Origin: Nitrospinaceae bacterium
GTDB lineage: Bacteria > Nitrospinota > Nitrospinia > Nitrospinales > Nitrospinaceae
NCBI GenBank assembly: GCA_024644405.1
Contig: JAHELC010000007.1
Location: 1 to 64,000 of the forward strand
Reading direction: 5' to 3'
Length of the DNA stretch: 64,000 bases
Within the stretch, counting starts at the first letter, position 1. The number at the start of each line of letters is the position of its first letter. This document shows, one piece after another, positions 1-64,000 of the stretch. Below the pieces are notes generated by a model that searched no databases, was not told where the DNA came from, and was given only the letters and a program-made list of their open reading frames with translations. The position numbers and the translations under genes were made by a program.

Positions 1-2
1 TT

Positions 3-389
3 GCCGGGGTGTTGGCTTTGGGACTGCACAGTACGGCGGCGCTGGGCAAACTGTTTTCCGAACAGATTGAAAGTATCGACCCGGGACCGGTTGAAGCCAT
101 CACCGCTACCGGTGCCCGTCCGCTGCAAGTCGTATTGTATGGAGTTTTGCCGCAGGTGGTGCCGCAATTTCTGGCGTTGGGATTCTACCGGTGGGATATC
201 AATGTACGCATGTCGACCATCATCGGGTTTGTCGGGGGTGGAGGTATCGGGTTTCTGCTCCAGCAATGGATCAATTTGCTCCAGTACCATCAGGCGGGAA
301 CGGCGTTGCTGGCGATTGCTCTCGTGGTGATATCACTGGACATGATCAGCGCCCGCCTGCGCGAAAAAATAACCGGCCCGCCAGCGTGA
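3..389 (+). CDS. phnE: Phosphonate-type ABC transporter permease, C-terminal part (cut by window edge)
   Basis: Inner-membrane permease subunit of a phosphonate/phosphite-type ABC importer; only the last ~128 residues are inside the window and the reading frame is open to the left edge. The segment carries the EAA loop that contacts the ATPase: E-A-x-x-A-x-G-A-R-P followed by a V-L-P-Q motif at about residues 30-50, then G-F-V-G-G-G-G-I-G, typical of PhnE C-termini, and a last hydrophobic helix (LLAIALVVISLDMISA). The ABC ATPase and binding protein would lie to the left, out of view. A more general BPD-transport permease is the alternative; the G-G-G-G-I-G motif favours PhnE. Confidence 0.82.
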   Translation, partial: AGVLALGLHSTAALGKLFSEQIESIDPGPVEAITATGARPLQVVLYGVLPQVVPQFLALGFYRWDINVRMSTIIGFVGGGGIGFLLQQWINLLQYHQAGTALLAIALVVISLDMISARLREKITGPPA

Positions 390-391
390 CG

Positions 392-406
392 GCGGCGAAT
401 CGCCGC
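392..406. repeat. GC-rich hairpin after phnE
   Basis: GCGGCG-AAT-CGCCGC, a perfect 6-bp stem with a 3-nt loop directly after the phnE stop. There is no U-run, so it is not a textbook terminator. The AATCGCC core recurs in the hairpin at 48121-48159. Confidence 0.45.
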
Positions 407-487
407 GGATAAATCTAAAACCTTGAATTGCGCCCAACGACTCTCGGGAGCCGTAAACTGTCAGCACGTTCCCTCTCCAGGCAGGAG

Positions 488-1336
488 TTACCAGAGCGGG
501 AGATTATATTCTTTTTCCGGTTTGGGTGCCGGCTCAGGCTCTACTTCCTGAGACAACGTGTTTTGAGCCACCACCTTGGGTTGAGGTTCAAAACCGTATT
601 TTGGATCGTCCGTCCAGCCCATCCATTCTGAGCTCTCGTATTTGGGTTTTTCCGGCTGGGCGATCTGATTCATATAATTACTGAATTGCCGGGATGATTC
701 GGGCAGGTGTTTCACTTTGCCGTCGATCATGATTTCTTCCGGAGTCAGTTTTGCATTGTAATGCGCTTCGTTGTAACTCACGTTCTGCTTGATAATGGTT
801 CCTTTCAAAGACACTCCACCGAATAACCCCTTACTTCGGGAATACGAATACGTGTCTCCCTGCAATAAAATATCGATGCCCAACTCAGCATGGCGGCCCA
901 CCGGACCGGCTGTGACGGCAATATCTCCCCCCAACGTGAAGTTGTTATTCAAAAGACCCTTGATGCCTTTCTCGGTCATAACGATTAAAATCAGATCCAC
1001 CGCCTGAGCTCCGAATTGAAAACCAAAACTGCCGCCCAGGGTGGTGATGAACGACGGCGGTCCCCATTGACCCGTTTTGGAGTTCCGTACCGTTGCCACT
1101 CCCTTGCCGTACCGGGCACCGATAAAGAACCCTCCTTTGAGCATAGAGGGAAAAACGATGATCGCTTGCGCCCGGGACATGAGACCGGAAGGAATCCCCA
1201 GATCCGGCGCACTTAAGATTTCTTCCACCACGGTCCTGGCGTCCTTCAATAATTCCTGCTGGGAGGTTTCATCAGCGGCATAAACGTTGGAAGTCCAGAA
1301 AAACGCTAATACCAGAAAGAATGAGAGGATTTTCAT
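488..1336 (-). CDS. SYLF (Ysc84-like) domain protein, exported
   Basis: Predicted periplasmic or outer-membrane-associated lipid-binding protein, 282 aa. The start at 1336 is chosen because GGAG lies 9 nt upstream and the protein then begins with a clear signal peptide (MKILSFFLVLAFFWTSNVYA). The ATG at 1453 would add 39 residues without a ribosome site. Residues ~25-200 match the SYLF family: an A-x-A-I-I-V-F-P segment, G-G-F-F-I-G-A-R-Y-G-K-G, G-G-S-F-G-F-Q-F-G and a G-L-F-G-G-V-S-L-K-G-motif, ending in the usual ..YN. The last ~60 residues are a Pro/Glu/Lys-rich tail outside the domain. Bacterial SYLF proteins bind lipids, but their physiological role is poorly defined. Confidence 0.85.
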   Translation of the reverse strand: MKILSFFLVLAFFWTSNVYAADETSQQELLKDARTVVEEILSAPDLGIPSGLMSRAQAIIVFPSMLKGGFFIGARYGKGVATVRNSKTGQWGPPSFITTLGGSFGFQFGAQAVDLILIVMTEKGIKGLLNNNFTLGGDIAVTAGPVGRHAELGIDILLQGDTYSYSRSKGLFGGVSLKGTIIKQNVSYNEAHYNAKLTPEEIMIDGKVKHLPESSRQFSNYMNQIAQPEKPKYESSEWMGWTDDPKYGFEPQPKVVAQNTLSQEVEPEPAPKPEKEYNLPLW

Positions 1337-1686
1337 GAATGAGACTCCTTCGAATGAAATGGTTTGGGAGGCGGGTATTAACATATTGATTATTCGGGAC
1401 TTATCACTAAAAATAACCGCAATAATCTTACAATGTTGAAAAACCAAATTCAATCGATTATTTTGATTTTTATTGATATAACTCTAATGACATCAATAAT
1501 TTAAATAGGTTGCTTGCGACCTTTTGCTGAAAAACCCCTTTAAAAAGCCTCTTTGAAGGAATCGACCGGGCTTGGCGAGGCCTCTCTCACAAGAAATCCC
1601 CTATTAAAAAAAATATTTTCATCCAGCGAATCCGCGAGTTAAATATATCTTTACCCACCCCTGAATCCCACATACCATGCGAGGTT
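1337..1686. other. Intergenic region between SYLF gene and dinG
   Basis: 350 bp between divergent genes, markedly AT-rich at 1430-1520 and 1600-1660. Apart from the putative SYLF promoter I see no RNA gene, repeat or convincing ORF. A dinG promoter presumably lies here, but no good -35/-10 pair stands out. Confidence 0.6.
1425..1453 (-). promoter_or_regulatory. Putative sigma70 promoter of the SYLF gene
   Basis: On the minus strand TTGAAT (1448-1453) and TAAGAT (1425-1430) are separated by exactly 17 bp, in a locally AT-rich stretch about 90 bp upstream of the chosen start. Two mismatches in each box, so moderate support. Confidence 0.4.
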
Positions 1687-3669
1687 ATGAATGTCGCCGA
1701 TATCAAAACATATTTCGAAAGCGGCGGAGTCCTGTCGCAAAAACTGAATTCCTTTGAGTTCCGTCCCCAACAACTGGAAATGGCGCGTGAAGTGGCCGCA
1801 TCCCTGGAGGAAGGCCATCACCTGATAGTCGAAGCCGGCACCGGGACCGGAAAAAGCCTGGCCTATCTGATCCCGGCGGTGTTGTGGGCACTGCAAAACG
1901 AAACCCGCGTCATCGTATCAACCTATACCAAAACCCTGCAGGAACAGATTGTGAATCAGGACATTCCCTTTCTACGCGATGTGCTGGGACTGCCGTTCAA
2001 ATACTCGCTGTGCATGGGCAGCGAAAACTACCTGTCCCTGCGGCGGATGAAACGGGCCAGCCAGACCCACCTGTTCGGTAACGTGGAAGAAGACGAACAA
2101 CTGAACGAAATTTTTCATTGGGCCGGTCGAACGGAATCCGGTTTCCGCAACGATCTGCCGTTCGAGCCTTCCCCGGCCGTATGGGAAGAAGTCGGGCGGC
2201 AGAAGGATTTGTGCATGGGCAAACAGTGCGAAACCTTCAATTCCTGCTTTTATTTTAAGGAAAGGCGCAAATGGTTCGGGGCGCATATCCTGATCGTCAA
2301 CCACCATCTGTTCTTTGCCAATGTGGCCAACAGTGGCGCGGTGCTGCCCCGTTACGACGCGGTCATTTTCGATGAAGCACAGAACCTGGAAGAGGCCGCC
2401 ACTTCTTTTCTGGGACTGGAAATTTCCAACTCCGGTTTGTACTATTTTCTCGACCGTCTCTACAACGCCAAAACGAAACGCGGCACGCTTGCGCGATTGC
2501 GAGAGGACTTGACCGTTGAAATCCGGCAAAAGATCAGTAAGGTGCGGATTGCCGTGGAAGGATTCTTTGAAAACCTGTTCGATGCATACGGAAGAAGGGA
2601 ACGCACCCTGCGTTTTCACAGCCCACCCACCTTGAACAATACCCTGTTCATTCCTTTACAGGATTTGCACGAAGCGTTGAAATCCCTCGAGCACCGGGTC
2701 ACTTCGGAAGAAGAACAACTGGAAGTCTCGGCTGCGGCCAATCGCGTGTTCGAATACAACAACACCATCTCCGCTTTGTTGAATCAGAACATGAAAGAGT
2801 ATGTCTACTGGCTGGAGGTCACTCCAAAAAAACGGTTCACCCGCGCCACCCTGCGGGGAATGCCCATCAACATCAATGAAGAACTGCACGAACAGGTGTT
2901 CTCCAAAATTGACCGGACCGTTCTGACCTCCGCCACTTTAACCACCAACCGCAATTTCGAACACATTAAAGAACGCCTCGGTTACACGCCGAAGGAGGAG
3001 TCCACCCTGGATTCGCCGTTCGATTACACCCGCCAGGCTCTGCTGTACCTGCCGCAGGATATGCCGGAGCCGGGAGAGGATGTCGCCAAATACGTCACGG
3101 CCCTTGCCGACCGGACGTTGGAGCTCGTCCAGGCCACGGAAGGCAAAACTTTTGTACTGTTTACCAGTTATGACATTCTCAACCGCGTGCATCGAATACT
3201 TGATCCCAAACTCCATCAATATCAGATATTAAAGCAGGGCGACCTGGCACCCAGCCGGATGATCCAGCGCTTCAAGGAAAAACCTTCGGTCATTTTTGGA
3301 ACCAGTTCGTTCTGGCAGGGAGTGGATATACCCGGGGATGCATTGTCGAGTGTGATCATTACCAAATTACCGTTCGACGTGCCCACCGAACCCCTGGTTG
3401 AAGCTCGCATCGAGGATATGAAAAAACGGTCGATCAATCCGTTCAAGCATTACCAGATACCGCGGGCGATCATTCAACTGCGGCAGGGATTCGGCCGACT
3501 GATCCGCAAACGTACGGACAAAGGAGTGGTGGCGATTCTCGATTCGCGCATGACCCAACGCAGTTACGGCAAACAGTTCTTAAGTTCGCTTCCCGAGTGC
3601 GCTCAAACCCAGAACCTGGAAGATGTAAAAAAATTTATTTCCCAACGAACCGTTGCGCCCAAAACGTGA
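1687..3669 (+). CDS. dinG: DinG/XPD-family DNA helicase
   Basis: Superfamily 2 helicase of the DinG/Rad3 type, 660 aa, predicted to unwind DNA or R-loops 5'-3' in repair. Visible motifs are Walker A EAGTGTGKS at 49-57, a DEAQ box (residues 229-232, where many relatives have DEAH), HILIVNHHLFF at ~200-210, S-A-T-L after the Fe-S/arch region, and Q-G-F-G-R-L-I-R (motif VI) near 600. The Fe-S region has C176, C181 and C187 with the spacing known in E. coli DinG (5 and 6 residues). The first ligand position in N-Y-L-C is serine here (S117), with a cysteine at 109 instead. The gene is monocistronic, converging on a TPR gene 20 bp beyond its stop. Lacks an exonuclease domain. Confidence 0.9.
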   Translation: MNVADIKTYFESGGVLSQKLNSFEFRPQQLEMAREVAASLEEGHHLIVEAGTGTGKSLAYLIPAVLWALQNETRVIVSTYTKTLQEQIVNQDIPFLRDVLGLPFKYSLCMGSENYLSLRRMKRASQTHLFGNVEEDEQLNEIFHWAGRTESGFRNDLPFEPSPAVWEEVGRQKDLCMGKQCETFNSCFYFKERRKWFGAHILIVNHHLFFANVANSGAVLPRYDAVIFDEAQNLEEAATSFLGLEISNSGLYYFLDRLYNAKTKRGTLARLREDLTVEIRQKISKVRIAVEGFFENLFDAYGRRERTLRFHSPPTLNNTLFIPLQDLHEALKSLEHRVTSEEEQLEVSAAANRVFEYNNTISALLNQNMKEYVYWLEVTPKKRFTRATLRGMPININEELHEQVFSKIDRTVLTSATLTTNRNFEHIKERLGYTPKEESTLDSPFDYTRQALLYLPQDMPEPGEDVAKYVTALADRTLELVQATEGKTFVLFTSYDILNRVHRILDPKLHQYQILKQGDLAPSRMIQRFKEKPSVIFGTSSFWQGVDIPGDALSSVIITKLPFDVPTEPLVEARIEDMKKRSINPFKHYQIPRAIIQLRQGFGRLIRKRTDKGVVAILDSRMTQRSYGKQFLSSLPECAQTQNLEDVKKFISQRTVAPKT

Positions 3670-3689
3670 AGAGTGCAGCGGTGGGATGA

Positions 3690-4454
3690 TCATTTGAATT
3701 GAGATGAAGACATCGGCTGGATTTCCCCCTTCAGCATTTTCAGGACGGTCGGCCGGATGGCGTCATAGGTGGGAGTGATTTTGGCCTTCAGGAATCCAAA
3801 GGTTTTGTGGACCCTGCCGGGATAGTACCCGTCAAAGTGATACAGACGTTCACCTTCCTTGATATCTCCCAGTTCCTTTGAAATCTGATTGGTCTTTTCG
3901 TAACTGCCGAGGGAAACAAAAAATTCATCGCGGCCTTTGGAGTCGGTCACCACAAACCTATAAAACTGCATCCATTCGCCGGAAGGTTCGAAGAACTGGT
4001 ACGCCAGAACCAGCCGGTCGTTCACTTTGAACTGCTCTCGGCAAAATAGCGGGGTTTGTTTTAATCGCGGATCGCGAGTCTGTTCCCGGAGCCGGAACAG
4101 GGCGGCCAGAGTTTCATCTCTCATTTTGATACGCCCGAGAGCCTGGTAGGTTTGAATCAGCTTGGGAACCACCTGCCAGTCGTCGGACCTGACATTCCGG
4201 TATCGCTTCCAGTAAGTGAGCGCCTTGGCATGCTGACCCGCCGCCGCCGAAGCCAGCCCCAGGTTCCACAGAATGTTTGAGCCTTCGGGGTAACGATTCA
4301 GCGCCTTTTCAAGATAGGTGATGGAATCCGCAAACTTCCCCTGCTCGTACAGAAGAATCCCTTTTTCGAACGGGTTTTCATCCTGAGGTGCCGTCCCCGA
4401 CGCGGAAGAGGTCGCCAAAGCAAACACCAACGCCCATGCAACCAGAGGACTCAT
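3690..4454 (-). CDS. Exported TPR protein, uncharacterised
   Basis: 254-aa protein with an N-terminal signal peptide (ending ATSSASG) followed by TPR helices at about residues 30-120 (F-E-K-G-I-L-L-Y-E-Q-G-K-F; L-W-N-L-G-L-A-S-A-A-A-G-Q). The C-terminal ~130 residues have a mixed alpha/beta look and no family I recognise. The start at 4454 is preferred over the in-frame TTG at 4475 because AAAGGAAA lies 7 nt upstream. It follows the SIR2-TPR gene on the same strand after 92 bp, so the two may be co-transcribed. Probably periplasmic; function unknown. Confidence 0.75.
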   Translation of the reverse strand: MSPLVAWALVFALATSSASGTAPQDENPFEKGILLYEQGKFADSITYLEKALNRYPEGSNILWNLGLASAAAGQHAKALTYWKRYRNVRSDDWQVVPKLIQTYQALGRIKMRDETLAALFRLREQTRDPRLKQTPLFCREQFKVNDRLVLAYQFFEPSGEWMQFYRFVVTDSKGRDEFFVSLGSYEKTNQISKELGDIKEGERLYHFDGYYPGRVHKTFGFLKAKITPTYDAIRPTVLKMLKGEIQPMSSSQFK

Positions 4455-4546
4455 ACACTTTCCTTTATTGGTCAAGGCACCGCGAAGACGGCGTTCCGGT
4501 ACATTTCACAAGAAAACGAGGTTCAGGCAAATGACAGCAACAGGGT

Positions 4547-7498
4547 TTACGCATTGGCAGGCTTGCCTGCCTTGTCGGGAGATGGGGTGGGCGCGCTATC
4601 ACTGGTGGGCATGACGATTTCTTTCTTAACCTCCTCCTGCACTGCTTTCGGTGATTCAGCAACAGGCACCAGGTTTTTAAACCATTTGGATTCGCGCACC
4701 GAGGCAAACAGGGATTCCTCATTGAGGACCTCCGCTTCGGGAAGCACGTGGTGTTCCTGGCACCTTTCCAGCCATTGACGGCACCCGGTTTCGTTGGCCA
4801 GTTGCGCCTGGAGTCTCGCCATGTTGTAACACCCGGCACCGGGATGGTATTCCTCGGCTTTTTGAAGCACTCCTTTCGCTTCGGCCAGCAAAGGATGCGC
4901 ATCGATACCTCGTTTGTTTTTGGCTTGGGTGATCAACGCTTCTCCCATCATGTTGAGCGCTTCTGGATTGTTTTCCTGAATCTCGATAGACGCCTGAAAG
5001 GAATCGACCGCTTTATTGAGCAAGGGGCCTGCATTTTCCGGATCTCCCTTCTTGGCTCGTTTCAACAGGATCGAACCGAAATTACTCAAGGCGGTGGCAT
5101 CGTTGGGATGGATTTTCAGGGCCTGCGTATATTTCTTCTCAGCCTGGTTGTAAAGATCCTCTCCCGTACCGTCCGACCTGAGTGTGGCCAACCGGAAAAG
5201 TGAATTGCCCCACAACATGATCGCCCGGCTGTAATCCGGCTTGATCTTAAGAGTATCCTGATATTTCTCAATAGAAGCTTGAATCAGATTCTCTGCTTCC
5301 TTGCCTTGTTTGAAATTGGAAATTTGAAAATAGATTTCACCGACCTGGGAGAGCACTTTATAATTTTTCGGCTGCAAATTGAGCAGATCATGGAAATGAC
5401 TCACCGCCTGGGAATAGAGTGTCTCCGCATTGGAACCTTTGTGCTTGTTCCCCAACCCAAAATACACACGGCCCAGGCGATTCAGGATTTCAATGCTCTT
5501 AGGATTTCGCTGGAGTGCTTTTTTAAATTTTGCTGCCGCATCTTTGAGCAAACCGATCGCTTCGTCGCCGGATTTTTTCATCGCCATATTGTATTGCCCC
5601 ACGGCCCAACGGAAATTCACGCGCGGCATATCCGGCTTGAGGCTCAATACTTCCTGATATTTTTCGAACGCTTTGTTGAACAACCGGTCGGAAGTCGCGT
5701 CATTTTTCAATGTGGCGCGTTCCATCATAACGTCGGCCCACCCGAACTGAGCCTCTGCCAGCGTGGCATCCAGTTGCACGGCCTGCTGGAATTTTTCTTC
5801 AGCCATCATCAGAAAACGATCGGTGTCTTCCCCTTTTTTGGTTTTGGAAAGAATAAAGAGCGACTGCCCCATTTCAACCATCGCTTCCTTTTTATCCGGG
5901 TTGCCGTGCAGGGCGATTTTGAACATTTCCACCGCCTGGGTGTATAGCTGTACGGCATCGGCGCCTTTCTTGCGGCGCCCTTGAGAAAACATCACGTGGC
6001 CGGCGCCAAAAGCGGCATCGGGATGATTGGGTTGAACGCGGAGACTCTCCTGGAATTGCCGGGCGGCGGATTCGAAAAACTGATCCGATTCCGGGTCGGT
6101 TTTGTTACCGGCCAACTCTGTCAGCACCATCCCCAAATCGTAATTGGCTTCATATAAATCAGGATTCAATTCGAGGGCCTTCTCGAACTGCTGTGCGGCC
6201 TGCTCGAGCAGATCGGTCGAGTCTTCATCGGATAGAATTTTGGCCTGCTCGACCAGCAACCGTCCCAGTTTGAAATAAGTGTGAGGAGCATCCGGCCTGA
6301 TCTGAAGAGCCATTTCATAATGAGGCTGGGCCGCCTTGAGTTTTTCCAGGGCTTTGGGGCCGAACAGTTTATTGGCTTCCTCAACTGCGGCATCCCCTTC
6401 CACCTGGTAGGCCCAGTTCAATAGATGACCCAACTGAACCGATGGAGTTTCTTCAAATTGCCGGTGCTGCTCGATCACTTTTTTCGGATTCCCCGCCATC
6501 AAACCGGTACGCGCCGCCTGGATGGCTTTCAACAAATCCGGATCATCCACCCCGCCGGCCGCTTCTTCATCGTCTCCGATATCCCCGCCCCGCTCCGGAT
6601 CTTCATATTGCTGGATTGCCGCTTTGGTCTGCTTGAGGGAAATGTCCGCTATGTTCAACCCGTCCTTTTGACCGGGTGCAGGGTAGGCGCCCACTTTATT
6701 CAACCACTGGCCCAAAAATGTAAACGGGTAACCGATGAGCTCGGGGATGCCGATCTTCATCATGCGAATCAGAGAAACCAGAAAGGTGTCCGGGTCTTCG
6801 GAAAAAGTGTAATGATTGTTTGGCTTGGAAAAAATCTGATCCTGAAGAAATCGTGCCGGCGGCTGGGTTCCCGAAAATACCCAGAGCAATCCTTTCGAGA
6901 TGTTATCGAGCCAGGCGATCTGCTCGTAAACCGGATCTTTGGGATCGGGATTGTACCCCAGAACCAGCCAGGGACCGCTGCGTCCCACCCCGGAAAATAT
7001 GCCCTCCAGAGAATCGGGCGTCGCACCCAGAACCTGGCCCTTCAAATGAATGATCGACTTGTGGGGTACCATATCTGGTTTGGTAATGGCCCCCACGGTA
7101 CAGTCGTAAACGGTCGGGAACTCTCCCACCAGAGTACAGGCCCTCTCCAACAGGGGGTCGGGGCAGGTGGTGTACACCCGGCTCAAGAATCCCTCTTTCA
7201 ACAACAGGGCGATGCATAAATGCGCCCAGCTGACTTTCGATTTGCGCAGATAAAAATTGAATATTTCAAATTTCTGGGTCGCCGTCAATTCCGCCGCGCA
7301 GTGCCGGAGATCTTTGGTCCGGGCGTGTTCGTAGGCCTGGGGATAACTTTTCTTGATCGCCGCCACCCACTCGGTTGCCGAAGGAATCCCGGAACGCAGG
7401 GTGCACTCGTAGCCCATCAACAGGATGGCCCCGTTTTTCTCCATCTTGGATTCAAACAGGCGGTCGACGAATTTGTTTATGGAACCGGAAGGTTGCAT
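4547..7498 (-). CDS. Large SIR2-like/TPR-repeat protein with degenerate SIR2 active site
   Basis: 983-aa cytosolic protein. Residues ~8-270 align by pattern to SIR2_2-type Rossmann NADase domains: L-L-M-G-Y-E-C-T-L-R-S-G-I-P-S-A (~27-42) sits where GAGxS..SGIP is expected, T-T-C-P-D-P-L-L-E (110-118) where TTNYDxLLE is expected, and I-H-L-K-G (150-154) where IHLHG is expected. The usual catalytic Asn and His are therefore Cys112 and Lys153. Residues ~380-940 are at least twelve TPR units with long inserts (repeated A-x-x-x-F-x-x-A-L-x-x-x-P). There is a Pro/Ala-rich tail. The ATG at 7498 is used in preference to an in-frame TTG at 7510; neither has a strong ribosome site. It may be a sensor or scaffold related to SIR2-TPR conflict proteins. 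Enzymatic activity looks doubtful. Confidence 0.75.
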   Translation of the reverse strand: MQPSGSINKFVDRLFESKMEKNGAILLMGYECTLRSGIPSATEWVAAIKKSYPQAYEHARTKDLRHCAAELTATQKFEIFNFYLRKSKVSWAHLCIALLLKEGFLSRVYTTCPDPLLERACTLVGEFPTVYDCTVGAITKPDMVPHKSIIHLKGQVLGATPDSLEGIFSGVGRSGPWLVLGYNPDPKDPVYEQIAWLDNISKGLLWVFSGTQPPARFLQDQIFSKPNNHYTFSEDPDTFLVSLIRMMKIGIPELIGYPFTFLGQWLNKVGAYPAPGQKDGLNIADISLKQTKAAIQQYEDPERGGDIGDDEEAAGGVDDPDLLKAIQAARTGLMAGNPKKVIEQHRQFEETPSVQLGHLLNWAYQVEGDAAVEEANKLFGPKALEKLKAAQPHYEMALQIRPDAPHTYFKLGRLLVEQAKILSDEDSTDLLEQAAQQFEKALELNPDLYEANYDLGMVLTELAGNKTDPESDQFFESAARQFQESLRVQPNHPDAAFGAGHVMFSQGRRKKGADAVQLYTQAVEMFKIALHGNPDKKEAMVEMGQSLFILSKTKKGEDTDRFLMMAEEKFQQAVQLDATLAEAQFGWADVMMERATLKNDATSDRLFNKAFEKYQEVLSLKPDMPRVNFRWAVGQYNMAMKKSGDEAIGLLKDAAAKFKKALQRNPKSIEILNRLGRVYFGLGNKHKGSNAETLYSQAVSHFHDLLNLQPKNYKVLSQVGEIYFQISNFKQGKEAENLIQASIEKYQDTLKIKPDYSRAIMLWGNSLFRLATLRSDGTGEDLYNQAEKKYTQALKIHPNDATALSNFGSILLKRAKKGDPENAGPLLNKAVDSFQASIEIQENNPEALNMMGEALITQAKNKRGIDAHPLLAEAKGVLQKAEEYHPGAGCYNMARLQAQLANETGCRQWLERCQEHHVLPEAEVLNEESLFASVRESKWFKNLVPVAESPKAVQEEVKKEIVMPTSDSAPTPSPDKAGKPANA

Positions 7499-8139
7499 GT
7501 AACTCAACAAAGATTGAAAAGGTTAATCTGCTTGTCCTGAAACTCTTCAGGAAGTTGTGCGTTTTTTTGACGATCGGTCCCGGATTGGCGCACAGCATAC
7601 CCATCCAAAATCCGAAGGGCGCATTCCAGCCATTCCCCCGTTCGGTGTTCGCAGGGAAAATCCGCCTGTTCATGCACTGTCAAAAAGCCCCTTACCGGGA
7701 TTATTTACAATAACTTAGAATATTATTATGATAACAGGAAGGGGATGAATATCAAGCGGATATATAACCCTGGAGGGAAAGTAAACCCTTGGTAACATGG
7801 AGAAAAAAGGACCCGGAGACGGTTGATCCATAAAAGGCCCATGAATTCAGACACTCTGCCTATCTGGTCTCGAAGACCCTGCCCATGGCCCTGCTGAAAG
7901 CAGGAATTATCCCCGCTCCGATAGCCGATTTTTCAGGGGAATCCGGGGCTCCGGAAAAGATATCCCCGATTCCCTGTAACCGATCAGCTAAAAACTCATC
8001 AAAACTCTAGTGAGGAGCTGCAGGGCCGCACAGGGGGTTGCCTCTGGCCCGGGGGTCAGGGTAACAGGGGTGGCGTGCTCTGAGGTTTCAAGTATAATTG
8101 AAAATAACCATCCAGGCTCGGAGGGCCAACAGAATTGCC
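7499..8139. other. Long intergenic region, no gene recognised
   Basis: 640 bp between divergent genes. It contains an AT-rich core around 7705-7740 and several GC-rich imperfect hairpins (for example CCTGCT-gaa-AGCAGG near 7890), but no tRNA, RNase P, SRP or tmRNA signature and no ORF with a ribosome site. A TATAAT at 8093-8098 lies ~40 bp before the next gene but has no good -35 at 16-18 bp. Confidence 0.55.
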
Positions 8140-8505
8140 ATGCCACAAGATAAAATTCTCAAACTCCTCGAATTGACCAAGTCCGCCAACGATGCCGAGG
8201 CCTTGAACGCCATCCGCAAGGCCAACGAGATCCGCGAGAAAGCCGGCCTGCAATGGGAGGAGATATTCGCCAAGGCCATCACCACTTACAAGCCCACCAA
8301 CCTGCCGCCCATTTTCGGCATGCGCTCGCGGCAAACCAAGTTCCTGACCGTCGAAACCATGTTCAAGGAAATCCTGCGCCGCGATCTCAGTGACCTCCTG
8401 CGCTCCAAAATCGAACAGTTGAAATACGTCTACGAATGGACGCAGTCGCTCGACGGCGATGAAGTCAGCACCCTCATCAACACCTACAACCGCAACTGCG
8501 ACTAA
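8140..8505 (+). CDS. DUF2786-like small protein
   Basis: 121-aa cytosolic protein. Its first 40 residues (K-I-L-K-L-L-E-L-T-K-S-A-N-D-A-E-A-L-N-A then K-A-N-E-I and K-A-G-L) follow the pattern of the DUF2786 N-terminal domain, which is found in phage and bacterial proteins of unknown function. The remainder is helical and basic. The ATG at 8140 is chosen because a TATAAT at 8093-8098 overlaps the alternative TTG start at 8098. The nearest GGAGGG is ~14 nt upstream, which is long. It stands alone ahead of a membrane-protein gene, 65 bp downstream. Function unknown. Confidence 0.65.
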   Translation: MPQDKILKLLELTKSANDAEALNAIRKANEIREKAGLQWEEIFAKAITTYKPTNLPPIFGMRSRQTKFLTVETMFKEILRRDLSDLLRSKIEQLKYVYEWTQSLDGDEVSTLINTYNRNCD

Positions 8506-8570
8506 AAAGAACACCCTTCCCGCCCGTTTTGCCTTACCCTGAATAGAAGAATTCTTTACGGAGTTTTTCA

Positions 8571-10244
8571 ATGGGATACGTGTTTCTCTGGCTGGAAGCG
8601 ATGGCCTCGGCGTTGCTGATGGTGGCGGTGGTGTTTGCCTTTTCCGGACGGCTCAAAAAATGGCCGGCCCTGTGGCCCATCCTCATGTCCTTGCTACTCA
8701 CCCTGCCAGCATTGGCTGCAACGGTTTTCGCAGGATATTTGTTTTTCGAGAACATCCATCCGCAATGGCTGTTCCCCTACATGTTCTCCTGGACTCTGCT
8801 TTATGTCACCGGGAGTTGGATACTGATTCGCTGGGGCCGCCGAATTTTCGGCGCTACCCCGGTGGCGTCCACCTGGCACCGCCTCCGGTTGTCAGGATTC
8901 CTGGTTATTGCTCTGGCCCTGCAATGGAGCACGATGACCACTCTCGACAACACCGCCAAACTGGAAGCGGTGGCCATCCAAACAATGGCCTTAACCAAAG
9001 CCCGAACCGTACTCCCATCTTCCCCTCCTTACGATCAAAACGCTGCAGAATTTTATGACCAAGCCGCCATAATGTCGAAACAAAACCAGGGTATGGAAGA
9101 AGACCAGGGAAAAGTTTTAGAAAACAGTACCAACCCGGCTTTTGATATTAATTCCGAACCAGCACAAAAGTTGTTAAGGGAAAATATAGAAAACATTGAT
9201 TTAATCAAAAATGCGGCCCAAAAGCCCTATCTCTACCATCCTTATACTATAGATAACGAATCCATCGAATTTCCAAGTATCTATTTATTTAGAGAAGCAA
9301 CCCAACTACTGGCGCTGAAAGCCCGCACCCATTCGCGAAATGGCCATACAGTTGATGCATTGGAAAATATATTCATAATTGACAGGATTGCACAACAAGT
9401 TTACCAAACCCCCCTCTTAGCTAATGTCTTGGTAGCAGGATCAATCCAAAATCGATCAAAAAGCGTATTGGAAATTATTCTGTCCGAAAAACCGGCCCAC
9501 GTGAAAATCAAAATCCCATTACCGGTAAAAATCCACGATCATATTTTACAAGTTTTTAAAGACAGCATGGTGTTTGAGGAAGCTTTTATAACTTTTGGTT
9601 GGGCTAAAACGGTCATTGAGGACGAACCTTTGGAGTTATTAGATTTAGAATCAGTAGATCTCTTTGGCCCTGAGGATAGCCTGCGAACTAGAATGTCCGG
9701 TTACCTGTATCGAGCATTCTTATTCCAAGATGATCAAGTTGCGGAAAAAGCCTCTTGGGAAAAAATTCATGAATCCATCCAGAACACTTATTATGACTCT
9801 GGCATGGAATTAAAAGAATGGGAAGAAAACAAAAACGATCATATTGAGGTCGGTTTTTATACGTCTCGCCCCACTTTTACCGTTTCCAGTTACTTTGAAC
9901 GGGTAACACAACAGCAAACACAATTCCTGTTAGGCAGACTGGGATTGGCGGCGGCGTCCTACCACTCCGACCATGGCAAATATCCGGCGACACTGGACGC
10001 GCTGGTGCCGAAATATATCACGGAAATTCCGATAGACCCGTTCAACGGCGAACCGATTAAAATGATCGCGGTGAAGGGTGGGTTGATCCTGTACAGTGTC
10101 GCACAGGATCTGAAAGACGACCACGGTGTAGCTTTTGACAGGGAGACAGATGAAGGCGACCTCGCTTTCTACCTCGGCTCCGCCTTTAAAAAGTACCGTT
10201 TGCAACCGGCTATCGAGGAAAGCACCAAGAGAGATTCAAAATGA
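8571..10244 (+). CDS. Membrane-anchored hypothetical protein with pseudopilin-like C-terminal segment
   Basis: 557 aa; ACGGAG lies 8 nt before the ATG. Four hydrophobic segments occupy residues ~1-135 (L-L-M-V-A-V-V-F-A-F; L-L-L-T-L-P-A-L-A-A-T; F-P-Y-M-F-S-W-T-L-L; F-L-V-I-A-L-A-L-Q), followed by a long soluble region. Near residues 455-530 the sequence R-L-G-L-A-A-A-S-Y-H-S-D-H-G-K-Y-P-A-T-L and D-P-F-N-G-E-P-I resembles the globular part of type II secretion/pseudopilin-like proteins. I do not recognise the whole protein. The middle of the gene (about 9030-9900) is clearly AT-richer than both ends, so it may be mosaic. Its stop overlaps the start of the ankyrin gene. Confidence 0.7.
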   Translation: MGYVFLWLEAMASALLMVAVVFAFSGRLKKWPALWPILMSLLLTLPALAATVFAGYLFFENIHPQWLFPYMFSWTLLYVTGSWILIRWGRRIFGATPVASTWHRLRLSGFLVIALALQWSTMTTLDNTAKLEAVAIQTMALTKARTVLPSSPPYDQNAAEFYDQAAIMSKQNQGMEEDQGKVLENSTNPAFDINSEPAQKLLRENIENIDLIKNAAQKPYLYHPYTIDNESIEFPSIYLFREATQLLALKARTHSRNGHTVDALENIFIIDRIAQQVYQTPLLANVLVAGSIQNRSKSVLEIILSEKPAHVKIKIPLPVKIHDHILQVFKDSMVFEEAFITFGWAKTVIEDEPLELLDLESVDLFGPEDSLRTRMSGYLYRAFLFQDDQVAEKASWEKIHESIQNTYYDSGMELKEWEENKNDHIEVGFYTSRPTFTVSSYFERVTQQQTQFLLGRLGLAAASYHSDHGKYPATLDALVPKYITEIPIDPFNGEPIKMIAVKGGLILYSVAQDLKDDHGVAFDRETDEGDLAFYLGSAFKKYRLQPAIEESTKRDSK

Positions 10245-10810
10245 TGATAAGAACCATCAAATGTTTTCTTAAAGATTTTATGGTTATCGGTGTTTTCGGC
10301 CTGGCATTCCTGGTTCATGTACCCAATGCCTGGGCCGGCCCGCTCCATGAGGCGGCGCGAACCGGGAACCTCCAGAAAGTCGAGCAACTCATCTCACAGG
10401 GCGCCGACGTCAACTCCAGAAACCCGTTTGGAGAAACGCCTCTTTTTCTGGCCGTCCTCAAGAACCATTACGAGATTGTCCAATTACTGATTGAAAAGGG
10501 AGCCGACATCAATGTTAAAGATCAAAGAGGAGGTACACCCCTTTTCCTGGCGGCCTTTGGAGGCTACAACGAGATGGCTCAACTGCTGATCGAAAACAAC
10601 TCCGACGTCAACGCCAAAAACCAGAGCAAACAAACGCCGCTTTTCCTTGCGGCTATCAAAGGCCATTATGAAATCGTTCAATTGCTGATCGAACAGGGTG
10701 CAAACGTGAATGCCAGGGACTTATGGGGAAAAACGCCGCTGGACCGGGCCATCGAGTTTGAAAACAAAACAGTGGCCGACCTCCTTAGAAAACACGGCGC
10801 CAAAGAATAG
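10241..10810 (+). CDS. Exported ankyrin-repeat protein
   Basis: 189 aa; an N-terminal signal peptide (hydrophobic V-I-G-V-F-G-L-A-F-L, cleavage near NAWA-GP) is followed by four ankyrin repeats covering residues ~28-185. Each carries the signatures G-x-T-P-L-x-x-A and x-V-x-x-L-L-x-x-G-A-D-V-N. The ATG overlaps the preceding stop (ATGATGA context), so the two genes are translationally coupled and probably act together in the envelope. Two adjacent ATG codons (10241, 10244) are possible starts. Binds a protein partner by analogy with other ankyrin proteins; the partner is unknown. Confidence 0.85.
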   Translation: MMIRTIKCFLKDFMVIGVFGLAFLVHVPNAWAGPLHEAARTGNLQKVEQLISQGADVNSRNPFGETPLFLAVLKNHYEIVQLLIEKGADINVKDQRGGTPLFLAAFGGYNEMAQLLIENNSDVNAKNQSKQTPLFLAAIKGHYEIVQLLIEQGANVNARDLWGKTPLDRAIEFENKTVADLLRKHGAKE

Positions 10811-10866
10811 TACCTCCTGCCTTTGCTAATGCTGTGCTGGCCCTGTGTTCAAACTTTACAGAATGC

Positions 10867-10872
10867 TATAAA
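10867..10872 (+). promoter_or_regulatory. Putative extended -10 element immediately before DUF2007 gene
   Basis: TGC-TATAAA ends 8 nt before the ATG at 10881, which would give an almost leaderless transcript. No good -35, but the TGn extension is present. Confidence 0.35.
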
Positions 10873-10880
10873 CTGGGGGC

Positions 10881-11327
10881 ATGGCACCCCAACTGGTTAC
10901 AATCGCGACGTTCAACATGCCTTACCAGGCCCACCTCGCCAAAGCGCGCCTGGAGTCGGCGGATATACCGGTCTTTATCCGCGACGAACATCTCATCAGC
11001 ATCAACCAGCTCTATTCCCCGGCGCTGGGCGGGGTCAAAGTCCAGGTGCCGCAGGATCGCCTGAAAGAAGCGCGGGACATTCTGGACTCGGTGCCCGAGG
11101 TCGAACTGCAGGATGAGGAAGCCCTGCAGGCGACGATGCCCGAAGAACCCGGCCCGAAACATCCACGGTCGATCGAATGCCCGCACTGCGGCAGTGAAGG
11201 CTTCGCCGAGGAACTGCACTATCCGGTCGAACGCTTTCTCAACGGATTGCTATTGGGATTGCCGTATTTGTGGATCGGACGCCCCCTTCACTGCCGCGCC
11301 TGCGACCACACCTTCCGGGCGCAGTAA
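10881..11327 (+). CDS. DUF2007 plus zinc-ribbon protein, copy 1
   Basis: 148 aa. Residues 1-75 match DUF2007, a putative signal-transducing/PII-like fold: L-V-T-I-A-T-F-N-M-P-Y-Q-A-H-L-A-K-A-R-L, then G-V-K-V-Q-V-P, then A-R-D-I-L. The C-terminal half is a probable zinc ribbon with C-P-H-C-G (~residue 98) and C-R-A-C near the end, split by a short hydrophobic stretch (F-L-N-G-L-L-L-G-L-P). The function of this family is not established. It is paralogous to the next gene with the same architecture, indicating a tandem duplication. No Shine-Dalgarno at usual spacing; G-rich bases abut the ATG. Confidence 0.8.
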   Translation: MAPQLVTIATFNMPYQAHLAKARLESADIPVFIRDEHLISINQLYSPALGGVKVQVPQDRLKEARDILDSVPEVELQDEEALQATMPEEPGPKHPRSIECPHCGSEGFAEELHYPVERFLNGLLLGLPYLWIGRPLHCRACDHTFRAQ

Positions 11328-11335
11328 ACGCTCCC

Positions 11336-11364
11336 TTCACCCGCCACCCTTTTTGTCATACACT
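11336..11364 (+). promoter_or_regulatory. Putative promoter of second DUF2007 gene
   Basis: TTCACC (11336-11341) and TACACT (11359-11364) with a 17-bp spacer. The -10 ends only 6 nt before the ATG at 11371, again suggesting a leaderless transcript. Confidence 0.4.
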
Positions 11365-11370
11365 GACGGC

Positions 11371-11832
11371 ATGGAAAACCGATTCGTCACCATCGCCAGC
11401 TATTACATGCCGCACGATGCCGAGATGGCCGCCTCCGTCCTGGAGGAAAAGGGCATCCCGACACTGATCCTGGACGACAACACCAATCCCATGGGCGGCG
11501 GTTACGTGGAAATCCGTTTGCAGGTTCCGGAAGAAAACGCCGACGACGCTATCGAAATTCTGGATACAATGACGGAGGAGGGGGTCGACGTTCTGGAAGA
11601 TATAGAAGGAAGTTATGAAATGGAAACAACGGAGGACACCACGCCGTCCTGGAAAGACGTCCCTCCGGACACCCAAACGGTGGTCTGCCCGCGGTGTTTG
11701 AGTATCAACTCACACAAAACCCTGCCCGGTCCGGTGCCCGGATGGCTGAACGCGCTCCTGCTCGGCATCCCCGGCCTTCTCTTCCCCGCCCAACTGCAAT
11801 GCCGCGGATGCGGGGCAATCTTCAAACAATAA
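11371..11832 (+). CDS. DUF2007 plus zinc-ribbon protein, copy 2
   Basis: 153 aa, paralogue of the preceding gene with the same order of parts: DUF2007 domain (F-V-T-I-A-S-Y-Y-M-P-H-D-A-E-M-A and Y-V-E-I-R-L-Q-V-P-E) at residues 1-75, an acidic linker, then C-P-R-C (~110) and C-R-G-C (~146) flanking a hydrophobic stretch. The ATG at 11371 is the first start that gives a DUF2007 N-terminus. The open frame continues upstream into the previous gene in a different frame and that part is not coding. Role unknown; ends 3 bp before the converging argJ stop. Confidence 0.8.
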   Translation: MENRFVTIASYYMPHDAEMAASVLEEKGIPTLILDDNTNPMGGGYVEIRLQVPEENADDAIEILDTMTEEGVDVLEDIEGSYEMETTEDTTPSWKDVPPDTQTVVCPRCLSINSHKTLPGPVPGWLNALLLGIPGLLFPAQLQCRGCGAIFKQ

Positions 11833-11835
11833 AAT

Positions 11836-13032
11836 TTAAGTGGTGTACTCGGCGTTGATGCGGACGTAGTCGTAGGAGAGGTCGCAGGTGTAGGTCTCGG
11901 CCTGGGCTTTGCCTATATGCAGGCCGATGGCGATGGCAATCTCTTTGCTTTTCATTTTTTTCCGAAGGGCGGACGCGGACACGCCTTTCACCTGCGCGCC
12001 GTTTTTGACCAGCGGTATACCGTTCAGCACGACTTCCAGTTTTTCCGGTTTGATCGGCACCCCGGCACTGCCGACGGCGGAGATGATCCGCCCCCAGTTC
12101 GGGTCCTCACCGAACAACGCGGTTTTCACCAACAGCGAATTCGCCAGCCGCTTGCCGATCTGTTCCGCCTGCTGTTTGGTTTTCGCGCCGCTTACTTTGA
12201 AGATGACGAACTTGGTCGCGCCTTCGCCGTCTTCCACAATTTTAAACGCCAGAGTTTTGCACACATGCGTCAACGCGCTCACAAAATCTCTATAGGCCTT
12301 CGATCCCGCCTTGACGGGTTTGTTGCCCGCCTGGCCGTTGGCCAGCAACAGCACCATGTCGTTGGTGCTGGTTTCGCCGTCGACGGTGATGCAGTTGAAG
12401 GTCGGGTCCACCGCCGCTTTCAGCGCCTTCTGCAATGTTCGTTTGTCGATCCGGATATTGCTGGCCAGGAACGCCAGCATGGTCGCCATGTTCGGCTGGA
12501 TCATGCCCGAGCCTTTGGAGATGCCACCGACGATGATCTCTCCATATTGCACGGCGCAGGTTTTGGACACGAGGTCGGTGGTCATGATGCCTTCGGCGGC
12601 GTAGGTCCATCCCATCGGCGACAACTGGTTCACCAGCTTGGGAATGCCCGCTTCGATTTTAGCAACCGCCAGGGGAACGCTGATGACGCCGGTGGACGCG
12701 GTCAGGATTTCTTTCACCGGAATGTCCAGCGCCTTCGCGGTCGCCGCCACCACCGCTTTGCAATCCTTCACCCCCTGCGGTCCGGTGAAGGCGTTGGCGT
12801 TGCCGCTGTTGGCGATGATGGCGCGCATGGTCTTGGAAGCCTTGAGGGCTTTGCGGCTGATCGGCACCGTCGGCGACACCATCTGGTTTTGCGTGAACAT
12901 CCCCGCCGCCGTCGCCGGCTCTTCGGAAACGATCAACGTAAGATCCTTGATGCCATTCTTCTTGAGACCGCACGCCATGCCCGCGGCGAGAAAACCGGGC
13001 ACCTGAAACTGTTTCAATTCTTTCATTTTCAT
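11836..13032 (-). CDS. argJ: Glutamate N-acetyltransferase / amino-acid acetyltransferase ArgJ
   Basis: 398-aa bifunctional arginine-biosynthesis enzyme. It transfers acetyl from N-acetylornithine to glutamate (cyclic pathway) and may also use acetyl-CoA. Diagnostic features are the N-A-N-A-F segment (~80), the self-cleavage site G-I-M-T-T-D (~180), where Thr becomes the N-terminal nucleophile of the beta chain, G-S-G-M-I-Q-P-N-M-A-T-M, D-G-E-T-S-T-N-D and G-E-D-P-N-W-G-R. Length is normal for the family. It starts 6 bp after the argC stop, so argC-argJ are one operon. Two start codons (13032, 13026) lie close together. Confidence 0.97.
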   Translation of the reverse strand: MKMKELKQFQVPGFLAAGMACGLKKNGIKDLTLIVSEEPATAAGMFTQNQMVSPTVPISRKALKASKTMRAIIANSGNANAFTGPQGVKDCKAVVAATAKALDIPVKEILTASTGVISVPLAVAKIEAGIPKLVNQLSPMGWTYAAEGIMTTDLVSKTCAVQYGEIIVGGISKGSGMIQPNMATMLAFLASNIRIDKRTLQKALKAAVDPTFNCITVDGETSTNDMVLLLANGQAGNKPVKAGSKAYRDFVSALTHVCKTLAFKIVEDGEGATKFVIFKVSGAKTKQQAEQIGKRLANSLLVKTALFGEDPNWGRIISAVGSAGVPIKPEKLEVVLNGIPLVKNGAQVKGVSASALRKKMKSKEIAIAIGLHIGKAQAETYTCDLSYDYVRINAEYTT

Positions 13033-13038
13033 TTTGAA

Positions 13039-14076
13039 TTATGGAAACAGGGGCGGTGCATCGAGTCCCGTGGTCTCGTCGATGCCCAGCATGAGGTTCA
13101 TATTCTGGATCGCCTGGCTGGAAGCGCCCTTCATCAGGTTATCGATCGCGCTGGTGACGATCGCGCGCTGGTTGCGCGTGTCCACCTGCACGCCGATATC
13201 GCAGAAATTCGATCCGGCCACGTGCGCGGTGTTGGCATACTGCCCCGCTTCGAGCACCCGCACAAACCGCTCGTTCTTGTAAAATTTTGCAAAATGATCA
13301 TGCAACGTCTGAAGGTCTATCGCATTCTTCAATGAGACGTAAGCGGTGGTAAGCAGACCCCGCGTCATCGGCATCAGGTGCGGCGAAAACGTTACGGTGA
13401 GTTGCTGTCCTGCCAGACCACTCAACTCCTGCTCGATTTCCGGCGTGTGGCGGTGATCCCCCAGGCCGTAAGCGGCGACCGATTCATTGGCTTCGCAGAA
13501 TTGCGTCCCCTGGCTGAGTTTGCGCCCGGCACCCGACACACCGGATTTGGAATCGAGGATGATCGATGTGCTGTCCGCCCAGTCCTGTTGCACGAGCGGA
13601 GCCAGCGCCAGGATCGCGCCTGTCGGATAGCATCCCGGATTGGCCACCAGCTGGGCTTTTTTGATGGCCTTGCGGTGTAGCTCCGGCAATCCGTAAACCG
13701 CCTGACTCAGCAATTCCGGATTGAGGTGCGGCGTCTGGTACCAGTCGCCGTACACCCCGGCATCCTGCAGGCGGTAGTCGGCGCTGAGGTCAATGATTTT
13801 GCAGTCGCTTTGCAAAAGCTCCGGCACATGCTTCATCGAAGTGGTATGCGGCAGCGCCAGGAACAACACATCGCACTCCTGTGCGATTTGCGGCGACAGC
13901 TTGACCAGTGATTGGTCCACCCAACCCTTCAACGAAGGCGCCACGGCTGCGATATTTTTTCCGGCATGCGACTCGGCGGTGAGGGCGGCGATCTCCACCT
14001 CGGGATGTTTCACCAGGAGGCGGAGCAGTTCGATACCCGTGTACCCGGTCGCGCCTGCGATACTGATTTTTTTCAT
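13039..14076 (-). CDS. argC: N-acetyl-gamma-glutamyl-phosphate reductase
   Basis: 345 aa; catalyses the NADPH-dependent third step of arginine synthesis, forming N-acetylglutamate semialdehyde. G-A-T-G-Y-T-G-I-E-L at residues 8-17 is the dinucleotide-binding loop, N-P-G-C-Y-P-T (~150) holds the catalytic Cys, and F-S-P-H-L-M-P-M-T-R-G-L is the conserved C-terminal signature. It sits upstream of argJ and downstream of rpsI in the same direction. A TATAAT on the minus strand at 14160-14165 might drive argCJ separately, but it has no good -35. Confidence 0.97.
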   Translation of the reverse strand: MKKISIAGATGYTGIELLRLLVKHPEVEIAALTAESHAGKNIAAVAPSLKGWVDQSLVKLSPQIAQECDVLFLALPHTTSMKHVPELLQSDCKIIDLSADYRLQDAGVYGDWYQTPHLNPELLSQAVYGLPELHRKAIKKAQLVANPGCYPTGAILALAPLVQQDWADSTSIILDSKSGVSGAGRKLSQGTQFCEANESVAAYGLGDHRHTPEIEQELSGLAGQQLTVTFSPHLMPMTRGLLTTAYVSLKNAIDLQTLHDHFAKFYKNERFVRVLEAGQYANTAHVAGSNFCDIGVQVDTRNQRAIVTSAIDNLMKGASSQAIQNMNLMLGIDETTGLDAPPLFP

Positions 14077-14275
14077 AACAGATCCTTATGCCATGAACTC
14101 CGATAAAAGAGAGTCACCCTTTCCGGCAAACATGAAAACTTTGCCGAAAATAACTAACGATTATACAGGGAGCGGAGTCCCTTCGCAGAGGATATTTAAA
14201 AATTTCTAGATGCGAAGATTACAGTTGGAATGCTCCGTAACGCTCCAGCCAAATTCCCTACAAGCGAAAGTTTGG

Positions 14276-14665
14276 TTAACGCTTGGAGAACTGGAAACGT
14301 TTACGGGCCCCGGCGCGTCCGTATTTTTTACGTTCGACTTCGCGGGGATCGCGGGTGAGGAACCCGGCTTTTTTCAAGGGCGGTCTGAGTTCGGGATTGG
14401 ATACGATCAGGGCCCGGGAAATTCCCAACCGGAGCGCTCCGGCCTGGCCGGACAATCCGCCGCCCAAAACAGTGGCTTTGATGTCGAGAGATTTCAGAGT
14501 ATCGGTGAGGACCAGTGGTTGATGTACGACCATGTCAGCGGTTTTTCGCCCGAAGTAGGCGCTGAGATCTTTGCCGTTGACGATGATGCTGCCTTCGCCG
14601 GCCTGAATCCAGACTTTGGCGGTCGCTTCTTTTCTTCTGCCGGTTGCGTAATATCTGTCTTCCAC
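14276..14665 (-). CDS. rpsI: 30S ribosomal protein S9
   Basis: 129 aa, full length. It begins [15 protein letters not shown], contains [10 protein letters not shown] and ends in the S9 tail [17 protein letters not shown] whose terminal Arg reaches the P-site tRNA. It follows rplM after 49 bp, the standard L13-S9 operon order. Confidence 0.99.
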
Positions 14666-14714
14666 TGAGTCTGCTCCATGCCGGGGCTCACCCCGGTGCT
14701 TCTAAAAGGGTTAC

Positions 14715-15143
14715 TTAAACGGAAACCACTTCGGGTTTTTGTCCGCTGTGAGGATGCTCTGCGTTATCGTAAATCCGGTAATTGTTTTTCAACGTCCGCC
14801 CCAGCCGCGTCTTCGGCAACATGCCGTTGATCGCTTTCGCAAGCAGTTCGCGCGGACTTTTTTCCATGATCTGCCTGGCGCTGGCGGATCGCAAATGCCC
14901 GATGTAACCGGTATGATGATGATAAATCTTGTTACCCAATTTATTGCCGGTCAATTTGACCTGGGCGGCGTTGATGATGATGACATTGTCGCCGGTGTCC
15001 ACATGCGGGGTGTAAATGGCCTTGGTCTTGCCGCGGACAATCGCCGCTGCCTTGCTGGCGACCCGGCCCAGAGCCTGGTCGGCCGCATCGATCACGACCC
15101 ATTTCTTGACGACGTCCTGCGTCTTGGCTGAAAACGTTTTCAT
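14715..15143 (-). CDS. rplM: 50S ribosomal protein L13
   Basis: 142 aa, canonical length. Features include W-V-V-I-D-A-A-D-Q-A-L-G-R near residue 15, the H-V-D-T-G-D-N-V-I-I-I-N-A core and H-H-T-G-Y near 75, M-L-P-K-T-R-L-G-R and the terminal Y-D-N-A-E-H-P-H-S-G-Q-K-P. First gene of the rplM-rpsI unit; a near-consensus promoter lies 40 bp upstream, leaving little room for an autoregulatory leader. Confidence 0.99.
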   Translation of the reverse strand: MKTFSAKTQDVVKKWVVIDAADQALGRVASKAAAIVRGKTKAIYTPHVDTGDNVIIINAAQVKLTGNKLGNKIYHHHTGYIGHLRSASARQIMEKSPRELLAKAINGMLPKTRLGRTLKNNYRIYDNAEHPHSGQKPEVVSV

Positions 15144-15183
15144 AAGTAAAATCAGATAATTATGTGCGGGGTTAAAACCAGAT

Positions 15184-15212
15184 ATAATAAGAAATTAAGA
15201 CCAACCTGTCAA
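15184..15212 (-). promoter_or_regulatory. Strong sigma70-type promoter for rplM-rpsI
   Basis: On the minus strand TTGACA (15207-15212) and TATTAT (15184-15189) are separated by 17 bp, reading towards rplM. Near-consensus match. Confidence 0.75.
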
Positions 15213-15239
15213 CAGGGAAAGCAGGCGCTTGATGACTAT

Positions 15240-15267
15240 TTGTAAATTCCCGTTTCTTGATTATAAT
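15240..15267 (+). promoter_or_regulatory. Putative promoter of shc
   Basis: TTGTAA (15240-15245), 16-bp spacer, TATAAT (15262-15267), about 105 bp before the cyclase start and divergent from the rplM promoter. Confidence 0.5.
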
Positions 15268-15372
15268 GAGTGAAGGCCGCTGATATTTCAAGCGTCTAGC
15301 AGGACCGTCACCCGTTCCCAGGACATCCCGGACCGGAACCACAGCCACCCGCACCGTTTTTCCAGGTGATTC

Positions 15373-17325
15373 ATGCCCGAGCAGAAACCCGAAACCATTG
15401 AAAAACCAGCATCACCCCTGGGTTCCCCGGCACCCAAAGCCAGGGCGGAGTCGCCTTTGGATACGGCGGTTGACCGGGCGAAGGATTACCTGTTCTCCCT
15501 CCAGCATCCGGACGGCTACTGGGTGGCCGAACTGGAATCCAACGCCACCATGATCGCCGAATATATATTTTTCATGCATTTTATGGCGATCTGGAGCCCG
15601 GAGCGGGTGGAGAAGTCCCGGAATACCCTGCTGAAAACCCAGCAATCCGACGGAGGATGGCCCCTGTATTACGGCGAGACCAGCGACATCAGCACCACGG
15701 TGGAATGCTACGTCGCGCTCCGTATGGCGGGGATGGACCCCAACGCGCCGGAGATGGTCCGCGCCCTCAAATGCATCTTCACCCGGGGCGGGGTGCGCAA
15801 GGCCCGCGTCTTCACCAAAATCTTTCTGGCCATGCTGGGGCAAAGTTCGTGGGACGACGTGCCCGCCATGCCGGTCGAAATCATCCTGCTCCCCAAAAGT
15901 TTCTACTTCAACATTTACGAAATGTCGAGCTGGTCGCGTGGCACCGTGGTGCCGCTGACTATCATCGCCGCCCACAAACCGGTGTGGCCGCTGAAACCCG
16001 AACAGTCGGTGCGGGAGATGTTCACCAGCGCCGATCAGGACTTGACCGTCCGATCCAAAAAGAAAGGGCTCAACTGGCCGAACTTTTTCCTGTTCGTCGA
16101 CAAGGTGCTCAAGTTTCTCGGCAAATCGCCGATCAAGCCGTTGCGCGGTTGGGCGCTGAAGCGCGCCCTGCAATGGACTCTCGACCATCAGGAACCGGAA
16201 GGCGACTTCGCCGGAATTCAGCCGGCCATGTTGAACTCGATGCTGGCGTTGAAACTGATGGGATACGAAAACGATGACCCGGTCCTGGTCAAAGGCTACG
16301 AAGCCATCGACCGTTTCATTATCGACCGTGGCGATCACCTTATTTTCCAGGCCTGCGTCTCGCCCCTGTGGGACACGTCGATCTCCTGCAACGCGTTGAT
16401 GGACGCCGGCGTGCCGGGGGATCATCCCGATATCGTCAAGGCCGGGGAATGGATGCTGCGGAAGCAGGTGACCCGGCCCGGCGACTGGACGGTTAAAAAT
16501 CCGAAGACTCCCCCCGGCGGCTGGGCGTTCGAGTTTTACAACGAGCCGTACCCGGACTGCGATGACACCGCGGAAATTCTTATGGCATTGGACCGCACCG
16601 CCATTCCCGACACGCAGTGTAAAGACAAGGAAATGCAACGCGCCCTCACCTGGCTGTTCAGCATGCAGAGCTCAAACGGAGGCTGGGCGGCTTTCGATCA
16701 GGACAACGACCACGCATTGTTCAATGAGATACCGTTCGCCGACCACGGCGCCATGCTCGACCCGCCGACGGTCGACGTGACGGGCCGCATCCTGTGGATG
16801 CTGGGGCGCATCAACCACGACGTCAAAGATCCGATGGTGCAACGCGCGCTGGCGTTCATCAAGAACGAACAGGAAGCCGACGGGTGCTGGTTCGGTCGAT
16901 GGGGAGTGAATTATATTTACGGGACGTGGCTGGTGCTGACCGGTTTGCGGTCGATCGGCGAAGACCCGAGTCAGGCGTACATCCGCAAAGCCGCCGAGTG
17001 GTTGAAGGAGCATCAGAACGAAGACGGCGGCTGGGGTGAAACCTGCCGCAGTTATGAAATCCCCAACCTCCGCGGCAAGGGGACAAGCACCAACTCACAA
17101 ACCGCCTGGGCGGTGATGGGACTGATCGAAGCCGACGCCGCCGAAAGCCCCGCCGTCCGGCGCGGTATCCAGTACCTCGTCAAATATCAGAAAAAGGATG
17201 GGAGCTGGTACGAAAACGAATTCACCGGCACCGGTTTTCCCCGGCACTTTTATATCAAGTACCACCTGTACCAGATCTTCTTCCCCCTCATGGCCCTCGC
17301 CCGGTATCGAAACAAGACCCAATAA
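15373..17325 (+). CDS. shc: Squalene-hopene cyclase
   Basis: 650-aa monotopic membrane enzyme that cyclises squalene to hopene/hopanol, the entry step of hopanoid synthesis. The catalytic acid motif D-C-D-D-T-A is at about residue 394. Several QW repeats are visible (Q-x-x-D-G-x-W: Q-H-P-D-G-Y-W ~40, Q-S-D-G-G-W ~92, Q-S-S-N-G-G-W, Q-E-A-D-G-C-W, Q-N-E-D-G-G-W, Q-K-K-D-G-S-W), and the C-terminus has the usual Y-H-L-Y-Q-I-F-F-P. Length is typical. No other hopanoid (hpn) gene is in the window, so it is a stand-alone gene. The N-terminal ~25 residues are a Pro/Ala-rich linker. Confidence 0.97.
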   Translation: MPEQKPETIEKPASPLGSPAPKARAESPLDTAVDRAKDYLFSLQHPDGYWVAELESNATMIAEYIFFMHFMAIWSPERVEKSRNTLLKTQQSDGGWPLYYGETSDISTTVECYVALRMAGMDPNAPEMVRALKCIFTRGGVRKARVFTKIFLAMLGQSSWDDVPAMPVEIILLPKSFYFNIYEMSSWSRGTVVPLTIIAAHKPVWPLKPEQSVREMFTSADQDLTVRSKKKGLNWPNFFLFVDKVLKFLGKSPIKPLRGWALKRALQWTLDHQEPEGDFAGIQPAMLNSMLALKLMGYENDDPVLVKGYEAIDRFIIDRGDHLIFQACVSPLWDTSISCNALMDAGVPGDHPDIVKAGEWMLRKQVTRPGDWTVKNPKTPPGGWAFEFYNEPYPDCDDTAEILMALDRTAIPDTQCKDKEMQRALTWLFSMQSSNGGWAAFDQDNDHALFNEIPFADHGAMLDPPTVDVTGRILWMLGRINHDVKDPMVQRALAFIKNEQEADGCWFGRWGVNYIYGTWLVLTGLRSIGEDPSQAYIRKAAEWLKEHQNEDGGWGETCRSYEIPNLRGKGTSTNSQTAWAVMGLIEADAAESPAVRRGIQYLVKYQKKDGSWYENEFTGTGFPRHFYIKYHLYQIFFPLMALARYRNKTQ

Positions 17326-17335
17326 TTCGTCCAAG

Positions 17336-17350
17336 CTTTGACAGGCTCAA
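17336..17350. repeat. Copy of dispersed CTGAGCCTGTCGAAG repeat (minus orientation)
   Basis: CTTTGACAGGCTCAA matches the complement of the 15-bp core at 13 of 15 positions. Lies just after shc. Other copies are at 20551-20565, 34559-34573 and 61254-61268. Confidence 0.5.
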
Positions 17351-17417
17351 CAAATCAACGGCGCAGTGCCGGCGGCAATTCCTCTGTGGTGAAATATTGG
17401 ATCCAGCGTCACGCGGG

Positions 17418-17990
17418 TCAGTAATGCCGCAGGAGCTCGACGGCAGAACGGGTGCGGTGGAGTTGTTCGGAGGCGGAGGCGATGACTTCGCCGCTGGCGA
17501 TATCCACCAGTGCGATGTGCACGTCGATGTTCGCGCCGATGTCCAGCAGTTTGCCCATCACCAGCGCCTGGGCGTTCATCGCCTTGCCGAGCCGCTGGAT
17601 TTCATCACTGGTAAATTTGAAGGAATGTTTGAGGTCCAGCTGGTTCAGCGTGGCTTCGACCTCGCCGCGCTGTGCCACGCGGAAGGTCTTGTTGCGCGTC
17701 ATGGCTTCCACCACCCGGTTCGACATGTACTGGCCGAGGATAGGCACCTTGTCCTTGTCGTCCACCAGATCCAGCACCACCACCTTGTTGATCTCGTACT
17801 CCTCCACATCGCGGGTGATGGTGTCCACCAGATCCTCGGACTTGTCCTGGTAATACTCGGTATCGGTTTCGGGCTTGAACCATTTGTCCCAGGTATGAGC
17901 GGGATCGAACTTAAGCTCACAACCGGCCAGGAGACTGACCGCCGCGCACAGGACAATCAACTGGATCGACTTGGATTTGAGAGTGGCCAT
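17418..17990 (-). CDS. FlgO-like lipoprotein
   Basis: 190-aa outer-membrane lipoprotein candidate: signal peptide with lipobox L-L-A-G-C (Cys ~24). Residues ~60-185 resemble the FlgO/LpoB-type fold, with S-E-D-L-V-D-T-I, a V-V-L-D-L-V-D-D strand, I-L-G-Q-Y-M-S-N-R-V-V-E-A-M, R-G-E-V-E-A-T-L, A-Q-A-L-V-M-G-K-L and V-D-I-A-S-G-E-V-I-A-S-A. No flagellar gene is near, so a general envelope role is as likely as a flagellar one. A good promoter lies ~40 bp upstream and AAGGA is 11 nt before the ATG. It converges with shc. Confidence 0.8.
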   Translation of the reverse strand: MATLKSKSIQLIVLCAAVSLLAGCELKFDPAHTWDKWFKPETDTEYYQDKSEDLVDTITRDVEEYEINKVVVLDLVDDKDKVPILGQYMSNRVVEAMTRNKTFRVAQRGEVEATLNQLDLKHSFKFTSDEIQRLGKAMNAQALVMGKLLDIGANIDVHIALVDIASGEVIASASEQLHRTRSAVELLRHY

Positions 17991-18455
17991 ACGCTGGAGG
18001 TTCCTTTTAAAGTATTGTTTTTTCTATGATTATGCAAAACCCATACCGGGGTTGTCAAGTTCCCTCTGGAACGCCGGGATAATCGTCCAACCTCTTATAT
18101 CGAAAAGGGCCCGGGAATTCCGTCCCCATCCGTATTTGCCAGGTTCATGGGGAAAACTTTGCCCCGCCGACCGCCATTTTTACCGGATGCGGGTCGTTTT
18201 TCTTATCGGCGCGCAGGGGTGCGGACTGAACCCTTTTTCAGCTCTTTTGGAGTAAGCGGCAATGGCTGCGGCCGGGTCCAGCGGGTCTGGGAGTGGCGCG
18301 GGCCCGGCTTTTACTGTAAAATTGAAACATAATGAGACATTCGCTTTGGGACGGGGGGAACGTGTTTTCCGATTCAATCCGGAACCGTTCGTTTCCCTGG
18401 CTGAATGTGAATCGGTCGCCGGTCATCCCCGGCGGTCCTTAAAGCGAGGTATCAT
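17991..18455. other. Intergenic region between divergent lipoprotein and DUF4124 genes
   Basis: 465 bp. Apart from the minus-strand promoter at 18029-18058, I find no RNA gene, repeat or ORF with a ribosome site. The stretch 18250-18310 is very GC-rich, followed by an AT-rich segment (18310-18345) that could hold a promoter for the plus-strand gene. Confidence 0.55.
18029..18058 (-). promoter_or_regulatory. Promoter of the FlgO-like lipoprotein gene
   Basis: Minus strand: TTGACA (18053-18058), 18-bp spacer, CATAAT (18029-18034). Confidence 0.65.
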
Positions 18456-18782
18456 ATGCGAATTTTTATCATGACCGCGATCTGTCTGGTGCTGACCGCA
18501 CCGGTGTCTGCCGGGTTGTACAAGTGGGTGGACAAGGACGGTAAAGTTCATTTTACTGATGATCGCAGCCAAATTCCGTTGGATAACCGGAACAAAAAAG
18601 ACATGAAGAAAATGGAGCCCGGCAAGGCAATCAAGCAAAGTCCCAAGCCGGCTGCTCCCTCTCCCGCACGGAAACATCTGGGAGCGAAAAAAAAGAGTAC
18701 TCCGAGCAGGGACGCGGGAATCGACAAAAAAAAAGTGAAGGACCTGCAGAGACTCCTTCAAAAGAAACACTACAACCATTAA
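18456..18782 (+). CDS. DUF4124-domain exported small protein
   Basis: 108 aa: signal peptide (residues 1-19, ending PVSAG), then the DUF4124 core Y-K-W-V-D-K-D-G-K-V-H-F-T-D-D at 22-36, then a Lys/Pro-rich low-complexity tail with a basic helical end. This family is common in the envelope of Gram-negative bacteria and has no established function. GGTATCAT precedes the ATG. The next lipoprotein gene starts 31 bp later on the same strand, so they are likely co-transcribed. Confidence 0.8.
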   Translation: MRIFIMTAICLVLTAPVSAGLYKWVDKDGKVHFTDDRSQIPLDNRNKKDMKKMEPGKAIKQSPKPAAPSPARKHLGAKKKSTPSRDAGIDKKKVKDLQRLLQKKHYNH

Positions 18783-18813
18783 CAAAATTTACAAGGACGG
18801 GAAAAAGGTTTTT

Positions 18814-19659
18814 ATGTTGAAAACAGGGGGGTGTACAGGATTTGCTATATCAATTTTTTTATTATTGACCGCATGCGGTTCGGACCAGACAGCCGAAGAA
18901 CCCCTGCGCCTGCCGGAACGGGAAAAAACCTGGGTCATAACCGAGCAGGTGGATATCACCAAAGACGCCGCTCTGGCGCCCAGAAGCGAAGCCGCGATTA
19001 ACATCCCCATCAATGAAGATCTGCGTGAGAAACTGATGCGCACCAGCGGACCCGCTCCAAAATCCCCGATCAAAGATACTGCTTCCTGCATGGCCCTGCT
19101 CGAACCTCTGGACCAAACGCGTATGTTCGTTCAGCGGGAAGGCGGCGCCTGGAGCATGTTCGAGCGGTCGGCGCAGATCAAGCCCTATTCAGACAACGGG
19201 ATGCAAATCGACAGCAACATGAACAAGCTGGTGTTCTCCCTCAGGCATTTGTGCCGGACCGCCCGGGGCGTGCCTCAGAATGATCTGGCCCTCAAGGTCA
19301 ATGGGATCATCGATCAAATGGGAAAAGAAAAAGCGCGTGAACATTTCACCGAAGTGGTGGGCGAAGCGCCGGCGGATGTCGAACTGTGGCTGAAGCATGC
19401 CGAGTTTTCCCGCAAAAACGCGACTCGCCAGGTACCCTATTCTGAAATTCAGGAGCTGATCCTGAAAACCCAGCCGTTGATCGATCTCTACAAGGATTTA
19501 TGGGACCGCAAAATAGACGCATCCAACAAGGACGCCTTCCTGTCCGACAGCATCACCCTGCTCACGGTCATCAAAGACCGCCTGGCCCGGGAACCGCGTG
19601 TGGTGATGGCCATGAAAGAAGATACCGAAGCGCCTCTTCCCTCCCGCTGGGAAATGTAG
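18814..19659 (+). CDS. Hypothetical lipoprotein
   Basis: 281 aa, starting with a signal peptide and lipobox L-L-T-A-C (Cys ~21); AAAGG is 6 nt before the ATG. The mature part is mostly helical and charged, with no domain I recognise: an acidic N-terminal third, then segments such as L-R-H-L-C-R-T-A-R-G-V-P and E-L-W-L-K-H-A-E-F-S-R-K. Probably outer-membrane-anchored. Function unknown. Confidence 0.7.
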   Translation: MLKTGGCTGFAISIFLLLTACGSDQTAEEPLRLPEREKTWVITEQVDITKDAALAPRSEAAINIPINEDLREKLMRTSGPAPKSPIKDTASCMALLEPLDQTRMFVQREGGAWSMFERSAQIKPYSDNGMQIDSNMNKLVFSLRHLCRTARGVPQNDLALKVNGIIDQMGKEKAREHFTEVVGEAPADVELWLKHAEFSRKNATRQVPYSEIQELILKTQPLIDLYKDLWDRKIDASNKDAFLSDSITLLTVIKDRLAREPRVVMAMKEDTEAPLPSRWEM

Positions 19660-19682
19660 TCCTCTAGCGAGGACGGGCCACA

Positions 19683-19805
19683 TGCTGACCGTTAACGGCT
19701 GGCGATGACCCCTGAGCGCACCTCTTAATTTTAATTTACCTGCGGAGATTCTCCGCCTCCTCCCCGGAGAGGGAATTTGTTGACCGTTAACAGCTTCCGA
19801 TGATC
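19683..19805. repeat. Direct repeat pair with GTTAAC core plus hairpin
   Basis: Two 28-bp copies (19683-19710 and 19778-19805), both containing TGACCGTTAAC, match at about 23 of 28 positions. Between them is a hairpin GCGGAG-att-CTCCGC (19742-19756). Lies in the gap between two convergent lipoprotein genes. Confidence 0.5.
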
Positions 19806-19826
19806 TTCCGGCACATTTGCGAATTT

Positions 19827-19952
19827 TTAAATCAGCTCCAGGCCTTGCCCGGCCGGCGGTCCCATCGGCGGCGGCGGTGTCACAGGCGGCTGACATGCCG
19901 ATAACCAGATGACCGCCCCTACCATAAACAAGATTTTCTTTATCTCTTCCAT
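19827..19952 (-). CDS. Small (41-aa) lipoprotein
   Basis: Short ORF beginning M-E-E-I-K-K-I-L-F-M-V-G-A-V-I-W-L-S-A-C, a complete lipoprotein signal with lipobox L-S-A-C (Cys20), followed by a Pro-rich mature peptide of ~22 residues (P-P-V-T-P-P-P-P-M-G-P-P). It starts 33 bp after the ppa stop on the same strand and stops cleanly with TAA. The ribosome site is weak. Resembles entericidin-like or other tiny envelope lipoproteins in layout only; no homologue claimed. Confidence 0.55.
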   Translation of the reverse strand: MEEIKKILFMVGAVIWLSACQPPVTPPPPMGPPAGQGLELI

Positions 19953-19985
19953 ACTTGTTAGATACACCCACCGCACTTTTTATTC

Positions 19986-20525
19986 TTATTTTTTATTCCC
20001 GAATTCTTTCTGGTAGAGGGTCATGGAAGTCATGATGGTTTTGAGGGCTTCCATTTTGCTGAAGAAGTCTTCGACCACGACGTTTTTCTCTTCCAGTACC
20101 TTGTAATCCTCGAAGAATCGTTTCACCTCGGTCATGCGGTGGGGCGGCAGTTCGTCGATCGATTCGTAATGCTCATATTCCGGGTCGTCGGCGTGCACGG
20201 CGATAATCTTGTCGTCGGCCTCGCCGTGGTCGAGCATTTTCATCAGGCCGATGGGTTTGGCCCGCATGATGGACAGGGGCGCTACCGGTTCCTGACCGAG
20301 CACCAGCACGTCAAGCGGATCGTGGTCTTCGCAATAGGTGCGGGGGATAAAGCCGTAGTTGGCGGGATACTGCACGGAACTGTACAGGATGCGGTCGACG
20401 CGGATCATGCCGGTCGCCTTGTCCAGTTCGTACTTGGTCTTGGAGCCTTTGGGGACTTCGATAATGGCCGGGAATATCTCCGGCACCTCGCCGCCCAACT
20501 CCACATCGTGCCAGGGATTTAACAT
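19986..20525 (-). CDS. ppa: Inorganic pyrophosphatase (family I)
   Basis: 179-aa cytosolic enzyme hydrolysing PPi to 2 Pi. Conserved elements: E-V-P-K-G-S-K-x-K-Y-E (~23-33), [20 protein letters not shown], and the signature [10 protein letters not shown] (~67-76; D-G-D-P-L-D in most relatives), K-P-I-G-L-M and D-D-K-I-I-A-V. Length normal. Separated from lon upstream by a block of hairpin repeats. Confidence 0.96.
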
Positions 20526-20542
20526 TTCAGAACTCTACGTTG

Positions 20543-20645
20543 TGTCATGCTGAGCCTGTCGAAGCATGACACGATATCGATGTCACCCTACGACAGGTTC
20601 AGGGTGACGCTGGGGAGGAATCCCCCCAGCCCCCTTTACAAGGGG
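20543..20645. repeat. Array of four hairpins with dispersed GAGCCTGTCGAAG repeat
   Basis: Consecutive stem-loops: TGTCATGCT/AGCATGACA (20543-20571), GTCACCCT/AGGGTGAC (20582-20608), GCTGGGG/CCCCAGC (20609-20630) and CCCCTT/AAGGGG (20631-20645). The first two loops carry the CCTGTCGA core found elsewhere in the window. Lies between the lon 3' end and ppa, where it could end lon transcripts. Confidence 0.7.
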
Positions 20646-20665
20646 GAGAAAACCGCCGTGGTCAA

Positions 20666-23080
20666 TTAATTCAAATGGGAAACGGAGGGGCGGCGTGTGG
20701 TACTCGGTTTGCGCGGCTTTGTGGATTTTTTGGCGGCCTTTTTTGTTTTCTTGAAACTGAACTTCTTCTCGAAACTGTGTTTGATCACTTCGTCCATCGA
20801 TTCCACGGCGATGAACTTGATTTTTTTGCGAACGTTTTCCGGAATTTCTGGGACATCTTTCTGGTTGTCTTTCGGGATGATAATGTTGGCGATCTTCACG
20901 CGATGCGCCGCCAGGGCTTTTTCTTTCAGGCCACCGATGGGTAATACCTTGCCGGTCAGGGTCACCTCACCCGTCATGGTAATATCCCGGCGCACCGGAT
21001 TGCCCGTCAACGCGGAGATGATCGCCACCGCGATGGTGATGCCCGCCGAGGGGCCGTCTTTCGGGATCGCGCCTTCGGGGATGTGCAGGTGCAGGTCCAC
21101 CTTCTGATAAAAGTTTTTGGGCAGACCAAACTCCGCCGACCGCTGACGCACATAGCTGAGCGCGGCCTGCGCCGACTCCTTCATGACGTCTCCCAGTTTA
21201 CCGGTGAGTGACACCTTGCCGGTACCGGGGGTGGTGATGACTTCAATGTTGAGCAATTCGCCGCCGAACTCCGTCCACGCCAGGCCCGTGGCCACACCCA
21301 CTTCCGATTTCATGCGTTCCGCATCCTTCGAAAACTTGGGGACGCCCAGGTACTTGTTCAGTCCGGCGGGTTTCAAATCGATGGACGTTTTCTTGCCTTT
21401 CTCGACCACCTGGGTCGCGGCTTTGCGGCAGAGCGTGCCGATTTCGCGCTCGAGACTGCGCACCCCGGCCTCCCGTGTGTACTGCTGGATGATCGCCTGA
21501 AGAATGGTTTTGCCGATCTTCAGGTTGCGGCTGGTGAGACCGTGTTCCTTCAGTTTTTTGGGCACCAGAAACTTGGTGGCGATGGACAGTTTTTCCTCCT
21601 CGGTGTAACCGAGCAGGCGGATGATCTCCATGCGATCCTGCAACGGCTGTGGGATGGTGTGCAGGACATTGGCGGTGCAAATGAACAGCACCTGCGACAG
21701 GTCGTAATCGACTTCCAGAAAATGATCGTTAAAGTTGGAATTCTGTTCCGGGTCGAGCACTTCCAGCAGCGCCGATGAGGGATCGCCGCGGAAGTCCATG
21801 CTCATCTTGTCCACTTCATCGAGCAGGAACACCGGGTTGAGCGTACCGGCTTTTTTCATGCCCTGGATGATTTTCCCGGGCAGAGCGCCGATGTAGGTGC
21901 GGCGGTGACCCCTGATCTCCGCTTCGTCGCGCACGCCGCCCAGGGAAATACGCACAAACTTGCGCCCGGTGGCGCCGGCGATGGATTTGCCGAGAGACGT
22001 TTTGCCCACACCGGGGGGGCCCACCAGACACAGAATGGGGCCTTTCATTTTTTTGACCAGTTTCATGACGGCCAAATGTTCGACGATGCGTTCTTTGACT
22101 TTTTCCAGACCGTAATGGTCGTCGTCCAGAACTTTTTGCGCCTGCTTCAGGTTGATCTTGTCGGACCCGGGACCCTTCTTCCAGGGCAGGTCAACCAGCC
22201 AGTCAATGTAATTGCGCACGACCGTTGCTTCAGCGGACATGGGTTGCATGCCTTCGAGTCGCCGCAATTCCTTGTCCGCCTTTTCATTGACCTCTTTCGG
22301 CATCCTGGCTTTTTTGATTTTCGCGGTCAGCTCGTCAATATCCGATTTGAATTCGTCGCGCTTGCCCAGTTCCTTCTGGATGGCTTTCATCTGCTCGTTC
22401 AGGTAAAACTCTTTCTGACTGCGCTCCATCTGCTTGCGCACCCGGCCGTGCACGCGCTTCTCGATCTTGAGAATTTCCATTTCAGATTTCAGGCTGGTGA
22501 TGATTTTGTTCAGGCGGTCTTCGGGACTGAAAGTGTCCAGCAGATCCTGTTTTTCGCCGGTTTGAAATACCATGTAGGATGCAATGGTGTCGGCAAAGCG
22601 GTGCGGCTCGGTGATATTGGAGATGGCGGTGACGGATTCCAGAGGAATCTTCTGGTTGAGTTTGGCGTACTGCTCGAACTGACCCTCAATGCTGCGCATC
22701 AGCGCTTTAAGTTCCGGAGTGACCTGGGAATTCTCCTCGATGCGGGCGACTTCCACTTCATAGAAATTGGAATTGTCCTCGAACCCGATGATGCGCCCTC
22801 TCTGCATCCCTTCCACCAGCACCTTCATGGTGCCATCGGTGAGTTTCAAAATCTGCAGAATATTCGCAAAAGTTCCCGTTTCATAAATATCGCTGGGTTT
22901 GGGATCGTTGGTATTGGCATGGCGCTGGGCGGAAAGAAATACACTTTTCTGTTCCGCCATGGCTTTCTCCAGGGCACGGACGGATTTCTCCCGTCCGACA
23001 AACAGGGGAATCACCATGAATGGGAATACCACGATATCCCGGAGCGGGACGAGGGGAAGCACCAGGCGTTCTGCGCTCAT
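20666..23080 (-). CDS. lon: ATP-dependent protease Lon
   Basis: 804-aa AAA+ serine protease degrading damaged and regulatory proteins in the cytosol. N-terminal substrate-binding LAN domain at ~8-200 (L-P-L-V-P-L-R-D-I-V-V-F-P), Walker A G-P-P-G-V-G-K-T-S (~357), Walker B F-L-L-D-E-V-D-K and the catalytic dyad Ser in P-K-D-G-P-S-A-G and Lys in G-G-L-K-E-K. The C-terminus is extended by ~30 residues rich in Lys, Ser and Pro, unusual for Lon. It starts 2 bp after the clpX stop. Confidence 0.98.
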   Translation of the reverse strand: MSAERLVLPLVPLRDIVVFPFMVIPLFVGREKSVRALEKAMAEQKSVFLSAQRHANTNDPKPSDIYETGTFANILQILKLTDGTMKVLVEGMQRGRIIGFEDNSNFYEVEVARIEENSQVTPELKALMRSIEGQFEQYAKLNQKIPLESVTAISNITEPHRFADTIASYMVFQTGEKQDLLDTFSPEDRLNKIITSLKSEMEILKIEKRVHGRVRKQMERSQKEFYLNEQMKAIQKELGKRDEFKSDIDELTAKIKKARMPKEVNEKADKELRRLEGMQPMSAEATVVRNYIDWLVDLPWKKGPGSDKINLKQAQKVLDDDHYGLEKVKERIVEHLAVMKLVKKMKGPILCLVGPPGVGKTSLGKSIAGATGRKFVRISLGGVRDEAEIRGHRRTYIGALPGKIIQGMKKAGTLNPVFLLDEVDKMSMDFRGDPSSALLEVLDPEQNSNFNDHFLEVDYDLSQVLFICTANVLHTIPQPLQDRMEIIRLLGYTEEEKLSIATKFLVPKKLKEHGLTSRNLKIGKTILQAIIQQYTREAGVRSLEREIGTLCRKAATQVVEKGKKTSIDLKPAGLNKYLGVPKFSKDAERMKSEVGVATGLAWTEFGGELLNIEVITTPGTGKVSLTGKLGDVMKESAQAALSYVRQRSAEFGLPKNFYQKVDLHLHIPEGAIPKDGPSAGITIAVAIISALTGNPVRRDITMTGEVTLTGKVLPIGGLKEKALAAHRVKIANIIIPKDNQKDVPEIPENVRKKIKFIAVESMDEVIKHSFEKKFSFKKTKKAAKKSTKPRKPSTTRRPSVSHLN

Positions 23081-23082
23081 AA

Positions 23083-24330
23083 TCAGCTCGCCTGTTTCTG
23101 GTTTTCGTAGACCAGGAGGGGTTGTTCTCTCTTGTTGATCACTTCTTCGTTGATGACGACTTCCTCAACATCTTCACTTGAGGGTAGGTCGTACATGATA
23201 TCCAGCATGATATCTTCGAGGATGGACCGGAGACCGCGCGCACCGGTTTTGCGCTTGAAGGCTTTTTCGGCGACCGCGCGGATGGCGCCGTCGGTGAACT
23301 TCAGCTTAACGTTTTCAAATTCGAACAGCTTTTTGTACTGCTTGACGAGCGCATTCTTCGGTTCGGTGAGAACTTTGACCAGGCCGTCCACGTCGAGCTC
23401 ACTCAAGGTGGCGGTGATCGAAAGACGACCGACGAATTCCGGAATGAGTCCGTATTTAAGCAGATCTTCCGGCTCCACCTGCGCCAGAGTTTCGGATATA
23501 TCCTTGGAATCCTTGGAAACCAGTTCCTGGCCGAACCCAAGCATCTTTTTGCCGATGCGGTTGCGGATGATCTTGTCGAGTCCCACGAAAGCGCCGCCGC
23601 AGACGAACAGGATGTTGGTGGTGTTAACTTGCAGGAATTCCTGATGCGGGTGCTTGCGGCCACCTTGCGGAGGCACGCTCGCCTGGGTGCCTTCGATGAT
23701 CTTCAGTAAGGCTTGTTGCACGCCCTCGCCGGACACGTCGCGGGTGATCGACGGGTTTTCGGATTTGCGGCTGATCTTGTCCACTTCGTCGATATAGATG
23801 ATGCCGCGCTCGGCCTTCTCGACATCGTAATCCGCCGCCTGCAGGAGTTTGAGAATGATGTTTTCGACATCCTCGCCCACGTAACCGGCTTCGGTCAGCG
23901 TGGTGGCGTCGACGATGGTGAACGGCACGTCGAGGATTTTGGCCAGGGTCTGCGCCATCAGTGTTTTTCCGGAACCGGTGGGACCGATCAACAGCACGTT
24001 GCTTTTCTGCAGTTCGACATCCTCTAGGTCCACATTGGAATCGACGCGCTTGAAATGATTGTGAACGGCAACGGACAGAATTTTTTTGCACCGCTCCTGG
24101 CTGATGATGTACTGATCGAGGTGCTTGAAAATTTCCCTGGGCTTGAGCAGGTGTTTGAAGTCTTCGCTCTTTTCCTGAGCCCACTCCTCCACCATGATCT
24201 CGTTACACAGCTCGATACACTCATCACAAATGTATACCGTGGGGCCAGCAATCAGCTTTTTAACTTCCTCCTGGCTTTTTCCACAGAAAGAACACCGGTA
24301 GTTTCCAGAAGCGGAACTTTTCTTTGCCAT
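23083..24330 (-). CDS. clpX: ClpX, unfoldase subunit of ClpXP
   Basis: 415 aa. The N-terminal zinc-binding domain has C-S-F-C-G-K (~13-18) and C-D-E-C-I-E-L-C (~34-41). The AAA+ core has Walker A G-P-T-G-S-G-K-T (~120), Walker [10 protein letters not shown], and the I-G-F loop for ClpP docking appears as M-L-G-F-G. Strong ribosome site GGAGG 6 nt upstream of the ATG. Unfolds tagged substrates and feeds them to ClpP, encoded just upstream. Confidence 0.98.
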
Positions 24331-24379
24331 TCAGTCCTCCAATTGCGTTGGGATGTCCCGTTCAATCGGTTGATGGATT

Positions 24380-25033
24380 TTACTTTTTGTCTTTCTTGTC
24401 CTTGCCTTTGTGCGCTTCCAGGCGATTGACAATCACATTATCAATGATCCCGTATTCCTTGGCTTGTTCGCCGGTCATGAAATTATCCCGTTCCGTATCT
24501 TTGCGGACTGTGTCTTTGGACTGACCGGTATGCTTGGACAGAATGTCATCCAGTCTCTCTCGAATCAGTAAAATTTCCTTGGCCTGGATCTGGATATCGG
24601 TGCTTTGGCCCTGAAATCCGCCCGACGGCTGGTGAATCATGATCCGCGAATTGGGCAGGGCATAGCGCTTGCCTTTGGCTCCGGCGGCCAGCAACAGGGC
24701 GCCCATACTGGCGGCCTGTCCCAGGCAGATGGTCTGCACGTCCGGCTTGATATACTGCATGGTATCATAAATTGCCAGCCCGGAAGAAACGTGCCCGCCG
24801 GGGCTGTTGATGTACAGGTAAATGTCCTGGTCCGGTTCGTCGGATTCCAGAAACAGCAATTGCGCGATGATCAGGTTGGCCATGTGGTCTTCCACCTGCG
24901 TTCCTATGAAAATAATGCGGTCCTTCAGCAGACGGGAATAAATATCGTAAGAGCGTTCGCCGCGGCTGGTCTGCTCGACCACAATCGGCACCAGTTGATT
25001 TGTAATCGAATTGTAATGCTCGCTGCTTGTCAT
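24380..25033 (-). CDS. clpP: ClpP protease subunit
   Basis: 217-aa serine protease forming the tetradecameric chamber of ClpXP. Catalytic triad visible: Ser in G-Q-A-A-S-M-G-A, His in M-I-H-Q-P-S-G-G and Asp in T-E-R-D-N-F-M. Other family marks are [12 protein letters not shown] and Y-I-N-S-P-G-G. The ATG at 25033 gives a family-like N-terminus. The frame stays open back to 25189, overlapping the tig 3' end, but those extra residues look non-coding. The last 15 residues are Lys/Asp-rich. Second gene of the tig-clpP-clpX-lon run. Confidence 0.96.
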
Positions 25034-25157
25034 CAATTTGTCGCTTTCTGTAAAGGATGGTTGGATCAGATTGGGCCTGTTCAATATCCCGGCGCCACGC
25101 ACCGGAAACAGGTGATATGGCAAGCCTATTGAGCCGGTCGAAAACTCGGTATCTTCT

Positions 25158-26495
25158 TTAATTATTGACTTCCAACTCACTTCTGTCAACCATTTCTTCG
25201 GTCACTTTGACCTGGTCGATCAGCTGGTCCAGGGTTTTCTCGCGGCGCATCCGGGAATGCAATCTCAGCAGGGCCCCGGACTCGGACCACTCCTTTTTCA
25301 GCTTCTTCACGTTGCTTCCCATAATCTGCGCAAAGCTCGTCATCTCCCGGTTGAGGTCCTCCTCGCTGACTTCGGTGTTGAAGTCGTCGGACAATTGCCC
25401 GATGACCAGTTCCTGCTGGAGAATTTTGATGGCGCCCTCGCGGTGCTTCTTCTCCTCTTCGGGAGTGATCGTGTCTGCGGTCCGGGCGCCTGCTGCCGAA
25501 GAGTCTACGGGTTGGCCGGTGGGCGCCTGGGTTTCCTTGTTCACCATGAAGGCAATCTGCTCCTTCACCAGCTTTTCCGGAATGTTAATGGGATTGGCCT
25601 CGCCCAGCTTCTCCTCCAGTTCCTTGCAGACTGATTTTTTGGCCTGGGTGCGCTCGTAGGCCAGCAAATCGTCGCGGATCCCCTGCTTCATCTCCTCGAG
25701 ATTGTTGTAGACCTTTTTCGGGTCTGCGGTCTGGGCGAACTCGTCGTTCACTTCCGGCAATTCCTTGATCTGGATACCCTTCAACATCACCTTGAACTCA
25801 ACTTCCTTACCGCCGATGGCGGGATTGGGATGGTCCTTCGGCATGGTGAGTTGAAAGGACCGTTCCTCGTCCAATTGCATGCCGGTGACCTGCTCGTCAA
25901 ACCCCTCGACCAGATTACTGGCGCCGATCTGGATGATGTAATCCTTGGCGGAACCCTCTTCGATGGGCTTCCCGTCAACCAAACAATCGAAATCGATTTT
26001 GATGAGGTCGTCCTTCTGCGAGGCGCGGTCGGTGACCTGAACGGATTGCGCCTTCTGTTGGCGGTAGGCTTCGATCATCTTGTCGACATCTTCATCGGTG
26101 ATTTTGGGGATTTTCAGATTGACTTCCAAATCCTTGTAATCCTTGATCTCGATGGGCGGCAGGACCTCCACATTGGCGGTCACGCTGATGTCCGTGCCCT
26201 CTTCGGCATTGATCTCGACAATGGACGGGTCGCCCATGGCCCGCAATTTGTTGTCCTGGATGCCCTGGGAGATGCTGTCCGAGACCATCTGCGTCAGCAC
26301 TTCCTGTTTGACCTCCGGCCCGAACCGCTTTTCCATGATGGACGCCGGCACCTTGCCGGGGCGGAAGCCGGGAACCTTCACCTCGCGGCCCAGTTTCTGG
26401 TAATAGGCCTTAAGCTGGGACTGGTAATCGCCCAGCGGAATTTCGATCTTCAGCTTGCGGTTGCAGGCGTCGATTTCCTCAACTTCACATTTCAT
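25158..26495 (-). CDS. tig: Trigger factor
   Basis: 445-aa ribosome-associated chaperone and peptidyl-prolyl isomerase. The ribosome-docking signature G-F-R-P-G-K-V-P is at ~43-50. The FKBP-type PPIase domain covers ~160-245 (D[17 protein letters not shown]) and the C-terminal chaperone arms follow. An insert of ~20 residues ([12 protein letters not shown]) interrupts the C-terminal domain. Heads the tig-clpP-clpX-lon block; tRNA-Leu lies 33 bp upstream on the same strand. Confidence 0.96.
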
Positions 26496-26528
26496 AACTA
26501 TCTATTTTTTAAAGGGTTATATTGCTCA

Positions 26529-26608
26529 TGCGAAGGGGGGGATTCGAACCCCCACGGTTGCCCACTGGATCCTAAATCCAGCGCGTCTGCCAGTTCCGCC
26601 ACCCTCGC
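26529..26608 (-). tRNA. tRNA-Leu (anticodon TAG)
   Basis: Minus-strand cloverleaf. The acceptor stem GCGAGGG pairs with CCUUCGC (one G-U), the anticodon stem CTGGA/TCCAG encloses loop TTTAGGA with anticodon TAG, there is a short class II variable arm (GGGCAACC region), and the T arm GGGGG-TTCGAAT-CCCCC is canonical. The discriminator is A; CCA is not encoded. Reads CUA/CUG leucine codons. Confidence 0.95.
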
Positions 26609-26624
26609 GCAAAGTGAGGCATCG

Positions 26625-26653
26625 ATTAAATCACCTTTTATCAGGCGTGTCAA
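26625..26653 (-). promoter_or_regulatory. Strong promoter for tRNA-Leu and probably tig-clpP-clpX-lon
   Basis: Minus strand: TTGACA (26648-26653), 17-bp spacer, TTTAAT (26625-26630); the tRNA 5' end is 17 bp downstream. Confidence 0.72.
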
Positions 26654-26810
26654 ACCGTTAACCGGCGCGGAACGCTTTGAAAAAAGGCCTGATAAAATAG
26701 AGGGTTAAAATAGTCGTTGCCAAACGCGCGGGAATGCCCCACTATTCGATCGTCCTTCCAGATAGAGCTGTTTGTCCAATACCTTTAACTTGAATCAAGG
26801 GGGGTATTCT

Positions 26811-27536
26811 ATGACCAACAAGTTCGTTTCATTCGTAATTCTATTAGGTTTTGTCCTGGGGTTGGCGGTCACGCCGGCGTGGTCCAGTGAAGACGAAGCC
26901 GTCGCCAATGAGCTCACCACACTGCTCAAGGCATCCCGCGCGGTTTTGGTCCAAAACAAACCACTGATCAAGAATCCTCAAAAAGCCGGTATCGACGTCA
27001 ACAAATTCCTCTCCATCACTTACAAAAACTACGAAAAAGCTACCGGTAAAAAGTTCGAGAAAAGCGGTGGCAATGTGGGCAAGGCTCAGGAACAGCTGAT
27101 CCAGGCGATCGAACAGGTGGTCGGTGACGTGGTCAGCGGCAAAGACACGGCACTGGACCCTCAGGGGCGCTTCTTACCGGCTATTTTTGCCCGGAAAGCG
27201 GCCTCCAAGTTTGGTGAGGTCTCAGGGGGTAAAATGACCCTGAAACTCACTACACGCGACGAATACCTGGTCAACGCTTCCAACAAAGCCGATGCCTGGG
27301 AAAAAAGCGTGATCGATGGGAAATTTCTGAAACAAAACTGGAAAAAAGGTCAATCGTATTCCGAGGTCTCCGAACACGGGGGCAAAAAAGCGTTTCGCCT
27401 AATATCGCCCGAGTATTACAAGAAAGGGTGCATGGGCTGTCATGGCGGCAAAAACGGCGCCAAGATTCACGCCAGTAAAATGCCCGGCCTGCAAGGCCAA
27501 CTGGGCGGCGCCATCAGCGTATCGATTTACAAGTAA
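26811..27536 (+). CDS. Exported DUF3365 haem protein (c-type cytochrome-like sensor)
   Basis: 241 aa. The start at 26811 has AAGGGGGG ~7 nt upstream and gives a signal peptide (F-V-I-L-L-G-F-V-L-G-L-A, cleavage near AWS-SE). The rest matches DUF3365/Tll0287-like domains: R-F-L-P-A-I-F-A-R-K-A-A, L-K-L-T-T, and a single haem c attachment site C-M-G-C-H (207-211) followed by G-G-K-N-G. Such periplasmic domains occur as single-haem redox or gas sensors. It stands alone, with a strong terminator 108 bp downstream; its partner is unknown. Confidence 0.85.
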   Translation: MTNKFVSFVILLGFVLGLAVTPAWSSEDEAVANELTTLLKASRAVLVQNKPLIKNPQKAGIDVNKFLSITYKNYEKATGKKFEKSGGNVGKAQEQLIQAIEQVVGDVVSGKDTALDPQGRFLPAIFARKAASKFGEVSGGKMTLKLTTRDEYLVNASNKADAWEKSVIDGKFLKQNWKKGQSYSEVSEHGGKKAFRLISPEYYKKGCMGCHGGKNGAKIHASKMPGLQGQLGGAISVSIYK

Positions 27537-27643
27537 AACCACGAGAAAGAAAAATTTTTGGACGAACCACAGGTTGAACGCTCACGCCCTCAACACCCCC
27601 GGATCTCATCAACCTTGATCCCATCTGGAACGACCCTTTTGAA

Positions 27644-27678
27644 ACCGGAGCCTTAAAACAAGGCTCCGGTATTTTTTT
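27644..27678 (+). terminator. Rho-independent terminator
   Basis: Perfect 11-bp stem ACCGGAGCCTT / AAGGCTCCGGT (27644-27654 with 27660-27670), 5-nt loop, then a run of seven T. Confidence 0.92.
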
Positions 27679-27725
27679 GAGTGGTTGAAAATGAGGGATC
27701 GGTAACGGATCAGGCAAGGGCCTTA

Positions 27726-28523
27726 TTATTTTTTTGATTTGATTTTGCGGTCGGCGGGGGCGAGGCGGGTTTGCGGAGGATAATAGCCTTTGGGTACGGT
27801 GAAATTGGGATACACCCATGATTCTTTGCCGAGCAGCACGGCGGGCGAAAGCACGGCGTTGCACCCCACCTCCACGTAATCGCCCAGCACCGCACCGAAC
27901 TTGGAACGTCCGGTGGCCACCTCCTTGCCATCCACCTCCATCCGAATGCGCGGGAACAACATGTCCCGTTTATCCGCCGGTGACCGGAACTCGAGGTTGG
28001 CGAGGCGCGACCCGGCGCCGAGGTTGACGTAACTGCCGATGATGCTGTCGCCGATATAATTGAAATGCCCGGCTTCGCTGTGGTTCATGAGGATGCTGTT
28101 CTTGATTTCGGTGTTGTGTCCGATGACACAATGGTCGCCCACCACCACATTGCCGCGCAGGTAGGCGCCCTGGCGAATCTCGCAGTCCTTGCCGATGAGG
28201 GCCGGCCCCTTGATGATCGCCGAAGGCTCCAGCACGGTGCCTTGATCCAGGAAAATTCCCAGCGGTTTCAGTAGCACCGGTTCCTCGATTTCCACCCATC
28301 GCTCGACGGTGCACGCCGGCTCGTTCAGCCGGGACAATGTGTCGTTCTGAGCCAGGAACAATCCGTCGAGAGACTGCACTTCCCGGATATCCGACAAACC
28401 GCCGACCTCTCCGCCCACGGATTGCTTGAGCGTATCCAGCGGTTGCCAGGGCGTTTCAATGCCTTCAAACCAATGCTTGTAGGTAAATTCATCGAGGTGA
28501 TCGTAAAAGCTGTGAAGGTCCAT
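27726..28523 (-). CDS. Left-handed beta-helix (hexapeptide) protein, GlmU C-domain-like
   Basis: 265 aa. Residues ~85-240 are hexapeptide repeats of acyltransferase type (V-L-E-P-S-A-I-I-K-G-P-A-L-I-G, G-A-Y-L-R-G-N-V-V-V-G, V-I-G-H-N-T-E-I-K-N-S) with the GlmU-like stretch G-H-F-N-Y-I-G-D-S-I-I-G and V-N-L-G-A-G. There is no nucleotidyltransferase domain; the N-terminal 80 residues do not show the L-A-A-G-x-G-T-R-M loop. It lies 39 bp after a phosphohexomutase gene on the same strand, suggesting sugar-phosphate or nucleotide-sugar acetylation. The exact substrate is not evident. Confidence 0.8.
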   Translation of the reverse strand: MDLHSFYDHLDEFTYKHWFEGIETPWQPLDTLKQSVGGEVGGLSDIREVQSLDGLFLAQNDTLSRLNEPACTVERWVEIEEPVLLKPLGIFLDQGTVLEPSAIIKGPALIGKDCEIRQGAYLRGNVVVGDHCVIGHNTEIKNSILMNHSEAGHFNYIGDSIIGSYVNLGAGSRLANLEFRSPADKRDMLFPRIRMEVDGKEVATGRSKFGAVLGDYVEVGCNAVLSPAVLLGKESWVYPNFTVPKGYYPPQTRLAPADRKIKSKK

Positions 28524-28562
28524 TGATTTCAGACTGTGGGCGGTTTTTAAAATGCGGCGGCA

Positions 28563-30629
28563 TTACTCCGGCGCACTGGTAATATACCACGATCCCAGCG
28601 GCGTCAGCCGCCATCCCTTGGCGGACGGTTGCACCAGTTTCTGTTTGGCCATCTCCCGCAAGACCTGCTGGGCGGAACCGGTCACTTGAGTTTCCTGCAG
28701 AGGCTGGGCGGCGATGCGGCTCAGGAGATCCAACTCCACTTGATAATGATGGCTGTTCTGGTTTTTAAGGGTGGTGAAGAGAATGCGCACCGCCTGTTCG
28801 CCGATCTCTTTTAACGAGGTGGCATCGCCTTTGGTTCCGCGCAGGTTGACGCTGATCTTGTTTTCGGTCCCGGAATTTCGGACAAAAATGCCTGCATCAG
28901 TTCCTTTCGGAGACCTCAAAGAAATATAAAGCATGTCCCTGTCCTCGCGGAACGGGATTACCCGGCCCCGGTAGCCGCGTTCGCGTCCAGCCTTCACAAT
29001 ACATCGGCGAACCTTTTGCCAGACAGCGGAATCGTTATAGAATTTTTCCTGATGAATGTAATAGGCATAGCGCGTGCCCTTGAACCCCGGGGAAAACGGC
29101 CGCTCCAGCCGCGCATAATATCTGGCCACTGGCTGGTCTGCCAGCAGAAACTGCGATGCCGCAAACGTATTGAGCGCACTTTTCAAACCATTGCCGCAGA
29201 ATACGGGCATGCCCTCATCCTGCCCCCCATTCATCCAGCCCAGGGTGATGTTGTGGCCCGTCTCTTCACTTCCCACCGCGAAGGGGAGATCCTTGAATCC
29301 CCCATCACCAATGCGGGCCTGATCGATTTGCACCTCCAGTTTCTGCAGATCCGACACATCCAGCGCCTCGGATTGTTTCAATCGCGCCAGCTTTTTTTTC
29401 AGGGCCGCCGCTTTAGCGCCCTTGAAGCCTTTCAACCGCGTTTCAATAATCAACAGCGCAATGCGCAACAGCACCCATTTGTCGCCGACGGGAGACAACT
29501 GCGGTTTGAATCCCAGACGCTCTACCGCCCGCGAGGTATTGAGATCGCTTTCGACGGTATTGATATAAACTGTGCCTTTGTATCGAGCGGGATCGCGCTT
29601 CATCAGGTACTCGGCCTGCAAGTACGCCGTTTCGTCGCCGCTCAGCACCAGCAGGCAGTCCTTGTCAGGATGATAGTCCAGCCGGTAAAAACGGTCGCCG
29701 TCGGCATCAAACACCGCCCCGCTGAGGCGGAGTTTTCCCGAGCGCAAGGCGCTCTTATGCTTTCTGCCCAGCTCGAACAATTTCAGGAGGGCGGCGTGCC
29801 GGGCAAACAGGCCGGAACCTTTGACCGTCATATCGCGGGAGATGGTTTTATACCCTTCCAGGTCCGCCACGCCGCTGCGCAGGTTGACGTCTCCGTTCAG
29901 GCGGTTGTTGAGTTCGATCACTTTCCCGAAACCGGCCTTCCGGAACACTTCCGCGGCAATGCCGGTGAGCGACCCGCGTGCCGGGTCCACCACCAGGAGT
30001 ATGTTCTGAAGGGATATGTCTTCGCACCATGAGTTTTCAGGATCCAGCGAAAAACGCCGCAACAAATCGAGCGCCTTTTTCCTTCTGTCGATGCGCTTGC
30101 CGGTTAAGAGTTTGTTGCGGATGGAGCCGAGAGACAAGAGGGTACGGGTCAGAATGATATCGTTTTCCGGCAAGAGTTTCATTCCCCGGTAAGCGAGGAA
30201 GATTTTAATCCCGTTCTGGTCCTTCGGATTGTGCGAGGCGGTGACCATGAACGCTCCCCCAGCCTGCTCGTACTGCATGACCATGGGCACCAGGGGGGTC
30301 GGCACCACGCCCAGCACCACGGCATTGATTCCGGCTTTGCGGATGCCCCGGATCACTGCCTCGGTGTGCTTTCCCCGGGTATCGCGGGGGTCCCAGCCCA
30401 CCACCACCGAATCGCCCCGCTTGAGTTGCCGGTCGCGGAGCAGCGATATCACGTGAGCATAGGCGTAACGCTCCATGAATTCGTCGGTCATCACACCCTG
30501 CTCCAAAAACGCCTGGAGCGGCGACAGGCCTTTCAATAAAGGGTCGGCTGCCGCGCGCACTTCCCGGCGAATACCATCGGTGCCTTGCAAACGGAATCGA
30601 CGGGGGAGTGAGGGCTTTAGGGGGGCCAT
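28563..30629 (-). CDS. Phosphohexomutase (phosphoglucomutase/phosphomannomutase family), long form
   Basis: 688 aa, about 230 longer than typical PMM/PGM or GlmM. Family signatures: Q-G-T-D-G-I-R near residue 15, the phosphoserine loop T-A-S-H-N-P-K-D-Q-N-G-I-K (~130), the metal loop D-A-D-G-D-R-F and the sugar loop S-E-E-T-G-H. The C-terminus continues past the phosphate-binding domain (R-N-S-G-T-E-N-K) with ~80 helical residues ending in a winged-helix-like stretch (L-T-P-L-G-S-W-Y-I-T). It interconverts hexose-1- and 6-phosphates; whether glucose, mannose or glucosamine cannot be told. Partner gene: the hexapeptide protein downstream. Confidence 0.88.
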   Translation of the reverse strand: MAPLKPSLPRRFRLQGTDGIRREVRAAADPLLKGLSPLQAFLEQGVMTDEFMERYAYAHVISLLRDRQLKRGDSVVVGWDPRDTRGKHTEAVIRGIRKAGINAVVLGVVPTPLVPMVMQYEQAGGAFMVTASHNPKDQNGIKIFLAYRGMKLLPENDIILTRTLLSLGSIRNKLLTGKRIDRRKKALDLLRRFSLDPENSWCEDISLQNILLVVDPARGSLTGIAAEVFRKAGFGKVIELNNRLNGDVNLRSGVADLEGYKTISRDMTVKGSGLFARHAALLKLFELGRKHKSALRSGKLRLSGAVFDADGDRFYRLDYHPDKDCLLVLSGDETAYLQAEYLMKRDPARYKGTVYINTVESDLNTSRAVERLGFKPQLSPVGDKWVLLRIALLIIETRLKGFKGAKAAALKKKLARLKQSEALDVSDLQKLEVQIDQARIGDGGFKDLPFAVGSEETGHNITLGWMNGGQDEGMPVFCGNGLKSALNTFAASQFLLADQPVARYYARLERPFSPGFKGTRYAYYIHQEKFYNDSAVWQKVRRCIVKAGRERGYRGRVIPFREDRDMLYISLRSPKGTDAGIFVRNSGTENKISVNLRGTKGDATSLKEIGEQAVRILFTTLKNQNSHHYQVELDLLSRIAAQPLQETQVTGSAQQVLREMAKQKLVQPSAKGWRLTPLGSWYITSAPE

Positions 30630-30701
30630 GAATTTAAGTGCACGGTCAGGAAAATCAGGGAAGGATTAAGATCATCAATGCTGGGATTGTAACATAAAAG
30701 A

Positions 30702-30724
30702 CCCGGACGGATAAACCGTCCGGG
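30702..30724 (-). terminator. Terminator of the 114-aa hypothetical gene
   Basis: Perfect 9-bp stem CCCGGACGG/CCGTCCGGG with 5-nt loop; on the minus strand it is followed by TCTTTT. Downstream of the gene ending at 30838. Confidence 0.75.
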
Positions 30725-30837
30725 CCCTTCAGACAGGCAATACTCGCCGGCCTTTTATTCAGGAAGTCACCTTTTATTCTTGCGCCGGGGGGGTTGAAAT
30801 CCCCTCGGCAAAACCTATATGTGAAACACCCGGCTGC

Positions 30838-31182
30838 TCAATTCTTGCAGAAGCCGTATGCTCGAATCAATTGCTTGGAAAGCACCCCCTGGGATAAATC
30901 CACATCCTTATTGACGTAAGGAACAGCGGCATCTTTTTCCAAAAACATCTCCATGGAATCTTCCGGAATGTCTTCCGCTTCTTCCAGTTTTTGAGGCTCG
31001 TCCAATAATTTCTCGACCAGCTTTTTGCCGTCGAGAATGTAGTCGTGCTGGCAAAGAAAATCCAGCATATCCATCTGCTTCAAAATCTTGAGACAATTGC
31101 GAACGCTGTTCGAATTGATGATAGCCCGGTTGATTTCCAACCATAAGAATTCTGCCAGTTCTTTTTTATTGCGCTCTTTCAT
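30838..31182 (-). CDS. Hypothetical protein, 114 aa
   Basis: Acidic helical cytosolic protein with no domain I recognise. The start at 31182 is chosen because GAGG lies 8 nt upstream; an in-frame GTG at 31191 overlaps that site. Notable residues are E-F-L-W-L-E-I-N-R-A-I and a conserved-looking L-C-Q-H-D-Y-I-L-D-G-K-K. Followed by a clear terminator, so it is a monocistronic unit. The upstream region (31200-31450) is strongly AT-rich. Confidence 0.6.
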   Translation of the reverse strand: MKERNKKELAEFLWLEINRAIINSNSVRNCLKILKQMDMLDFLCQHDYILDGKKLVEKLLDEPQKLEEAEDIPEDSMEMFLEKDAAVPYVNKDVDLSQGVLSKQLIRAYGFCKN

Positions 31183-31191
31183 TTCCCGCAC

Positions 31192-31773
31192 CTCTTCTTC
31201 TCTTCCGAAATTCCAAATCGTGGTATACCTTTTCTCCTCGTATCAGAACCAGTCTAACTATTCGATATCACAGCAAAGTTATCGTTATGTCACAAAATTG
31301 AAACATTGGATAACGGATACATTGAAAATTCAAAGGTAACTGTAAATATAAAAATATTAACCGATTGTTTTCAGCCTTGTTAAAAAAATCACCATGCCCT
31401 GCACTCAATGATCCAAATTTCTCAAAAAACAGGAAAAGCGGAAGCCTGTTCTAGTGAAATTTTTTCTGCAACAATTCGACAGGGCTTTCATATTTATCGC
31501 AGGCAATCACCGCTTCCTGCGAGTTTAACCGGGACTTATTATTCACAGTTACGTTCTGGCTGCGTACAGGCTCCGCACCGCAACTTTTGATTTCATGCGT
31601 ACAGAAATCACACATATTTAAGGTTTGCAAAATCTTTTCCATCCGATTTCCTTGATTACCATGACTGTAACTTGTATCTCAGAGTAAAGGCCCATTCCTC
31701 TTTTGTAAATCGCCAAAAACGTCTTTAGCGGACATCGGAAATCTGAAGTTTGTTAGCCACCAAAATTCAACCC
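31192..31773. other. AT-rich gap with only one small ORF
   Basis: Apart from the 63-aa ORF at 31451-31642 I see no gene, RNA or repeat. The section 31200-31420 is strongly AT-rich and may hold the promoter of the 114-aa gene. Confidence 0.5.
31451..31642 (-). CDS. Small cysteine-containing hypothetical protein, 63 aa
   Basis: Short ORF with AAGGA 7 nt before the ATG. It contains C-D-F-C at residues 11-14 plus Cys21 and Cys48, a possible metal-binding set, with a polar remainder. Lies in the AT-rich gap between two hypothetical genes on the same strand. No family recognised. Confidence 0.45.
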   Translation of the reverse strand: MEKILQTLNMCDFCTHEIKSCGAEPVRSQNVTVNNKSRLNSQEAVIACDKYESPVELLQKKFH

Positions 31774-32640
31774 TTAAGCCGGAGTTTGGCTGCGGACCAG
31801 GTTGAAATTTTTTTCATATTCCGCATCGAGGAAGGAGAGCCCGGCGAATGACGTGTCGTCGCTGTCGGGAACGGTTTGAAATAGAAAGTCATAGGGGGAT
31901 TCTTTCAACGAAAAAGTTTGCAACGCGGCCAGATCGGGGCTGATCGGATCGCGCCGCAACAAAGACAGGGTCGCCGGATCGAGACCAAACTGTGTGCCAG
32001 CCTGTTCCAGAGCGGCCAGCGGCGCTTCTCCTTCGGCCATGCGCTCCTTAACAAAGTCTTCCACCAGCTGGACCCGCTCCATCAGCCGGGTATGGGAGAA
32101 ATCGGGCTTGGACAGAATCATGAACTCCAGATGCGGCCAGTAGTTGTTGATGAAATCCTCAAAGTTCACCTCCACGGCCTGGCTCAACTGGATGTCCCGG
32201 GCATGTGCGGGATCCGCACTCAACAGCTCATTGTAGACCCTCACGATATTGCGGGTGGTGTCGTACAACACGGTCCAGTGATAGGTATTGCCCTTCTCAT
32301 ATGTGCGGAAGGAATCCATCGCCTTGATCAACAGGACCAGGAGGGAATGCATGTCCTCCATTGCCATGAATGACCCCGACCAGGGAAACTGCTGGCGGTA
32401 CCATTCCGGGATATCGGAGGGATAATCCTCACGCATCGAGCCCTCGGGTTTCTGGTGGTCGTTGTCGATATAGTTCAGGATATCGTCCAGCTCCTTGTAG
32501 GCCAGGTCCAGTCCCGCCCGGATGACCGTATAGGGAAACAGCTTGCGCTGGTATTCCATGTACTCGCGCAACGCCTGGTTTTCCCCTTCCCGCTGGTTTT
32601 TATGGTCCCGTTCTGAAATATCCTTTGCAAATATCAGCAT
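31774..32640 (-). CDS. Hypothetical protein of CBS-domain cluster, 288 aa
   Basis: The start at 32640 is preferred because AAGGA sits 7 nt upstream and it lies 10 bp after the CBS gene stop; the longer frame would overlap that gene. The protein is acidic, helical and soluble, without signal peptide or transmembrane segment: D-I-S-E-R-D-H-K, Y-M-E-Y-Q-R-K-L-F-P-Y-T-V, L-D-D-I-L-N-Y-I-D. I recognise no domain. Part of a three-gene minus-strand unit (33128-33583, 32651-33097 and this gene). Confidence 0.65.
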   Translation of the reverse strand: MLIFAKDISERDHKNQREGENQALREYMEYQRKLFPYTVIRAGLDLAYKELDDILNYIDNDHQKPEGSMREDYPSDIPEWYRQQFPWSGSFMAMEDMHSLLVLLIKAMDSFRTYEKGNTYHWTVLYDTTRNIVRVYNELLSADPAHARDIQLSQAVEVNFEDFINNYWPHLEFMILSKPDFSHTRLMERVQLVEDFVKERMAEGEAPLAALEQAGTQFGLDPATLSLLRRDPISPDLAALQTFSLKESPYDFLFQTVPDSDDTSFAGLSFLDAEYEKNFNLVRSQTPA

Positions 32641-32650
32641 CCAGTTTTCC

Positions 32651-33097
32651 TTATCGATCCAGGTTTTTAAACATCTTGTCCACCTCGTGGGACAGCTTGA
32701 CATAGGCGCGCAGAATGTCCGTGGAGGTGATCATGCCCACCAGCTTACCCTTCTTCACCACCGGCAGGCAGCCTATTTTACGTTTCGCCATGATAGCGGC
32801 GGCATCCGCCGCCTGTTCATCCGGACCGATGGTCGTCAATCCCCGGTTCATGATGGTGCGCACCCGCCGGGCATGCACGGTAAATTGAGTCCCGGACACT
32901 TTATCGGTGACCATTTTTTTACGGGGTCCCAGGATTTTTTTCAGATCCCGGTCAGAGAGCACCCCGACCACCTTGCCCTTGTCCACCACCGGCAAGTGCC
33001 GGATAGCCTCAAAGTTGAACAGAAAAAACACCTTATCCAGCATATCCTCCGGCTTGACCGTGAACAGCTTCTTCGACATCAGGTCTTTAACTTTCAT
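32651..33097 (-). CDS. CBS-domain pair protein
   Basis: 148-aa cytosolic Bateman module. CBS1 at ~6-65 (K-L-F-T-V-K-P-E-D, L-P-V-V-D-K-G-K-V-V-G-V-L-S-D-R-D-L) and CBS2 at ~80-140 (T-I-G-P-D-E, L-P-V-V-K-K-G-K-L-V-G-M-I-T-S-T-D). Such modules bind adenosine nucleotides and regulate partners. Here it is stand-alone, so the likely targets are the two unknown proteins encoded on either side in the same unit. GGGGG lies upstream of the ATG. Confidence 0.9.
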   Translation of the reverse strand: MKVKDLMSKKLFTVKPEDMLDKVFFLFNFEAIRHLPVVDKGKVVGVLSDRDLKKILGPRKKMVTDKVSGTQFTVHARRVRTIMNRGLTTIGPDEQAADAAAIMAKRKIGCLPVVKKGKLVGMITSTDILRAYVKLSHEVDKMFKNLDR

Positions 33098-33127
33098 TCC
33101 AGCCCCCTTTCAGCGGTGTGTCCATCT

Positions 33128-33583
33128 TTATTTACCTTTAGAAGGATTGGTAAACTGCGACATCATATTAAGAATGTTTTTCTTTTCCTCGTCACTCATG
33201 TTTGCGACACGTTTTTTTATATCGGCCAATTGCTCTGGAGTCATTTTGGCCATCGCTTCCCGGGCCTTAGCCGGCAGATCACCCAATCCCGGAAGCTTGC
33301 TCCACCAGGACGCATCACCGGAATCCTCCTGGGGAGCGGCCTGCTCCTTCGCTGATACCGCTTCCGCGGCTTTTTCCGGGGAGCGGAACACGATATAGTC
33401 CCCTTCCATCGCCCCGATAACATTCTCCGCCTTCAAATGGTCCAGAACGTCTGCCAGCGCGGTGTTGTTCTTCTTGCAACTGTCGTAAACCGGCTTGAAC
33501 GGCAGGCGCACCACCTTCTCTGGAAATCCGTTTTTACGGATGGAATGATTGATACTGTCTGTCACCGGGTTCGATGCGCTCAT
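33128..33583 (-). CDS. Hypothetical protein, 151 aa
   Basis: First gene of the CBS cluster, with GAAGGGG directly upstream of the ATG. The N-terminal half (~10-70) looks like a small winged or helical domain (F-K-P-V-Y-D-S-C-K-K-N-N-T-A-L-A-D-V-L), then a disordered Ala/Gln/Asp linker and a helical end (M-T-P-E-Q-L-A-D-I-K-K-R-V-A-N-M-S-D-E-E). No family recognised. Confidence 0.65.
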   Translation of the reverse strand: MSASNPVTDSINHSIRKNGFPEKVVRLPFKPVYDSCKKNNTALADVLDHLKAENVIGAMEGDYIVFRSPEKAAEAVSAKEQAAPQEDSGDASWWSKLPGLGDLPAKAREAMAKMTPEQLADIKKRVANMSDEEKKNILNMMSQFTNPSKGK

Positions 33584-33754
33584 GACCCCTTCTTGAAAGA
33601 GTTTCTATCCATGAAAATATTCCGGATTAATATTGATGGAGCTGATTCTAATATAAACATCAGACTCTCCCAAATGAAATCCGACCTTTAATAAGATTCA
33701 GTCCTCTCCCGCATTCCTGCAGAACGCCGGCATATGGCCCGCTGAATGGATTTA

Positions 33755-33763
33755 TGCTAGAAT
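33755..33763 (+). promoter_or_regulatory. Putative extended -10 promoter of elbB
   Basis: TGC-TAGAAT, an extended -10 box ~85 bp upstream of elbB, with no good -35. Confidence 0.4.
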
Positions 33764-33846
33764 CCGCTCATTCAATATAAATATAGGGTGTTTTATCGCT
33801 CAATCGCTAACTTTTCAAGGCCTGAGGCATCAGGCGGAGGCGGGAT

Positions 33847-34512
33847 ATGAAAAAGAAAATCGGAGTCGTGCTCTCCGGATGCGGCGTGTACGACGGCGCG
33901 GAAATTCATGAATCGGTCATCACCCTGCTGGCCATCGATCGGGCGGGTGCGGAAGCGGTCTGCATGGCACCCAATACGGATCAACTGCATGTCATCAACC
34001 ATCTCACCGGCCAGGAGTCCAAAGGTGAAAAGCGCAACGTCCTGGTGGAATCGGCGCGCATCGCGCGTGGCAACATCAAGGACATCGCCGACGTCAAGGC
34101 GGACGATCTCGACGCCCTTATTTTCCCCGGCGGATTCGGCGCAGCCAAGAACCTGTGCGACTTTGCGGTGAAGGGAGAGAACTGCGAGGTGCATCCGGAA
34201 GTGAAACGGCTGGTCAAGGAATTTGAACAGAAGCAGAAACCGCAGGCGGTGTGTTGCATCGCGCCGGCGATGATGGCTAAAATCTACGAAGATTCGGAGG
34301 CTCACCCGACGCTGACCATCGGCAACGACGCCGACACCAGCTCAAAAATGGAAGCGATGGGAACCAAACACCAAAACGCCGCAGTGACCGAAATGGTGGT
34401 GGACGCGCCCAACCGGATCGTCAGCACGCCGGCCTACATGCTGGGGCAAAATATCGGCGAAGTGGCGGAAGGAATTGAAAAAACCGTCAAACAGCTGGTG
34501 AAGATGATTTAA
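33847..34512 (+). CDS. elbB: ElbB family DJ-1/PfpI glyoxalase-like protein
   Basis: 221 aa. Starts K-I-G-V-V-L-S-G-C-G-V-Y-D-G-A-E-I-H-E, the ElbB signature, and has D-A-L-I-F-P-G-G-F-G-A-A-K-N and the nucleophile-elbow Cys in A-V-C-C-I-A-P-A-M. E. coli ElbB was linked to isoprenoid synthesis and shows weak glyoxalase activity; the cellular role remains unclear. GGAGG is 6 nt before the ATG. Monocistronic, converging with the hldE operon across a dispersed hairpin repeat. Confidence 0.93.
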   Translation: MKKKIGVVLSGCGVYDGAEIHESVITLLAIDRAGAEAVCMAPNTDQLHVINHLTGQESKGEKRNVLVESARIARGNIKDIADVKADDLDALIFPGGFGAAKNLCDFAVKGENCEVHPEVKRLVKEFEQKQKPQAVCCIAPAMMAKIYEDSEAHPTLTIGNDADTSSKMEAMGTKHQNAAVTEMVVDAPNRIVSTPAYMLGQNIGEVAEGIEKTVKQLVKMI

Positions 34513-34550
34513 TCGGGGATCCAAAGCTTGATCGGATAATGAGATGACAA

Positions 34551-34581
34551 CTGTCGCCCTTCGACAAGCTCAGGATGACAG
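34551..34581. repeat. Dispersed repeat copy (CTTCGACAAGCTCAG) in hairpin
   Basis: Contains a 14-of-15 match to the complement of the CTGAGCCTGTCGAAG core, framed by CTGTC/GACAG. Lies between the converging elbB and hldE. Confidence 0.6.
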
Positions 34582-34593
34582 ATTACTTTTAAA

Positions 34594-36063
34594 TTAATTT
34601 CCCCGGTTGGCTTCCAGGATTTTATCGACTGTGCTGGTGGTGGACAGGCCCTTGACGACCGGGATGAGCACCACCCGCGCGCCGTAGCCTTCGACGATTT
34701 CCCGCCCGACCACGTCTTCCAGTTTGTAGTCGTCGCCTTTCACTAAAACGTCGGGCCGGATTTCACGGATCAGGCTTTCGGGTGTCTCTTCATTGAAGAT
34801 GGTGATGTAATCGACATCCTGCAAAGCCGACAGGATATTGGCCCGCTCTGCCTGGGATTTGATGGGCCGTCCGTCGCCCTTGATGGCGTGGACCGATTCG
34901 TCGCTATTGATTCCGAGGATCAGGATATCACCCTGCTTTTTGGCCTGCTGTAAAAATTCGATGTGCCCGCCGTGTATCAAATCGAAGCAACCGTTGGTGA
35001 AGACCACCGACTTGCCGACGCTTTTAGCCAGGCTCACGACTTGTTTGACTTCGTTCAGCTCCAGCACCGTACTGGAGGTCCGGAGCATTTCTTCTTTCAG
35101 GTACTCGTTGATCTCTTCCAGCGTGACCACGGCAGTTCCGATTTTACCGACGACGATGCCCGCCGACATGTTGGCCAGCCACGCGGCTTCTTCATAACTG
35201 AAATCGCTGAACAGCGACATGCCGAACACGCTGATGACGGTATCGCCCGCTCCGGTCACATCGTACACTTCCTTGGCCACCGTTGAGATTTCGAAGGGCT
35301 TGTCTTTTTTGTGATAAAAAATCATTCCGTCCTTGCCGCGCGTGACGAGAATGCCTTCCGACTTGGTCAGGGTGAGCAGGTATTCCGCCGCCCGGTCCAG
35401 ATCTTCCCGGCTGTTGATCTTGATGGGCGCCACCCGTTCCACTTCGTTCTGGTTGGGGGTGATAACCGTGGCGCCATTGTACTTGTGGAAATCCGTTCCC
35501 TTGGGATCCACCACCACCTTCTTCTTCGATTTTTTGGCGCGGTGCATGATGGCGTTGGCGATCTTTTCCGACAGAATACCCTTGTGGTAGTCGGAGCAAA
35601 TCACCCCGTCCATTTCCGGAATGATGGCGTTGATGTATTTGATGAATTTGTTTTCGGTTCCTTCAGTGATGGGCCGGTCGTCTTCCTTATCGATCCGCAG
35701 CACCTGCTGGTTGTTCGCGATGACGCGCACTTTGGAGGTGGTGGGACGATGCACGAACCGGTAGACGCCGTCGGTGTGAATGGAGCGGTTTTTGATGAGT
35801 TCGAGAAGCTTGTCCCCTTTTTCATCGCGCCCGATGCCGCCGGCAATGTACACGTCGCAACCGAGGGCCACCAGGTTGTTGGCGACGTTGGCGGCTCCAC
35901 CCAGAGACAGGTTCTCCGATTTGGATTCCAGCACCGGCACCGGCGCTTCCGGTGAAATGCGGTTGACCGATCCCCAGATGTATTCGTCGAGAATCAGGTC
36001 GCCCACCACCAGGATCTTGGGACGCTTTTTATTGTCGAAGAAGTGCTTGAACTTGGCTTTCAC
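34594..36063 (-). CDS. hldE: Bifunctional heptose 7-phosphate kinase / heptose 1-phosphate adenylyltransferase
   Basis: 489 aa, two domains for ADP-heptose synthesis. N-terminal PfkB/ribokinase-type kinase at ~15-330: L-V-V-G-D-L-I-L-D-E-Y near 20, the G-G-A-A-N-V-A-N-N motif near 55 and D-V-T-G-A-G-D-T-V near 270. C-terminal nucleotidyltransferase at ~350-489: F-T-N-G-C-F-D-L-I-H-G-G-H near 360 and G-I-N-S-D-E-S-V. Makes the LPS inner-core heptose precursor; follows gmhA with its ATG 1 bp after the gmhA stop. Confidence 0.97.
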   Translation of the reverse strand: MKAKFKHFFDNKKRPKILVVGDLILDEYIWGSVNRISPEAPVPVLESKSENLSLGGAANVANNLVALGCDVYIAGGIGRDEKGDKLLELIKNRSIHTDGVYRFVHRPTTSKVRVIANNQQVLRIDKEDDRPITEGTENKFIKYINAIIPEMDGVICSDYHKGILSEKIANAIMHRAKKSKKKVVVDPKGTDFHKYNGATVITPNQNEVERVAPIKINSREDLDRAAEYLLTLTKSEGILVTRGKDGMIFYHKKDKPFEISTVAKEVYDVTGAGDTVISVFGMSLFSDFSYEEAAWLANMSAGIVVGKIGTAVVTLEEINEYLKEEMLRTSSTVLELNEVKQVVSLAKSVGKSVVFTNGCFDLIHGGHIEFLQQAKKQGDILILGINSDESVHAIKGDGRPIKSQAERANILSALQDVDYITIFNEETPESLIREIRPDVLVKGDDYKLEDVVGREIVEGYGARVVLIPVVKGLSTTSTVDKILEANRGN

Positions 36064-36627
36064 TTAATCAAAATCCTCGTCGAGTATTTCGCAGATGATA
36101 TGCCCGATGGTGATATGGGCTTCCTGAATGCGGGCCGTATCGTTGGATGGGACCACGATGGCCAGATCAACCTTATCCTTTAATTTTCCGCCCTGATGGC
36201 CCAAAAGTCCAATGGTTTGTGCGCCTATCTCCCGGGCCTTCTCGACCCCTTTGATCACGTTTTCCGAGTTGCCGCTGGTGCTGATGGCGATGACCACATC
36301 CTCCTTTTTGGCCAACCCTTCCACCTGACGCGAAAACACGGCATCGTACCCGTAATCGTTGCCGACACAGGTGAGAATTGAGGAATCTACCGTCAGCGCG
36401 ATGGCGGCGACCGGCCGGCGTTCTTTTTTATAGCGGCCGATGAATTCGGCGGCGATGTGCTGGGCGTCGCCCGCGCTCCCTCCATTGCCCATGAGCAGCA
36501 GTTTGCCCCCTTTTTGAAGGCTGGTTCGCGCCACCTTGATGGCTTCCAGAATTTTACCCGCCAGGGTATCTGCGACGGCTTTTTTTACTTCGGCACTCTC
36601 GTAAAGAAATTCCTTGATTCGATCCAT
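36064..36627 (-). CDS. gmhA: Sedoheptulose 7-phosphate isomerase
   Basis: 187-aa SIS-domain enzyme, first step of ADP-heptose synthesis. G-N-G-G-S-A-G-D-A-Q-H-I-A-A-E-F (~48-63) holds the substrate loop and metal-ligand His/Glu, and I-S-T-S-G-N-S-E-N-V (~115) is the second phosphate loop. Abuts hldE. The phosphatase gmhB, needed between the HldE steps, is not in the window. Confidence 0.97.
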   Translation of the reverse strand: MDRIKEFLYESAEVKKAVADTLAGKILEAIKVARTSLQKGGKLLLMGNGGSAGDAQHIAAEFIGRYKKERRPVAAIALTVDSSILTCVGNDYGYDAVFSRQVEGLAKKEDVVIAISTSGNSENVIKGVEKAREIGAQTIGLLGHQGGKLKDKVDLAIVVPSNDTARIQEAHITIGHIICEILDEDFD

Positions 36628-36629
36628 AT

Positions 36630-37328
36630 TTAAATCATCCCTTCGTCGGCGAAACTGTAAAACTCCGTACCGCCGATTATGATGTGATCCAGCAATTTAA
36701 TTCCGATAATGTCTCCGGCCTTGCTCACCCGGTGCGTGATTTCGATATCCGCCTGACTGGGGGACGGGTCACCGCTGGGATGGTTATGGACCAGAACGAT
36801 CTTGGTGGCCGACTCCTTGATTGCGGGAATCATCACTTCCCGCGGATGCACAATACTGGAATTGACACTGCCTTCAGAAATAACAAAATCTTTGATGATT
36901 TTAAGTTTGTTGTCCAACAGAGCGACTTTGACAACTTCCTTTCTGAGGTTTTTCATGAAGGGCGCAAAATATTCCACGAACGCCCGGCTGGTGGTCATCT
37001 TTGTGGTGTTGCCGGACCGGGTGGAGGCCATCCGCTTGCCCACCTCCAACGCCGCCTTGATTTGAGTCGCCTTCGCCAACCCGATGCCTTTCACGCGGCA
37101 CAGTTCATGCACCGAAGCCCGGTCCAGGTTACTCAGATTTTCAAACGCCTTGAGCAGATCCCGGCAGATATCCACGGCGCTTTTGTTGGCGCCGCTGGCC
37201 CCCGAACCGATCAGGATGGCCAGCAGTTGAGCATCGGAAAGGGCGTCTCCTCCAAACTTAACCAACCGTTCGCGAGGGCGTTCATCTTCGGGCCAATGCT
37301 TGATTGAAGAAGCGTCCTCTTTTCCCAT
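36630..37328 (-). CDS. radC: RadC family JAB-domain protein
   Basis: 232 aa. N-terminal helix-hairpin-helix-like half (G-I-G-L-A-K-A-T-Q-I) and C-terminal JAB/MPN domain with the metal motif H-N-H-P-S-G-D-P-S-P-S-Q-A-D at ~170-183. Despite the name, a repair role is not supported by biochemical work on the family. Sits in the middle of the def-fmt-uxs-radC-gmhA-hldE run, 4 bp after the uxs stop and 2 bp before gmhA. Confidence 0.95.
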   Translation of the reverse strand: MGKEDASSIKHWPEDERPRERLVKFGGDALSDAQLLAILIGSGASGANKSAVDICRDLLKAFENLSNLDRASVHELCRVKGIGLAKATQIKAALEVGKRMASTRSGNTTKMTTSRAFVEYFAPFMKNLRKEVVKVALLDNKLKIIKDFVISEGSVNSSIVHPREVMIPAIKESATKIVLVHNHPSGDPSPSQADIEITHRVSKAGDIIGIKLLDHIIIGGTEFYSFADEGMI

Positions 37329-37332
37329 AAGC

Positions 37333-38283
37333 TCACGGTTCGGCCGGGTGCGTGTCGATCTTTTTTCGGAAATAGTCCAAGGTGTCCCGCAATCCTTCTT
37401 CCAGCTTGACCTTCGGTTGCCATCCCAACAGTTTTCGCGCCAGGCTGATGTCCGGTTGTCTCACCTTGGGATCATCCTCGGGCAACGGCTTGAAGACGAT
37501 TTTACTCCGGCTCCCGGTCACTTGCAAAATTTTCTCCGCCATCGTAAGCAGGCTCATTTCAATGGGATTCCCCAGATTAACCGGATCCGGGTGCCCGGAT
37601 TTCAGAAGCCGGAGCATGCCTTCAATGAGATCGGACACATAGCAGAAACTGCGCGTCTGTGAGCCGTCGCCATATACGGTGAGGTCCTCGCCCTTTAACG
37701 CCTGATAGAGAAAATTGGGGATGGCGCGTCCGTCGTTGATCGCCATGCGCGGTCCATAGGTATTAAAAATGCGCACGATGCGGGTATCCACTCCGTGGGT
37801 GCGGCGGTAGGCCAGAGTCAGGGCTTCGGAAAATCGTTTGGGTTCGTCGTACACACTGCGCGGACCGATGGGATTGACGTTGCCCCAGTACGTTTCTTTC
37901 TGCGGATGCTCCAGCGGGTCGCCGTACACTTCCGAAGTGGACGCCATGAAAAACACCGCGCCTTTGTCGCGGGCCAACTCCAATGCATTATAAGTGCCGA
38001 ACGATCCCACCTTGAGGGTTTCAACGGGATAGGCATAGTAGTCGACGGGGCTGGCGGGAGAGGCCAGATTCATGATGTTGTCCAGCGATCCTTCCACCGT
38101 GAAAGGTTGAGAAATATCCTGTTCAATAAAATGAAACCGGTCACTCTGGATATGGGCGATGTTGTCCCTGCTTCCGGTGATCAGGTTATCCATGCAAAAC
38201 ACTTCATGGCCCGCGTTCAGCAAAGCGTCGCACAAATGAGAACCCAGAAAGCCCGCGCCGCCTGTCACCAATGTTCTTTCCAT
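37333..38283 (-). CDS. UDP-glucuronate decarboxylase-like SDR
   Basis: 316-aa extended short-chain dehydrogenase. NAD loop [10 protein letters not shown] (~7-16); [14 protein letters not shown] and the catalytic Y-D-E-P-K-R (Tyr/Lys; most UXS enzymes have YDEGKR); [10 protein letters not shown]. The pattern matches UDP-glucuronate decarboxylase (UDP-xylose synthase) more closely than dTDP-glucose 4,6-dehydratase, which is the main alternative. Supplies a pentose for polysaccharide or LPS; its place beside heptose genes fits that. Confidence 0.88.
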
Positions 38284-38295
38284 AGTGTATTTCCT

Positions 38296-39243
38296 CTAAA
38301 CGGAATCGCCGGAAACGTCAAACCGCTCGCCGGGTTCCACTGCATGGCCCTGCAGATAACTTTTGACGGTCATTCTCTTTTTACCTTCCGGTTGAAGTTC
38401 GGTCACGATGATCCGGTCTTTCAAGGTTCCGACTTCAATCCCATAGTCCGAAACACGCATCACCGTTCCCGGCGCATCTGTTTTCTCACCGGGGCCGATT
38501 TCCACTTTGCAGAAACGCAAACGCTTGCCCTTTAAAAACCCAAACGCTCCCGGCCAGGGTTCCATGCCCCGGACCCGGTTTCTGAGGGCTTCCGCCTCCT
38601 GGTCCCAATGCAGGCAACCATCTTCTTTTTTCAGTTTTGACGCATAAGTGGCCTCAGCATCATTTTGCGGAATGAACTGCAACCGGCCCTGTTCCAGCAG
38701 GTCCACCGTTTCCAGGGCCAACGCCCCTCCCGCTGCGGATAACTTGTCGTGCAGGTGTTGCGCGGTATCGTCGTTTTCAATGGCAACCTTTTTCATGAGC
38801 AGGATATCGCCGGTATCCAGCCCTTTGTCCATTTTCATGGTGGTGACACCGGATTCCTTATCGCCGTTGATGATGGCCCAGTTGATCGGCGCCGCCCCCC
38901 GGTATTTGGGCAGCAGGGACGCGTGGACGTTCATGCAAAAATGCCTGGGCAACGTTAAAAGATTTTCCCGCAGGATCTGACCGTAGGCAATTACCACGAT
39001 CAGGTCGGGTTTCAACTCTGCAAGTTCCGCGACAAATGCGGGGGCGCTGGCCTTCTCGGGTTGAAACACCTTCAGCCCCTGCTCCAAAGCGTAACGCTTG
39101 ACCGGGGAAGCCTGCATCTCCTGACCCCGCCCTTTGGGCCGGTCCGGTTGAGTGACCACCCCCAGAACGGAATGCCGGGAGGAGTGGAGCGTTTTTAGTG
39201 TCGGTACCGCAAAGTCCGGCGTACCCATGAAAACGAGATTCAT
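38296..39243 (-). CDS. fmt: Methionyl-tRNA formyltransferase
   Basis: 315 aa. Formylates initiator Met-tRNA with 10-formyl-THF. F-M-G-T-P-D-F-A-V-P at ~5-14, the catalytic region H-A-S-L-L-P-K-Y-R-G-A-A-P-I (~110), D-K-G-L-D-T-G-D-I-L, and the C-terminal OB-fold with N-R-V-R-G-M-E-P-W-P-G-A. Its start overlaps the def stop by 4 bp, the classic def-fmt pair. Confidence 0.98.
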   Translation of the reverse strand: MNLVFMGTPDFAVPTLKTLHSSRHSVLGVVTQPDRPKGRGQEMQASPVKRYALEQGLKVFQPEKASAPAFVAELAELKPDLIVVIAYGQILRENLLTLPRHFCMNVHASLLPKYRGAAPINWAIINGDKESGVTTMKMDKGLDTGDILLMKKVAIENDDTAQHLHDKLSAAGGALALETVDLLEQGRLQFIPQNDAEATYASKLKKEDGCLHWDQEAEALRNRVRGMEPWPGAFGFLKGKRLRFCKVEIGPGEKTDAPGTVMRVSDYGIEVGTLKDRIIVTELQPEGKKRMTVKSYLQGHAVEPGERFDVSGDSV

Positions 39244-39752
39244 TCCTGCATCTCTTTCAGTATTTTCTTGAACTTTCGTTTCAGCATGTCACGCTTGAGC
39301 CTGCCCAGCATATCCCAGAACAATTTTCCTTCGAGGTGGTCCATTTCATGTTGGAACGCGCGTGCCAGAAAACCTTCCGCCTCAAAGCGAATGTCCTTGC
39401 CGTTGAGATCCACCCCCTTGACTTCCACCTGTTGGAATCGTTTGACATCGGCATAGACCTCGGGAATGCTCAGGCATCCTTCCTGTCCGATTTGCTCTTC
39501 CTCTGAAGCGGTGATGACGGGGTTGACGATGATGAGAGGTTCATGCTTTTCTTCTTTAAACCCAAGATCAACGACGATCAATCGGGAAGCAATACCCACC
39601 TGGTTGGCGGCCAGACCCACACCCGTGGCGGCATACATGGTTTCGATCATGTCCTCGGACAGGGTCACGAGACTTTGATTGATATTCTGGATCAAGTCGC
39701 ATTTTTTACGAAGGACGGGGTCGAGACAATTCTTGATGGTTAAAACAGACAT
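39240..39752 (-). CDS. def: Peptide deformylase
   Basis: 170-aa metalloenzyme removing the formyl group from nascent proteins. Motif 1 G-V-G-L-A-A-N-Q-V-G, motif 2 E-G-C-L-S-I-P (Cys ligand; Q-Q..EGC form) and motif 3 H-E-M-D-H-L-E-G (His ligands and Glu). First gene of the operon; a promoter with a perfect -10 lies ~115 bp upstream. Confidence 0.98.
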   Translation of the reverse strand: MSVLTIKNCLDPVLRKKCDLIQNINQSLVTLSEDMIETMYAATGVGLAANQVGIASRLIVVDLGFKEEKHEPLIIVNPVITASEEEQIGQEGCLSIPEVYADVKRFQQVEVKGVDLNGKDIRFEAEGFLARAFQHEMDHLEGKLFWDMLGRLKRDMLKRKFKKILKEMQE

Positions 39753-39865
39753 GAAGATCCGGGGCGCTCTGATCGGATCCGGCTTCTCTCCACCGGCGCC
39801 CGGGAGACCGGGGCTTCCGCTGGATACTCTGCGGCGCGATCAATTAGTATTACTATAATTCTTCT

Positions 39866-39894
39866 ATTATAAGGCATTTAGCGGTGGAGGTCAG
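39866..39894 (-). promoter_or_regulatory. Promoter of def-fmt-uxs-radC-gmhA-hldE
   Basis: Minus strand: CTGACC (39889-39894), 17-bp spacer, TATAAT (39866-39871). Confidence 0.55.
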
Positions 39895-39935
39895 CAAATA
39901 GGAGGGAAAATCTGGAAGATATCCGGTTTTTGTTT

Positions 39936-42386
39936 TTAACCGAGGATGGCGGCAGGCTTCTCTTGTTTGATCGGAAGCAAAACGGTGAAGGTCGACCCGT
40001 GGCCCGGCTGGCTGTCTACCAGAATTTCCCCGTTGTGTTTTTTGACAATGCCATAAGTCACGGAAAGCCCCAACCCAGTGCCCTTGACGCTGGGTTTGGT
40101 GGTAAAGAACGGGTCAAAGATATTCTTCATCACCTGCGGGGGTATACCGGATCCCGTATCCTTGATTTGAATCTGCACTTTCCCTTTCTCGGTAGAGGTG
40201 GCAACGGTCACCCTCCCGCCCCCCTCGGGGATTGCCTCTTCGGCATTTTGTAATATGTTTAAAATGACCTGCTTGAATTGATCCGGCACGGCTTCAATGT
40301 GTGGTATGTCTGACGTATACTCTCTGACCAGTTCGATATCACGCATTCTGAATTTCTTCTGGATCAAAAGAATCATATCGTCGATGGATTCATGAACATC
40401 GATCCACTCTTTTTCATCCGGGGACGGACTGTGAAAATCCAGAATTTTCCGGATCAGCAGGGTGATCCGGTCACACTCCTGTATCGCCAATTGGACAAAG
40501 CGTTGATTGCTGCCATCCATTTGGACCCGCCTCAATATTTTTTCAAGAACATTGCGTATGCCAAAAATGGGATTGTTGAATTCATGCGCTATGGAAGCGG
40601 CCATCTTGCCGGTGGCGGACAATTTTTCGGCGTGCAGCAGCTGCAAATGCGTCGATTCCAGGTCGGACGTTCTTTGCAGGACCAGTTCCTCGAGATGATG
40701 CCGGTGACGGGCCAGCTCTTCTTCCACCTGTTTGCGTTCGCTGATATCTATATCGCTGCCGACCATTCTCAAGGGTTTGCCATTTTCATCACGCGAGACG
40801 ACTTGGCCTCGGTCAAGATTCCATCGATAGGTGCCTAATTTGGTCAGAAGCCGGTTTTCAAATTGGTAATAAGGCGTTTTCCCTTCAAGATGGGCGTTCA
40901 AAATTTCCTTTAATCTGGGCATGTCGTCGGGATGCACTAGCTTCTCCCACGTTTTAATATGCGGCTTCAGTTCACCGGGCTCGTAACCCAGCGAGCGAAA
41001 CCATTGGGGACTGAAAATCACATGACCGGTTGTGATGTTCCAGTCCCACACCCCGTCGCTGGTGGCCTCCAGTGCGAGACTCAGCCGTTCTTCACTTACC
41101 TGCAACGCCCTTTCCGCCTGCTCGCGTTCGGTGATGTCCTGGACAACACCCACAAAAACCGGATAGATCTCGGCAAAAGACAAATGGATCCGTACTTCGA
41201 TGGGATAAAACGTCCCATCTTTACGCCGGTGTGTGGTTTGAAAAGTCACCAGGTCTTTCGTTCCGTAGTGTAGCGGTTTAAGGAGCGTTTCAAATTCCTC
41301 TCGGGTGAAACCCGGCTTCAGGTCCAACGGGGTCAGGGACTGCAGTTCCTCCAGCGAATAACCCAAATTCTCCCGGGCTCCCCGGTTGACTTGAATGAAC
41401 TTGAGAGTTTTCGCGTCGAACAGATAAATTTCATTGGAAGATTCGTCCAGCACTCGTCCCAACCGGACCGATTGCGTGTGCGCGTTGGCGGCTTCGGTTG
41501 TCGCTGCGGACAGTACCAGTGTCATGATCGCCAGAATTACCATGTACGTAGCCAACTGGGAAATCGATTCTTCCATAGACGCATGCACGAAGGGTCCGCG
41601 GCCCGCCATGGTTCCCCAGACCGCAATTGTGAAAAATATCAGAATCCCAATAAGGGCTCCGGGATGACCGAAACGATAAGCCGCCCAAACCAGGCAGGGG
41701 GCCAACAGGTAGACCAGGGGGTGATCACTCACTTGAAACCAGTTCCCAAACACCACCTGGCTGGTGATGTAGAATAGTAATAACAGGACACCGGCCTCGA
41801 GTCGGCGGGCGGGGGTCCATTTGATATTCAAAGGCCTGCGAAATACGAAAAACAAGGGAGTGACCATAAGAACCGCCATGACATCGCCCAGCCACCAGGA
41901 GACTCCTTCCTGAAGCAGTTTCTCGCTGGGCAACAGCCCAACCCCGCCAAGAACCCCCATGCTCAGAATGGGGCTGACGACATATCCCAATCCCCCCACA
42001 AGAAATATATAGGTCAGGGCATCTCTGGTCCGGTCCAAGGGATTGTGTGAACCGACAAACCGATTAAAAAGAAAAGTCCCCAGCAGCGCCTGGACGGTCA
42101 CCGAAAAAGCGATTCCGAAACAGATCGTGGCAAGGATTGAACCCGGAATACTAGAAGCCGGAATCGTATTAGTCGTGAACCAGTAGGTGAACGCCAATTC
42201 ACCCAGAAAAATTCCCGGCCATAGTCGATACCCGTAACAGATGAGCGCTCCCAACGCAACGCCGACCGCCGGATAGATGGGCAAGGCATAATCTTTCGGC
42301 AAACCCAGCTTGGTGACGCTCCAGGACATCACAAAATACGCCCCGGCCAGGGCCAATATTTTCAAAATCTGATGGTGAGCCGTCAT
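39936..42386 (-). CDS. MASE1-PAS-PAS sensor histidine kinase
   Basis: 816-aa inner-membrane hybridless kinase. The start at 42386 has GGAAAG ~7 nt upstream; an in-frame start at 42458 lacks one. MASE1-like N-terminus with about eight to ten hydrophobic helices (~8-300; contains G-L-P-K-D-Y-A and [11 protein letters not shown]), two PAS domains (~310-435 with S-N-E-I-Y-L-F-D-A, ~440-565 with A-T-S-D-G-V-W-D-W), the HisKA H-box S-I-A-H-E-F-N-N-P, and an HATPase with N-x-x-x-N-A-E-E-A-I, D-T-G-S-G-I-P and G-T-G-L-G-L-S. No response regulator is adjacent, so it is an orphan kinase. Divergent from the cyclase-TIR operon. Confidence 0.92.
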
Positions 42387-42493
42387 TTTAAACTTTCCAT
42401 ATCGGAGAACACATATTACAGACAGATTTCCATGATTTCCATTGAGTATAAGGCCCACTCCGGCGCGACTCCAAACCTTTTTCCATGATTTTG

Positions 42494-42598
42494 AAAACCT
42501 TTGAATTACCCAGTTTTAGAGTGAGCGCGCCCGCAGTCTGCCTGCAATTCACCTGAAATCAATGGAATGCCATCAAACCTCGGAGAATCAAAGGTTTT
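42494..42598. repeat. Separated 11-bp inverted repeat
   Basis: AAAACCTTTGA at 42494-42504 and its exact complement TCAAAGGTTTT at 42588-42598, 83 bp apart, within the divergent regulatory region. Confidence 0.5.
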
Positions 42599-42634
42599 AA
42601 TTGCGGAATATGGACTGAAAATTTCCGGTTTCAT

Positions 42635-42663
42635 TTATCAAAAGGCGCCCTTTGAGTTAGAAT
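42635..42663 (+). promoter_or_regulatory. Putative promoter of the cyclase-TIR operon
   Basis: TTATCA (42635-42640), 17-bp spacer, TAGAAT (42658-42663), ~50 bp before the cyclase ATG. The spacer holds the dyad AAAGG-CGC-CCTTT. Confidence 0.45.
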
Positions 42664-42715
42664 AGAAGGTCACCTTACCCATGTAATTTCAGTACTATAA
42701 AAGGATTTTTAAGGC

Positions 42716-44506
42716 ATGCAGTTGGAGTCACTGGCTTGCCAGGCGCGCGAGCTATTAAAAAAAGGAGATTTTGTCGGGGTCTATGATGTGGCCTACAAAG
42801 CTCTCGAAGACCAGGGAAGTGCCGACCCGACTTTGGCTCATTTGGCTGTTCTCAGTCTGGCCAGAAGCGGCGCTACGACCCAGGCGGAACAGTTGTACCG
42901 GAAAGTCAAAGACATCCTGCCTCCCACCGAGGAAAACCTTTCGCTGGAAGCAAGATTGTATAAAGACCAATGTTTAAAAGCAAAGGATCCCGAAATCAAA
43001 ACATCATTGGGGAAAAAAGCCCGGGACCTTTATCTCGAAGCGTATCGGATCAATCGGGATTACTACCCCGCCATTAATGCCGCGACTTTGTCATTGATCA
43101 TTGGCGATAACAAATCCTGCCACCGTCTGGCCAGGGAAGTTTTGAAACTCTGCAATCAAAGTTCCTCCACTTACAACGGCGAGGATTACTATCTCGACGT
43201 GACGCGTGCCGAGGCGAATCTGCTGTTAGGAAACGAGGGTGCAATCGCCCCGATGTTGTCCCATGCCTACCGGGGCCATTCCCATGATTACGGGAAGCTG
43301 AGCACCACCTGGAAACAATTGTCTCTGATCTGCGAACAACGGGGAATCTCAACCGATTGCATCCAGGACATCCAGCCTCCCACGGTAATCGCGTTTATGG
43401 GCCAAACCATTCATGGCATGGGGAAGTCCCCCGGCATCGATCCCGCGGACGAGGAGACGCTCCGCAAGCAGATTCGAAACCTGCTGGAAAAGCATAACAT
43501 CAAAATCGCGTTTGGGGCGCTGGCCTGCGGCGCGGATTTAATGGTTGCTGAGGAAATATTGAAGCAAAAGGGCGAATTGAACGTGATACTGCCGTTCTCT
43601 CGCGAGGAATTCAAACGCACCTCGGTCTCTCCGGCGGGTCCCGCCTGGGAGGAAAAATTTGACCGGGCGCTGGAACGCGCGGCCTCGGTGTATGAAATCG
43701 TGGAGGACGCTTATACCGGCTACGACCTGCTGTACGAGGCGTGTTCCCTGCAGATCATGGGACTGGCTTATCTGCGGTCACAAACCCTGGGATCCCAGGC
43801 CTTCCAGGTGGTGCTGTGGAACGGTCAACCGTCTGCCAGTCCCGGGGGCACCGCCGCTGCCATGCAGCAGTGGGAGACTTTGGGACAACAGAACCTGGTG
43901 ATCCCGGTGCCGGAGCCCCGTTCCAAAGGAGTGACTCCGTTACCGGTTGCCGCATCCCAGAAAATAGAGCTGAAACGCCATATGAAGGCCATGATTTTTG
44001 CCGATGTCAAAGGCTACAGCAGTCTCAAGGAGAAACAACTGCCACAGTTTATTTCCAGATGGTTCCACCACCTGGAACAGGTTTTCAACAACCATTCCGG
44101 GGAAATCCTGTTCGCCAATACCTGGGGAGACGCGATTTATCTGGTCATGGATTCCGTGTCTTCCGCCGCCCGGGTTTCGCTGGAGCTGACCCGGATTTTC
44201 TCCGACCAGGAGCTGGCCGAGCTGGCTTTGCCCGAGGACCTGGGATTGCGGGTCGCAACGCATGTCGGACCGATATTTGAGGGGCACAATCCGCTCACCG
44301 GTAAAAAAGAGTATTTTGGGACGCATGTCAACAAAACCGCCCGGTTGGAGCCCTGCACTCCGGTGGGATCGGTTTACGTGACGGAACCCTTTGCAGCGCT
44401 GATTTCCATCGAGGCGGCCGGGGTATATCGGTGTGAGTACGTGGGCAACCATCCTCTGCCCAAAAATTTTGGAAGAATCCGCATGTATCACCTGGGAGAA
44501 AATTAA
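42716..44506 (+). CDS. TPR/SLOG-like/class III nucleotidyl cyclase fusion
   Basis: 596 aa, predicted cytosolic. Residues 1-215: TPR-like helices similar in layout to the TRAFs-binding (DUF4071) regions of signalling proteins. Residues ~222-395: Rossmann-like domain of SLOG type (T-V-I-A-F-M-G-Q, F-G-A-L-A-C-G-A-D-L-M-V-A-E-E, N-V-I-L-P-F). Residues ~424-596: class III cyclase homology domain with first metal Asp430 in F-A-D-V-K-G-Y-S, second Asp472 in N-T-W-G-D-A, and transition-state Asn539/Arg543 in H-V-N-K-T-A-R. The usual adenine-specifying Lys and Asp positions are Asn468 and Thr536, so the product base cannot be predicted. AAGG precedes the ATG. First gene of a three-gene operon with a binding protein and a TIR protein. 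Confidence 0.85.
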   Translation: MQLESLACQARELLKKGDFVGVYDVAYKALEDQGSADPTLAHLAVLSLARSGATTQAEQLYRKVKDILPPTEENLSLEARLYKDQCLKAKDPEIKTSLGKKARDLYLEAYRINRDYYPAINAATLSLIIGDNKSCHRLAREVLKLCNQSSSTYNGEDYYLDVTRAEANLLLGNEGAIAPMLSHAYRGHSHDYGKLSTTWKQLSLICEQRGISTDCIQDIQPPTVIAFMGQTIHGMGKSPGIDPADEETLRKQIRNLLEKHNIKIAFGALACGADLMVAEEILKQKGELNVILPFSREEFKRTSVSPAGPAWEEKFDRALERAASVYEIVEDAYTGYDLLYEACSLQIMGLAYLRSQTLGSQAFQVVLWNGQPSASPGGTAAAMQQWETLGQQNLVIPVPEPRSKGVTPLPVAASQKIELKRHMKAMIFADVKGYSSLKEKQLPQFISRWFHHLEQVFNNHSGEILFANTWGDAIYLVMDSVSSAARVSLELTRIFSDQELAELALPEDLGLRVATHVGPIFEGHNPLTGKKEYFGTHVNKTARLEPCTPVGSVYVTEPFAALISIEAAGVYRCEYVGNHPLPKNFGRIRMYHLGEN

Positions 44507-44507
44507 C

Positions 44508-46202
44508 ATGGCACAGCGGCGGTTGATCTATCTATGGGTACTGGCTTTGCTGTGGTGTGTGATAGGTCCGGGGACCGCGGTGGCCCAGCAACGAACGCCC
44601 ATCCAGTTTCTTTCGGTGGCCCCGGATGCGGATACCCGGCTGGCCGACCAGAAACTTCTGGATTATTTGCGTCACAAAGTCGCCATTACATTTGAAAAAC
44701 AGGAAATGGAATATGAGACGGCCATCAAAACCCTGGTGGACTGGGATTCGGGAAAACAAGGGCCCTTGTTGGCCCGGGTCACTCCTTACGCCTATGTCGT
44801 TGCGGAAATGCTGGGGGCGGATATGGAAATTGTGGGAACGTATTTAAACAAAAAATCCAACAGCGTGACCCATGGAACTTACTTCGTCGTCCACAAAGAA
44901 TTCGGTTATGAAAAAACCGAAGCTCTGGAAGATTTTGCCCGCCATATGGGAAACCAGGAGGCTCAGACAAATGATTTCATAAAAATCCTCAAACAGAGGG
45001 AAACACCCGCGCGTTTCATCTATCACAGCAAGTTCAGTACCTCGAGCCATTTTCTGCCTTCTTTATATTTCAAGCAGCAGGGCATCTTTTCCCTGTTCAC
45101 GCAACCTAAAGGCAAACAGAAATTCATCACGATTCACAGCCTGGTGCCGGATGGTATTGCGACCGCTTCCGATTTGATTCCCATCATCAAAGGCAGGCAG
45201 GCAGATTTCTCGGCAGTGCGCGAAAGCGTCAAGAACCAGTTCGACACCGATCCGGATCTCAAATTCATCCAACTGCCTTATTCGACTCCCAACGACCTCC
45301 TGGTGATGGTCAAACCGTTTAACAAACTCATCAGCCAGATCAAGGACCAGATACTCGAAACGATCCGGAAGATGGAAGCGACCGACATCAACGAGGGAGA
45401 CATATTGAAATGGGAAGATTTCAATGCCAGCCCGAAGGCGCGAAAGTCACTGGCCAACCTGCGTCACATGGCCAAAACCACGCCCCATCCCGTGGTGGTC
45501 AACATTCGCAAATCTCAAAAGGAAAACTCGGGAATCGATGAAAAACACCTGGAGGCGGCCCGGCAGGCGGTGCGTTTTTCAGGAACGGAAATGATCCTCT
45601 TCGATGAAGACTACCACAGCGCGTTTGACGTCCTCTGGACGCTGGAAACCCGGCATGACCGCTCGATCCTGCTGACCAGCACGATCATGGATTCGGGCCT
45701 GACCCAGGAATTCTCCGTAAGCTACCGCAACGAAGATATGGAGAACCTGGCGTCGCGCATCAGCTGGGTGATCGATCATAAAATGCACCGCATCCGCTAT
45801 GTCTGGCCGTTCGATGACGAATCCGCGCGGGTGCTGCGGGATGTTGATTTTCAGATTCCCGTGGGACAGCAACTGAAGGTTCAAAAAATCACGTGGACGG
45901 ATTTCAACACCAACGAATACACGGTAGACACCCCCTTTGACGTGGAGGTCACACAATCGGATTTTCATTCTTTCCAGCTGAAGGGCAAGGGCTTCCCGCA
46001 AAAGGAGGACGGCAAGCTCGGGTTCGAGCCCCTGGGCAATGTGGCTTATCGGGTGTTTCTGGAGCGAACCCCCAATGCCGGGGACACCTACAAAATAACA
46101 ACTAAAATTTTGATTGGGTTGCTTGGCCTGGCCGCCTTGTTCACTTTGGTCGAGGTGATCATCAAACCCAAAACGCCCGATCCTCTTAAAGAAAAATCAT
46201 GA
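44508..46202 (+). CDS. Membrane-anchored PhnD-like periplasmic binding protein
   Basis: 564 aa. The start at 44508 is one base after the cyclase stop, with GGGAG 10 nt upstream. Signal peptide 1-26 (L-W-V-L-A-L-L-W-C-V-I-G, TAVA-QQ). Residues ~32-290 resemble phosphonate/phosphite-type (PhnD) binding proteins: F-L-S-V-A-P-D start, S-T-S-S-H-F-L-P-S-L-Y-F, A-D-F-S-A-V-R-E and Y-S-T-P-N-D-L-L-V. Residues ~300-525 are a further region I do not recognise. A single transmembrane helix near 535-555 (I-L-I-G-L-L-G-L-A-A-L-F) precedes a short basic cytosolic tail. This suggests an envelope ligand sensor rather than a transport component: no permease or ATPase is nearby. Confidence 0.78.
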   Translation: MAQRRLIYLWVLALLWCVIGPGTAVAQQRTPIQFLSVAPDADTRLADQKLLDYLRHKVAITFEKQEMEYETAIKTLVDWDSGKQGPLLARVTPYAYVVAEMLGADMEIVGTYLNKKSNSVTHGTYFVVHKEFGYEKTEALEDFARHMGNQEAQTNDFIKILKQRETPARFIYHSKFSTSSHFLPSLYFKQQGIFSLFTQPKGKQKFITIHSLVPDGIATASDLIPIIKGRQADFSAVRESVKNQFDTDPDLKFIQLPYSTPNDLLVMVKPFNKLISQIKDQILETIRKMEATDINEGDILKWEDFNASPKARKSLANLRHMAKTTPHPVVVNIRKSQKENSGIDEKHLEAARQAVRFSGTEMILFDEDYHSAFDVLWTLETRHDRSILLTSTIMDSGLTQEFSVSYRNEDMENLASRISWVIDHKMHRIRYVWPFDDESARVLRDVDFQIPVGQQLKVQKITWTDFNTNEYTVDTPFDVEVTQSDFHSFQLKGKGFPQKEDGKLGFEPLGNVAYRVFLERTPNAGDTYKITTKILIGLLGLAALFTLVEVIIKPKTPDPLKEKS

Positions 46203-47380
46203 ACCATCGTATTTTAAATAATCGCCTGGGATTGGTCTTCATTCTACTCGCGCTGTTCATCGTCAACTATATCCAGACCCAGATGGAGGTGAACCTGAAG
46301 ACCCCGGCGCAGTATGAAACGGGTTACCAAATCGCCCAGGCGTTTATGGAATTGGAAGGGAATCTGGATTTCTCCCGATTTGAGGACCTCGGGGTAGGGG
46401 CCGCGGCCGCCCATTCCATTTCCTTTTACATTTTGTTCCCTGTGTTATTGCTGGCGGTGATTGCCGGTCTCCTGTTCCGCCGAGAGATCACTCCCTTCCG
46501 CGTGATGACCCTGGGACTCGCGATCAGTTATGTGATCTCCCTGGCCTTTTTTATCTTTTTCCCGGTTCCGGAACGATGGGCCCTCCCGCAGGCCAATGCC
46601 CTATTGCTGTCCGATCAGTGGTCTACCGGGTGGGTGGAATTTTACCGATCGTTCCGGGCGCTGGACAACTCTTTCCCCAGCCTGCCGGCCGCGTTTACCC
46701 TGGTCATGATATTTGTCTGTTACCGTTACCGGTTTAAATTCAAAAATCCAATTTGCCTGCTGGGAATCATGGTGATTCTTTCTTCATTCACCCTGGGGAT
46801 TCACTGGATGCCGGATCTGGTCATGGGCGGATTTTTAGGCGTCTTCAGTGCATCCCTGGCCGTCCTGTGGGACCACCGCATCGTGGACAAGATTAAAAAG
46901 GTGCAACCCGAACTGGCCACCCAGGGCGCCACGGTCATGAGAATCAAACTGCCGGAGAAAAAAACGACCTTCATCAGTTATCGCAGGGAGACCGGTTCCA
47001 TCATGGCGCGCATCGTTCAATCGGAATTGAAAAAAAGGGGACACCTTTCATTTCTGGATGTCGACGACCTCGGACCGAAACAGTTCGGTGAACGGTTGTT
47101 GCGGGAAATCGAATCGGTGCCCAATTTCGTGGTGGTGTTGTCGCCCGGTTCGATGGACCGCTGCGAGCAACATGACGACTGGTTGCGGCGGGAAATCTCC
47201 CACGCCATCACCACCCACCGGAACATCGTTCCCCTCATGGTGGATGAATTTCAATACCCTCCCAAGGAAAAGATCCCGGATGAGCTGGAGGAACTCCTGC
47301 ATCACAATGGCGTCAATTATTCCCACGAATACTTCGCCGCCACCTTTGACAAGCTCTCCGACTTTCTCCAAAAGACATAG
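46199..47380 (+). CDS. PAP2-like six-helix membrane protein with C-terminal TIR domain
   Basis: 393 aa. The ATG overlaps the previous stop by 4 bp, indicating translational coupling. Hydrophobic helices at about 10-25, 73-93, 103-122, 162-178, 184-200 and 206-223 form a PAP2_3/Aur1-like module: D-N-S-F-P-S-L-P-A (156-164) and H-W-M-P-D (202-206). The first catalytic His of PAP2 (PSxH) is Pro163, so phosphatase activity is doubtful. Residues ~256-390 are a bacterial TIR domain: F-I-S-Y-R-R-E (258-264), F-L-D-V-D-D-L, V-V-V-L-S-P-G-S-M-D-R-C and D-D-W-L-R-R-E-I, with the catalytic Glu at 332. A likely NADase or TIR signalling effector facing the cytosol. Confidence 0.88.
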   Translation: MNHRILNNRLGLVFILLALFIVNYIQTQMEVNLKTPAQYETGYQIAQAFMELEGNLDFSRFEDLGVGAAAAHSISFYILFPVLLLAVIAGLLFRREITPFRVMTLGLAISYVISLAFFIFFPVPERWALPQANALLLSDQWSTGWVEFYRSFRALDNSFPSLPAAFTLVMIFVCYRYRFKFKNPICLLGIMVILSSFTLGIHWMPDLVMGGFLGVFSASLAVLWDHRIVDKIKKVQPELATQGATVMRIKLPEKKTTFISYRRETGSIMARIVQSELKKRGHLSFLDVDDLGPKQFGERLLREIESVPNFVVVLSPGSMDRCEQHDDWLRREISHAITTHRNIVPLMVDEFQYPPKEKIPDELEELLHHNGVNYSHEYFAATFDKLSDFLQKT

Positions 47381-47390
47381 CGGCGAACCG

Positions 47391-48050
47391 CTAATCCTCG
47401 TTGATCTGGCAATCGTATTCGTTATCGTTGATCCAGTTGATTTTCATATAGGCGGGAAGTTTTGTGGTGGTATCGATGGTCGCGGAACGGAGTTGATCGC
47501 AAGTCAGGTTCTCCGCCCCACGCAGGTCGGCACCGATCAGGTTCGCGCCGGACAGGTCGGCCGCCTTCAGCTTGGCACCCTGCAGGTTGGTCCTGGATAA
47601 ATCGGCTCCGGCAAATTTGGCATCCATCAGGATCGATCCGTGACCGATATCCGCGCCGGTGAAGGTGGCCCCTTCCGCGTTCACTTCGGTAAAATCCACC
47701 TTGGCCAGGTTGGCCTCTTTAAAAAGGGCGTTGCTCATATCCGCATCGTAAAAATTTGCGCCTCCCAGGTTGGCCCGGGTGAAATTGCCATCCATCAAAT
47801 CCGCCTGAGTCAGCGTCGCGCCAATCAACAAGGCCTCTTCAAGGTTCGCGCCGCACAGATCGCAATAGGAGAGATCCGCGCCGCACAAATCCACGCGCGA
47901 CAATTCCATATGAGCCATGGAAGGCAGACTGAGCTGATTCCTCGTCAACTTCAGGATACTTTCGCCTTTTTTGATAATGGTATCCGCTTCGGTCTGTTCC
48001 CTGTGGTCTTCCAGAAAAGCAACGAGCGCATCTTCAGAAAAATCATTCAT
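47391..48050 (-). CDS. Pentapeptide-repeat protein
   Basis: 219 aa; start at 48050 with AAGGA 8 nt upstream. Residues ~60-190 are about 25 tandem pentapeptides of the A(D/N)LxX type (G-A-D-L-S, G-A-N-L-E, G-A-T-L-T, R-A-N-L-G, G-A-N-F-Y), which fold as a right-handed quadrilateral beta helix. The N-terminal ~50 residues are helical and acidic; the C-terminal 30 are unique. No signal peptide. Converges with the TIR gene, 10 bp between stops. Function unknown; DNA-mimic activity of Qnr type cannot be inferred from the repeat alone. Confidence 0.9.
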   Translation of the reverse strand: MNDFSEDALVAFLEDHREQTEADTIIKKGESILKLTRNQLSLPSMAHMELSRVDLCGADLSYCDLCGANLEEALLIGATLTQADLMDGNFTRANLGGANFYDADMSNALFKEANLAKVDFTEVNAEGATFTGADIGHGSILMDAKFAGADLSRTNLQGAKLKAADLSGANLIGADLRGAENLTCDQLRSATIDTTTKLPAYMKINWINDNEYDCQINED

Positions 48051-48120
48051 CGGGGGTTTCCTTTTAATCGGGGATCCAGTTCGCCGCAAAGGGTATCAAA
48101 ACCCGGGCCGGAATGGAACC

Positions 48121-48159
48121 GGCGAATCGCCGCCTCCTGCCCGGAGGGGGAGATTCGCC
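48121..48159. repeat. Hairpin GGCGAATC/GATTCGCC
   Basis: 8-bp outer stem (48121-48128 with 48152-48159) and a nested CCTCC/GGAGG stem, just past the hldD stop. Related in core to the hairpins at 392-406 and 19742-19756. Confidence 0.55.
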
Positions 48160-48162
48160 GGG

Positions 48163-49134
48163 TCAGGGAATCAGGTGCTTGCCGGGAATGAGGTAGTGGT
48201 TGACGTAATCACCAACCGCATCTTCCAGGGAGAGGGTGGGGCGTTCATATCCCACGGCCCGGATTTTACCCATCTCCGCGCAGGTGTGGTACTGATACTG
48301 ATCCCGTATGGAATCGGGCATCTCGAAGTATTCGATCACCGGCTCCCGGCCCAGGGCACCGAAAATCGCCCCTGCCAGGTCGTTCCAGCATCGCGCCTGC
48401 CCGGACCCCACGTTGAACAGGCCGTTGATCTCCGGATGATCCTGGAAAAACAGGGTCATCGCCACCGCGTCTTGAACGTAAATAAAATCCCGCACCTGCT
48501 GCCCGTCGCCGTACTCCTTGCGATAGGACTTGAACAGGCGGATCTTGCCGGTATCGCGAATCTGCTCGTAGCCTTTCAACACCATGCTCCGCATGTCTTC
48601 CTTATGATATTCGTTGGGCCCGAAGACGTTAAAATACTTGAGTCCCACCATCCGGTCCAACACTCCTTCCTGCCGGGCCCACACATCAAAATCCTGCTTG
48701 CTCTGGCCGTAAGGGTTGAGGGGTTTTAAAATTTCCAATCGGGAGACGTCATCCGAATAGCCCTGCCCGCCATCGCCGTAGGTCGCGGCACTCGATGCGT
48801 AGATAAACCGGATGCCCCGATCCAGGCTGTACCGCGCCAAATGTTGGGTGAACTTAAAATTATTGCGGTGGAGAAAGTCGACGTCCGTTTCCGTGGTGGA
48901 AGAACAAGCCCCCAGATGGAACAAGGTGTCCACACCCAGCAGGGACCCGGCGAGCACCTGCTCCAGAAAGGCGTCCGGACTGACGAGACGCGAAATTTTC
49001 AACGGGGCCAGATTATTTTTCTTTTCCGGATGATCTTCAACGTCGACGACGCAAATATCGGTGCGGCCGCGCAGGTTGAGGGCATGGACGAGAGCGCTTC
49101 CTATAAAACCCGCACCGCCGGTAACGACGATCAT
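48163..49134 (-). CDS. hldD: ADP-L-glycero-D-manno-heptose 6-epimerase
   Basis: 323-aa SDR enzyme, last step of ADP-heptose synthesis. NADP loop G-G-A-G-F-I-G-S-A-L at 6-15, S-S-A-A-T-Y-G-D-G, and the active-site Y-G-Q-S-K-Q-D-F-D (Tyr/Lys). N-V-G-S-G-Q-A-R-C-W-N-D-L and the K-Y-F-N-V-F-G-P-N-E-Y-H-K motif are specific to HldD. Complements gmhA and hldE at 34.6-36.6 kb. Follows the M48 gene by 18 bp. Confidence 0.95.
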   Translation of the reverse strand: MIVVTGGAGFIGSALVHALNLRGRTDICVVDVEDHPEKKNNLAPLKISRLVSPDAFLEQVLAGSLLGVDTLFHLGACSSTTETDVDFLHRNNFKFTQHLARYSLDRGIRFIYASSAATYGDGGQGYSDDVSRLEILKPLNPYGQSKQDFDVWARQEGVLDRMVGLKYFNVFGPNEYHKEDMRSMVLKGYEQIRDTGKIRLFKSYRKEYGDGQQVRDFIYVQDAVAMTLFFQDHPEINGLFNVGSGQARCWNDLAGAIFGALGREPVIEYFEMPDSIRDQYQYHTCAEMGKIRAVGYERPTLSLEDAVGDYVNHYLIPGKHLIP

Positions 49135-49152
49135 GCATACTCCGAGTCAAAA

Positions 49153-50409
49153 TTAGAAGATAAAACCGGACCCTTTAGAGTCCTTTGTTTCCCGGTACAT
49201 GGTTTTCCAGTCAAAATCGGGAAGCAGAGGCTTGGGCTTCTGGTCAGAGCGCTTGGACAATTGGGTGAGGACTTTGACACGATCTTCGCCTGCAGGATGG
49301 GTGGAAAAATATTTCGCCCACTCCTGTATTTTTGAATCTTCACTATCTTCATTCTTACCGTTCGGAGTATTGTTCCTGAAATCCTTGTCGGGTGCTTTTT
49401 TTTGAGAGTCGCCTTCTTTTGGATCCGGTTCGCGCGATTTCTGTTGACGATGTTGTTCTTCTTCAAATTTTTCAAAGATTCGGATCATCCCCCTGGGATC
49501 GACCCGGGCGGCCAACACCATCTTCATTCCCTCCGCATCCGCCTGCGATTCCAACTTTCGGCTGTAACGCAGAAATTCCATCATGCCTCCCGCCTGCAGA
49601 ATAACATTCATCATGGAATCACCGGAAACAACCGTTGCAAATATGTTGATCGCCTCAGACCGAATAATACCGCGCGTGGAGTGGCGTTTCAAGACGTGCT
49701 GAAACTCATGCGCCAACACTCCAGCCAGTTCTTCCGGTGTTTCCGTGATGTTGATGAGCCCCTGAAACACAATGATCGTTCCGCCCGGCAAAGCCATGGC
49801 GTTGACCAATTTGGACGGATGCACATAAATCCGAAAATGATAGGGTTGACCGGGTGCCGCCGTAAGCAATCGCTCGGAAATGGCATCCAACGCCTTTCGC
49901 ACCTGAGGATCCGGCTCCTTGATGCTTTCTTTAAATATCGCCTGAAAATAATCCTGGCCCAACTTCTCTTCCCATTCCGTAGGAACCTGATCAGCGATCA
50001 AGTTGGTCATAGCCGGAATGCCATACACCCATAATGCAAAAATAAAGGGAGGTACGGTGATGCAAGCCAGGATCATTAATACATATCTTAACTTTCTCTT
50101 GTGAGGCTGATTCCAAATGGTACCCAGCGCTCCCGGCGCCAGTCGGTGGGCTTCATGGAGAAAATCCGGGTCTTCGATAACGACCGATTCAGGGACGGCC
50201 TCTTCGTTGGATGTGGGCCGTTCCAGGCGGACAGGTCCCGCCGTGCTGGTCTTGGTCATTTGAAGTTTGGAGTAGGGCCAGAAAACCCGGCGTCCGTCAG
50301 GGAACAGCAGTTCCACCTGAGCCTTGGTCAGGAGAAGCTTGACGGGATACGTATTGGCGCTTCTCCCATCATAAAAGGTACCCGAGAACTCGGGTTTAGT
50401 GGCTTTCAT
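49153..50409 (-). CDS. M48 family metallopeptidase
   Basis: 418 aa, inner membrane. Residues 1-60 are a small beta-rich domain (G-T-F-Y-D-G-R-S-A, F-W-P-Y-S-K-L) often fused to M48 peptidases. One transmembrane helix at ~108-128 (V-L-M-I-L-A-C-I-T-V-P-P-F-I-F). The peptidase domain at ~150-320 has the zinc motif H-E-F-Q-H (~232) and third ligand Glu in E-S-Q-A-D. The remaining C-terminus is charged and low-complexity, with K-Y-F-S-T-H-P-A-G-E-D-R-V typical of M48. Lies directly downstream of the DUF898 gene, a common pairing, and upstream of hldD. Probably membrane-protein quality control. Confidence 0.92.
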   Translation of the reverse strand: MKATKPEFSGTFYDGRSANTYPVKLLLTKAQVELLFPDGRRVFWPYSKLQMTKTSTAGPVRLERPTSNEEAVPESVVIEDPDFLHEAHRLAPGALGTIWNQPHKRKLRYVLMILACITVPPFIFALWVYGIPAMTNLIADQVPTEWEEKLGQDYFQAIFKESIKEPDPQVRKALDAISERLLTAAPGQPYHFRIYVHPSKLVNAMALPGGTIIVFQGLINITETPEELAGVLAHEFQHVLKRHSTRGIIRSEAINIFATVVSGDSMMNVILQAGGMMEFLRYSRKLESQADAEGMKMVLAARVDPRGMIRIFEKFEEEQHRQQKSREPDPKEGDSQKKAPDKDFRNNTPNGKNEDSEDSKIQEWAKYFSTHPAGEDRVKVLTQLSKRSDQKPKPLLPDFDWKTMYRETKDSKGSGFIF

Positions 50410-50439
50410 ATTCTATTGGAAGGCAGGGGACCGAACGGG

Positions 50440-51879
50440 TTAGATTCCAATATCAATATCCATATCGAAACCATCGGCCGCTCCTTCACCCAGAGCACTG
50501 CTCTTTTGTGCTTCCTGGACAACCTGGGATAACTGCATGTTGCCGACCACTGCCAGGTGATCCGCCAAAAACCTGCGGGACCGGATCGTCGCCCAGGGTA
50601 TGCCGAAGCCCAAAGTAAATACGATTATCAGCAGGTTGGTAAATTGCAAAGAGAGCCATTGCCAGCCCGTCGCATCGTAGTTGAATCTACCGCCGGCAAA
50701 TTCGGTTTTGGACCAGTGATACCGAGCCAGGTAAACCGTATAATACAGAAAACCTACAATCAATGGAATCCACATGAGCGGGACCAGGATACTGACCAGC
50801 TTTTTGTCAATCCCCGGAAACAGGCTGGGCAACGCCAGCGGCACGGCCATGGTCACGATATACAATAAAATCATTAATAAGTAGGCTTTGAAAATATCCT
50901 GACCCTTGCCATCATATTGAAAAGAATGGCTGCCGAAATAAGCCTCACCCCTCCAGAATTTTTGCAATTTGGCATCAAAGTACGGCCAGTAAAAATAGAG
51001 GGTAAAAATCATCAACAGGTATCCCTTGATATACAGCCACAGCGCGCTTTTGCGCTTGCCCCGAAATGAAAACCGGATACCCCGCCAGGCTGTCCGTGAC
51101 AGCCGGTAACGGAAAGCGCCGACCATGATCACCGGCAAAAGAAACATGATAAGGAAGAGCCCGGAGATTTCTGCAATGCCCTGAGCCTCCACACCCCAAA
51201 CCTGGCCTACGGTATAAGTCCCAAGATTAAATAAACCAAACATCGCACCAAATATCATTGCTCCCCTGAACAATTCGCCGCCGGTGCCGTGATAATAAAA
51301 CCGGTCGCCGGCAAAGGAAGATTGCTCGCACAAGTAGCGGCGCACTTTGGTTTTCCCCCAAAAAGAATAAATTCCCAGGGTGAGAATGGTCAGGATCCAG
51401 TTGATCAGCATGATTTTGAACAATCCGCCACCGGTCCCGTGAAAGCCAATGGGCATCTCCTGGGGCGAACCGCCGGTCTTCCTCGATCCTCCATTTCCGG
51501 GAGGTTTGAGATCAGTTCCCATCCCGGGGGTCTGGCCGGGCGGTCCGGCTTCCATTGCATCCTCGCCTCCTGGATATCCCTGCCCGGCTCCATCAGTTTG
51601 GGGTTCATCGGCCAAAGCTACGGATCCTGCGATCTGGTCCACCAACTCCTGCTGTCCGGATCGCTCCACTTGAAAACCAATGCGTTTCAGATAATTTTCA
51701 GCAACCGCAGCCTGCTGGTCGGAGACTTCTCTCGGAGTGCGCCACACATGGCCCTTCGCAACCTTCTCTATAATGGCATTGGCTTGCTGAGGCGCCATGC
51801 GAAACATCAAAGCCAGCTTTTTCGCCGCAACTTCCTGATCATCCCCCGCAAAGGAATTCAAAACAAGGAAACAACTCAT
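50440..51879 (-). CDS. DUF898 (YjgN-like) membrane protein with extra N-terminal domain
   Basis: 479 aa. Residues 1-75 form a small domain (M-S-C-F-L-V-L-N, A-L-M-F-R-M-A-P-Q-Q-A, V-S-D-Q-Q-A-A-V-A-E-N-Y-L-K-R-I-G-F) shared with the 110-aa protein encoded just upstream. A Gly/Pro-rich linker follows. Residues ~140-450 are the DUF898 membrane module with about six to eight helices and its repeated F-x-G-x-G-x-x-L-F / F-W-x-x-x-K marks (F-H-G-T-G-G-G-L-F, Y-H-G-T-G-G-E-L-F, Y-D-A-T-G-W-Q-W-L). Function of DUF898 is unknown; next to an M48 peptidase it may act in envelope stress. Confidence 0.88.
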   Translation of the reverse strand: MSCFLVLNSFAGDDQEVAAKKLALMFRMAPQQANAIIEKVAKGHVWRTPREVSDQQAAVAENYLKRIGFQVERSGQQELVDQIAGSVALADEPQTDGAGQGYPGGEDAMEAGPPGQTPGMGTDLKPPGNGGSRKTGGSPQEMPIGFHGTGGGLFKIMLINWILTILTLGIYSFWGKTKVRRYLCEQSSFAGDRFYYHGTGGELFRGAMIFGAMFGLFNLGTYTVGQVWGVEAQGIAEISGLFLIMFLLPVIMVGAFRYRLSRTAWRGIRFSFRGKRKSALWLYIKGYLLMIFTLYFYWPYFDAKLQKFWRGEAYFGSHSFQYDGKGQDIFKAYLLMILLYIVTMAVPLALPSLFPGIDKKLVSILVPLMWIPLIVGFLYYTVYLARYHWSKTEFAGGRFNYDATGWQWLSLQFTNLLIIVFTLGFGIPWATIRSRRFLADHLAVVGNMQLSQVVQEAQKSSALGEGAADGFDMDIDIGI

Positions 51880-51938
51880 AATCTCTCTCGTGCGTTAAAA
51901 ATTGAAGACCAACTCCACAGTCACTGTAAAAAAGAGGG

Positions 51939-52271
51939 CTAACTTTTTTTCTTGAACAGGTTTTTGATCTTGCCGAAGAAACCCGGTTTGCTCTCGACAA
52001 AGCCTTCCATCGGCATACCCAGACCCATACCGTCATCCGCCATCACAGGAATGCGCTCCACGTCAAACCCCAGACTTCTCAGGTAGGGTTCCGCAACCTC
52101 GGATTGCCGGTCTGAAACCTGATGGTCGAACTGCCAGGGATTGCCGTTGGCCAGGTTATCGACCACCGCATCCGCTTCTTCCGGATCCATACGAAATACG
52201 CGGGCCATTTTTTCCGTGGCCTGCATTTGGTCTTCGCCGTCCCAATTATTAATCATCAAGAAACAGCTCAT
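51939..52271 (-). CDS. Small protein paralogous to the DUF898 N-terminal domain
   Basis: 110 aa with a perfect AGGAGG ribosome site. M-S-C-F-L-M-I-N-N-W, A-R-V-F-R-M-D-P-E-E-A-D-A, V-S-D-R-Q-S-E-V-A-E-P-Y-L-R-S-L-G-F-D-V-E-R aligns across residues 1-75 with the N-terminus of the next gene. The C-terminal tail (F-F-G-K-I-K-N-L-F-K-K-K) is basic. No transmembrane segment. Probably a stand-alone copy or partner of the DUF898 N-domain. Function unknown. Confidence 0.75.
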   Translation of the reverse strand: MSCFLMINNWDGEDQMQATEKMARVFRMDPEEADAVVDNLANGNPWQFDHQVSDRQSEVAEPYLRSLGFDVERIPVMADDGMGLGMPMEGFVESKPGFFGKIKNLFKKKS

Positions 52272-52470
52272 GATGCCTCCTAAAACTTACAATTATTGTT
52301 AATGTGTTGTGTCTAGACAGTATCCCTTATAACCTGCCAAATTTAAAGAAAAATTTTTAGCCCACAAGTGATTGTTTTATAAAGTAATACGAACGCAACA
52401 ATGACCTGTTCCGTGGGCACGTGCTGCTGAGAGAAATCGGGAGGGATTGAAAACAGGAAGGATAGAGAAA

Positions 52471-53355
52471 CTAATAAAAATCGTAGGCCACTTGTTGCTG
52501 AGTCCACCCGAGAAAACCGTCCTGCAGGGGATCCCCGGTAAATTTGTCGGCATTCTGGACCCAGGTCTCGGGAGCATCCCAATTATCACCAAAGTGATAC
52601 AGAAACATCTTTTGCCGGACTTCCCGGGGCAGGGTCATCAATTCCTGGTAAGAGGCGTGCACTCCGCCTTGAAACAACTGGCAATCGTGAAACATCACTT
52701 CCGCTTCCTCGCTGAAGCGTTCGGGATATTCCCAGTCAAACATGGTATCCCCGGAAATCCACACCTTCCGGTTGATAAACACCCCCGAGCACCATTGGGA
52801 TTCATCGACATTGAGGGCGCTGTCCGGGAAATGACGGGTGCGTACGATCACCAGCTCAATCGGTCCATATTGCATCACCCAGCATTTCCGGCCATAGGCC
52901 TCGATCGGATTGGGACGGAGAATATCAAAGAAATCAGTTAGTTGAAGGGACCGGCCTTGATCGACTTCACAATATTCCGCACCGCCCGACAAACTTTTAC
53001 TCCACAACAGATCCTGGTAATCCCGTAGAATGATCAACTTCGGTAGCCGCGGGGGTTGGCTGTACCGGTTCATCAGCATGATTTCCTCAAAACCCCCGAT
53101 ATGGTCGGCGTGGCTGTGGGTCGGAAGATAACAATTCACATCCTGCACGCTCAGGCCCAGATCGTTAAGCGCCAAGGGCCCCTGGGTACCGCAATCGATC
53201 AGCACATGGTGGTCCCCCTGAATCACCAGGATGTTGGACTGACGCCGCCTTTTGGCAAACGCGGACCCCACGCCGATAAAAATCACACGTAAATGGCCAT
53301 CCGTTTTTAAGGAAAGAGGTTTCCCCTGCTCGGATATTTTGTTAACTTCGTACAT
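52471..53355 (-). CDS. Metallo-beta-lactamase-fold hydrolase
   Basis: 294 aa; ATG at 53355 preferred over an in-frame TTG at 53373. Zinc motif T-H-S-H-A-D-H-I-G-G at ~88-97, a D-C-G-T-Q-G strand before it, I-S-G-D-T-M-F-D (Asp bridge) at ~205 and a final H near V-H-A-S / Y-H-F-G-D. The overall plan resembles RNase Z/PqqB-like MBL proteins (V-G-S-A-F-A-K-R-R-R-Q-S-N near the start matches GTGSA loops). Substrate unknown. Monocistronic. Confidence 0.85.
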   Translation of the reverse strand: MYEVNKISEQGKPLSLKTDGHLRVIFIGVGSAFAKRRRQSNILVIQGDHHVLIDCGTQGPLALNDLGLSVQDVNCYLPTHSHADHIGGFEEIMLMNRYSQPPRLPKLIILRDYQDLLWSKSLSGGAEYCEVDQGRSLQLTDFFDILRPNPIEAYGRKCWVMQYGPIELVIVRTRHFPDSALNVDESQWCSGVFINRKVWISGDTMFDWEYPERFSEEAEVMFHDCQLFQGGVHASYQELMTLPREVRQKMFLYHFGDNWDAPETWVQNADKFTGDPLQDGFLGWTQQQVAYDFY

Positions 53356-53570
53356 AGAGACACGGCCTGTCAAGAAGCTTGGCGGGTACCGGCTTCAGAT
53401 GATTGGATGATTGATACTTCGAACCCTTGTTACAATTAGAAACGATTCAATTAAAATACGCTACAAAAAAAATCACTGTACTATAAGTCACGGGTAAACG
53501 GAACAGGAGGTTCTCTGAGTGCCTCTTAAAAAGCCATTGTAAAACCCACAATCCCGGAATAAGGAATGAT

Positions 53571-53600
53571 CCCGTTGGTGTTTGACCCGACCCCAACGGG
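53571..53600. repeat. Hairpin upstream of DUF4912 gene
   Basis: CCCGTTGG / CCAACGGG, 8-bp stem with a 14-nt loop, 30 bp before the ATG at 53631. A possible leader structure. Confidence 0.4.
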
Positions 53601-53630
53601 CAACAACCATTTTCTCTTGGACAGGAACCC

Positions 53631-54560
53631 ATGATGCAAACTTCTGATCTATCCAGCAAAACCAAATCCGAATTGACAACGCTGGCACGGCGCAAAAAAA
53701 TCCCGGTGACTTCCGGGATGCTCAAGGGGGATTTGATCAAAGCCATCAAAAAAGGTCTCCGGAAAATCGAAGCGCAAAAAAAATCAAAAACCGCCAAAAA
53801 GACCTCAAAAAAGAAGAGTTCCAGGACTAAAACCGCGCGGAAACCCAAGGCACCCTCCCGTAAAACCGCTGCCGGCAAAGGGAAACAAACTGCGGCAAAA
53901 AAGAAGACGCGTAAAAAAAGTCCTGCAAAACGCAAAGCCAAAAGAGCTCCGGTAAAAAAAGCCGCCCCGCGCAAAAAAGCAACCGTTCGCTCGCCCAAAT
54001 CCGCTAAAAGCCTGACCGGCTCCAAGCCTGTGGAAATCGATCTGCCCGAACGCTATGGCGATCATCGTCTGGTGGTGCTGGCGCGCGATCCCAACTGGGC
54101 CTATGCCTATTGGGATTTGGAGACAACCCGGGTGCGGGACCTGTTGAAGAGAACGGGCCAATCCACGGCCGATGCCCGCTGGGTATTGCGGGTCTATTCC
54201 GCCGCGCTCCACCCGGTGGAGGAAAAAGGGCACTATTTTGACGTCGACATCGACGTCAAAACCGGCAGCTATTATCTCGACCTGTCGCGTCCGGGCGCGC
54301 GGTTCATCGTGGAGATCGGCGTGATGGATGCCTCCGGCATGTTCCGGGCCACCGCCCAATCGAATCCGGTTATTCTGCCCCTCGACCATCCGTCGGATAC
54401 AACGGCGCCCGAGGGTATGACGTCTGCAGAAACACCGACCTCCCCTTACGGGGGCTCGTCTCCGGCAGGCAGCAGCTCTCCGGGTGGGGAACCGGAGAAC
54501 ATCACCTCCCCCGACAGCGGGTCCGGCTTCAGCAAACCCCCGCCCTCCCGGTCCGAATAA
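53631..54560 (+). CDS. DUF4912 protein with histone H1-like basic region
   Basis: 309 aa. Residues ~5-45: SAP/Rho-N-like helix pair (L-S-S-K-T-K-S-E-L-T-T-L-A-R-R-K-K-I and L-K-G-D-L-I-K-A-I). Residues ~48-125: extremely Lys/Ala/Pro-rich low-complexity segment, as in histone H1-like or HU-tail proteins. Residues ~135-250: DUF4912 (Y-G-D-H-R-L-V-V-L-A-R-D-P-N-W-A-Y-A-Y-W-D-L and F-I-V-E-I-G-V). The last 60 residues are a Ser/Pro/Gly-rich tail. The DUF4912 domain is often encoded next to GH57 enzymes, as here (1 bp gap). Its role is unknown; the basic part suggests nucleic-acid or polyanion binding. Confidence 0.85.
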   Translation: MMQTSDLSSKTKSELTTLARRKKIPVTSGMLKGDLIKAIKKGLRKIEAQKKSKTAKKTSKKKSSRTKTARKPKAPSRKTAAGKGKQTAAKKKTRKKSPAKRKAKRAPVKKAAPRKKATVRSPKSAKSLTGSKPVEIDLPERYGDHRLVVLARDPNWAYAYWDLETTRVRDLLKRTGQSTADARWVLRVYSAALHPVEEKGHYFDVDIDVKTGSYYLDLSRPGARFIVEIGVMDASGMFRATAQSNPVILPLDHPSDTTAPEGMTSAETPTSPYGGSSPAGSSSPGGEPENITSPDSGSGFSKPPPSRSE

Positions 54561-54561
54561 T

Positions 54562-56142
54562 ATGAACCAGGGTTATCTGTCACTGGTCCTGCACGCCCAC
54601 CTGCCCTATGTCCGGCACCCGGAACACAAGGAGTTTCTCGAAGAGGACTGGTTGTTCCAGGCCATCACCGAAACCTATATTCCCCTGATCCAGGTGTTCG
54701 ACGGACTGGAACAGGATGGCGTGCCCTTTAAAATTACCATGTCGTTGACGCCGCCCCTGTTATCCATGCTGAGCGACGACCTGCTGCAACGGCGTTACCT
54801 CCGGTTTCTCGACCGTTCGCTGGAGCTGGCGGAAAAGGAAATCCAACGCACCCGCAACCAACCGGACATGCATCCGCTGGCCCGGATGTACTGCGACAAG
54901 TTGAACGAAGCCCGGCACCTGTTCGTGGACCGCTACCACCACAACCTCATCCAGGCCTTCCGCAACTTCATGGAAGCGGGGCACCTGGAGATCATCACCT
55001 GTGGCGCCACGCACGGTTATCTGCCGCTGATGAATCTGGTGCCCAACGCGGTGCGCGCCCAGATCCAGGTCGCCGTGCAGACACACGAGCGTTTCCTGGG
55101 TGTGAAACCTTCCGGCATCTGGCTTCCGGAATGCGCTTACGAACCGGGCATCGAATCGTATCTGGCGGACGCGGGACTCGATCATTTCTTTCTGGACAGC
55201 CACGGACTGCTGTTCGCCCAGCCGCGACCCCGCCACGGCGTCTACACGCCCATCCTCTGTCCCAACGGCGTGGCTGCCTTCGGCCGCGACACGGAATCGT
55301 CCAAGCAGGTGTGGAGTTCGAAGGAAGGTTATCCCGGCGATTTCGACTACCGCGATTTTTACCGGGACATCGGTTACGATCTCGATCACGATTACATCCG
55401 GCCCTACATCGCCGTCACCGGCGAACGCAAGATGACCGGTTTCAAATATCACCGCATCACGGGAGCCACCGATCACAAGGAACCGTACCAGCCGCAACAC
55501 GCGCGGAGCAAGGCCGCAGCCCATGCCGGCAACTTCCTGTTCAACCGCCAGCTCCAGATCAACCACCTGGCGGAAACGATGGACCGGCCCCCCATCGTGG
55601 TGGCGCCGTACGATGCGGAACTGTTCGGCCACTGGTGGTACGAGGGACCGGACTGGCTCAACTTCCTGATACGCAAAGTCGCTTTGGATCAGGAGGTGGT
55701 CGCTTTAACCACCCCCGCCGAATATCTGAAACGGCACCCGAAGAATCCCTGCGCCACCCCCGCCGCCTCCAGCTGGGGGCATAACGGGTATCACGAACAC
55801 TGGCTGAGCGACAAGAACGACTGGGTCTACCGCCACCTGCACAAGGCGGCCGGGCGGATGGTGGAGCTGGCACAAACCTATCTGCACGCCTCCGGACTGC
55901 AGGAACGCGCCCTCAACCAGGCGGCGCGGGAACTGCTCCTAGCGCAGGCGAGCGACTGGGCGTTCATCATGTACGCCGGGACCATGGTGGAGTATGCCGT
56001 GAAACGCACCAGGGATCACCTCGTCCGCTTCACCTGCCTGTATAAGAATATTCGCAGGGGCAGGATCAACGAAGAATGGCTCGCCGATATCGAATCGAAG
56101 GACAACATTTTTCCTGACATTGATTACCGGGTGTACTCGTAG
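54562..56142 (+). CDS. GH57 family glucan branching enzyme-like protein (DUF1957 type)
   Basis: 526 aa; the ATG lies one base after the DUF4912 stop. N-terminal GH57 (beta/alpha)7 barrel: L-S-L-V-L-H-A-H-L-P-Y-V-R-H-P (~4-18), G-A-T-H-G-Y-L-P-L, the catalytic nucleophile Glu in G-I-W-L-P-E-C-A-Y (~192) and acid Asp in V-A-P-Y-D-A-E-L-F-G-H-W-W (~350). A C-terminal helical domain follows with S-S-W-G-H-N-G-Y and S-D-W-A-F-I-M. This matches the 1,4-alpha-glucan branching enzyme branch of GH57, acting on glycogen-like storage glucan. Branching activity cannot be proved from sequence. Confidence 0.9.
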   Translation: MNQGYLSLVLHAHLPYVRHPEHKEFLEEDWLFQAITETYIPLIQVFDGLEQDGVPFKITMSLTPPLLSMLSDDLLQRRYLRFLDRSLELAEKEIQRTRNQPDMHPLARMYCDKLNEARHLFVDRYHHNLIQAFRNFMEAGHLEIITCGATHGYLPLMNLVPNAVRAQIQVAVQTHERFLGVKPSGIWLPECAYEPGIESYLADAGLDHFFLDSHGLLFAQPRPRHGVYTPILCPNGVAAFGRDTESSKQVWSSKEGYPGDFDYRDFYRDIGYDLDHDYIRPYIAVTGERKMTGFKYHRITGATDHKEPYQPQHARSKAAAHAGNFLFNRQLQINHLAETMDRPPIVVAPYDAELFGHWWYEGPDWLNFLIRKVALDQEVVALTTPAEYLKRHPKNPCATPAASSWGHNGYHEHWLSDKNDWVYRHLHKAAGRMVELAQTYLHASGLQERALNQAARELLLAQASDWAFIMYAGTMVEYAVKRTRDHLVRFTCLYKNIRRGRINEEWLADIESKDNIFPDIDYRVYS

Positions 56143-56163
56143 ATTTCATAACCTGAAAATTAG

Positions 56164-56919
56164 TTGTCAGACTCCCATCCGAGCCTTAACCTGATAAGGA
56201 ATAAACCATACAAAAACATTGTGGTGTCAAGAACAAGCATGGCCCCTTTTCTTTCAAGGATCAATAAATTGGGCGATTTATATTCATTTGAATCAAGATT
56301 TACTAATACATCAAAAGAAGATGGTTTGGATTATAATAAATTTCATTTCGATTTAATGAAGAACGGGGAAATATTTGATCCTGAACTAGATATTAAGGAA
56401 AGCGATCAATGCAAAAACAATCTGGTTAACCACTTTTACAATTCCTTTTGTAAGGCTATAAACTTTAGACAGAGTTCCGTTGTGGTCAAGCTTAGTTGGT
56501 TTGGTTATGACATTTCGGAATTAACCAAACAATATTGTCATGGAGGCAGTCAACAAATTAACCTGATAACAAACTATTTTCATTGGAAGGGTAAACCGCA
56601 TTCCTCTACCAACGAAGGATTTATGATGCTGTTGGAGTGCAATAAAAACTTATTAAAAGATTTATTTAAAAAATACTGGTTTCAAGTTTTTGATGAAAAA
56701 AAAATGGAGATCATTGTTTTAGATAATCGACAAATCTCAAAAATATTGGAATTGAGCAGGAATTTCATTGATGAAATTTTTAACTCAGAGCTCATGTCTT
56801 TAGCTGATTATGTATTGGACAACTCACACTGCGGTTTTCATTTTTATGTAAAAACCAAGACAGCCCCCCCTGAAGATTTTCGAATAGCCTTTCAAAAGAA
56901 AATTAGATTAAAAAATTAG
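56164..56919 (+). CDS. AT-rich orphan gene, 251 aa (start uncertain)
   Basis: Much lower GC than its neighbours and many AAA/AAT/ATT codons, suggesting recent acquisition. Protein is soluble and mixed alpha/beta with no motif I recognise (F-H-F-D-L-M-K-N-G, V-V-K-L-S-W-F-G-Y-D-I-S, N-Y-F-H-W-K-G). The frame opens at TTG 56164 right after a stop; the first ATG is 56239 (M-A-P-F-L-S-R-I-N-K). Neither has a good ribosome site, so 226 aa is the alternative length. Inserted between the GH57 gene and the apgM-lysC-cimA unit. Confidence 0.6.
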   Translation: MSDSHPSLNLIRNKPYKNIVVSRTSMAPFLSRINKLGDLYSFESRFTNTSKEDGLDYNKFHFDLMKNGEIFDPELDIKESDQCKNNLVNHFYNSFCKAINFRQSSVVVKLSWFGYDISELTKQYCHGGSQQINLITNYFHWKGKPHSSTNEGFMMLLECNKNLLKDLFKKYWFQVFDEKKMEIIVLDNRQISKILELSRNFIDEIFNSELMSLADYVLDNSHCGFHFYVKTKTAPPEDFRIAFQKKIRLKN

Positions 56920-57114
56920 CGCTCGCAGTATCTCCAGTTTGGGGGCTGGCCCACACACCCTTTCGGTCTATCCGTGTTTATCTGTGTCTCCTTCACAAAG
57001 GGCGAGTCGTTTAAAAATATAAGGTTTTTCAAGCCTTTGGTCATGGAAAACCATCCAAATTGCGCTATAATTCCTAAAGCACCCCGTTCACAACCCTGAA
57101 CCGCTCCTAAGGCT

Positions 57115-58320
57115 ATGAAATATATAGTACTACTTTGCAATGGGCTGACCGATCAGCCGATTGCCGAAAAAGACAATCAGACGCCTCTGCAACTGGCGGA
57201 TACGCCGAACCTGGACCGGTTGGCCAACCAGGGCCGCTGTGGATCGGTCCGGACCATCCCGGAGGACCTGCCGGCGGGCAACGAAATTTCGTATCTCTCC
57301 CTGCTGGGTTACGACCCGGCGGAGACCAATCTCGGCCCGGCGCTTTACGAGGCCCGGGCCCTGGGGGTAGAACTGAAAGACGACGAGGTGCCGTTGTGCT
57401 GTGATTTCATCATGCTGCAATCCAGCCACAACGACATGATCCTGAAGGATTTCACCGCCGGGCAGTTGTCGGCGGATAACGCTCAACTGCTGTTGGGCGC
57501 CCTGCAGGAGCAGATTCCGGACGCGGTGACCTTTCACCCCGGCGCCGGCTACCACAACCTGATGGTCATGAAGGACACGGCGTTGTCGGACCGCCTGATG
57601 CCGCCGCACGAATTGGTGGGCGAGGGCATCCGCAAGCACATGCCGCAGGGCGACGCGTCGCGGGAACTGGTCTACCTGATGAACCAGGCGCAGATTATTC
57701 TGCACAATCACCCGTTCAACCAGGCGCGCGCCAAGAACGGCGAGGACGTGATCAACAGCGTCTGGTTCTGGGGCAACGGCAACGGCAAGCGCGACCTGCC
57801 CCCGGCCTTTTCCGAACGGTTCGGCAAACAGGCGTCGGTCATCACCGCTTCCCTGTTGATGAAGGGCATCGCCCAGACCGCGGGAATGGACACACCCGAA
57901 GTGAAAGGCGCGACCGGGTTCCCGGATACCGATTACGCGGCCAAGGTGTCCGCCGCCCTGAACGCACTGGAGAACCACGACGTGGTGGTTCTACATGTCG
58001 CCGCCGCCGAGACGCCGTCACTGCTCGGCAGTATTGACGACAAGATTTTGGCGATTGAGGACATCGACCGCGAAGTGGTCGCCCCGCTGACGGAGGCGGT
58101 GGATCAACGCAAGGACGTTACCCTGCTGTTGGTGGAAAATCACATGACCTCGGTGAACCTGATGCGCTATGCCAAAGACCCGGTTCCGTTTGTGGTCTAC
58201 CCCTCGACGCAGGGAGCGGACCGGGTGGAACAGTTCAACGAAGAAATTGTATTGGGCGGGTCGGATCATTTCAAATCCGGTGCGGATTTGATCGAATCGT
58301 TTCTGCAGGGAAAATTATGA
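57115..58320 (+). CDS. ApgM-like (cofactor-independent phosphoglycerate mutase family) protein, catalytic residues lost
   Basis: 401 aa, alkaline-phosphatase superfamily, overall layout of archaeal-type ApgM and of the ApgM-like proposed homoserine kinases. [15 protein letters not shown] and L-S-L-L-G-Y-D-P are conserved. Metal and nucleophile positions are altered: L-C-N-G-L-T-D at residue 9 (Asp expected at N9), G-N-E-I-S-Y (Ser/Thr nucleophile is Asn), A-E-T-P-S-L where D-E-x-G-H is expected, and E-N-H-M-T where G-D-H-P-T is expected. TAAGG precedes the ATG. The stop overlaps lysC by 4 bp; apgM-lysC-cimA order is known in Geobacter-like genomes. Perhaps a regulatory pseudoenzyme. Confidence 0.85.
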
Positions 58321-59588
58321 GCAGTAATCTGATTGTACAAAAATACGGCGGCACCTCGGTGGGCACACTGGACCAGATCCGGAACGTCGCCAAGCGGGTC
58401 AAGAAAAGCCGCGATGCCGGCAAGGACGTGCTGGTGGTGGTCTCCGCCATGGCGGGGGAGACCGACAAGCTGTTGGAGATGGCCAACAAATTGTCCGATC
58501 TGCCGGAACGACGGGAGATCGACCTGCTGTTGTCCTCGGGCGAACGCATCTCCAGCGCCCTGTTGTCCATCGCCCTGCACGGCATGGGCTGTCCGGCGGT
58601 GGCGCTGACGGGGAGGCAAATGGGCCTGGTCACCGATGACACCCACACTCGCGCCCGGATCAAGGCCATCAATGCCGGCCGGGCGACCGACATCCTCAAG
58701 ACCAATCACGTCGTGGTCTGCGCCGGGTTCCAGGGCGTCAACGATCTGGGGGATGTGACCACCCTCGGCCGGGGCGGATCCGACACCTCCGCGGTGGCTT
58801 TGGCGGTGGCTTTAAAGGCCGATGTGTGCGAAATTTATACCGACGTCAGGGGGGTCTACACCGCCGACCCGCGCATGGTGCCCAACGCCCGCAAACTGAA
58901 TATGGTATCCTTTGAAGAGATGCTGGAAATGGCCAGCCTGGGCGCCAAGGTCCTGCAGATACGCTGTGTCGAGTTTGCCAATAATTTTAATATGCCAATC
59001 GTGGTCCGCTCCACTTTCGACGAGACGGATCAGGGGACCCGGATTGGCCAGGAGAATCCCGATATGGAACAGCCGGTCGTATCCGGAGTGATGTACGACA
59101 AGGATCAATCGAAGATCACCGTCAAGGGTGTGCCGGATCAACCGGGCATCGCCGCCAATATTTTTAACGCGCTGGCGGAGGCTGCCATTTCGGTGGACAT
59201 GATCATCCAGAACGTGAGCGCGGAGGGCCATACCGACATTTCGTTCACTCTGCACACCACGAATTTGAAGGAAGCCATGTCGATCATGGAGAAGAAGGGC
59301 AAAGAGGTGAAGGCCGAAAGCGTTTCAGCCGATTCGAACATATCCAAAATCTCCGTGGTCGGCGCGGGCATGCGCAGTCATTCCGGCGTGGCGGCCCGGA
59401 TTTTCAGTACGCTGTCGCGCGAAAGCATAAACATCATGATGATCAGCACCTCGGAAATCCGCGTGTCCTGTATCATCGATAAACAAAGCACCGAACAGGC
59501 AGTGCGCGCCTTGCATGGCGAATTCAAACTGGACGAGGAACCGAAGCGGGTATCGCAACCGGCCACCGACGCCTCGCCCGCAACCTGA
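58317..59588 (+). CDS. lysC: Aspartate kinase
   Basis: 423 aa; phosphorylates aspartate, entry to Lys, Thr, Met and [11 protein letters not shown] at 9-16, [13 protein letters not shown] (~150) and the D-P-R region T-A-D-P-R-M-V. C-terminal tandem ACT domains: V-P-D-Q-P-G-I-A-A (~262) and [13 protein letters not shown] (~345), as in feedback-inhibited monofunctional kinases. Translationally coupled to the preceding ApgM-like gene; cimA follows after 15 bp. Confidence 0.97.
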
Positions 59589-59603
59589 CCCGAAAACGCG
59601 TAG

Positions 59604-61196
59604 ATGGATACGAAAACGATTAAAATATACGACACCACTTTACGGGACGGTTCCCAGGCGGAAGAAATCGCCTTCACCGTAGAGGATAAGCTGCGCATCG
59701 CCCACAAGCTGGACGACAACGGCATCCACTATATCGAAGGCGGCTGGCCGGGATCGAATCCCAAGGACGTGGAATTTTTCGAGAAGATTAAAAAGGAATC
59801 CTTCCAGCAGGCAAAGCTGGTTGCGTTCGGCAGTACCCGCTCGCCCAAACACAAGGCGGAAAACGATCCCAATCTGAAGTGCCTGCTGCAGGCGGAAACC
59901 CCGGTGGTCACCATCTTTGGAAAAAGCTGGGACATGCATGTCAAAGAGGCGCTGTCCACGAACCTCGACGAAAACCTGCGCATGGTGTCCGACAGCCTGT
60001 CCTTCCTGAAGAAATACGTCAAGGAAGTGATGTTCGACGCCGAGCATTTTTTTGACGGCTATAAAAAAAATCCGGAATACGCGCTCAAGGTATTGAAGGA
60101 AGCCGAATCGGCGGGGGCCGATTGGCTGGTATTGTGCGACACCAACGGCGGCACGATGCCCTGGGAAATCAAAACCATTTTCGAAGAAGTGCGCAAGGTT
60201 TGCAAGACCCCGCTCGGCATCCATACGCACAACGATTCCGAATTGGGCGTCGCCAACGCACTGACTGCGGTCGAAGCCGGAGCGGGACAGGTGCAGGGCA
60301 CCATCAACGGTTACGGCGAGCGGTGCGGCAACTGTAATCTGGTTTCAGTCGTTCCCAATCTGAAATTGAAAATGGGAATGGACTGCATCTCCAACGCGCA
60401 GATGAAAGGGTTGAAGGATTTATCCGCCTTCGTGGACGAGCTGGCCAACAAGGCGCATTGGAACCATCAGCCCTATGTCGGGAAAAGTGCGTTCGCGCAC
60501 AAAGGCGGCATCCACGTCAGCGCCATGCAGAAAAACCGCGAGACCTATGAGCACATCGACCCCTCACATGTGGGCAACCAGACGCGCATCCTGGTGTCCG
60601 ACCTGTCGGGCAAAAGCAATATCCTGGAAAAGGCGAAAGAATTCGGCATGGACATCGACTCGAAGGATCCCAAAATCCAGGAAGTGCTGGACCAGCTGAA
60701 GGAATCGGAAAAACTGGGCTTCCAGTACGAAGGCGCCGAAGCCTCGTTTGAATTGTTGATGCGCGACGCGCTGGGCGAACGGGAACAGCATTTCGAGTTC
60801 ATCGGCTTTCGCGTGATCGTGGAAAAGCGGCAGGAAGACGAAGCGCCGCTGGCGGAAGCCTCTGTGAAGATCCGCGTCAACGGCGTGCAGGAAGTAACCG
60901 CCGCCGAAGGGCACGGTCCCGTCAATGCCCTCGACAAAGCCATCCGCAAAGCGCTGACCAAGTTCTATCCGGAACTGGAAGAGGTGAGCCTGTTCGACTA
61001 CAAGGTGCGCATCCTCGACGAGAAAAGCGGCACCACGGCGAAGATTCGCGTGCTGGTAGAATCGGGCGACCACGAATCCAAATGGGGCACCGTTGGCGTT
61101 TCCGAGGATATCATCGAAGCCAGCTGGCAGGCCCTGATCGACAGCATCCTCTACAAATTGAGTGCCGTTCCCAAAGACAAAACCACTCTGGCCTGA
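59604..61196 (+). CDS. cimA: (R)-citramalate synthase
   Basis: 530 aa. Condenses pyruvate and acetyl-CoA to citramalate, giving 2-oxobutanoate for isoleucine without threonine. Catalytic HMGL-like barrel: D-T-T-L-R-D-G-S-Q (~10-18; Q-A-E-E-I follows), H-T-H-N-D-S-E-L-G (metal His pair), [12 protein letters not shown]-terminal LeuA dimerisation/regulatory domain from ~400 (G-H-G-P-V-N-A-L-D). The N-terminal motif and 530-aa length fit the CimA type rather than LeuA or NifV. Last gene of the ApgM-like/lysC/cimA unit. Confidence 0.95.
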
Positions 61197-61245
61197 CACC
61201 TCCCCCGAGGGAGACCGGGCAAGGCGCGGGGCAATTTTTTTAACT

Positions 61246-61297
61246 TGTCACCCTGAGCCTGTCGAAGGATGGTATCCTTCTGCAAAGATATCTTTGC
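61246..61297. repeat. Dispersed repeat plus two hairpins between cimA and glnE
   Basis: CTGAGCCTGTCGAAG core (61254-61268), a GAAGGAT-ggt-ATCCTTC hairpin (61264-61280) and a perfect 16-bp palindrome GCAAAGATATCTTTGC (61282-61297) that runs into the glnE stop. Position between convergent genes suggests a bidirectional transcription barrier. Confidence 0.6.
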
Positions 61298-64000
61298 TAA
61301 AGAGAAGTACGGAGCAGGATATCGAGATTTGCTTTGTAAAAATTCCGGACGTCCCGGGTGGTCTTCTTGTAATCCTCCATAAATGTCCCGGCCTCTTCCG
61401 GAGAATCCGCATAACCCAACAGTCTCGCCAGAACCGCCAATGCCTGCTCATCCTGCGGCAAATGGCTGGAATATTGTTCTGACATCAAGCGCAGGGCACA
61501 CTCCACGTTTCTCAAAAAATGATAGTGCCGGCCCAGGTTCGCGGCCTGGCTGTGATCCAGTATTCCGTAATTCGATAACAGTTGAATGTTCTCGAACGTG
61601 TTGCCGCTTCTTAATTTTGGGTTTCGAAAACCGTGCATCAACTGTAACACCTGAACCGAAAACTCGATATCCGCCAACCCTCCGGCCCCCAGTTTCACGT
61701 CGATGCCTTTCCGGGATTCCTGCGCCAATTCGGTTTCCATGCGATCCCGCAGGCGCGAAATCTCGATCAACGAACCGTATTCCAGCTTGGGGCGGTAGGT
61801 GAAGTTGTGGGCCAGCTGGATGAATTTTTTCCCCACTTCCGGGGAACCGGCGATGAAGCGGGCGCGCGTCATGGCCTGTTGCTCCCATATTTTTCCCCGC
61901 GTTTCAAAGTAATCCTGATAACCCTTGAGTGACAACACCAGCGCTCCCCGGCTGCCCTCGGGGCGCAAATCGGTATCAATTTCGTAAGGCGGGGGCACCT
62001 CAGCCATGATTGAATTCAATTGAAAAATCTTTTGAGCGAGAGAAACGTAAGTGGAAATCAAATCCTCCGAATGCGACACTTGTTTCCCGTCAACCTCCTC
62101 CTGGTACACGAAAACCAGATCCAGGTCCGAACCGAAGTTGATTTCCTGCCCGCCCAGTTTACCCAGCCCGATAATGGCGAAGTGATCCGGTAGATCCTTA
62201 TTACTGCCCGACGACCCTAATTCCCCGCTCGCCAGTTGATACACGGTTTGCAGATAAATATCGGCCAGGTGAGACAAATCCGCCAGTGTACCCGGCACAT
62301 CCGTTTCATGAATGATGAACCTTAACCCGATGCGAAACTCTTCGCCCTGCTTGAATTTTCGGAGGCAGATATTTTTTTCAGAGTGTTCCGCAACCGCCGA
62401 CAACCGGGTCTTCAACTCCTCCATCATCATCGCCGGAGTTTTATAAAGGTACAGCGACTCCTGGTTGGAAATGACATCGATCAGGTTCGGCTGTTTGATC
62501 AACAGGGTGGACAACACGCTGCTGGACCCGAAAAGAATCAGAAGAATTTCGAGAAATTTATGATTGTCCTGAAACACGGTCAAATAGGTTTCGCGGGCGT
62601 GGCTGGCCTCCATAAAGCGTACCAGGTAATCCACTGCGGCATCCGGGTCGGGAACCTTGCGGCACAGGTCCAGCAGTGTCGGCAAAACCGCATAAAAGGT
62701 TTGGATACTTTTTTCGCTGGCGTGGGACAGTTCCGGTCCATCGCGGAGCGTTTTTAAAAACTTGTAGGTGCGTTCGATATTCCTGAAAGGATAGTCTTTC
62801 AGGGTGTTTTCCGTAAACCGTCCTTCCAGCTCCTGTTGGGTGGCCCACTGCTGTGCGGTATCACCCGCCGCCTGCTGGTCTTCATCTTCGGTAAACAGGT
62901 TGGCGTACATATTCCCGACAAACTGCGTATGCCGCTCGAATTCCCGGTTCAACTGCTCCACCAACTGCGGGTAGGAGTCCCCCTGAAATCCCATTTTTCT
63001 TGCCAGGACCGCGAGGTTTTTTGCGTCTTTAGGAAGGTGATAGGTTTGCAGGCCAAAAGAAATCTGCACCCGGTTTTCCAGGTTGCGCAGGAAGATGTAG
63101 GCGTCGCGGAGATTTTCATATTCTTCATCCGTCAGAAATTCACGGTCGTTCAATTTTTTGATCAATGCCGAGGTATTGGGGTCGCGTAAACTCTGGTCAC
63201 GGCCACCGAACAACAGTTGATAGGACTGCACAATGAATTCCACTTCGCGGATGCCGCCAAATCCCAGCTTGATGTGTCCTTTTTCTAATTGATTCTTCTT
63301 TAAGTTCAGATCCACTTTTTTCTTCAGCGACTTGACTTCCTCGATGGCGTTGAAGTCCAGACTTCTGCGGTATACAAACGGACGGATCATGGTTAAAAAT
63401 TCCTTGCCCAGAGCCTGGCTGCCAGCGGAGACCCGCGCTTTGATGAGGGCCTGCCGCTCCCAGGTGCGTCCCCAGGATTCGTAATACGTCTCGCAACTGG
63501 TGAGAGAGTTGACCAGGTCTCCGCTTTTCCCATCCGGCCGGAGATCGAGATCGACCCGGAATACATTCCCTTCCGCGGTGATATCGTGAATGGTTTTGGT
63601 AATCAATTGTCCGAGCTTGGTGTGGAATTCATGATTACTGAGTTGGGTTTGCGACTCTCCCACCTGGGTCTCTCCCGCGCTGGAAGTGTAGATGTAGATC
63701 AAGTCGATGTCGGAGCTGTAGTTGAGTTCACGTCCGCCCAGCTTGCCCATGGACAGGATGGCGAACTCCGATTCACGGACCTGTCCGTCCGCGTCGGTAA
63801 ACAGGGGCGTGCCGTATTTCTCTTTGAGGATTTTAATTGAATATTCGTAAGCCACCTGCAGACAGACATCGGCCAGGTCGGACAGGCCCTCGACGTTTTC
63901 ACGCAAACTCACCAGGCCCATCAAATCGCGCAAACCCAGGCGGATGTACTCCCGTTTCTTGAATTTTCTCAGGAGGAACGCGGTTTGATCGGTCAATTCA
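61297..64000 (-). CDS. glnE: Glutamine synthetase adenylyltransferase/deadenylylase, N-terminus beyond window
   Basis: ~901 residues visible; the frame is open to the right edge, so roughly the first 80-100 residues are missing. GlnE adds or removes AMP on glutamine synthetase according to PII state. Two nucleotidyltransferase domains are visible: first M-G-K-L-G-G-R-E-L-N-Y-S-S-D-I-D-L (~84-99 of the visible part), second L-G-K-L-G-G-Q-E-I-N-F-G-S-D-L-D-L (~620). Each is preceded by the same K-F-K...R-I-G-L-R segment and followed by D-L-R-P-E/D-G, showing the internal duplication of the family. Converges with cimA. Confidence 0.96.
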   Translation of the reverse strand, partial: ELTDQTAFLLRKFKKREYIRLGLRDLMGLVSLRENVEGLSDLADVCLQVAYEYSIKILKEKYGTPLFTDADGQVRESEFAILSMGKLGGRELNYSSDIDLIYIYTSSAGETQVGESQTQLSNHEFHTKLGQLITKTIHDITAEGNVFRVDLDLRPDGKSGDLVNSLTSCETYYESWGRTWERQALIKARVSAGSQALGKEFLTMIRPFVYRRSLDFNAIEEVKSLKKKVDLNLKKNQLEKGHIKLGFGGIREVEFIVQSYQLLFGGRDQSLRDPNTSALIKKLNDREFLTDEEYENLRDAYIFLRNLENRVQISFGLQTYHLPKDAKNLAVLARKMGFQGDSYPQLVEQLNREFERHTQFVGNMYANLFTEDEDQQAAGDTAQQWATQQELEGRFTENTLKDYPFRNIERTYKFLKTLRDGPELSHASEKSIQTFYAVLPTLLDLCRKVPDPDAAVDYLVRFMEASHARETYLTVFQDNHKFLEILLILFGSSSVLSTLLIKQPNLIDVISNQESLYLYKTPAMMMEELKTRLSAVAEHSEKNICLRKFKQGEEFRIGLRFIIHETDVPGTLADLSHLADIYLQTVYQLASGELGSSGSNKDLPDHFAIIGLGKLGGQEINFGSDLDLVFVYQEEVDGKQVSHSEDLISTYVSLAQKIFQLNSIMAEVPPPYEIDTDLRPEGSRGALVLSLKGYQDYFETRGKIWEQQAMTRARFIAGSPEVGKKFIQLAHNFTYRPKLEYGSLIEISRLRDRMETELAQESRKGIDVKLGAGGLADIEFSVQVLQLMHGFRNPKLRSGNTFENIQLLSNYGILDHSQAANLGRHYHFLRNVECALRLMSEQYSSHLPQDEQALAVLARLLGYADSPEEAGTFMEDYKKTTRDVRNFYKANLDILLRTSL

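Follow-up and report, generated by a model that had tools for sequence, protein, structure and literature searches.

The gene at positions 4547 to 7498 of the window (the whole 64,000-nucleotide stretch of Nitrospinaceae DNA analysed here) encodes a protein that, with a probability of about two in three, is a domesticated pseudo-NADase turned TPR scaffold. The ancestral SIR2-TPR protein was probably an NAD-cleaving effector. Its nucleotide loop and catalytic His were lost in the ancestor of the window's family (f1) and its catalytic Asn in the ancestor of the window's genus (g1). Selection has retained the folded SIR2 domain, which would serve as a structural head and probably mediate oligomerisation. 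Attached to this head is a superhelix of 12 TPR units that would bind partner proteins. The scaffold role is suggested by conservation together with loss of chemistry: because the active-site residues were lost and evolution nevertheless preserves the protein, a binding scaffold is more probable than an enzyme. An inactivated relative of defence NADases has been kept under strong selection across a family and, since intact and half-lost relatives occupy the same locus, a selected role of SIR2 without NAD chemistry can be tested by comparing orthologues. Through this locus, SIR2-TPR proteins are also connected with lipid head-group enzymes encoded in a chromosomal operon. In the open-licence literature, no report was found on SIR2-TPR proteins, on SIR2 proteins of Nitrospinota or, among the papers listed, on a pseudo-NADase of this kind. 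The following features were assigned to the gene.

4547 to 7498, minus strand: SIR2(pseudo)-TPR protein, 983 residues, ATG at 7498; a TTG in the same frame lies at 7510, 12 bases further upstream
6749 to 7498, minus strand: SIR2-fold domain, residues 1-250 (model pLDDT 74, pTM 0.75; fold matches with Z 22 to 16, spanning model residues 1-265)
7400 to 7414, minus strand: residues 29-33, nucleotide loop degenerated to G-Y-E-C-T (intact relatives have the GAGCS type)
7163 to 7165, minus strand: Cys112 (YTTCPDP) at the catalytic Asn position (alignment with intact relatives)
7040 to 7042, minus strand: Lys153 (IIHLKG) at the catalytic His position of the HG motif (alignment with intact relatives)
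4784 to 6346, minus strand: 12 TPR units with a period of 44 residues, about residues 385-905 (PF13414, E 3.7e-35, and motif pattern)

The minus strand of 4547-7498 forms one open frame, and the plus strand is interrupted by several stops. An alignment of 34 sequences yielded a structural model of residues 1-299 (pLDDT 73.9, pTM 0.75); an earlier model from four close sequences had reached a pLDDT of 37.5, and the addition of 30 viral-contig relatives made it usable. The model shows a SIR2 Rossmann-type fold with a small subdomain. In the fold search, all 50 matches listed were SIR2-fold entries, with Z 16-22 for SIR2 chains; the top match among those listed was SPARSA (Z 22.0), and DSR2 (Z 17.8) and KomC (Z 17.5) were also found. 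The N-terminal domain is therefore, as modelled, a SIR2 fold, with SPARSA, DSR2 and ThsA as its nearest solved structures. Since the input alignment contained intact SIR2 relatives, the model is not independent of SIR2 homology. In PADLOC the SIR2 portions of Argonaute-associated proteins were matched weakly (E 1.3e-5 at best, domain alone), the viral structure library gave weak sirtuin matches and nothing better, and a PDB search with the single window sequence gave no real match. With a profile of intact orthologues, SPARSA was the nearest solved SIR2 domain (E 2.5e-13).

The original prediction of a SIR2-like domain is thus borne out. Its statement that the SIR2_2 frame is clear holds only through relatives and fold, because the Pfam scan of the window protein matched TPR families alone and PF13289 (SIR2_2) matched neither this protein nor anything else in its own genome. 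Among five orthologues scanned from families f2 and f4 of the same order, L047, L041 and L048 lay above the SIR2_2 cut-off, L044 equalled it and L050 fell just under it.

At least twelve TPR units had been predicted, and 12 were found. The motif pattern matched the protein 13 times, 11 of these falling exactly into the 44-residue period (394 to 878). The two off-step matches (919 and 940) were left out of the count, and a unit at 570, one letter short of the pattern, was added by eye, giving the 12. Tandem units above the Pfam cut-offs lie in the C-terminal part, and TPR families are its sole matches.

The loop stretch of the protein reads ILLMGYECTLRSGIP (MGYECT), in agreement with the predicted degenerate loop, and Cys112 and Lys153 do stand at the predicted catalytic positions: in the 34-row alignment, all 30 viral-contig rows carry Asn at 112 and His at 153, and the only exceptions are the window protein and its three nearest relatives. 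On sequence, the GAGxS loop, the Asn of TTNxD and the His (or Asn) of HG/NG that characterise a catalytic SIR2 NADase are all missing. Loss of the His is by itself no proof of inactivity, because PaAvs5 with Asn in its HG/NG motif is reported to be active, even better than with His (PMC12931631); the losses of Asn and loop make the stronger case for inactivity. From these substitutions, the window protein probably neither hydrolyses nor binds NAD.

The substitutions are common to a clade. Proteins of f2 and f4 keep the GAG-type loop and the His, and all but one keep the Asn; throughout f1 the loop and His are gone, and g1 lacks the Asn as well. The four genomes of genera g2 and g3 have lost the GAG loop and the His and kept Asn112, with Asn (3/4) or Lys (1/4) at position 153. 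In the tree, f1 forms a clade (support 100/100) nested among intact proteins, and g1 is likewise a clade (100/100). Asn112 was lost twice, on the g1 stem and separately in G042 (f2), and within f1 there were three exchanges of Lys and Asn at position 153. The G042 protein (L048:7358-10339) reads TTSYD with HLHG kept, a separate loss in another family than the window's.

In an intact f2/f4 set of nine rows, excluding G042, G038 and G083, 73 columns were invariant or nearly invariant. Changes in g1 relative to this set include G31 to Glu (8/8), N112 to Cys (7) or Ser (1), N90 and G184. H153 is replaced by Lys in the window, G001, G005 and G007 and by Asn in G002, G003, G004 and G006. Tyr30 is unique to the window genome, the other 7 of the 8 g1 members having G-[ED]-E-C-S. 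Retained in g1 are G29, C32, G37, P39, T110, D114, D132, G154, Q155, G181 and D188. Since Asp114, Asp132, Gly181 and Asp188 are invariant in g1 and Tyr182 is almost invariant, a ligand pocket of some kind may persist.

Of the order's 64 genomes, 22 contain an orthologue of similar length (f1 12/12, f4 4/5, f2 6/46, f3 0/1), in some cases split or interrupted. Substitution rates were computed for 17 reading frames, with G042 assigned to no group; G004, G005, G009, G025 and G031 (fragmentary or interrupted) were excluded, and for G007 the frame was taken to begin at the Met that follows its stop. Among six g1 genomes, the SIR2 domain gave pairwise dN/dS values of 0.05-0.21 (15 pairs, dS being high in several of them). 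The ratio dN(SIR2)/dN(TPR), for which within-group pairs are not independent, was 1.05 in g1 (95% bootstrap 0.96-1.13), 0.84 in intact f4 (0.73-0.94), 1.50 in intact f2 (1.28-1.75) and 3.54 in g2 (3.03-4.22). By these values, the half-lost domain of g2 evolves fast, whereas the apparently dead domain of g1 is constrained like its TPRs. At the g2 loci (L037, L039, L040), Asn112 is kept while the SIR2 domain runs about 3.5 times faster than its own TPR array. Full-length open frames are present in 5/8 g1 genomes, and the G004 copy is merely split over two contigs. Two of the eight copies, both in draft bins, are not clean: about 21 codons into the G007 copy there is an in-frame TAA, directly followed by a Met, and the frame of G005 is broken. 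Judged from reading frames and substitution rates, the window gene is no ordinary pseudogene.

The gene stands at a fixed chromosomal locus, compared here over 21 regions. The neighbouring features in the window are as follows.

1687 to 3669, plus strand: dinG-like helicase gene, a conserved syntenic neighbour (comparison of regions)
3690 to 4475, minus strand: downstream TPR gene whose N-terminus looks signal-like by eye, 71 bases from the SIR2-TPR gene
7638 to 8117, no strand given: upstream stretch, pieces of which show about 70-88% similarity to what precedes the CDP-alcohol transferase gene in G007 and G003; the transferase itself is absent

In 13 of the 21 regions a CDP-alcohol phosphatidyltransferase gene, often a pair of them, stands immediately ahead of the SIR2-TPR gene (the G003 copy matches PF01066 at 47.5 bits), and in three further regions (G020, G031, G042) the SIR2-TPR gene follows TonB; neither lies ahead of it in the window, G001, G002, G004 and G025. 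The dinG gene adjoins it in 9/21 regions, and the downstream TPR gene lies beside it in the window, G003 and G006 only. The upstream transferase gene was lost in the window, G001, G002 and G004. The draft genome that includes the window is 95.8% complete; no two-domain transferase was found anywhere in it, and only generic matches to the C-terminal half were obtained. That the window retains a remnant of the transferase upstream of the gene was rejected, the best tblastn E values (0.08-0.14) being at chance level. An obligate pairing of SIR2-TPR with the transferase was also rejected, as the transferase occurs in genomes without SIR2-TPR. The transferase region was read in 16 such genomes, and in 7 of them the transferase abuts dinG and the gene is missing from between the two; in one of these (G057, of another family than the window's) a 46-codon SIR2 relic with a stop lies there. 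The gene is thus an old resident of the locus that was lost several times in f2. No Argonaute gene was present among the neighbouring genes read and no defence island was seen at the locus, the neighbours being of housekeeping type.

Further observations were made around the locus. At L047, L050, L049 and L041 (f2/f4), TonB is followed by one or two CDP-alcohol phosphatidyltransferases and a SIR2-TPR gene with intact motifs; by eye, the N-terminal domain of these transferases resembles a degenerate nucleotidyltransferase, and genes beside the SIR2-TPR gene in L047, L048 and L050 resemble Dop/PafA and proteasome genes. Positions 8571-10244 of the window encode a membrane-like protein (by eye) of 557 residues with no Pfam match, next to an ankyrin-like gene (by eye) at 10241-10810. 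In the one-contig genome G031, the SIR2 and TPR halves (L046, L086) lie about 140 kb apart, each keeping one usual neighbour (TonB and dinG, respectively), through rearrangement or a scaffolding error.

Relatives outside the order were found on viral contigs. The SIR2 domains of five proteins in IMG/VR contigs (L063-L067) are 43-46% identical to that of the intact f2 protein L047; a wider profile yielded 42 loci, five of them in the same contigs. The L063-L067 proteins, of about 670 residues with intact motifs, are cargo in related prophage-like contigs and are candidate phage-borne SIR2 effectors. In two Vibrio phage records (L099, L100), a SIR2 gene and an integrase gene lie close together. 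Compared with the window protein, the IMG/VR proteins (e.g. L064) and the Vibrio phage proteins keep all catalytic motifs, are mobile cargo and have shorter C-termini; the TPR signal is weak in L064 and nil in L099/L100, against 12 units in the window protein. Sequence kinship of this sort supports a relation to conflict effectors, with transfer possible in either direction. The gene of G025 lies off the common locus, near the proteins L063-L066 in the tree with support that is not full, and is possibly a separate transfer. The predicted descent from a conflict-system effector is plausible through the intact relatives in phage and prophage contigs; in this order, however, the gene occupies a fixed chromosomal locus and not a defence island.

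The original prediction offered a scaffold or a sensor of NAD or its derivatives, and the scaffold is the better of the two. A sensor would bind NAD, ADP-ribose or a cyclic derivative in the altered pocket without cleavage and relay the signal via the TPRs, and the pocket-side Gly154, Gly181, Tyr182 and Asp188 are invariant or nearly so in g1. Against this, the phosphate loop has changed from GAG to G-x-E with an acidic E31 in 8/8 g1 members, the Asn is lost and position 153 has switched between K and N three times. NAD sensing is further disfavoured because the N112A variant of ThsA is reported to lose both cleavage and NAD binding, with fold and oligomeric state like wild type (PMC7272460), and a sensor is accordingly quite unlikely. 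An active enzyme with altered chemistry via Cys112 and Lys153 seems very improbable. The activity of the NG variant of PaAvs5 (PMC12931631) makes His loss indecisive and Cys112 is present in 7/8 g1 members, but the eighth has Ser, near relatives differ at position 153 (K or N), the loop is lost and no new dyad is conserved.

A regulatory or decoy subunit in immunity, co-assembling with a SIR2 or other NAD enzyme or capturing phage triggers or inhibitors of SIR2 effectors, is unlikely. It would suit the intact relatives, which are phage and prophage cargo, and the FAM118 paralogues, reported to be highly active only as a pair (PMC12700824). The window's own draft genome, however, holds no other SIR2_2 protein and a single canonical sirtuin, and the gene, outside any defence island seen, is present in 12/12 genomes of its family, unlike patchy defence genes. 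Decay under relaxed selection is least credible: the copies of G005 and G007 are interrupted, the upstream transferase was lost in four genomes and G057 holds a SIR2 relic, but the low dN/dS and the open frames described above speak against it. Beside the preferred scaffold reading, a wider proposal is unlikely. In it, the order would show successive natural stages: an intact SIR2-TPR NADase encoded in an operon, an intermediate without loop and HG that keeps the Asn, and a fully dead form that is fixed in a genus and maintained by selection. The dead form might be a decoy or brake blocking the sites where phage triggers or anti-SIR2 proteins bind, or a scaffold recruited out of immunity for work in the cell envelope (operon with TonB and CDP-alcohol transferase).

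Several known systems resemble the window protein in part. DSR2 (defence-associated sirtuin 2) likewise carries an N-terminal SIR2 domain on a protein of about 1000 residues; it is an active NADase, whereas the window protein lacks the catalytic residues. The C-terminal repeats of DSR2 are not known to be TPRs of the kind in the window protein. The PADLOC matches included no DSR-named model, of which the library may hold none, and the SIR2 domain alone was modelled. SPARSA, a short prokaryotic Argonaute NADase whose Sir2-APAZ protein has the nearest solved SIR2 domain, possesses Asn142/His186, an APAZ domain and an Argonaute partner, whereas the window protein has neither catalytic residues nor APAZ; N142A and H186A are reported to kill its NADase (PMC10781750). 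In ThsA (Thoeris), Asn112/His152 have nearly the same numbers as Cys112/Lys153. ThsA is active, with a SLOG sensor domain where the window protein has TPRs (PMC7272460); the C-terminal SLOG/STALD domain typical of ThsA is replaced here by TPRs alone. PaAvs5 (AVAST type 5) shares the combination of SIR2 domain and C-terminal TPR-type repeats, with NG replacing HG (PMC12931631). It is active, keeps Asn110 and has a central STAND NTPase, for which the window protein gave no Pfam match; its N110A and D112A variants are described as abrogating immunity (PMC12931631). Proteins of the SAMD9 family, in animals and actinobacteria, unite TPR repeats and a variant Sir2-like domain within a single chain, much as the window protein does (PMC5445408), and have additional AlbA, STAND NTPase and OB domains. 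Most eukaryotic TIR domains are reported as possibly inactive scaffolds (PMC12700824). Eukaryotic TIR domains and SAMD9 are precedents in kind for inactive descendants of immune NAD domains.

Follow-up and report, generated by a model that had tools for sequence, protein, structure and literature searches.

The window analysed here, a 64,000-nucleotide stretch of a Nitrospinaceae bacterium genome, carries a three-gene operon on the forward strand (Table 1). The first gene encodes a protein in which a TPR-S domain, a SLOG domain and a class III nucleotide cyclase domain follow one another. The second, which is conserved in 9 of 9 Nitrospinaceae loci, encodes an exported-looking protein and starts after a 1-bp gap from the cyclase gene. 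The third, whose start overlaps the second gene by 4 bp and which is kept in 8 of 8 Nitrospinaceae loci reaching that far, joins a PAP2-like membrane domain to a C-terminal TIR domain. In every Nitrospinaceae locus of sufficient length, the three genes are conserved together. A search of twelve Nitrospinaceae genomes recovered the cyclase gene in each, full-length or broken by a contig end; in genome G005, no more than the final 22 codons are visible, at the end of a contig. The flanking genes are syntenic in several Nitrospinaceae genomes.

Table 1 Features of the cyclase–TIR operon in the window.
Feature	Position	Strand	Remarks
TPR-S – SLOG – class III cyclase gene	42716..44506	+	596 aa, P0001; AlphaFold model pLDDT 90.4
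TPR-S domain, aa 28-126	42797..43093	+	PF20308 E=2.6e-14, over cut-off
SLOG domain, aa 216-402	43361..43921	+	Predicted-structure match; without Pfam hit
Class III nucleotide cyclase domain, aa 421-595	43976..44500	+	PF00211 E=8.8e-8 and fold matches
Asp430, first metal ligand	44003..44005	+	D in 78/78 N-type and 30/30 canonical cyclases
Signature N468-T-W-G-D472, with Asn in place of Lys, Trp at Me2-2 and the second metal-binding Asp	44117..44131	+	Codons: N468 44117-44119, D472 44129-44131
Glu532, second base-specifying position, 7 before Asn539	44309..44311	+	Variable in clade
Thr536, not base-specifying	44321..44323	+	Same column as the GDxxN Asp of canonical cyclases
Asn539 and Arg543, transition-state pair	44330..44344	+	Codons: N539 44330-44332, R543 44342-44344; Arg invariant in clade
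Gene 2, exported-looking protein, 564 aa	44508..46202	+	N-terminal hydrophobic signal-like segment, C-terminal TM
Gene 3, PAP2-like membrane domain and C-terminal TIR	46199..47380	+	PF01569/PF14378 and PF13676 over cut-off
TIR domain with conserved Glu332 (W-L-R-R-E-I, NADase-type glutamate)	46970..47323	+	

Searches of Pfam, NCBIfam and PDB gave no family match for gene 2, and a reading of its product as a phosphonate-binding-like protein was unsupported by all three. Among the loci fetched, this gene was seen only in the Nitrospinaceae copies of the operon. A MASE1-PAS-PAS histidine kinase gene (39936-42458, minus strand) is divergent from the operon and adjoins it also in the congeneric loci L056, L058 and L060; it is possible that the kinase and the operon are functionally linked. 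IMG/VR and phage records contained no relatives, on which ground a phage or viral origin was rejected.

The TPR-S domain of the first protein scores 54.1 bits with PF20308 against a gathering score of 27.6, and TPR-S was found in 47 of the 48 full-length members of the clade described below. TPR-S domains are said to have been predicted, by Burroughs and Aravind in 2020, to sense NAD+-derived signals made by TIRs. The Pfam match of the cyclase spans aa 425-582, and Pfam recognises nothing between it and the TPR-S domain. Foldseek matched the model of the cyclase domain to CyaB (3r5g), Cya2 (2w01) and CyaC (1wc1) with E-values of about 1e-8 to 1e-7. With the fold, the two metal-binding aspartates and the transition-state arginine all present, the protein is a class III nucleotide cyclase by fold and catalytic residues, and it probably makes a cyclic-nucleotide signal. 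The genome encodes four paralogues, all of them canonical class III cyclases.

The SLOG domain was seen by structure comparison alone, as Pfam and PDB profile searches detected none. The model of aa 216-402 (pLDDT 91.7) best matches YpsA (2nx2, E 7.8e-7, TM 0.66/0.69), followed by DprA, ShosA, LOG and TRPM2, and a profile built from this domain matches 77 of 80 clade members, the other three being fragments. In the predicted structure, the region has the SLOG Rossmannoid fold, and its likeness to YpsA holds at the level of the fold only. The cADPR-sensing SLOGs belong to a YpsA-like clade (PMC9503650), and in Thoeris, 3'cADPR produced by a TIR activates the SLOG of ThsA (PMC11204291).

The codon positions of the active-site residues were checked (Table 1). 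The original prediction had numbered all six of them correctly, but its span of 44009-44340 is too short, D430 and R543 lying just outside. Both metal-binding aspartates were rightly described as kept, since Asp430 and Asp472 are present and invariant in 78/78 clade rows. The transition-state pair Asn539/Arg543, also described as kept, is intact in the window protein, but Asn539 is not kept in its close relatives: the position is Thr in L058, L059, L061 and L062 and Ser in most of the clade. The proposal that Asn468 replaces the adenine-selecting lysine is borne out by its location four residues before the second metal Asp, in the column where the Glu of the guanylyl cyclase 3et6, the Lys of 3mr7 and the Lys of ordinary cyclases from the window genome and 18 other genomes align. 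An asparagine at this first base position is indeed unusual, as 29 of 30 ordinary class III cyclases have Lys there.

The second base-specifying residue had been placed at Thr536, an assignment that is out of register. In Ma1120 this residue sits 7 before the transition-state position (D157 and A164; PMC4215837); at the same distance the guanylyl cyclase 3et6 has Cys and canonical enzymes have D or T/S, and both the spacing and the alignments put the position at Glu532 in the window protein. Thr536 aligns with the Asp of a G-D-x-x-N motif present in 24 of 30 canonical cyclases, and this Asp makes no contact with the base. A 2-residue gap in one MAFFT alignment would blur 532 and 533, but in none of the alignments does the second base position fall at 536, so that spacing and alignment rule Thr536 out. 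The analogy drawn to class IIIb enzymes with Thr at this position had rested on the misplaced residue and lapses with it, the actual residue being the acidic Glu532. Of the two substitutions expected from an alignment with known cyclases, the non-Lys residue at 468 was therefore recovered, and the Thr at the second site was not. Where an ATP-specific adenylate cyclase has Lys at the first base position and Asp or Thr at the second, the window protein has Asn (N in 78/78 of the clade) and Glu (D, E, N, T, L, I or S in relatives).

Relatives of the cyclase were collected by a one-genome-per-species scan with a seven-sequence domain alignment and the motif TARLEPCT, and the best 80 of 182 were used. 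Asn occupies position 468 in 80 of 81 aligned rows, and in 78 of 78 once fragments and one outlier are removed (the 78-row counts leave out three fragments or outliers, L123 among them). Since the relatives had been retrieved by a different motif, this conservation is more than chance. The clade signature is N-[T/S]-W-G-D, in which N468, W470 and D472 are each found in 78/78 rows, with D430 and R543 also invariant; the 30 ordinary class III cyclases have I, V or M at 470 and Asn539 in 30/30. At the transition-state Asn position, the 78 clade rows have S in 41, N in 25, T in 10 and A in 2. In a tree with other cyclases, a branch with an SH-aLRT of 98 separates the N-type rows from the rest; the signature has an exception in the outlier L123, which reads R-T-T-G-D yet falls within the N-type clade. 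The scorable rows come from Nitrospinota, Pseudomonadota, Actinomycetota, Cyanobacteriota and Planctomycetota. Full-length members share the order TPR-S, SLOG, cyclase, of which SLOG and cyclase form the constant core and TPR-S is optional, being absent from about 17 sphingomonad proteins of about 380 aa. Asn468 is part of the fixed signature of a single widespread clade, not a quirk of one protein. That N468 and W470 stay fixed from phylum to phylum, in contrast to the drifting position 532, argues that the N-x-W pair is selected for something. As the Asn is fixed across the clade, a product other than cAMP, raised in the original prediction, is more worth testing than it would be for a lone variant.

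Most of the clade has Ser, Thr or Ala in place of the transition-state Asn, which might mean that the cyclase is catalytically dead and serves as a nucleotide sensor or dimerisation module, and inactive cNMP cyclase domains have been reported in other conflict systems (PMC7159879). However, both metal aspartates and the arginine are invariant (78/78), and other active cyclases lack this Asn, with Ala164 in Ma1120 and His in Rv1900c, which makes such a loss of activity very improbable.

The base-site residues also bear on the substrate. In an ordinary cAMP or cGMP cyclase, Asn468 could be tolerated as it is in some class IIIc enzymes, and a TIR neighbour could be a scaffold or an accident of inheritance. 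The mycobacterial Rv1900c, an Asn/Asp enzyme, uses ATP, Glu532 shares the acidic character of the usual Asp, and cAMP could be read by proteins among the 9 CNBD matches of the genome. Moreover, base-position residues predict substrate poorly, the second position being very diverse in known enzymes (PMC4215837). Against these points stand the fixation of N468 and W470 beside a drifting 532 and the lack of TIR neighbours at all 102 ordinary cyclases compared below, and we consider an ordinary cyclase rather unlikely. A pyrimidine cyclase outside Pycsar, in either signal direction, would be expected if N-x-W together with the aromatic residue at Me2+3 (Y475 in the window protein) narrows the pocket for UTP or CTP. 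The specificity residues of EaPycC, R142 and Q144 (Me2 D146), correspond to Me2-4 and Me2-2, and those of AnPycC, K104 and F109 (Me2 D106), to Me2-2 and Me2+3 (PMC11224242). At these positions the clade has N468, W470 and Y/F475, where canonical enzymes carry K, I/V/M and M/V/L/I, and PycTIR and CD-NTases are known to recognise uracil through Asn (PMC11224242). The alignment with the Pycsar pyrimidine cyclases that had been proposed thus reveals non-canonical residues at the overlapping positions Me2-4, Me2-2 and Me2+3, but not the same residues, which differ from those of every PycC described in PMC11224242. The domain profile matched 55 PDB sequences, none of them a PycC chain, and AnPycC (8jsz) is only a weaker fold match; a pyrimidine product seems doubtful.

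The TIR domain of gene 3 is the single TIR_2 match in the whole genome, and none of the CNBD matches lies near the operon. In the PAP2 domain, the catalytic His of the second motif (F-P-S-V-H) is kept in L062-L064, which belong to other genera. In the genus of the window, the same site is Pro (F-P-S-L-P, in the window) or Ser or Phe in congeners, and the TIR part is highly conserved. Judged from the loss of this His, the PAP2 domain is probably no longer a phosphatase in this genus.

Clustering of neighbours at the clade loci brought out TIR proteins. A six-frame search was used, since longest-ORF neighbour calling gave many spurious reverse-frame ORFs in GC-rich loci. It found TIR in the flanks of 49 of 80 loci, within 1.8 kb in 43 and within 700 bp in 34, these loci not being independent but falling into 25 clusters at 60% identity, 10 of them with an adjacent TIR. 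The TIR-bearing loci belong to Pseudomonadota, Acidobacteria, Actinomycetota, Cyanobacteriota, Planctomycetota and Nitrospinota. Near ordinary cyclases of the same genomes, the same profile found TIR at none of 40 loci (633 kb). As this profile had been trained on the test loci, the comparison was repeated on whole genomes with Pfam TIR_2. Across 18 genomes, 14/16 N-type cyclases versus 0/102 other class III cyclases have a TIR no more than 5 kb away (p=2e-16); the genomes were chosen mostly from loci with a known TIR, so that 14/16 overstates the rate and 43/80 is the unselected value. The absence of TIR neighbours from all 102 ordinary cyclases indicates that the link between cyclase and TIR is not accidental. 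About half of the clade loci have no TIR within reach, including L215, from another family of the same order, and Phenylobacterium. The NADase-type glutamate is retained in the partner TIRs, most of which are preceded or followed by a TM-like segment. Their architecture is PAP2-TIR in the window, and elsewhere TIR is combined with TM, LprI, WD40, TPR or NACHT; CNBD is absent from all partner TIR proteins scanned.

Some loci show further genes around the cyclase. Two Hyphomicrobiales have a stand-alone CNBD-like gene on the same strand as the N-type cyclase and about 550 bp upstream (L090:5476-5982 and L096:5548-5976), and the proteins encoded there are possible receptors of the cyclase product. 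On a Priestia aryabhattai plasmid (L052, NZ_CP128553.1), an N-T-W-G-D cyclase forms the N-terminus of a TPR-like protein, next to a RyR-domain gene, a Pycsar-effector-like gene and a TIR gene. On a Caballeronia plasmid (L051, NZ_CP049320.1), a distant TPR-S/SLOG/cyclase relative reads E-T-A-G-D instead of N-T-W-G-D, and the DUF4231 protein encoded upstream of it (1-1737, minus strand) matches the SLOG profile with an E-value of 5.5e-9.

An operon that holds the only TIR gene of the genome suggests a signalling relay from TIR to cyclase. We put at roughly 50% the reading in which an active N-x-W cyclase is controlled by its SLOG and TPR-S domains and works with the membrane TIR NADase of the same operon. 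The gene 2 protein and the PAP2-like domain, as the membrane or exported parts, would sense a stimulus, upon which the cytoplasmic TIR would cleave NAD+ to give an ADP-ribose-type signal. The SLOG/TPR-S part would bind this signal, the C-terminal cyclase domains would then pair and produce a 3',5'-cyclic mononucleotide, and the response would come from a CNBD protein whose gene lies elsewhere in the genome. A position of the cyclase downstream of the TIR fits the lack of CNBD on the partner TIR proteins scanned, and we infer TIR, then SLOG/TPR-S, then cyclase, then cNMP as the simplest order.

The signal might also run the other way, as in Pycsar, with the SLOG/TPR-S cyclase as the sensor, a cNMP activating the membrane TIR, and NAD+ depletion stopping growth by abortive infection. 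The pairing of cyclase and TIR does follow the PycC/PycTIR plan (PMC11224242), the catalytic residues of both proteins are conserved, and the cyclase relative on the Priestia plasmid lies near its Pycsar-effector-like gene. However, PycTIR receptors have an N-terminal CNBD, which no scanned partner TIR shares, PADLOC gives no match for the cyclase, and the SLOG domain would need another ligand. The vertical, syntenic inheritance in Nitrospinaceae and the absence from viral and phage collections are likewise unlike mobile defence, and we regard this direction as unlikely.

The relay from TIR to cyclase could be a widespread two-messenger system, in which the ADP-ribose-type signal of a membrane TIR is passed through an N-x-W SLOG(-TPR-S) cyclase to a cyclic mononucleotide other than cAMP; we offer this extension tentatively. 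Known bacterial readers of TIR-made, NAD-derived signals are toxic effectors, and a TIR partner with a second-messenger output would, if true, connect signalling by NAD derivatives with signalling by cyclic nucleotides. The system looks like vertically inherited genome equipment in Nitrospinaceae and many sphingomonads, not like a mobile defence island. A simple marker for the clade, of which one genome scan yielded at least 182 relatives, is its fixed N-x-W base site.

In the literature searched, a scope that did not include Burroughs and Aravind 2020, we found no described SLOG/TPR-S cyclase–TIR system; the N-x-W signature and the whole-genome TIR control come from this analysis. Canonical class III cyclases (Rv1625c, CyaC, CyaB and the four genome paralogues, with Lys/Asp or Lys/Thr) share the fold, the metal Asp pair and the Arg, whereas the clade has N-[TS]-W-G-D in place of K-x-[IVM]-G-D and a relaxed transition-state Asn, and branches separately. 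With the TPR-S conflict-system proteins (PF20308), the window protein shares the TPR-S domain. Pycsar (PycC with PycTIR or PycTM) is similar in its class III fold, its non-canonical base-site residues and its paired TIR, but here the TIR has no CNBD, the pocket residues are others, SLOG and TPR-S are fused to the cyclase, and the clade cyclase has no sequence match to PycC structures. Membership of Pycsar was rejected on the lack of a PADLOC match, of PycC among the 55 PDB matches and of a CNBD-TIR or PycTM partner. In Thoeris (ThsB TIR and ThsA SIR2-SLOG), as here, a TIR gene is paired with a SLOG protein whose second domain is the output enzyme, and the TIR gene in the operon has the NADase-type Glu. 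In contrast to a ThsA effector with SIR2-SLOG or TM-macro, the window protein has its SLOG fused to a class III cyclase and contains neither SIR2 nor macro. The TIR here is also membrane-anchored, TPR-S is often present, and inheritance in Nitrospinaceae is vertical. In our best reading, the system is Thoeris-like on its input side and Pycsar-like on its output side, and a member of neither.
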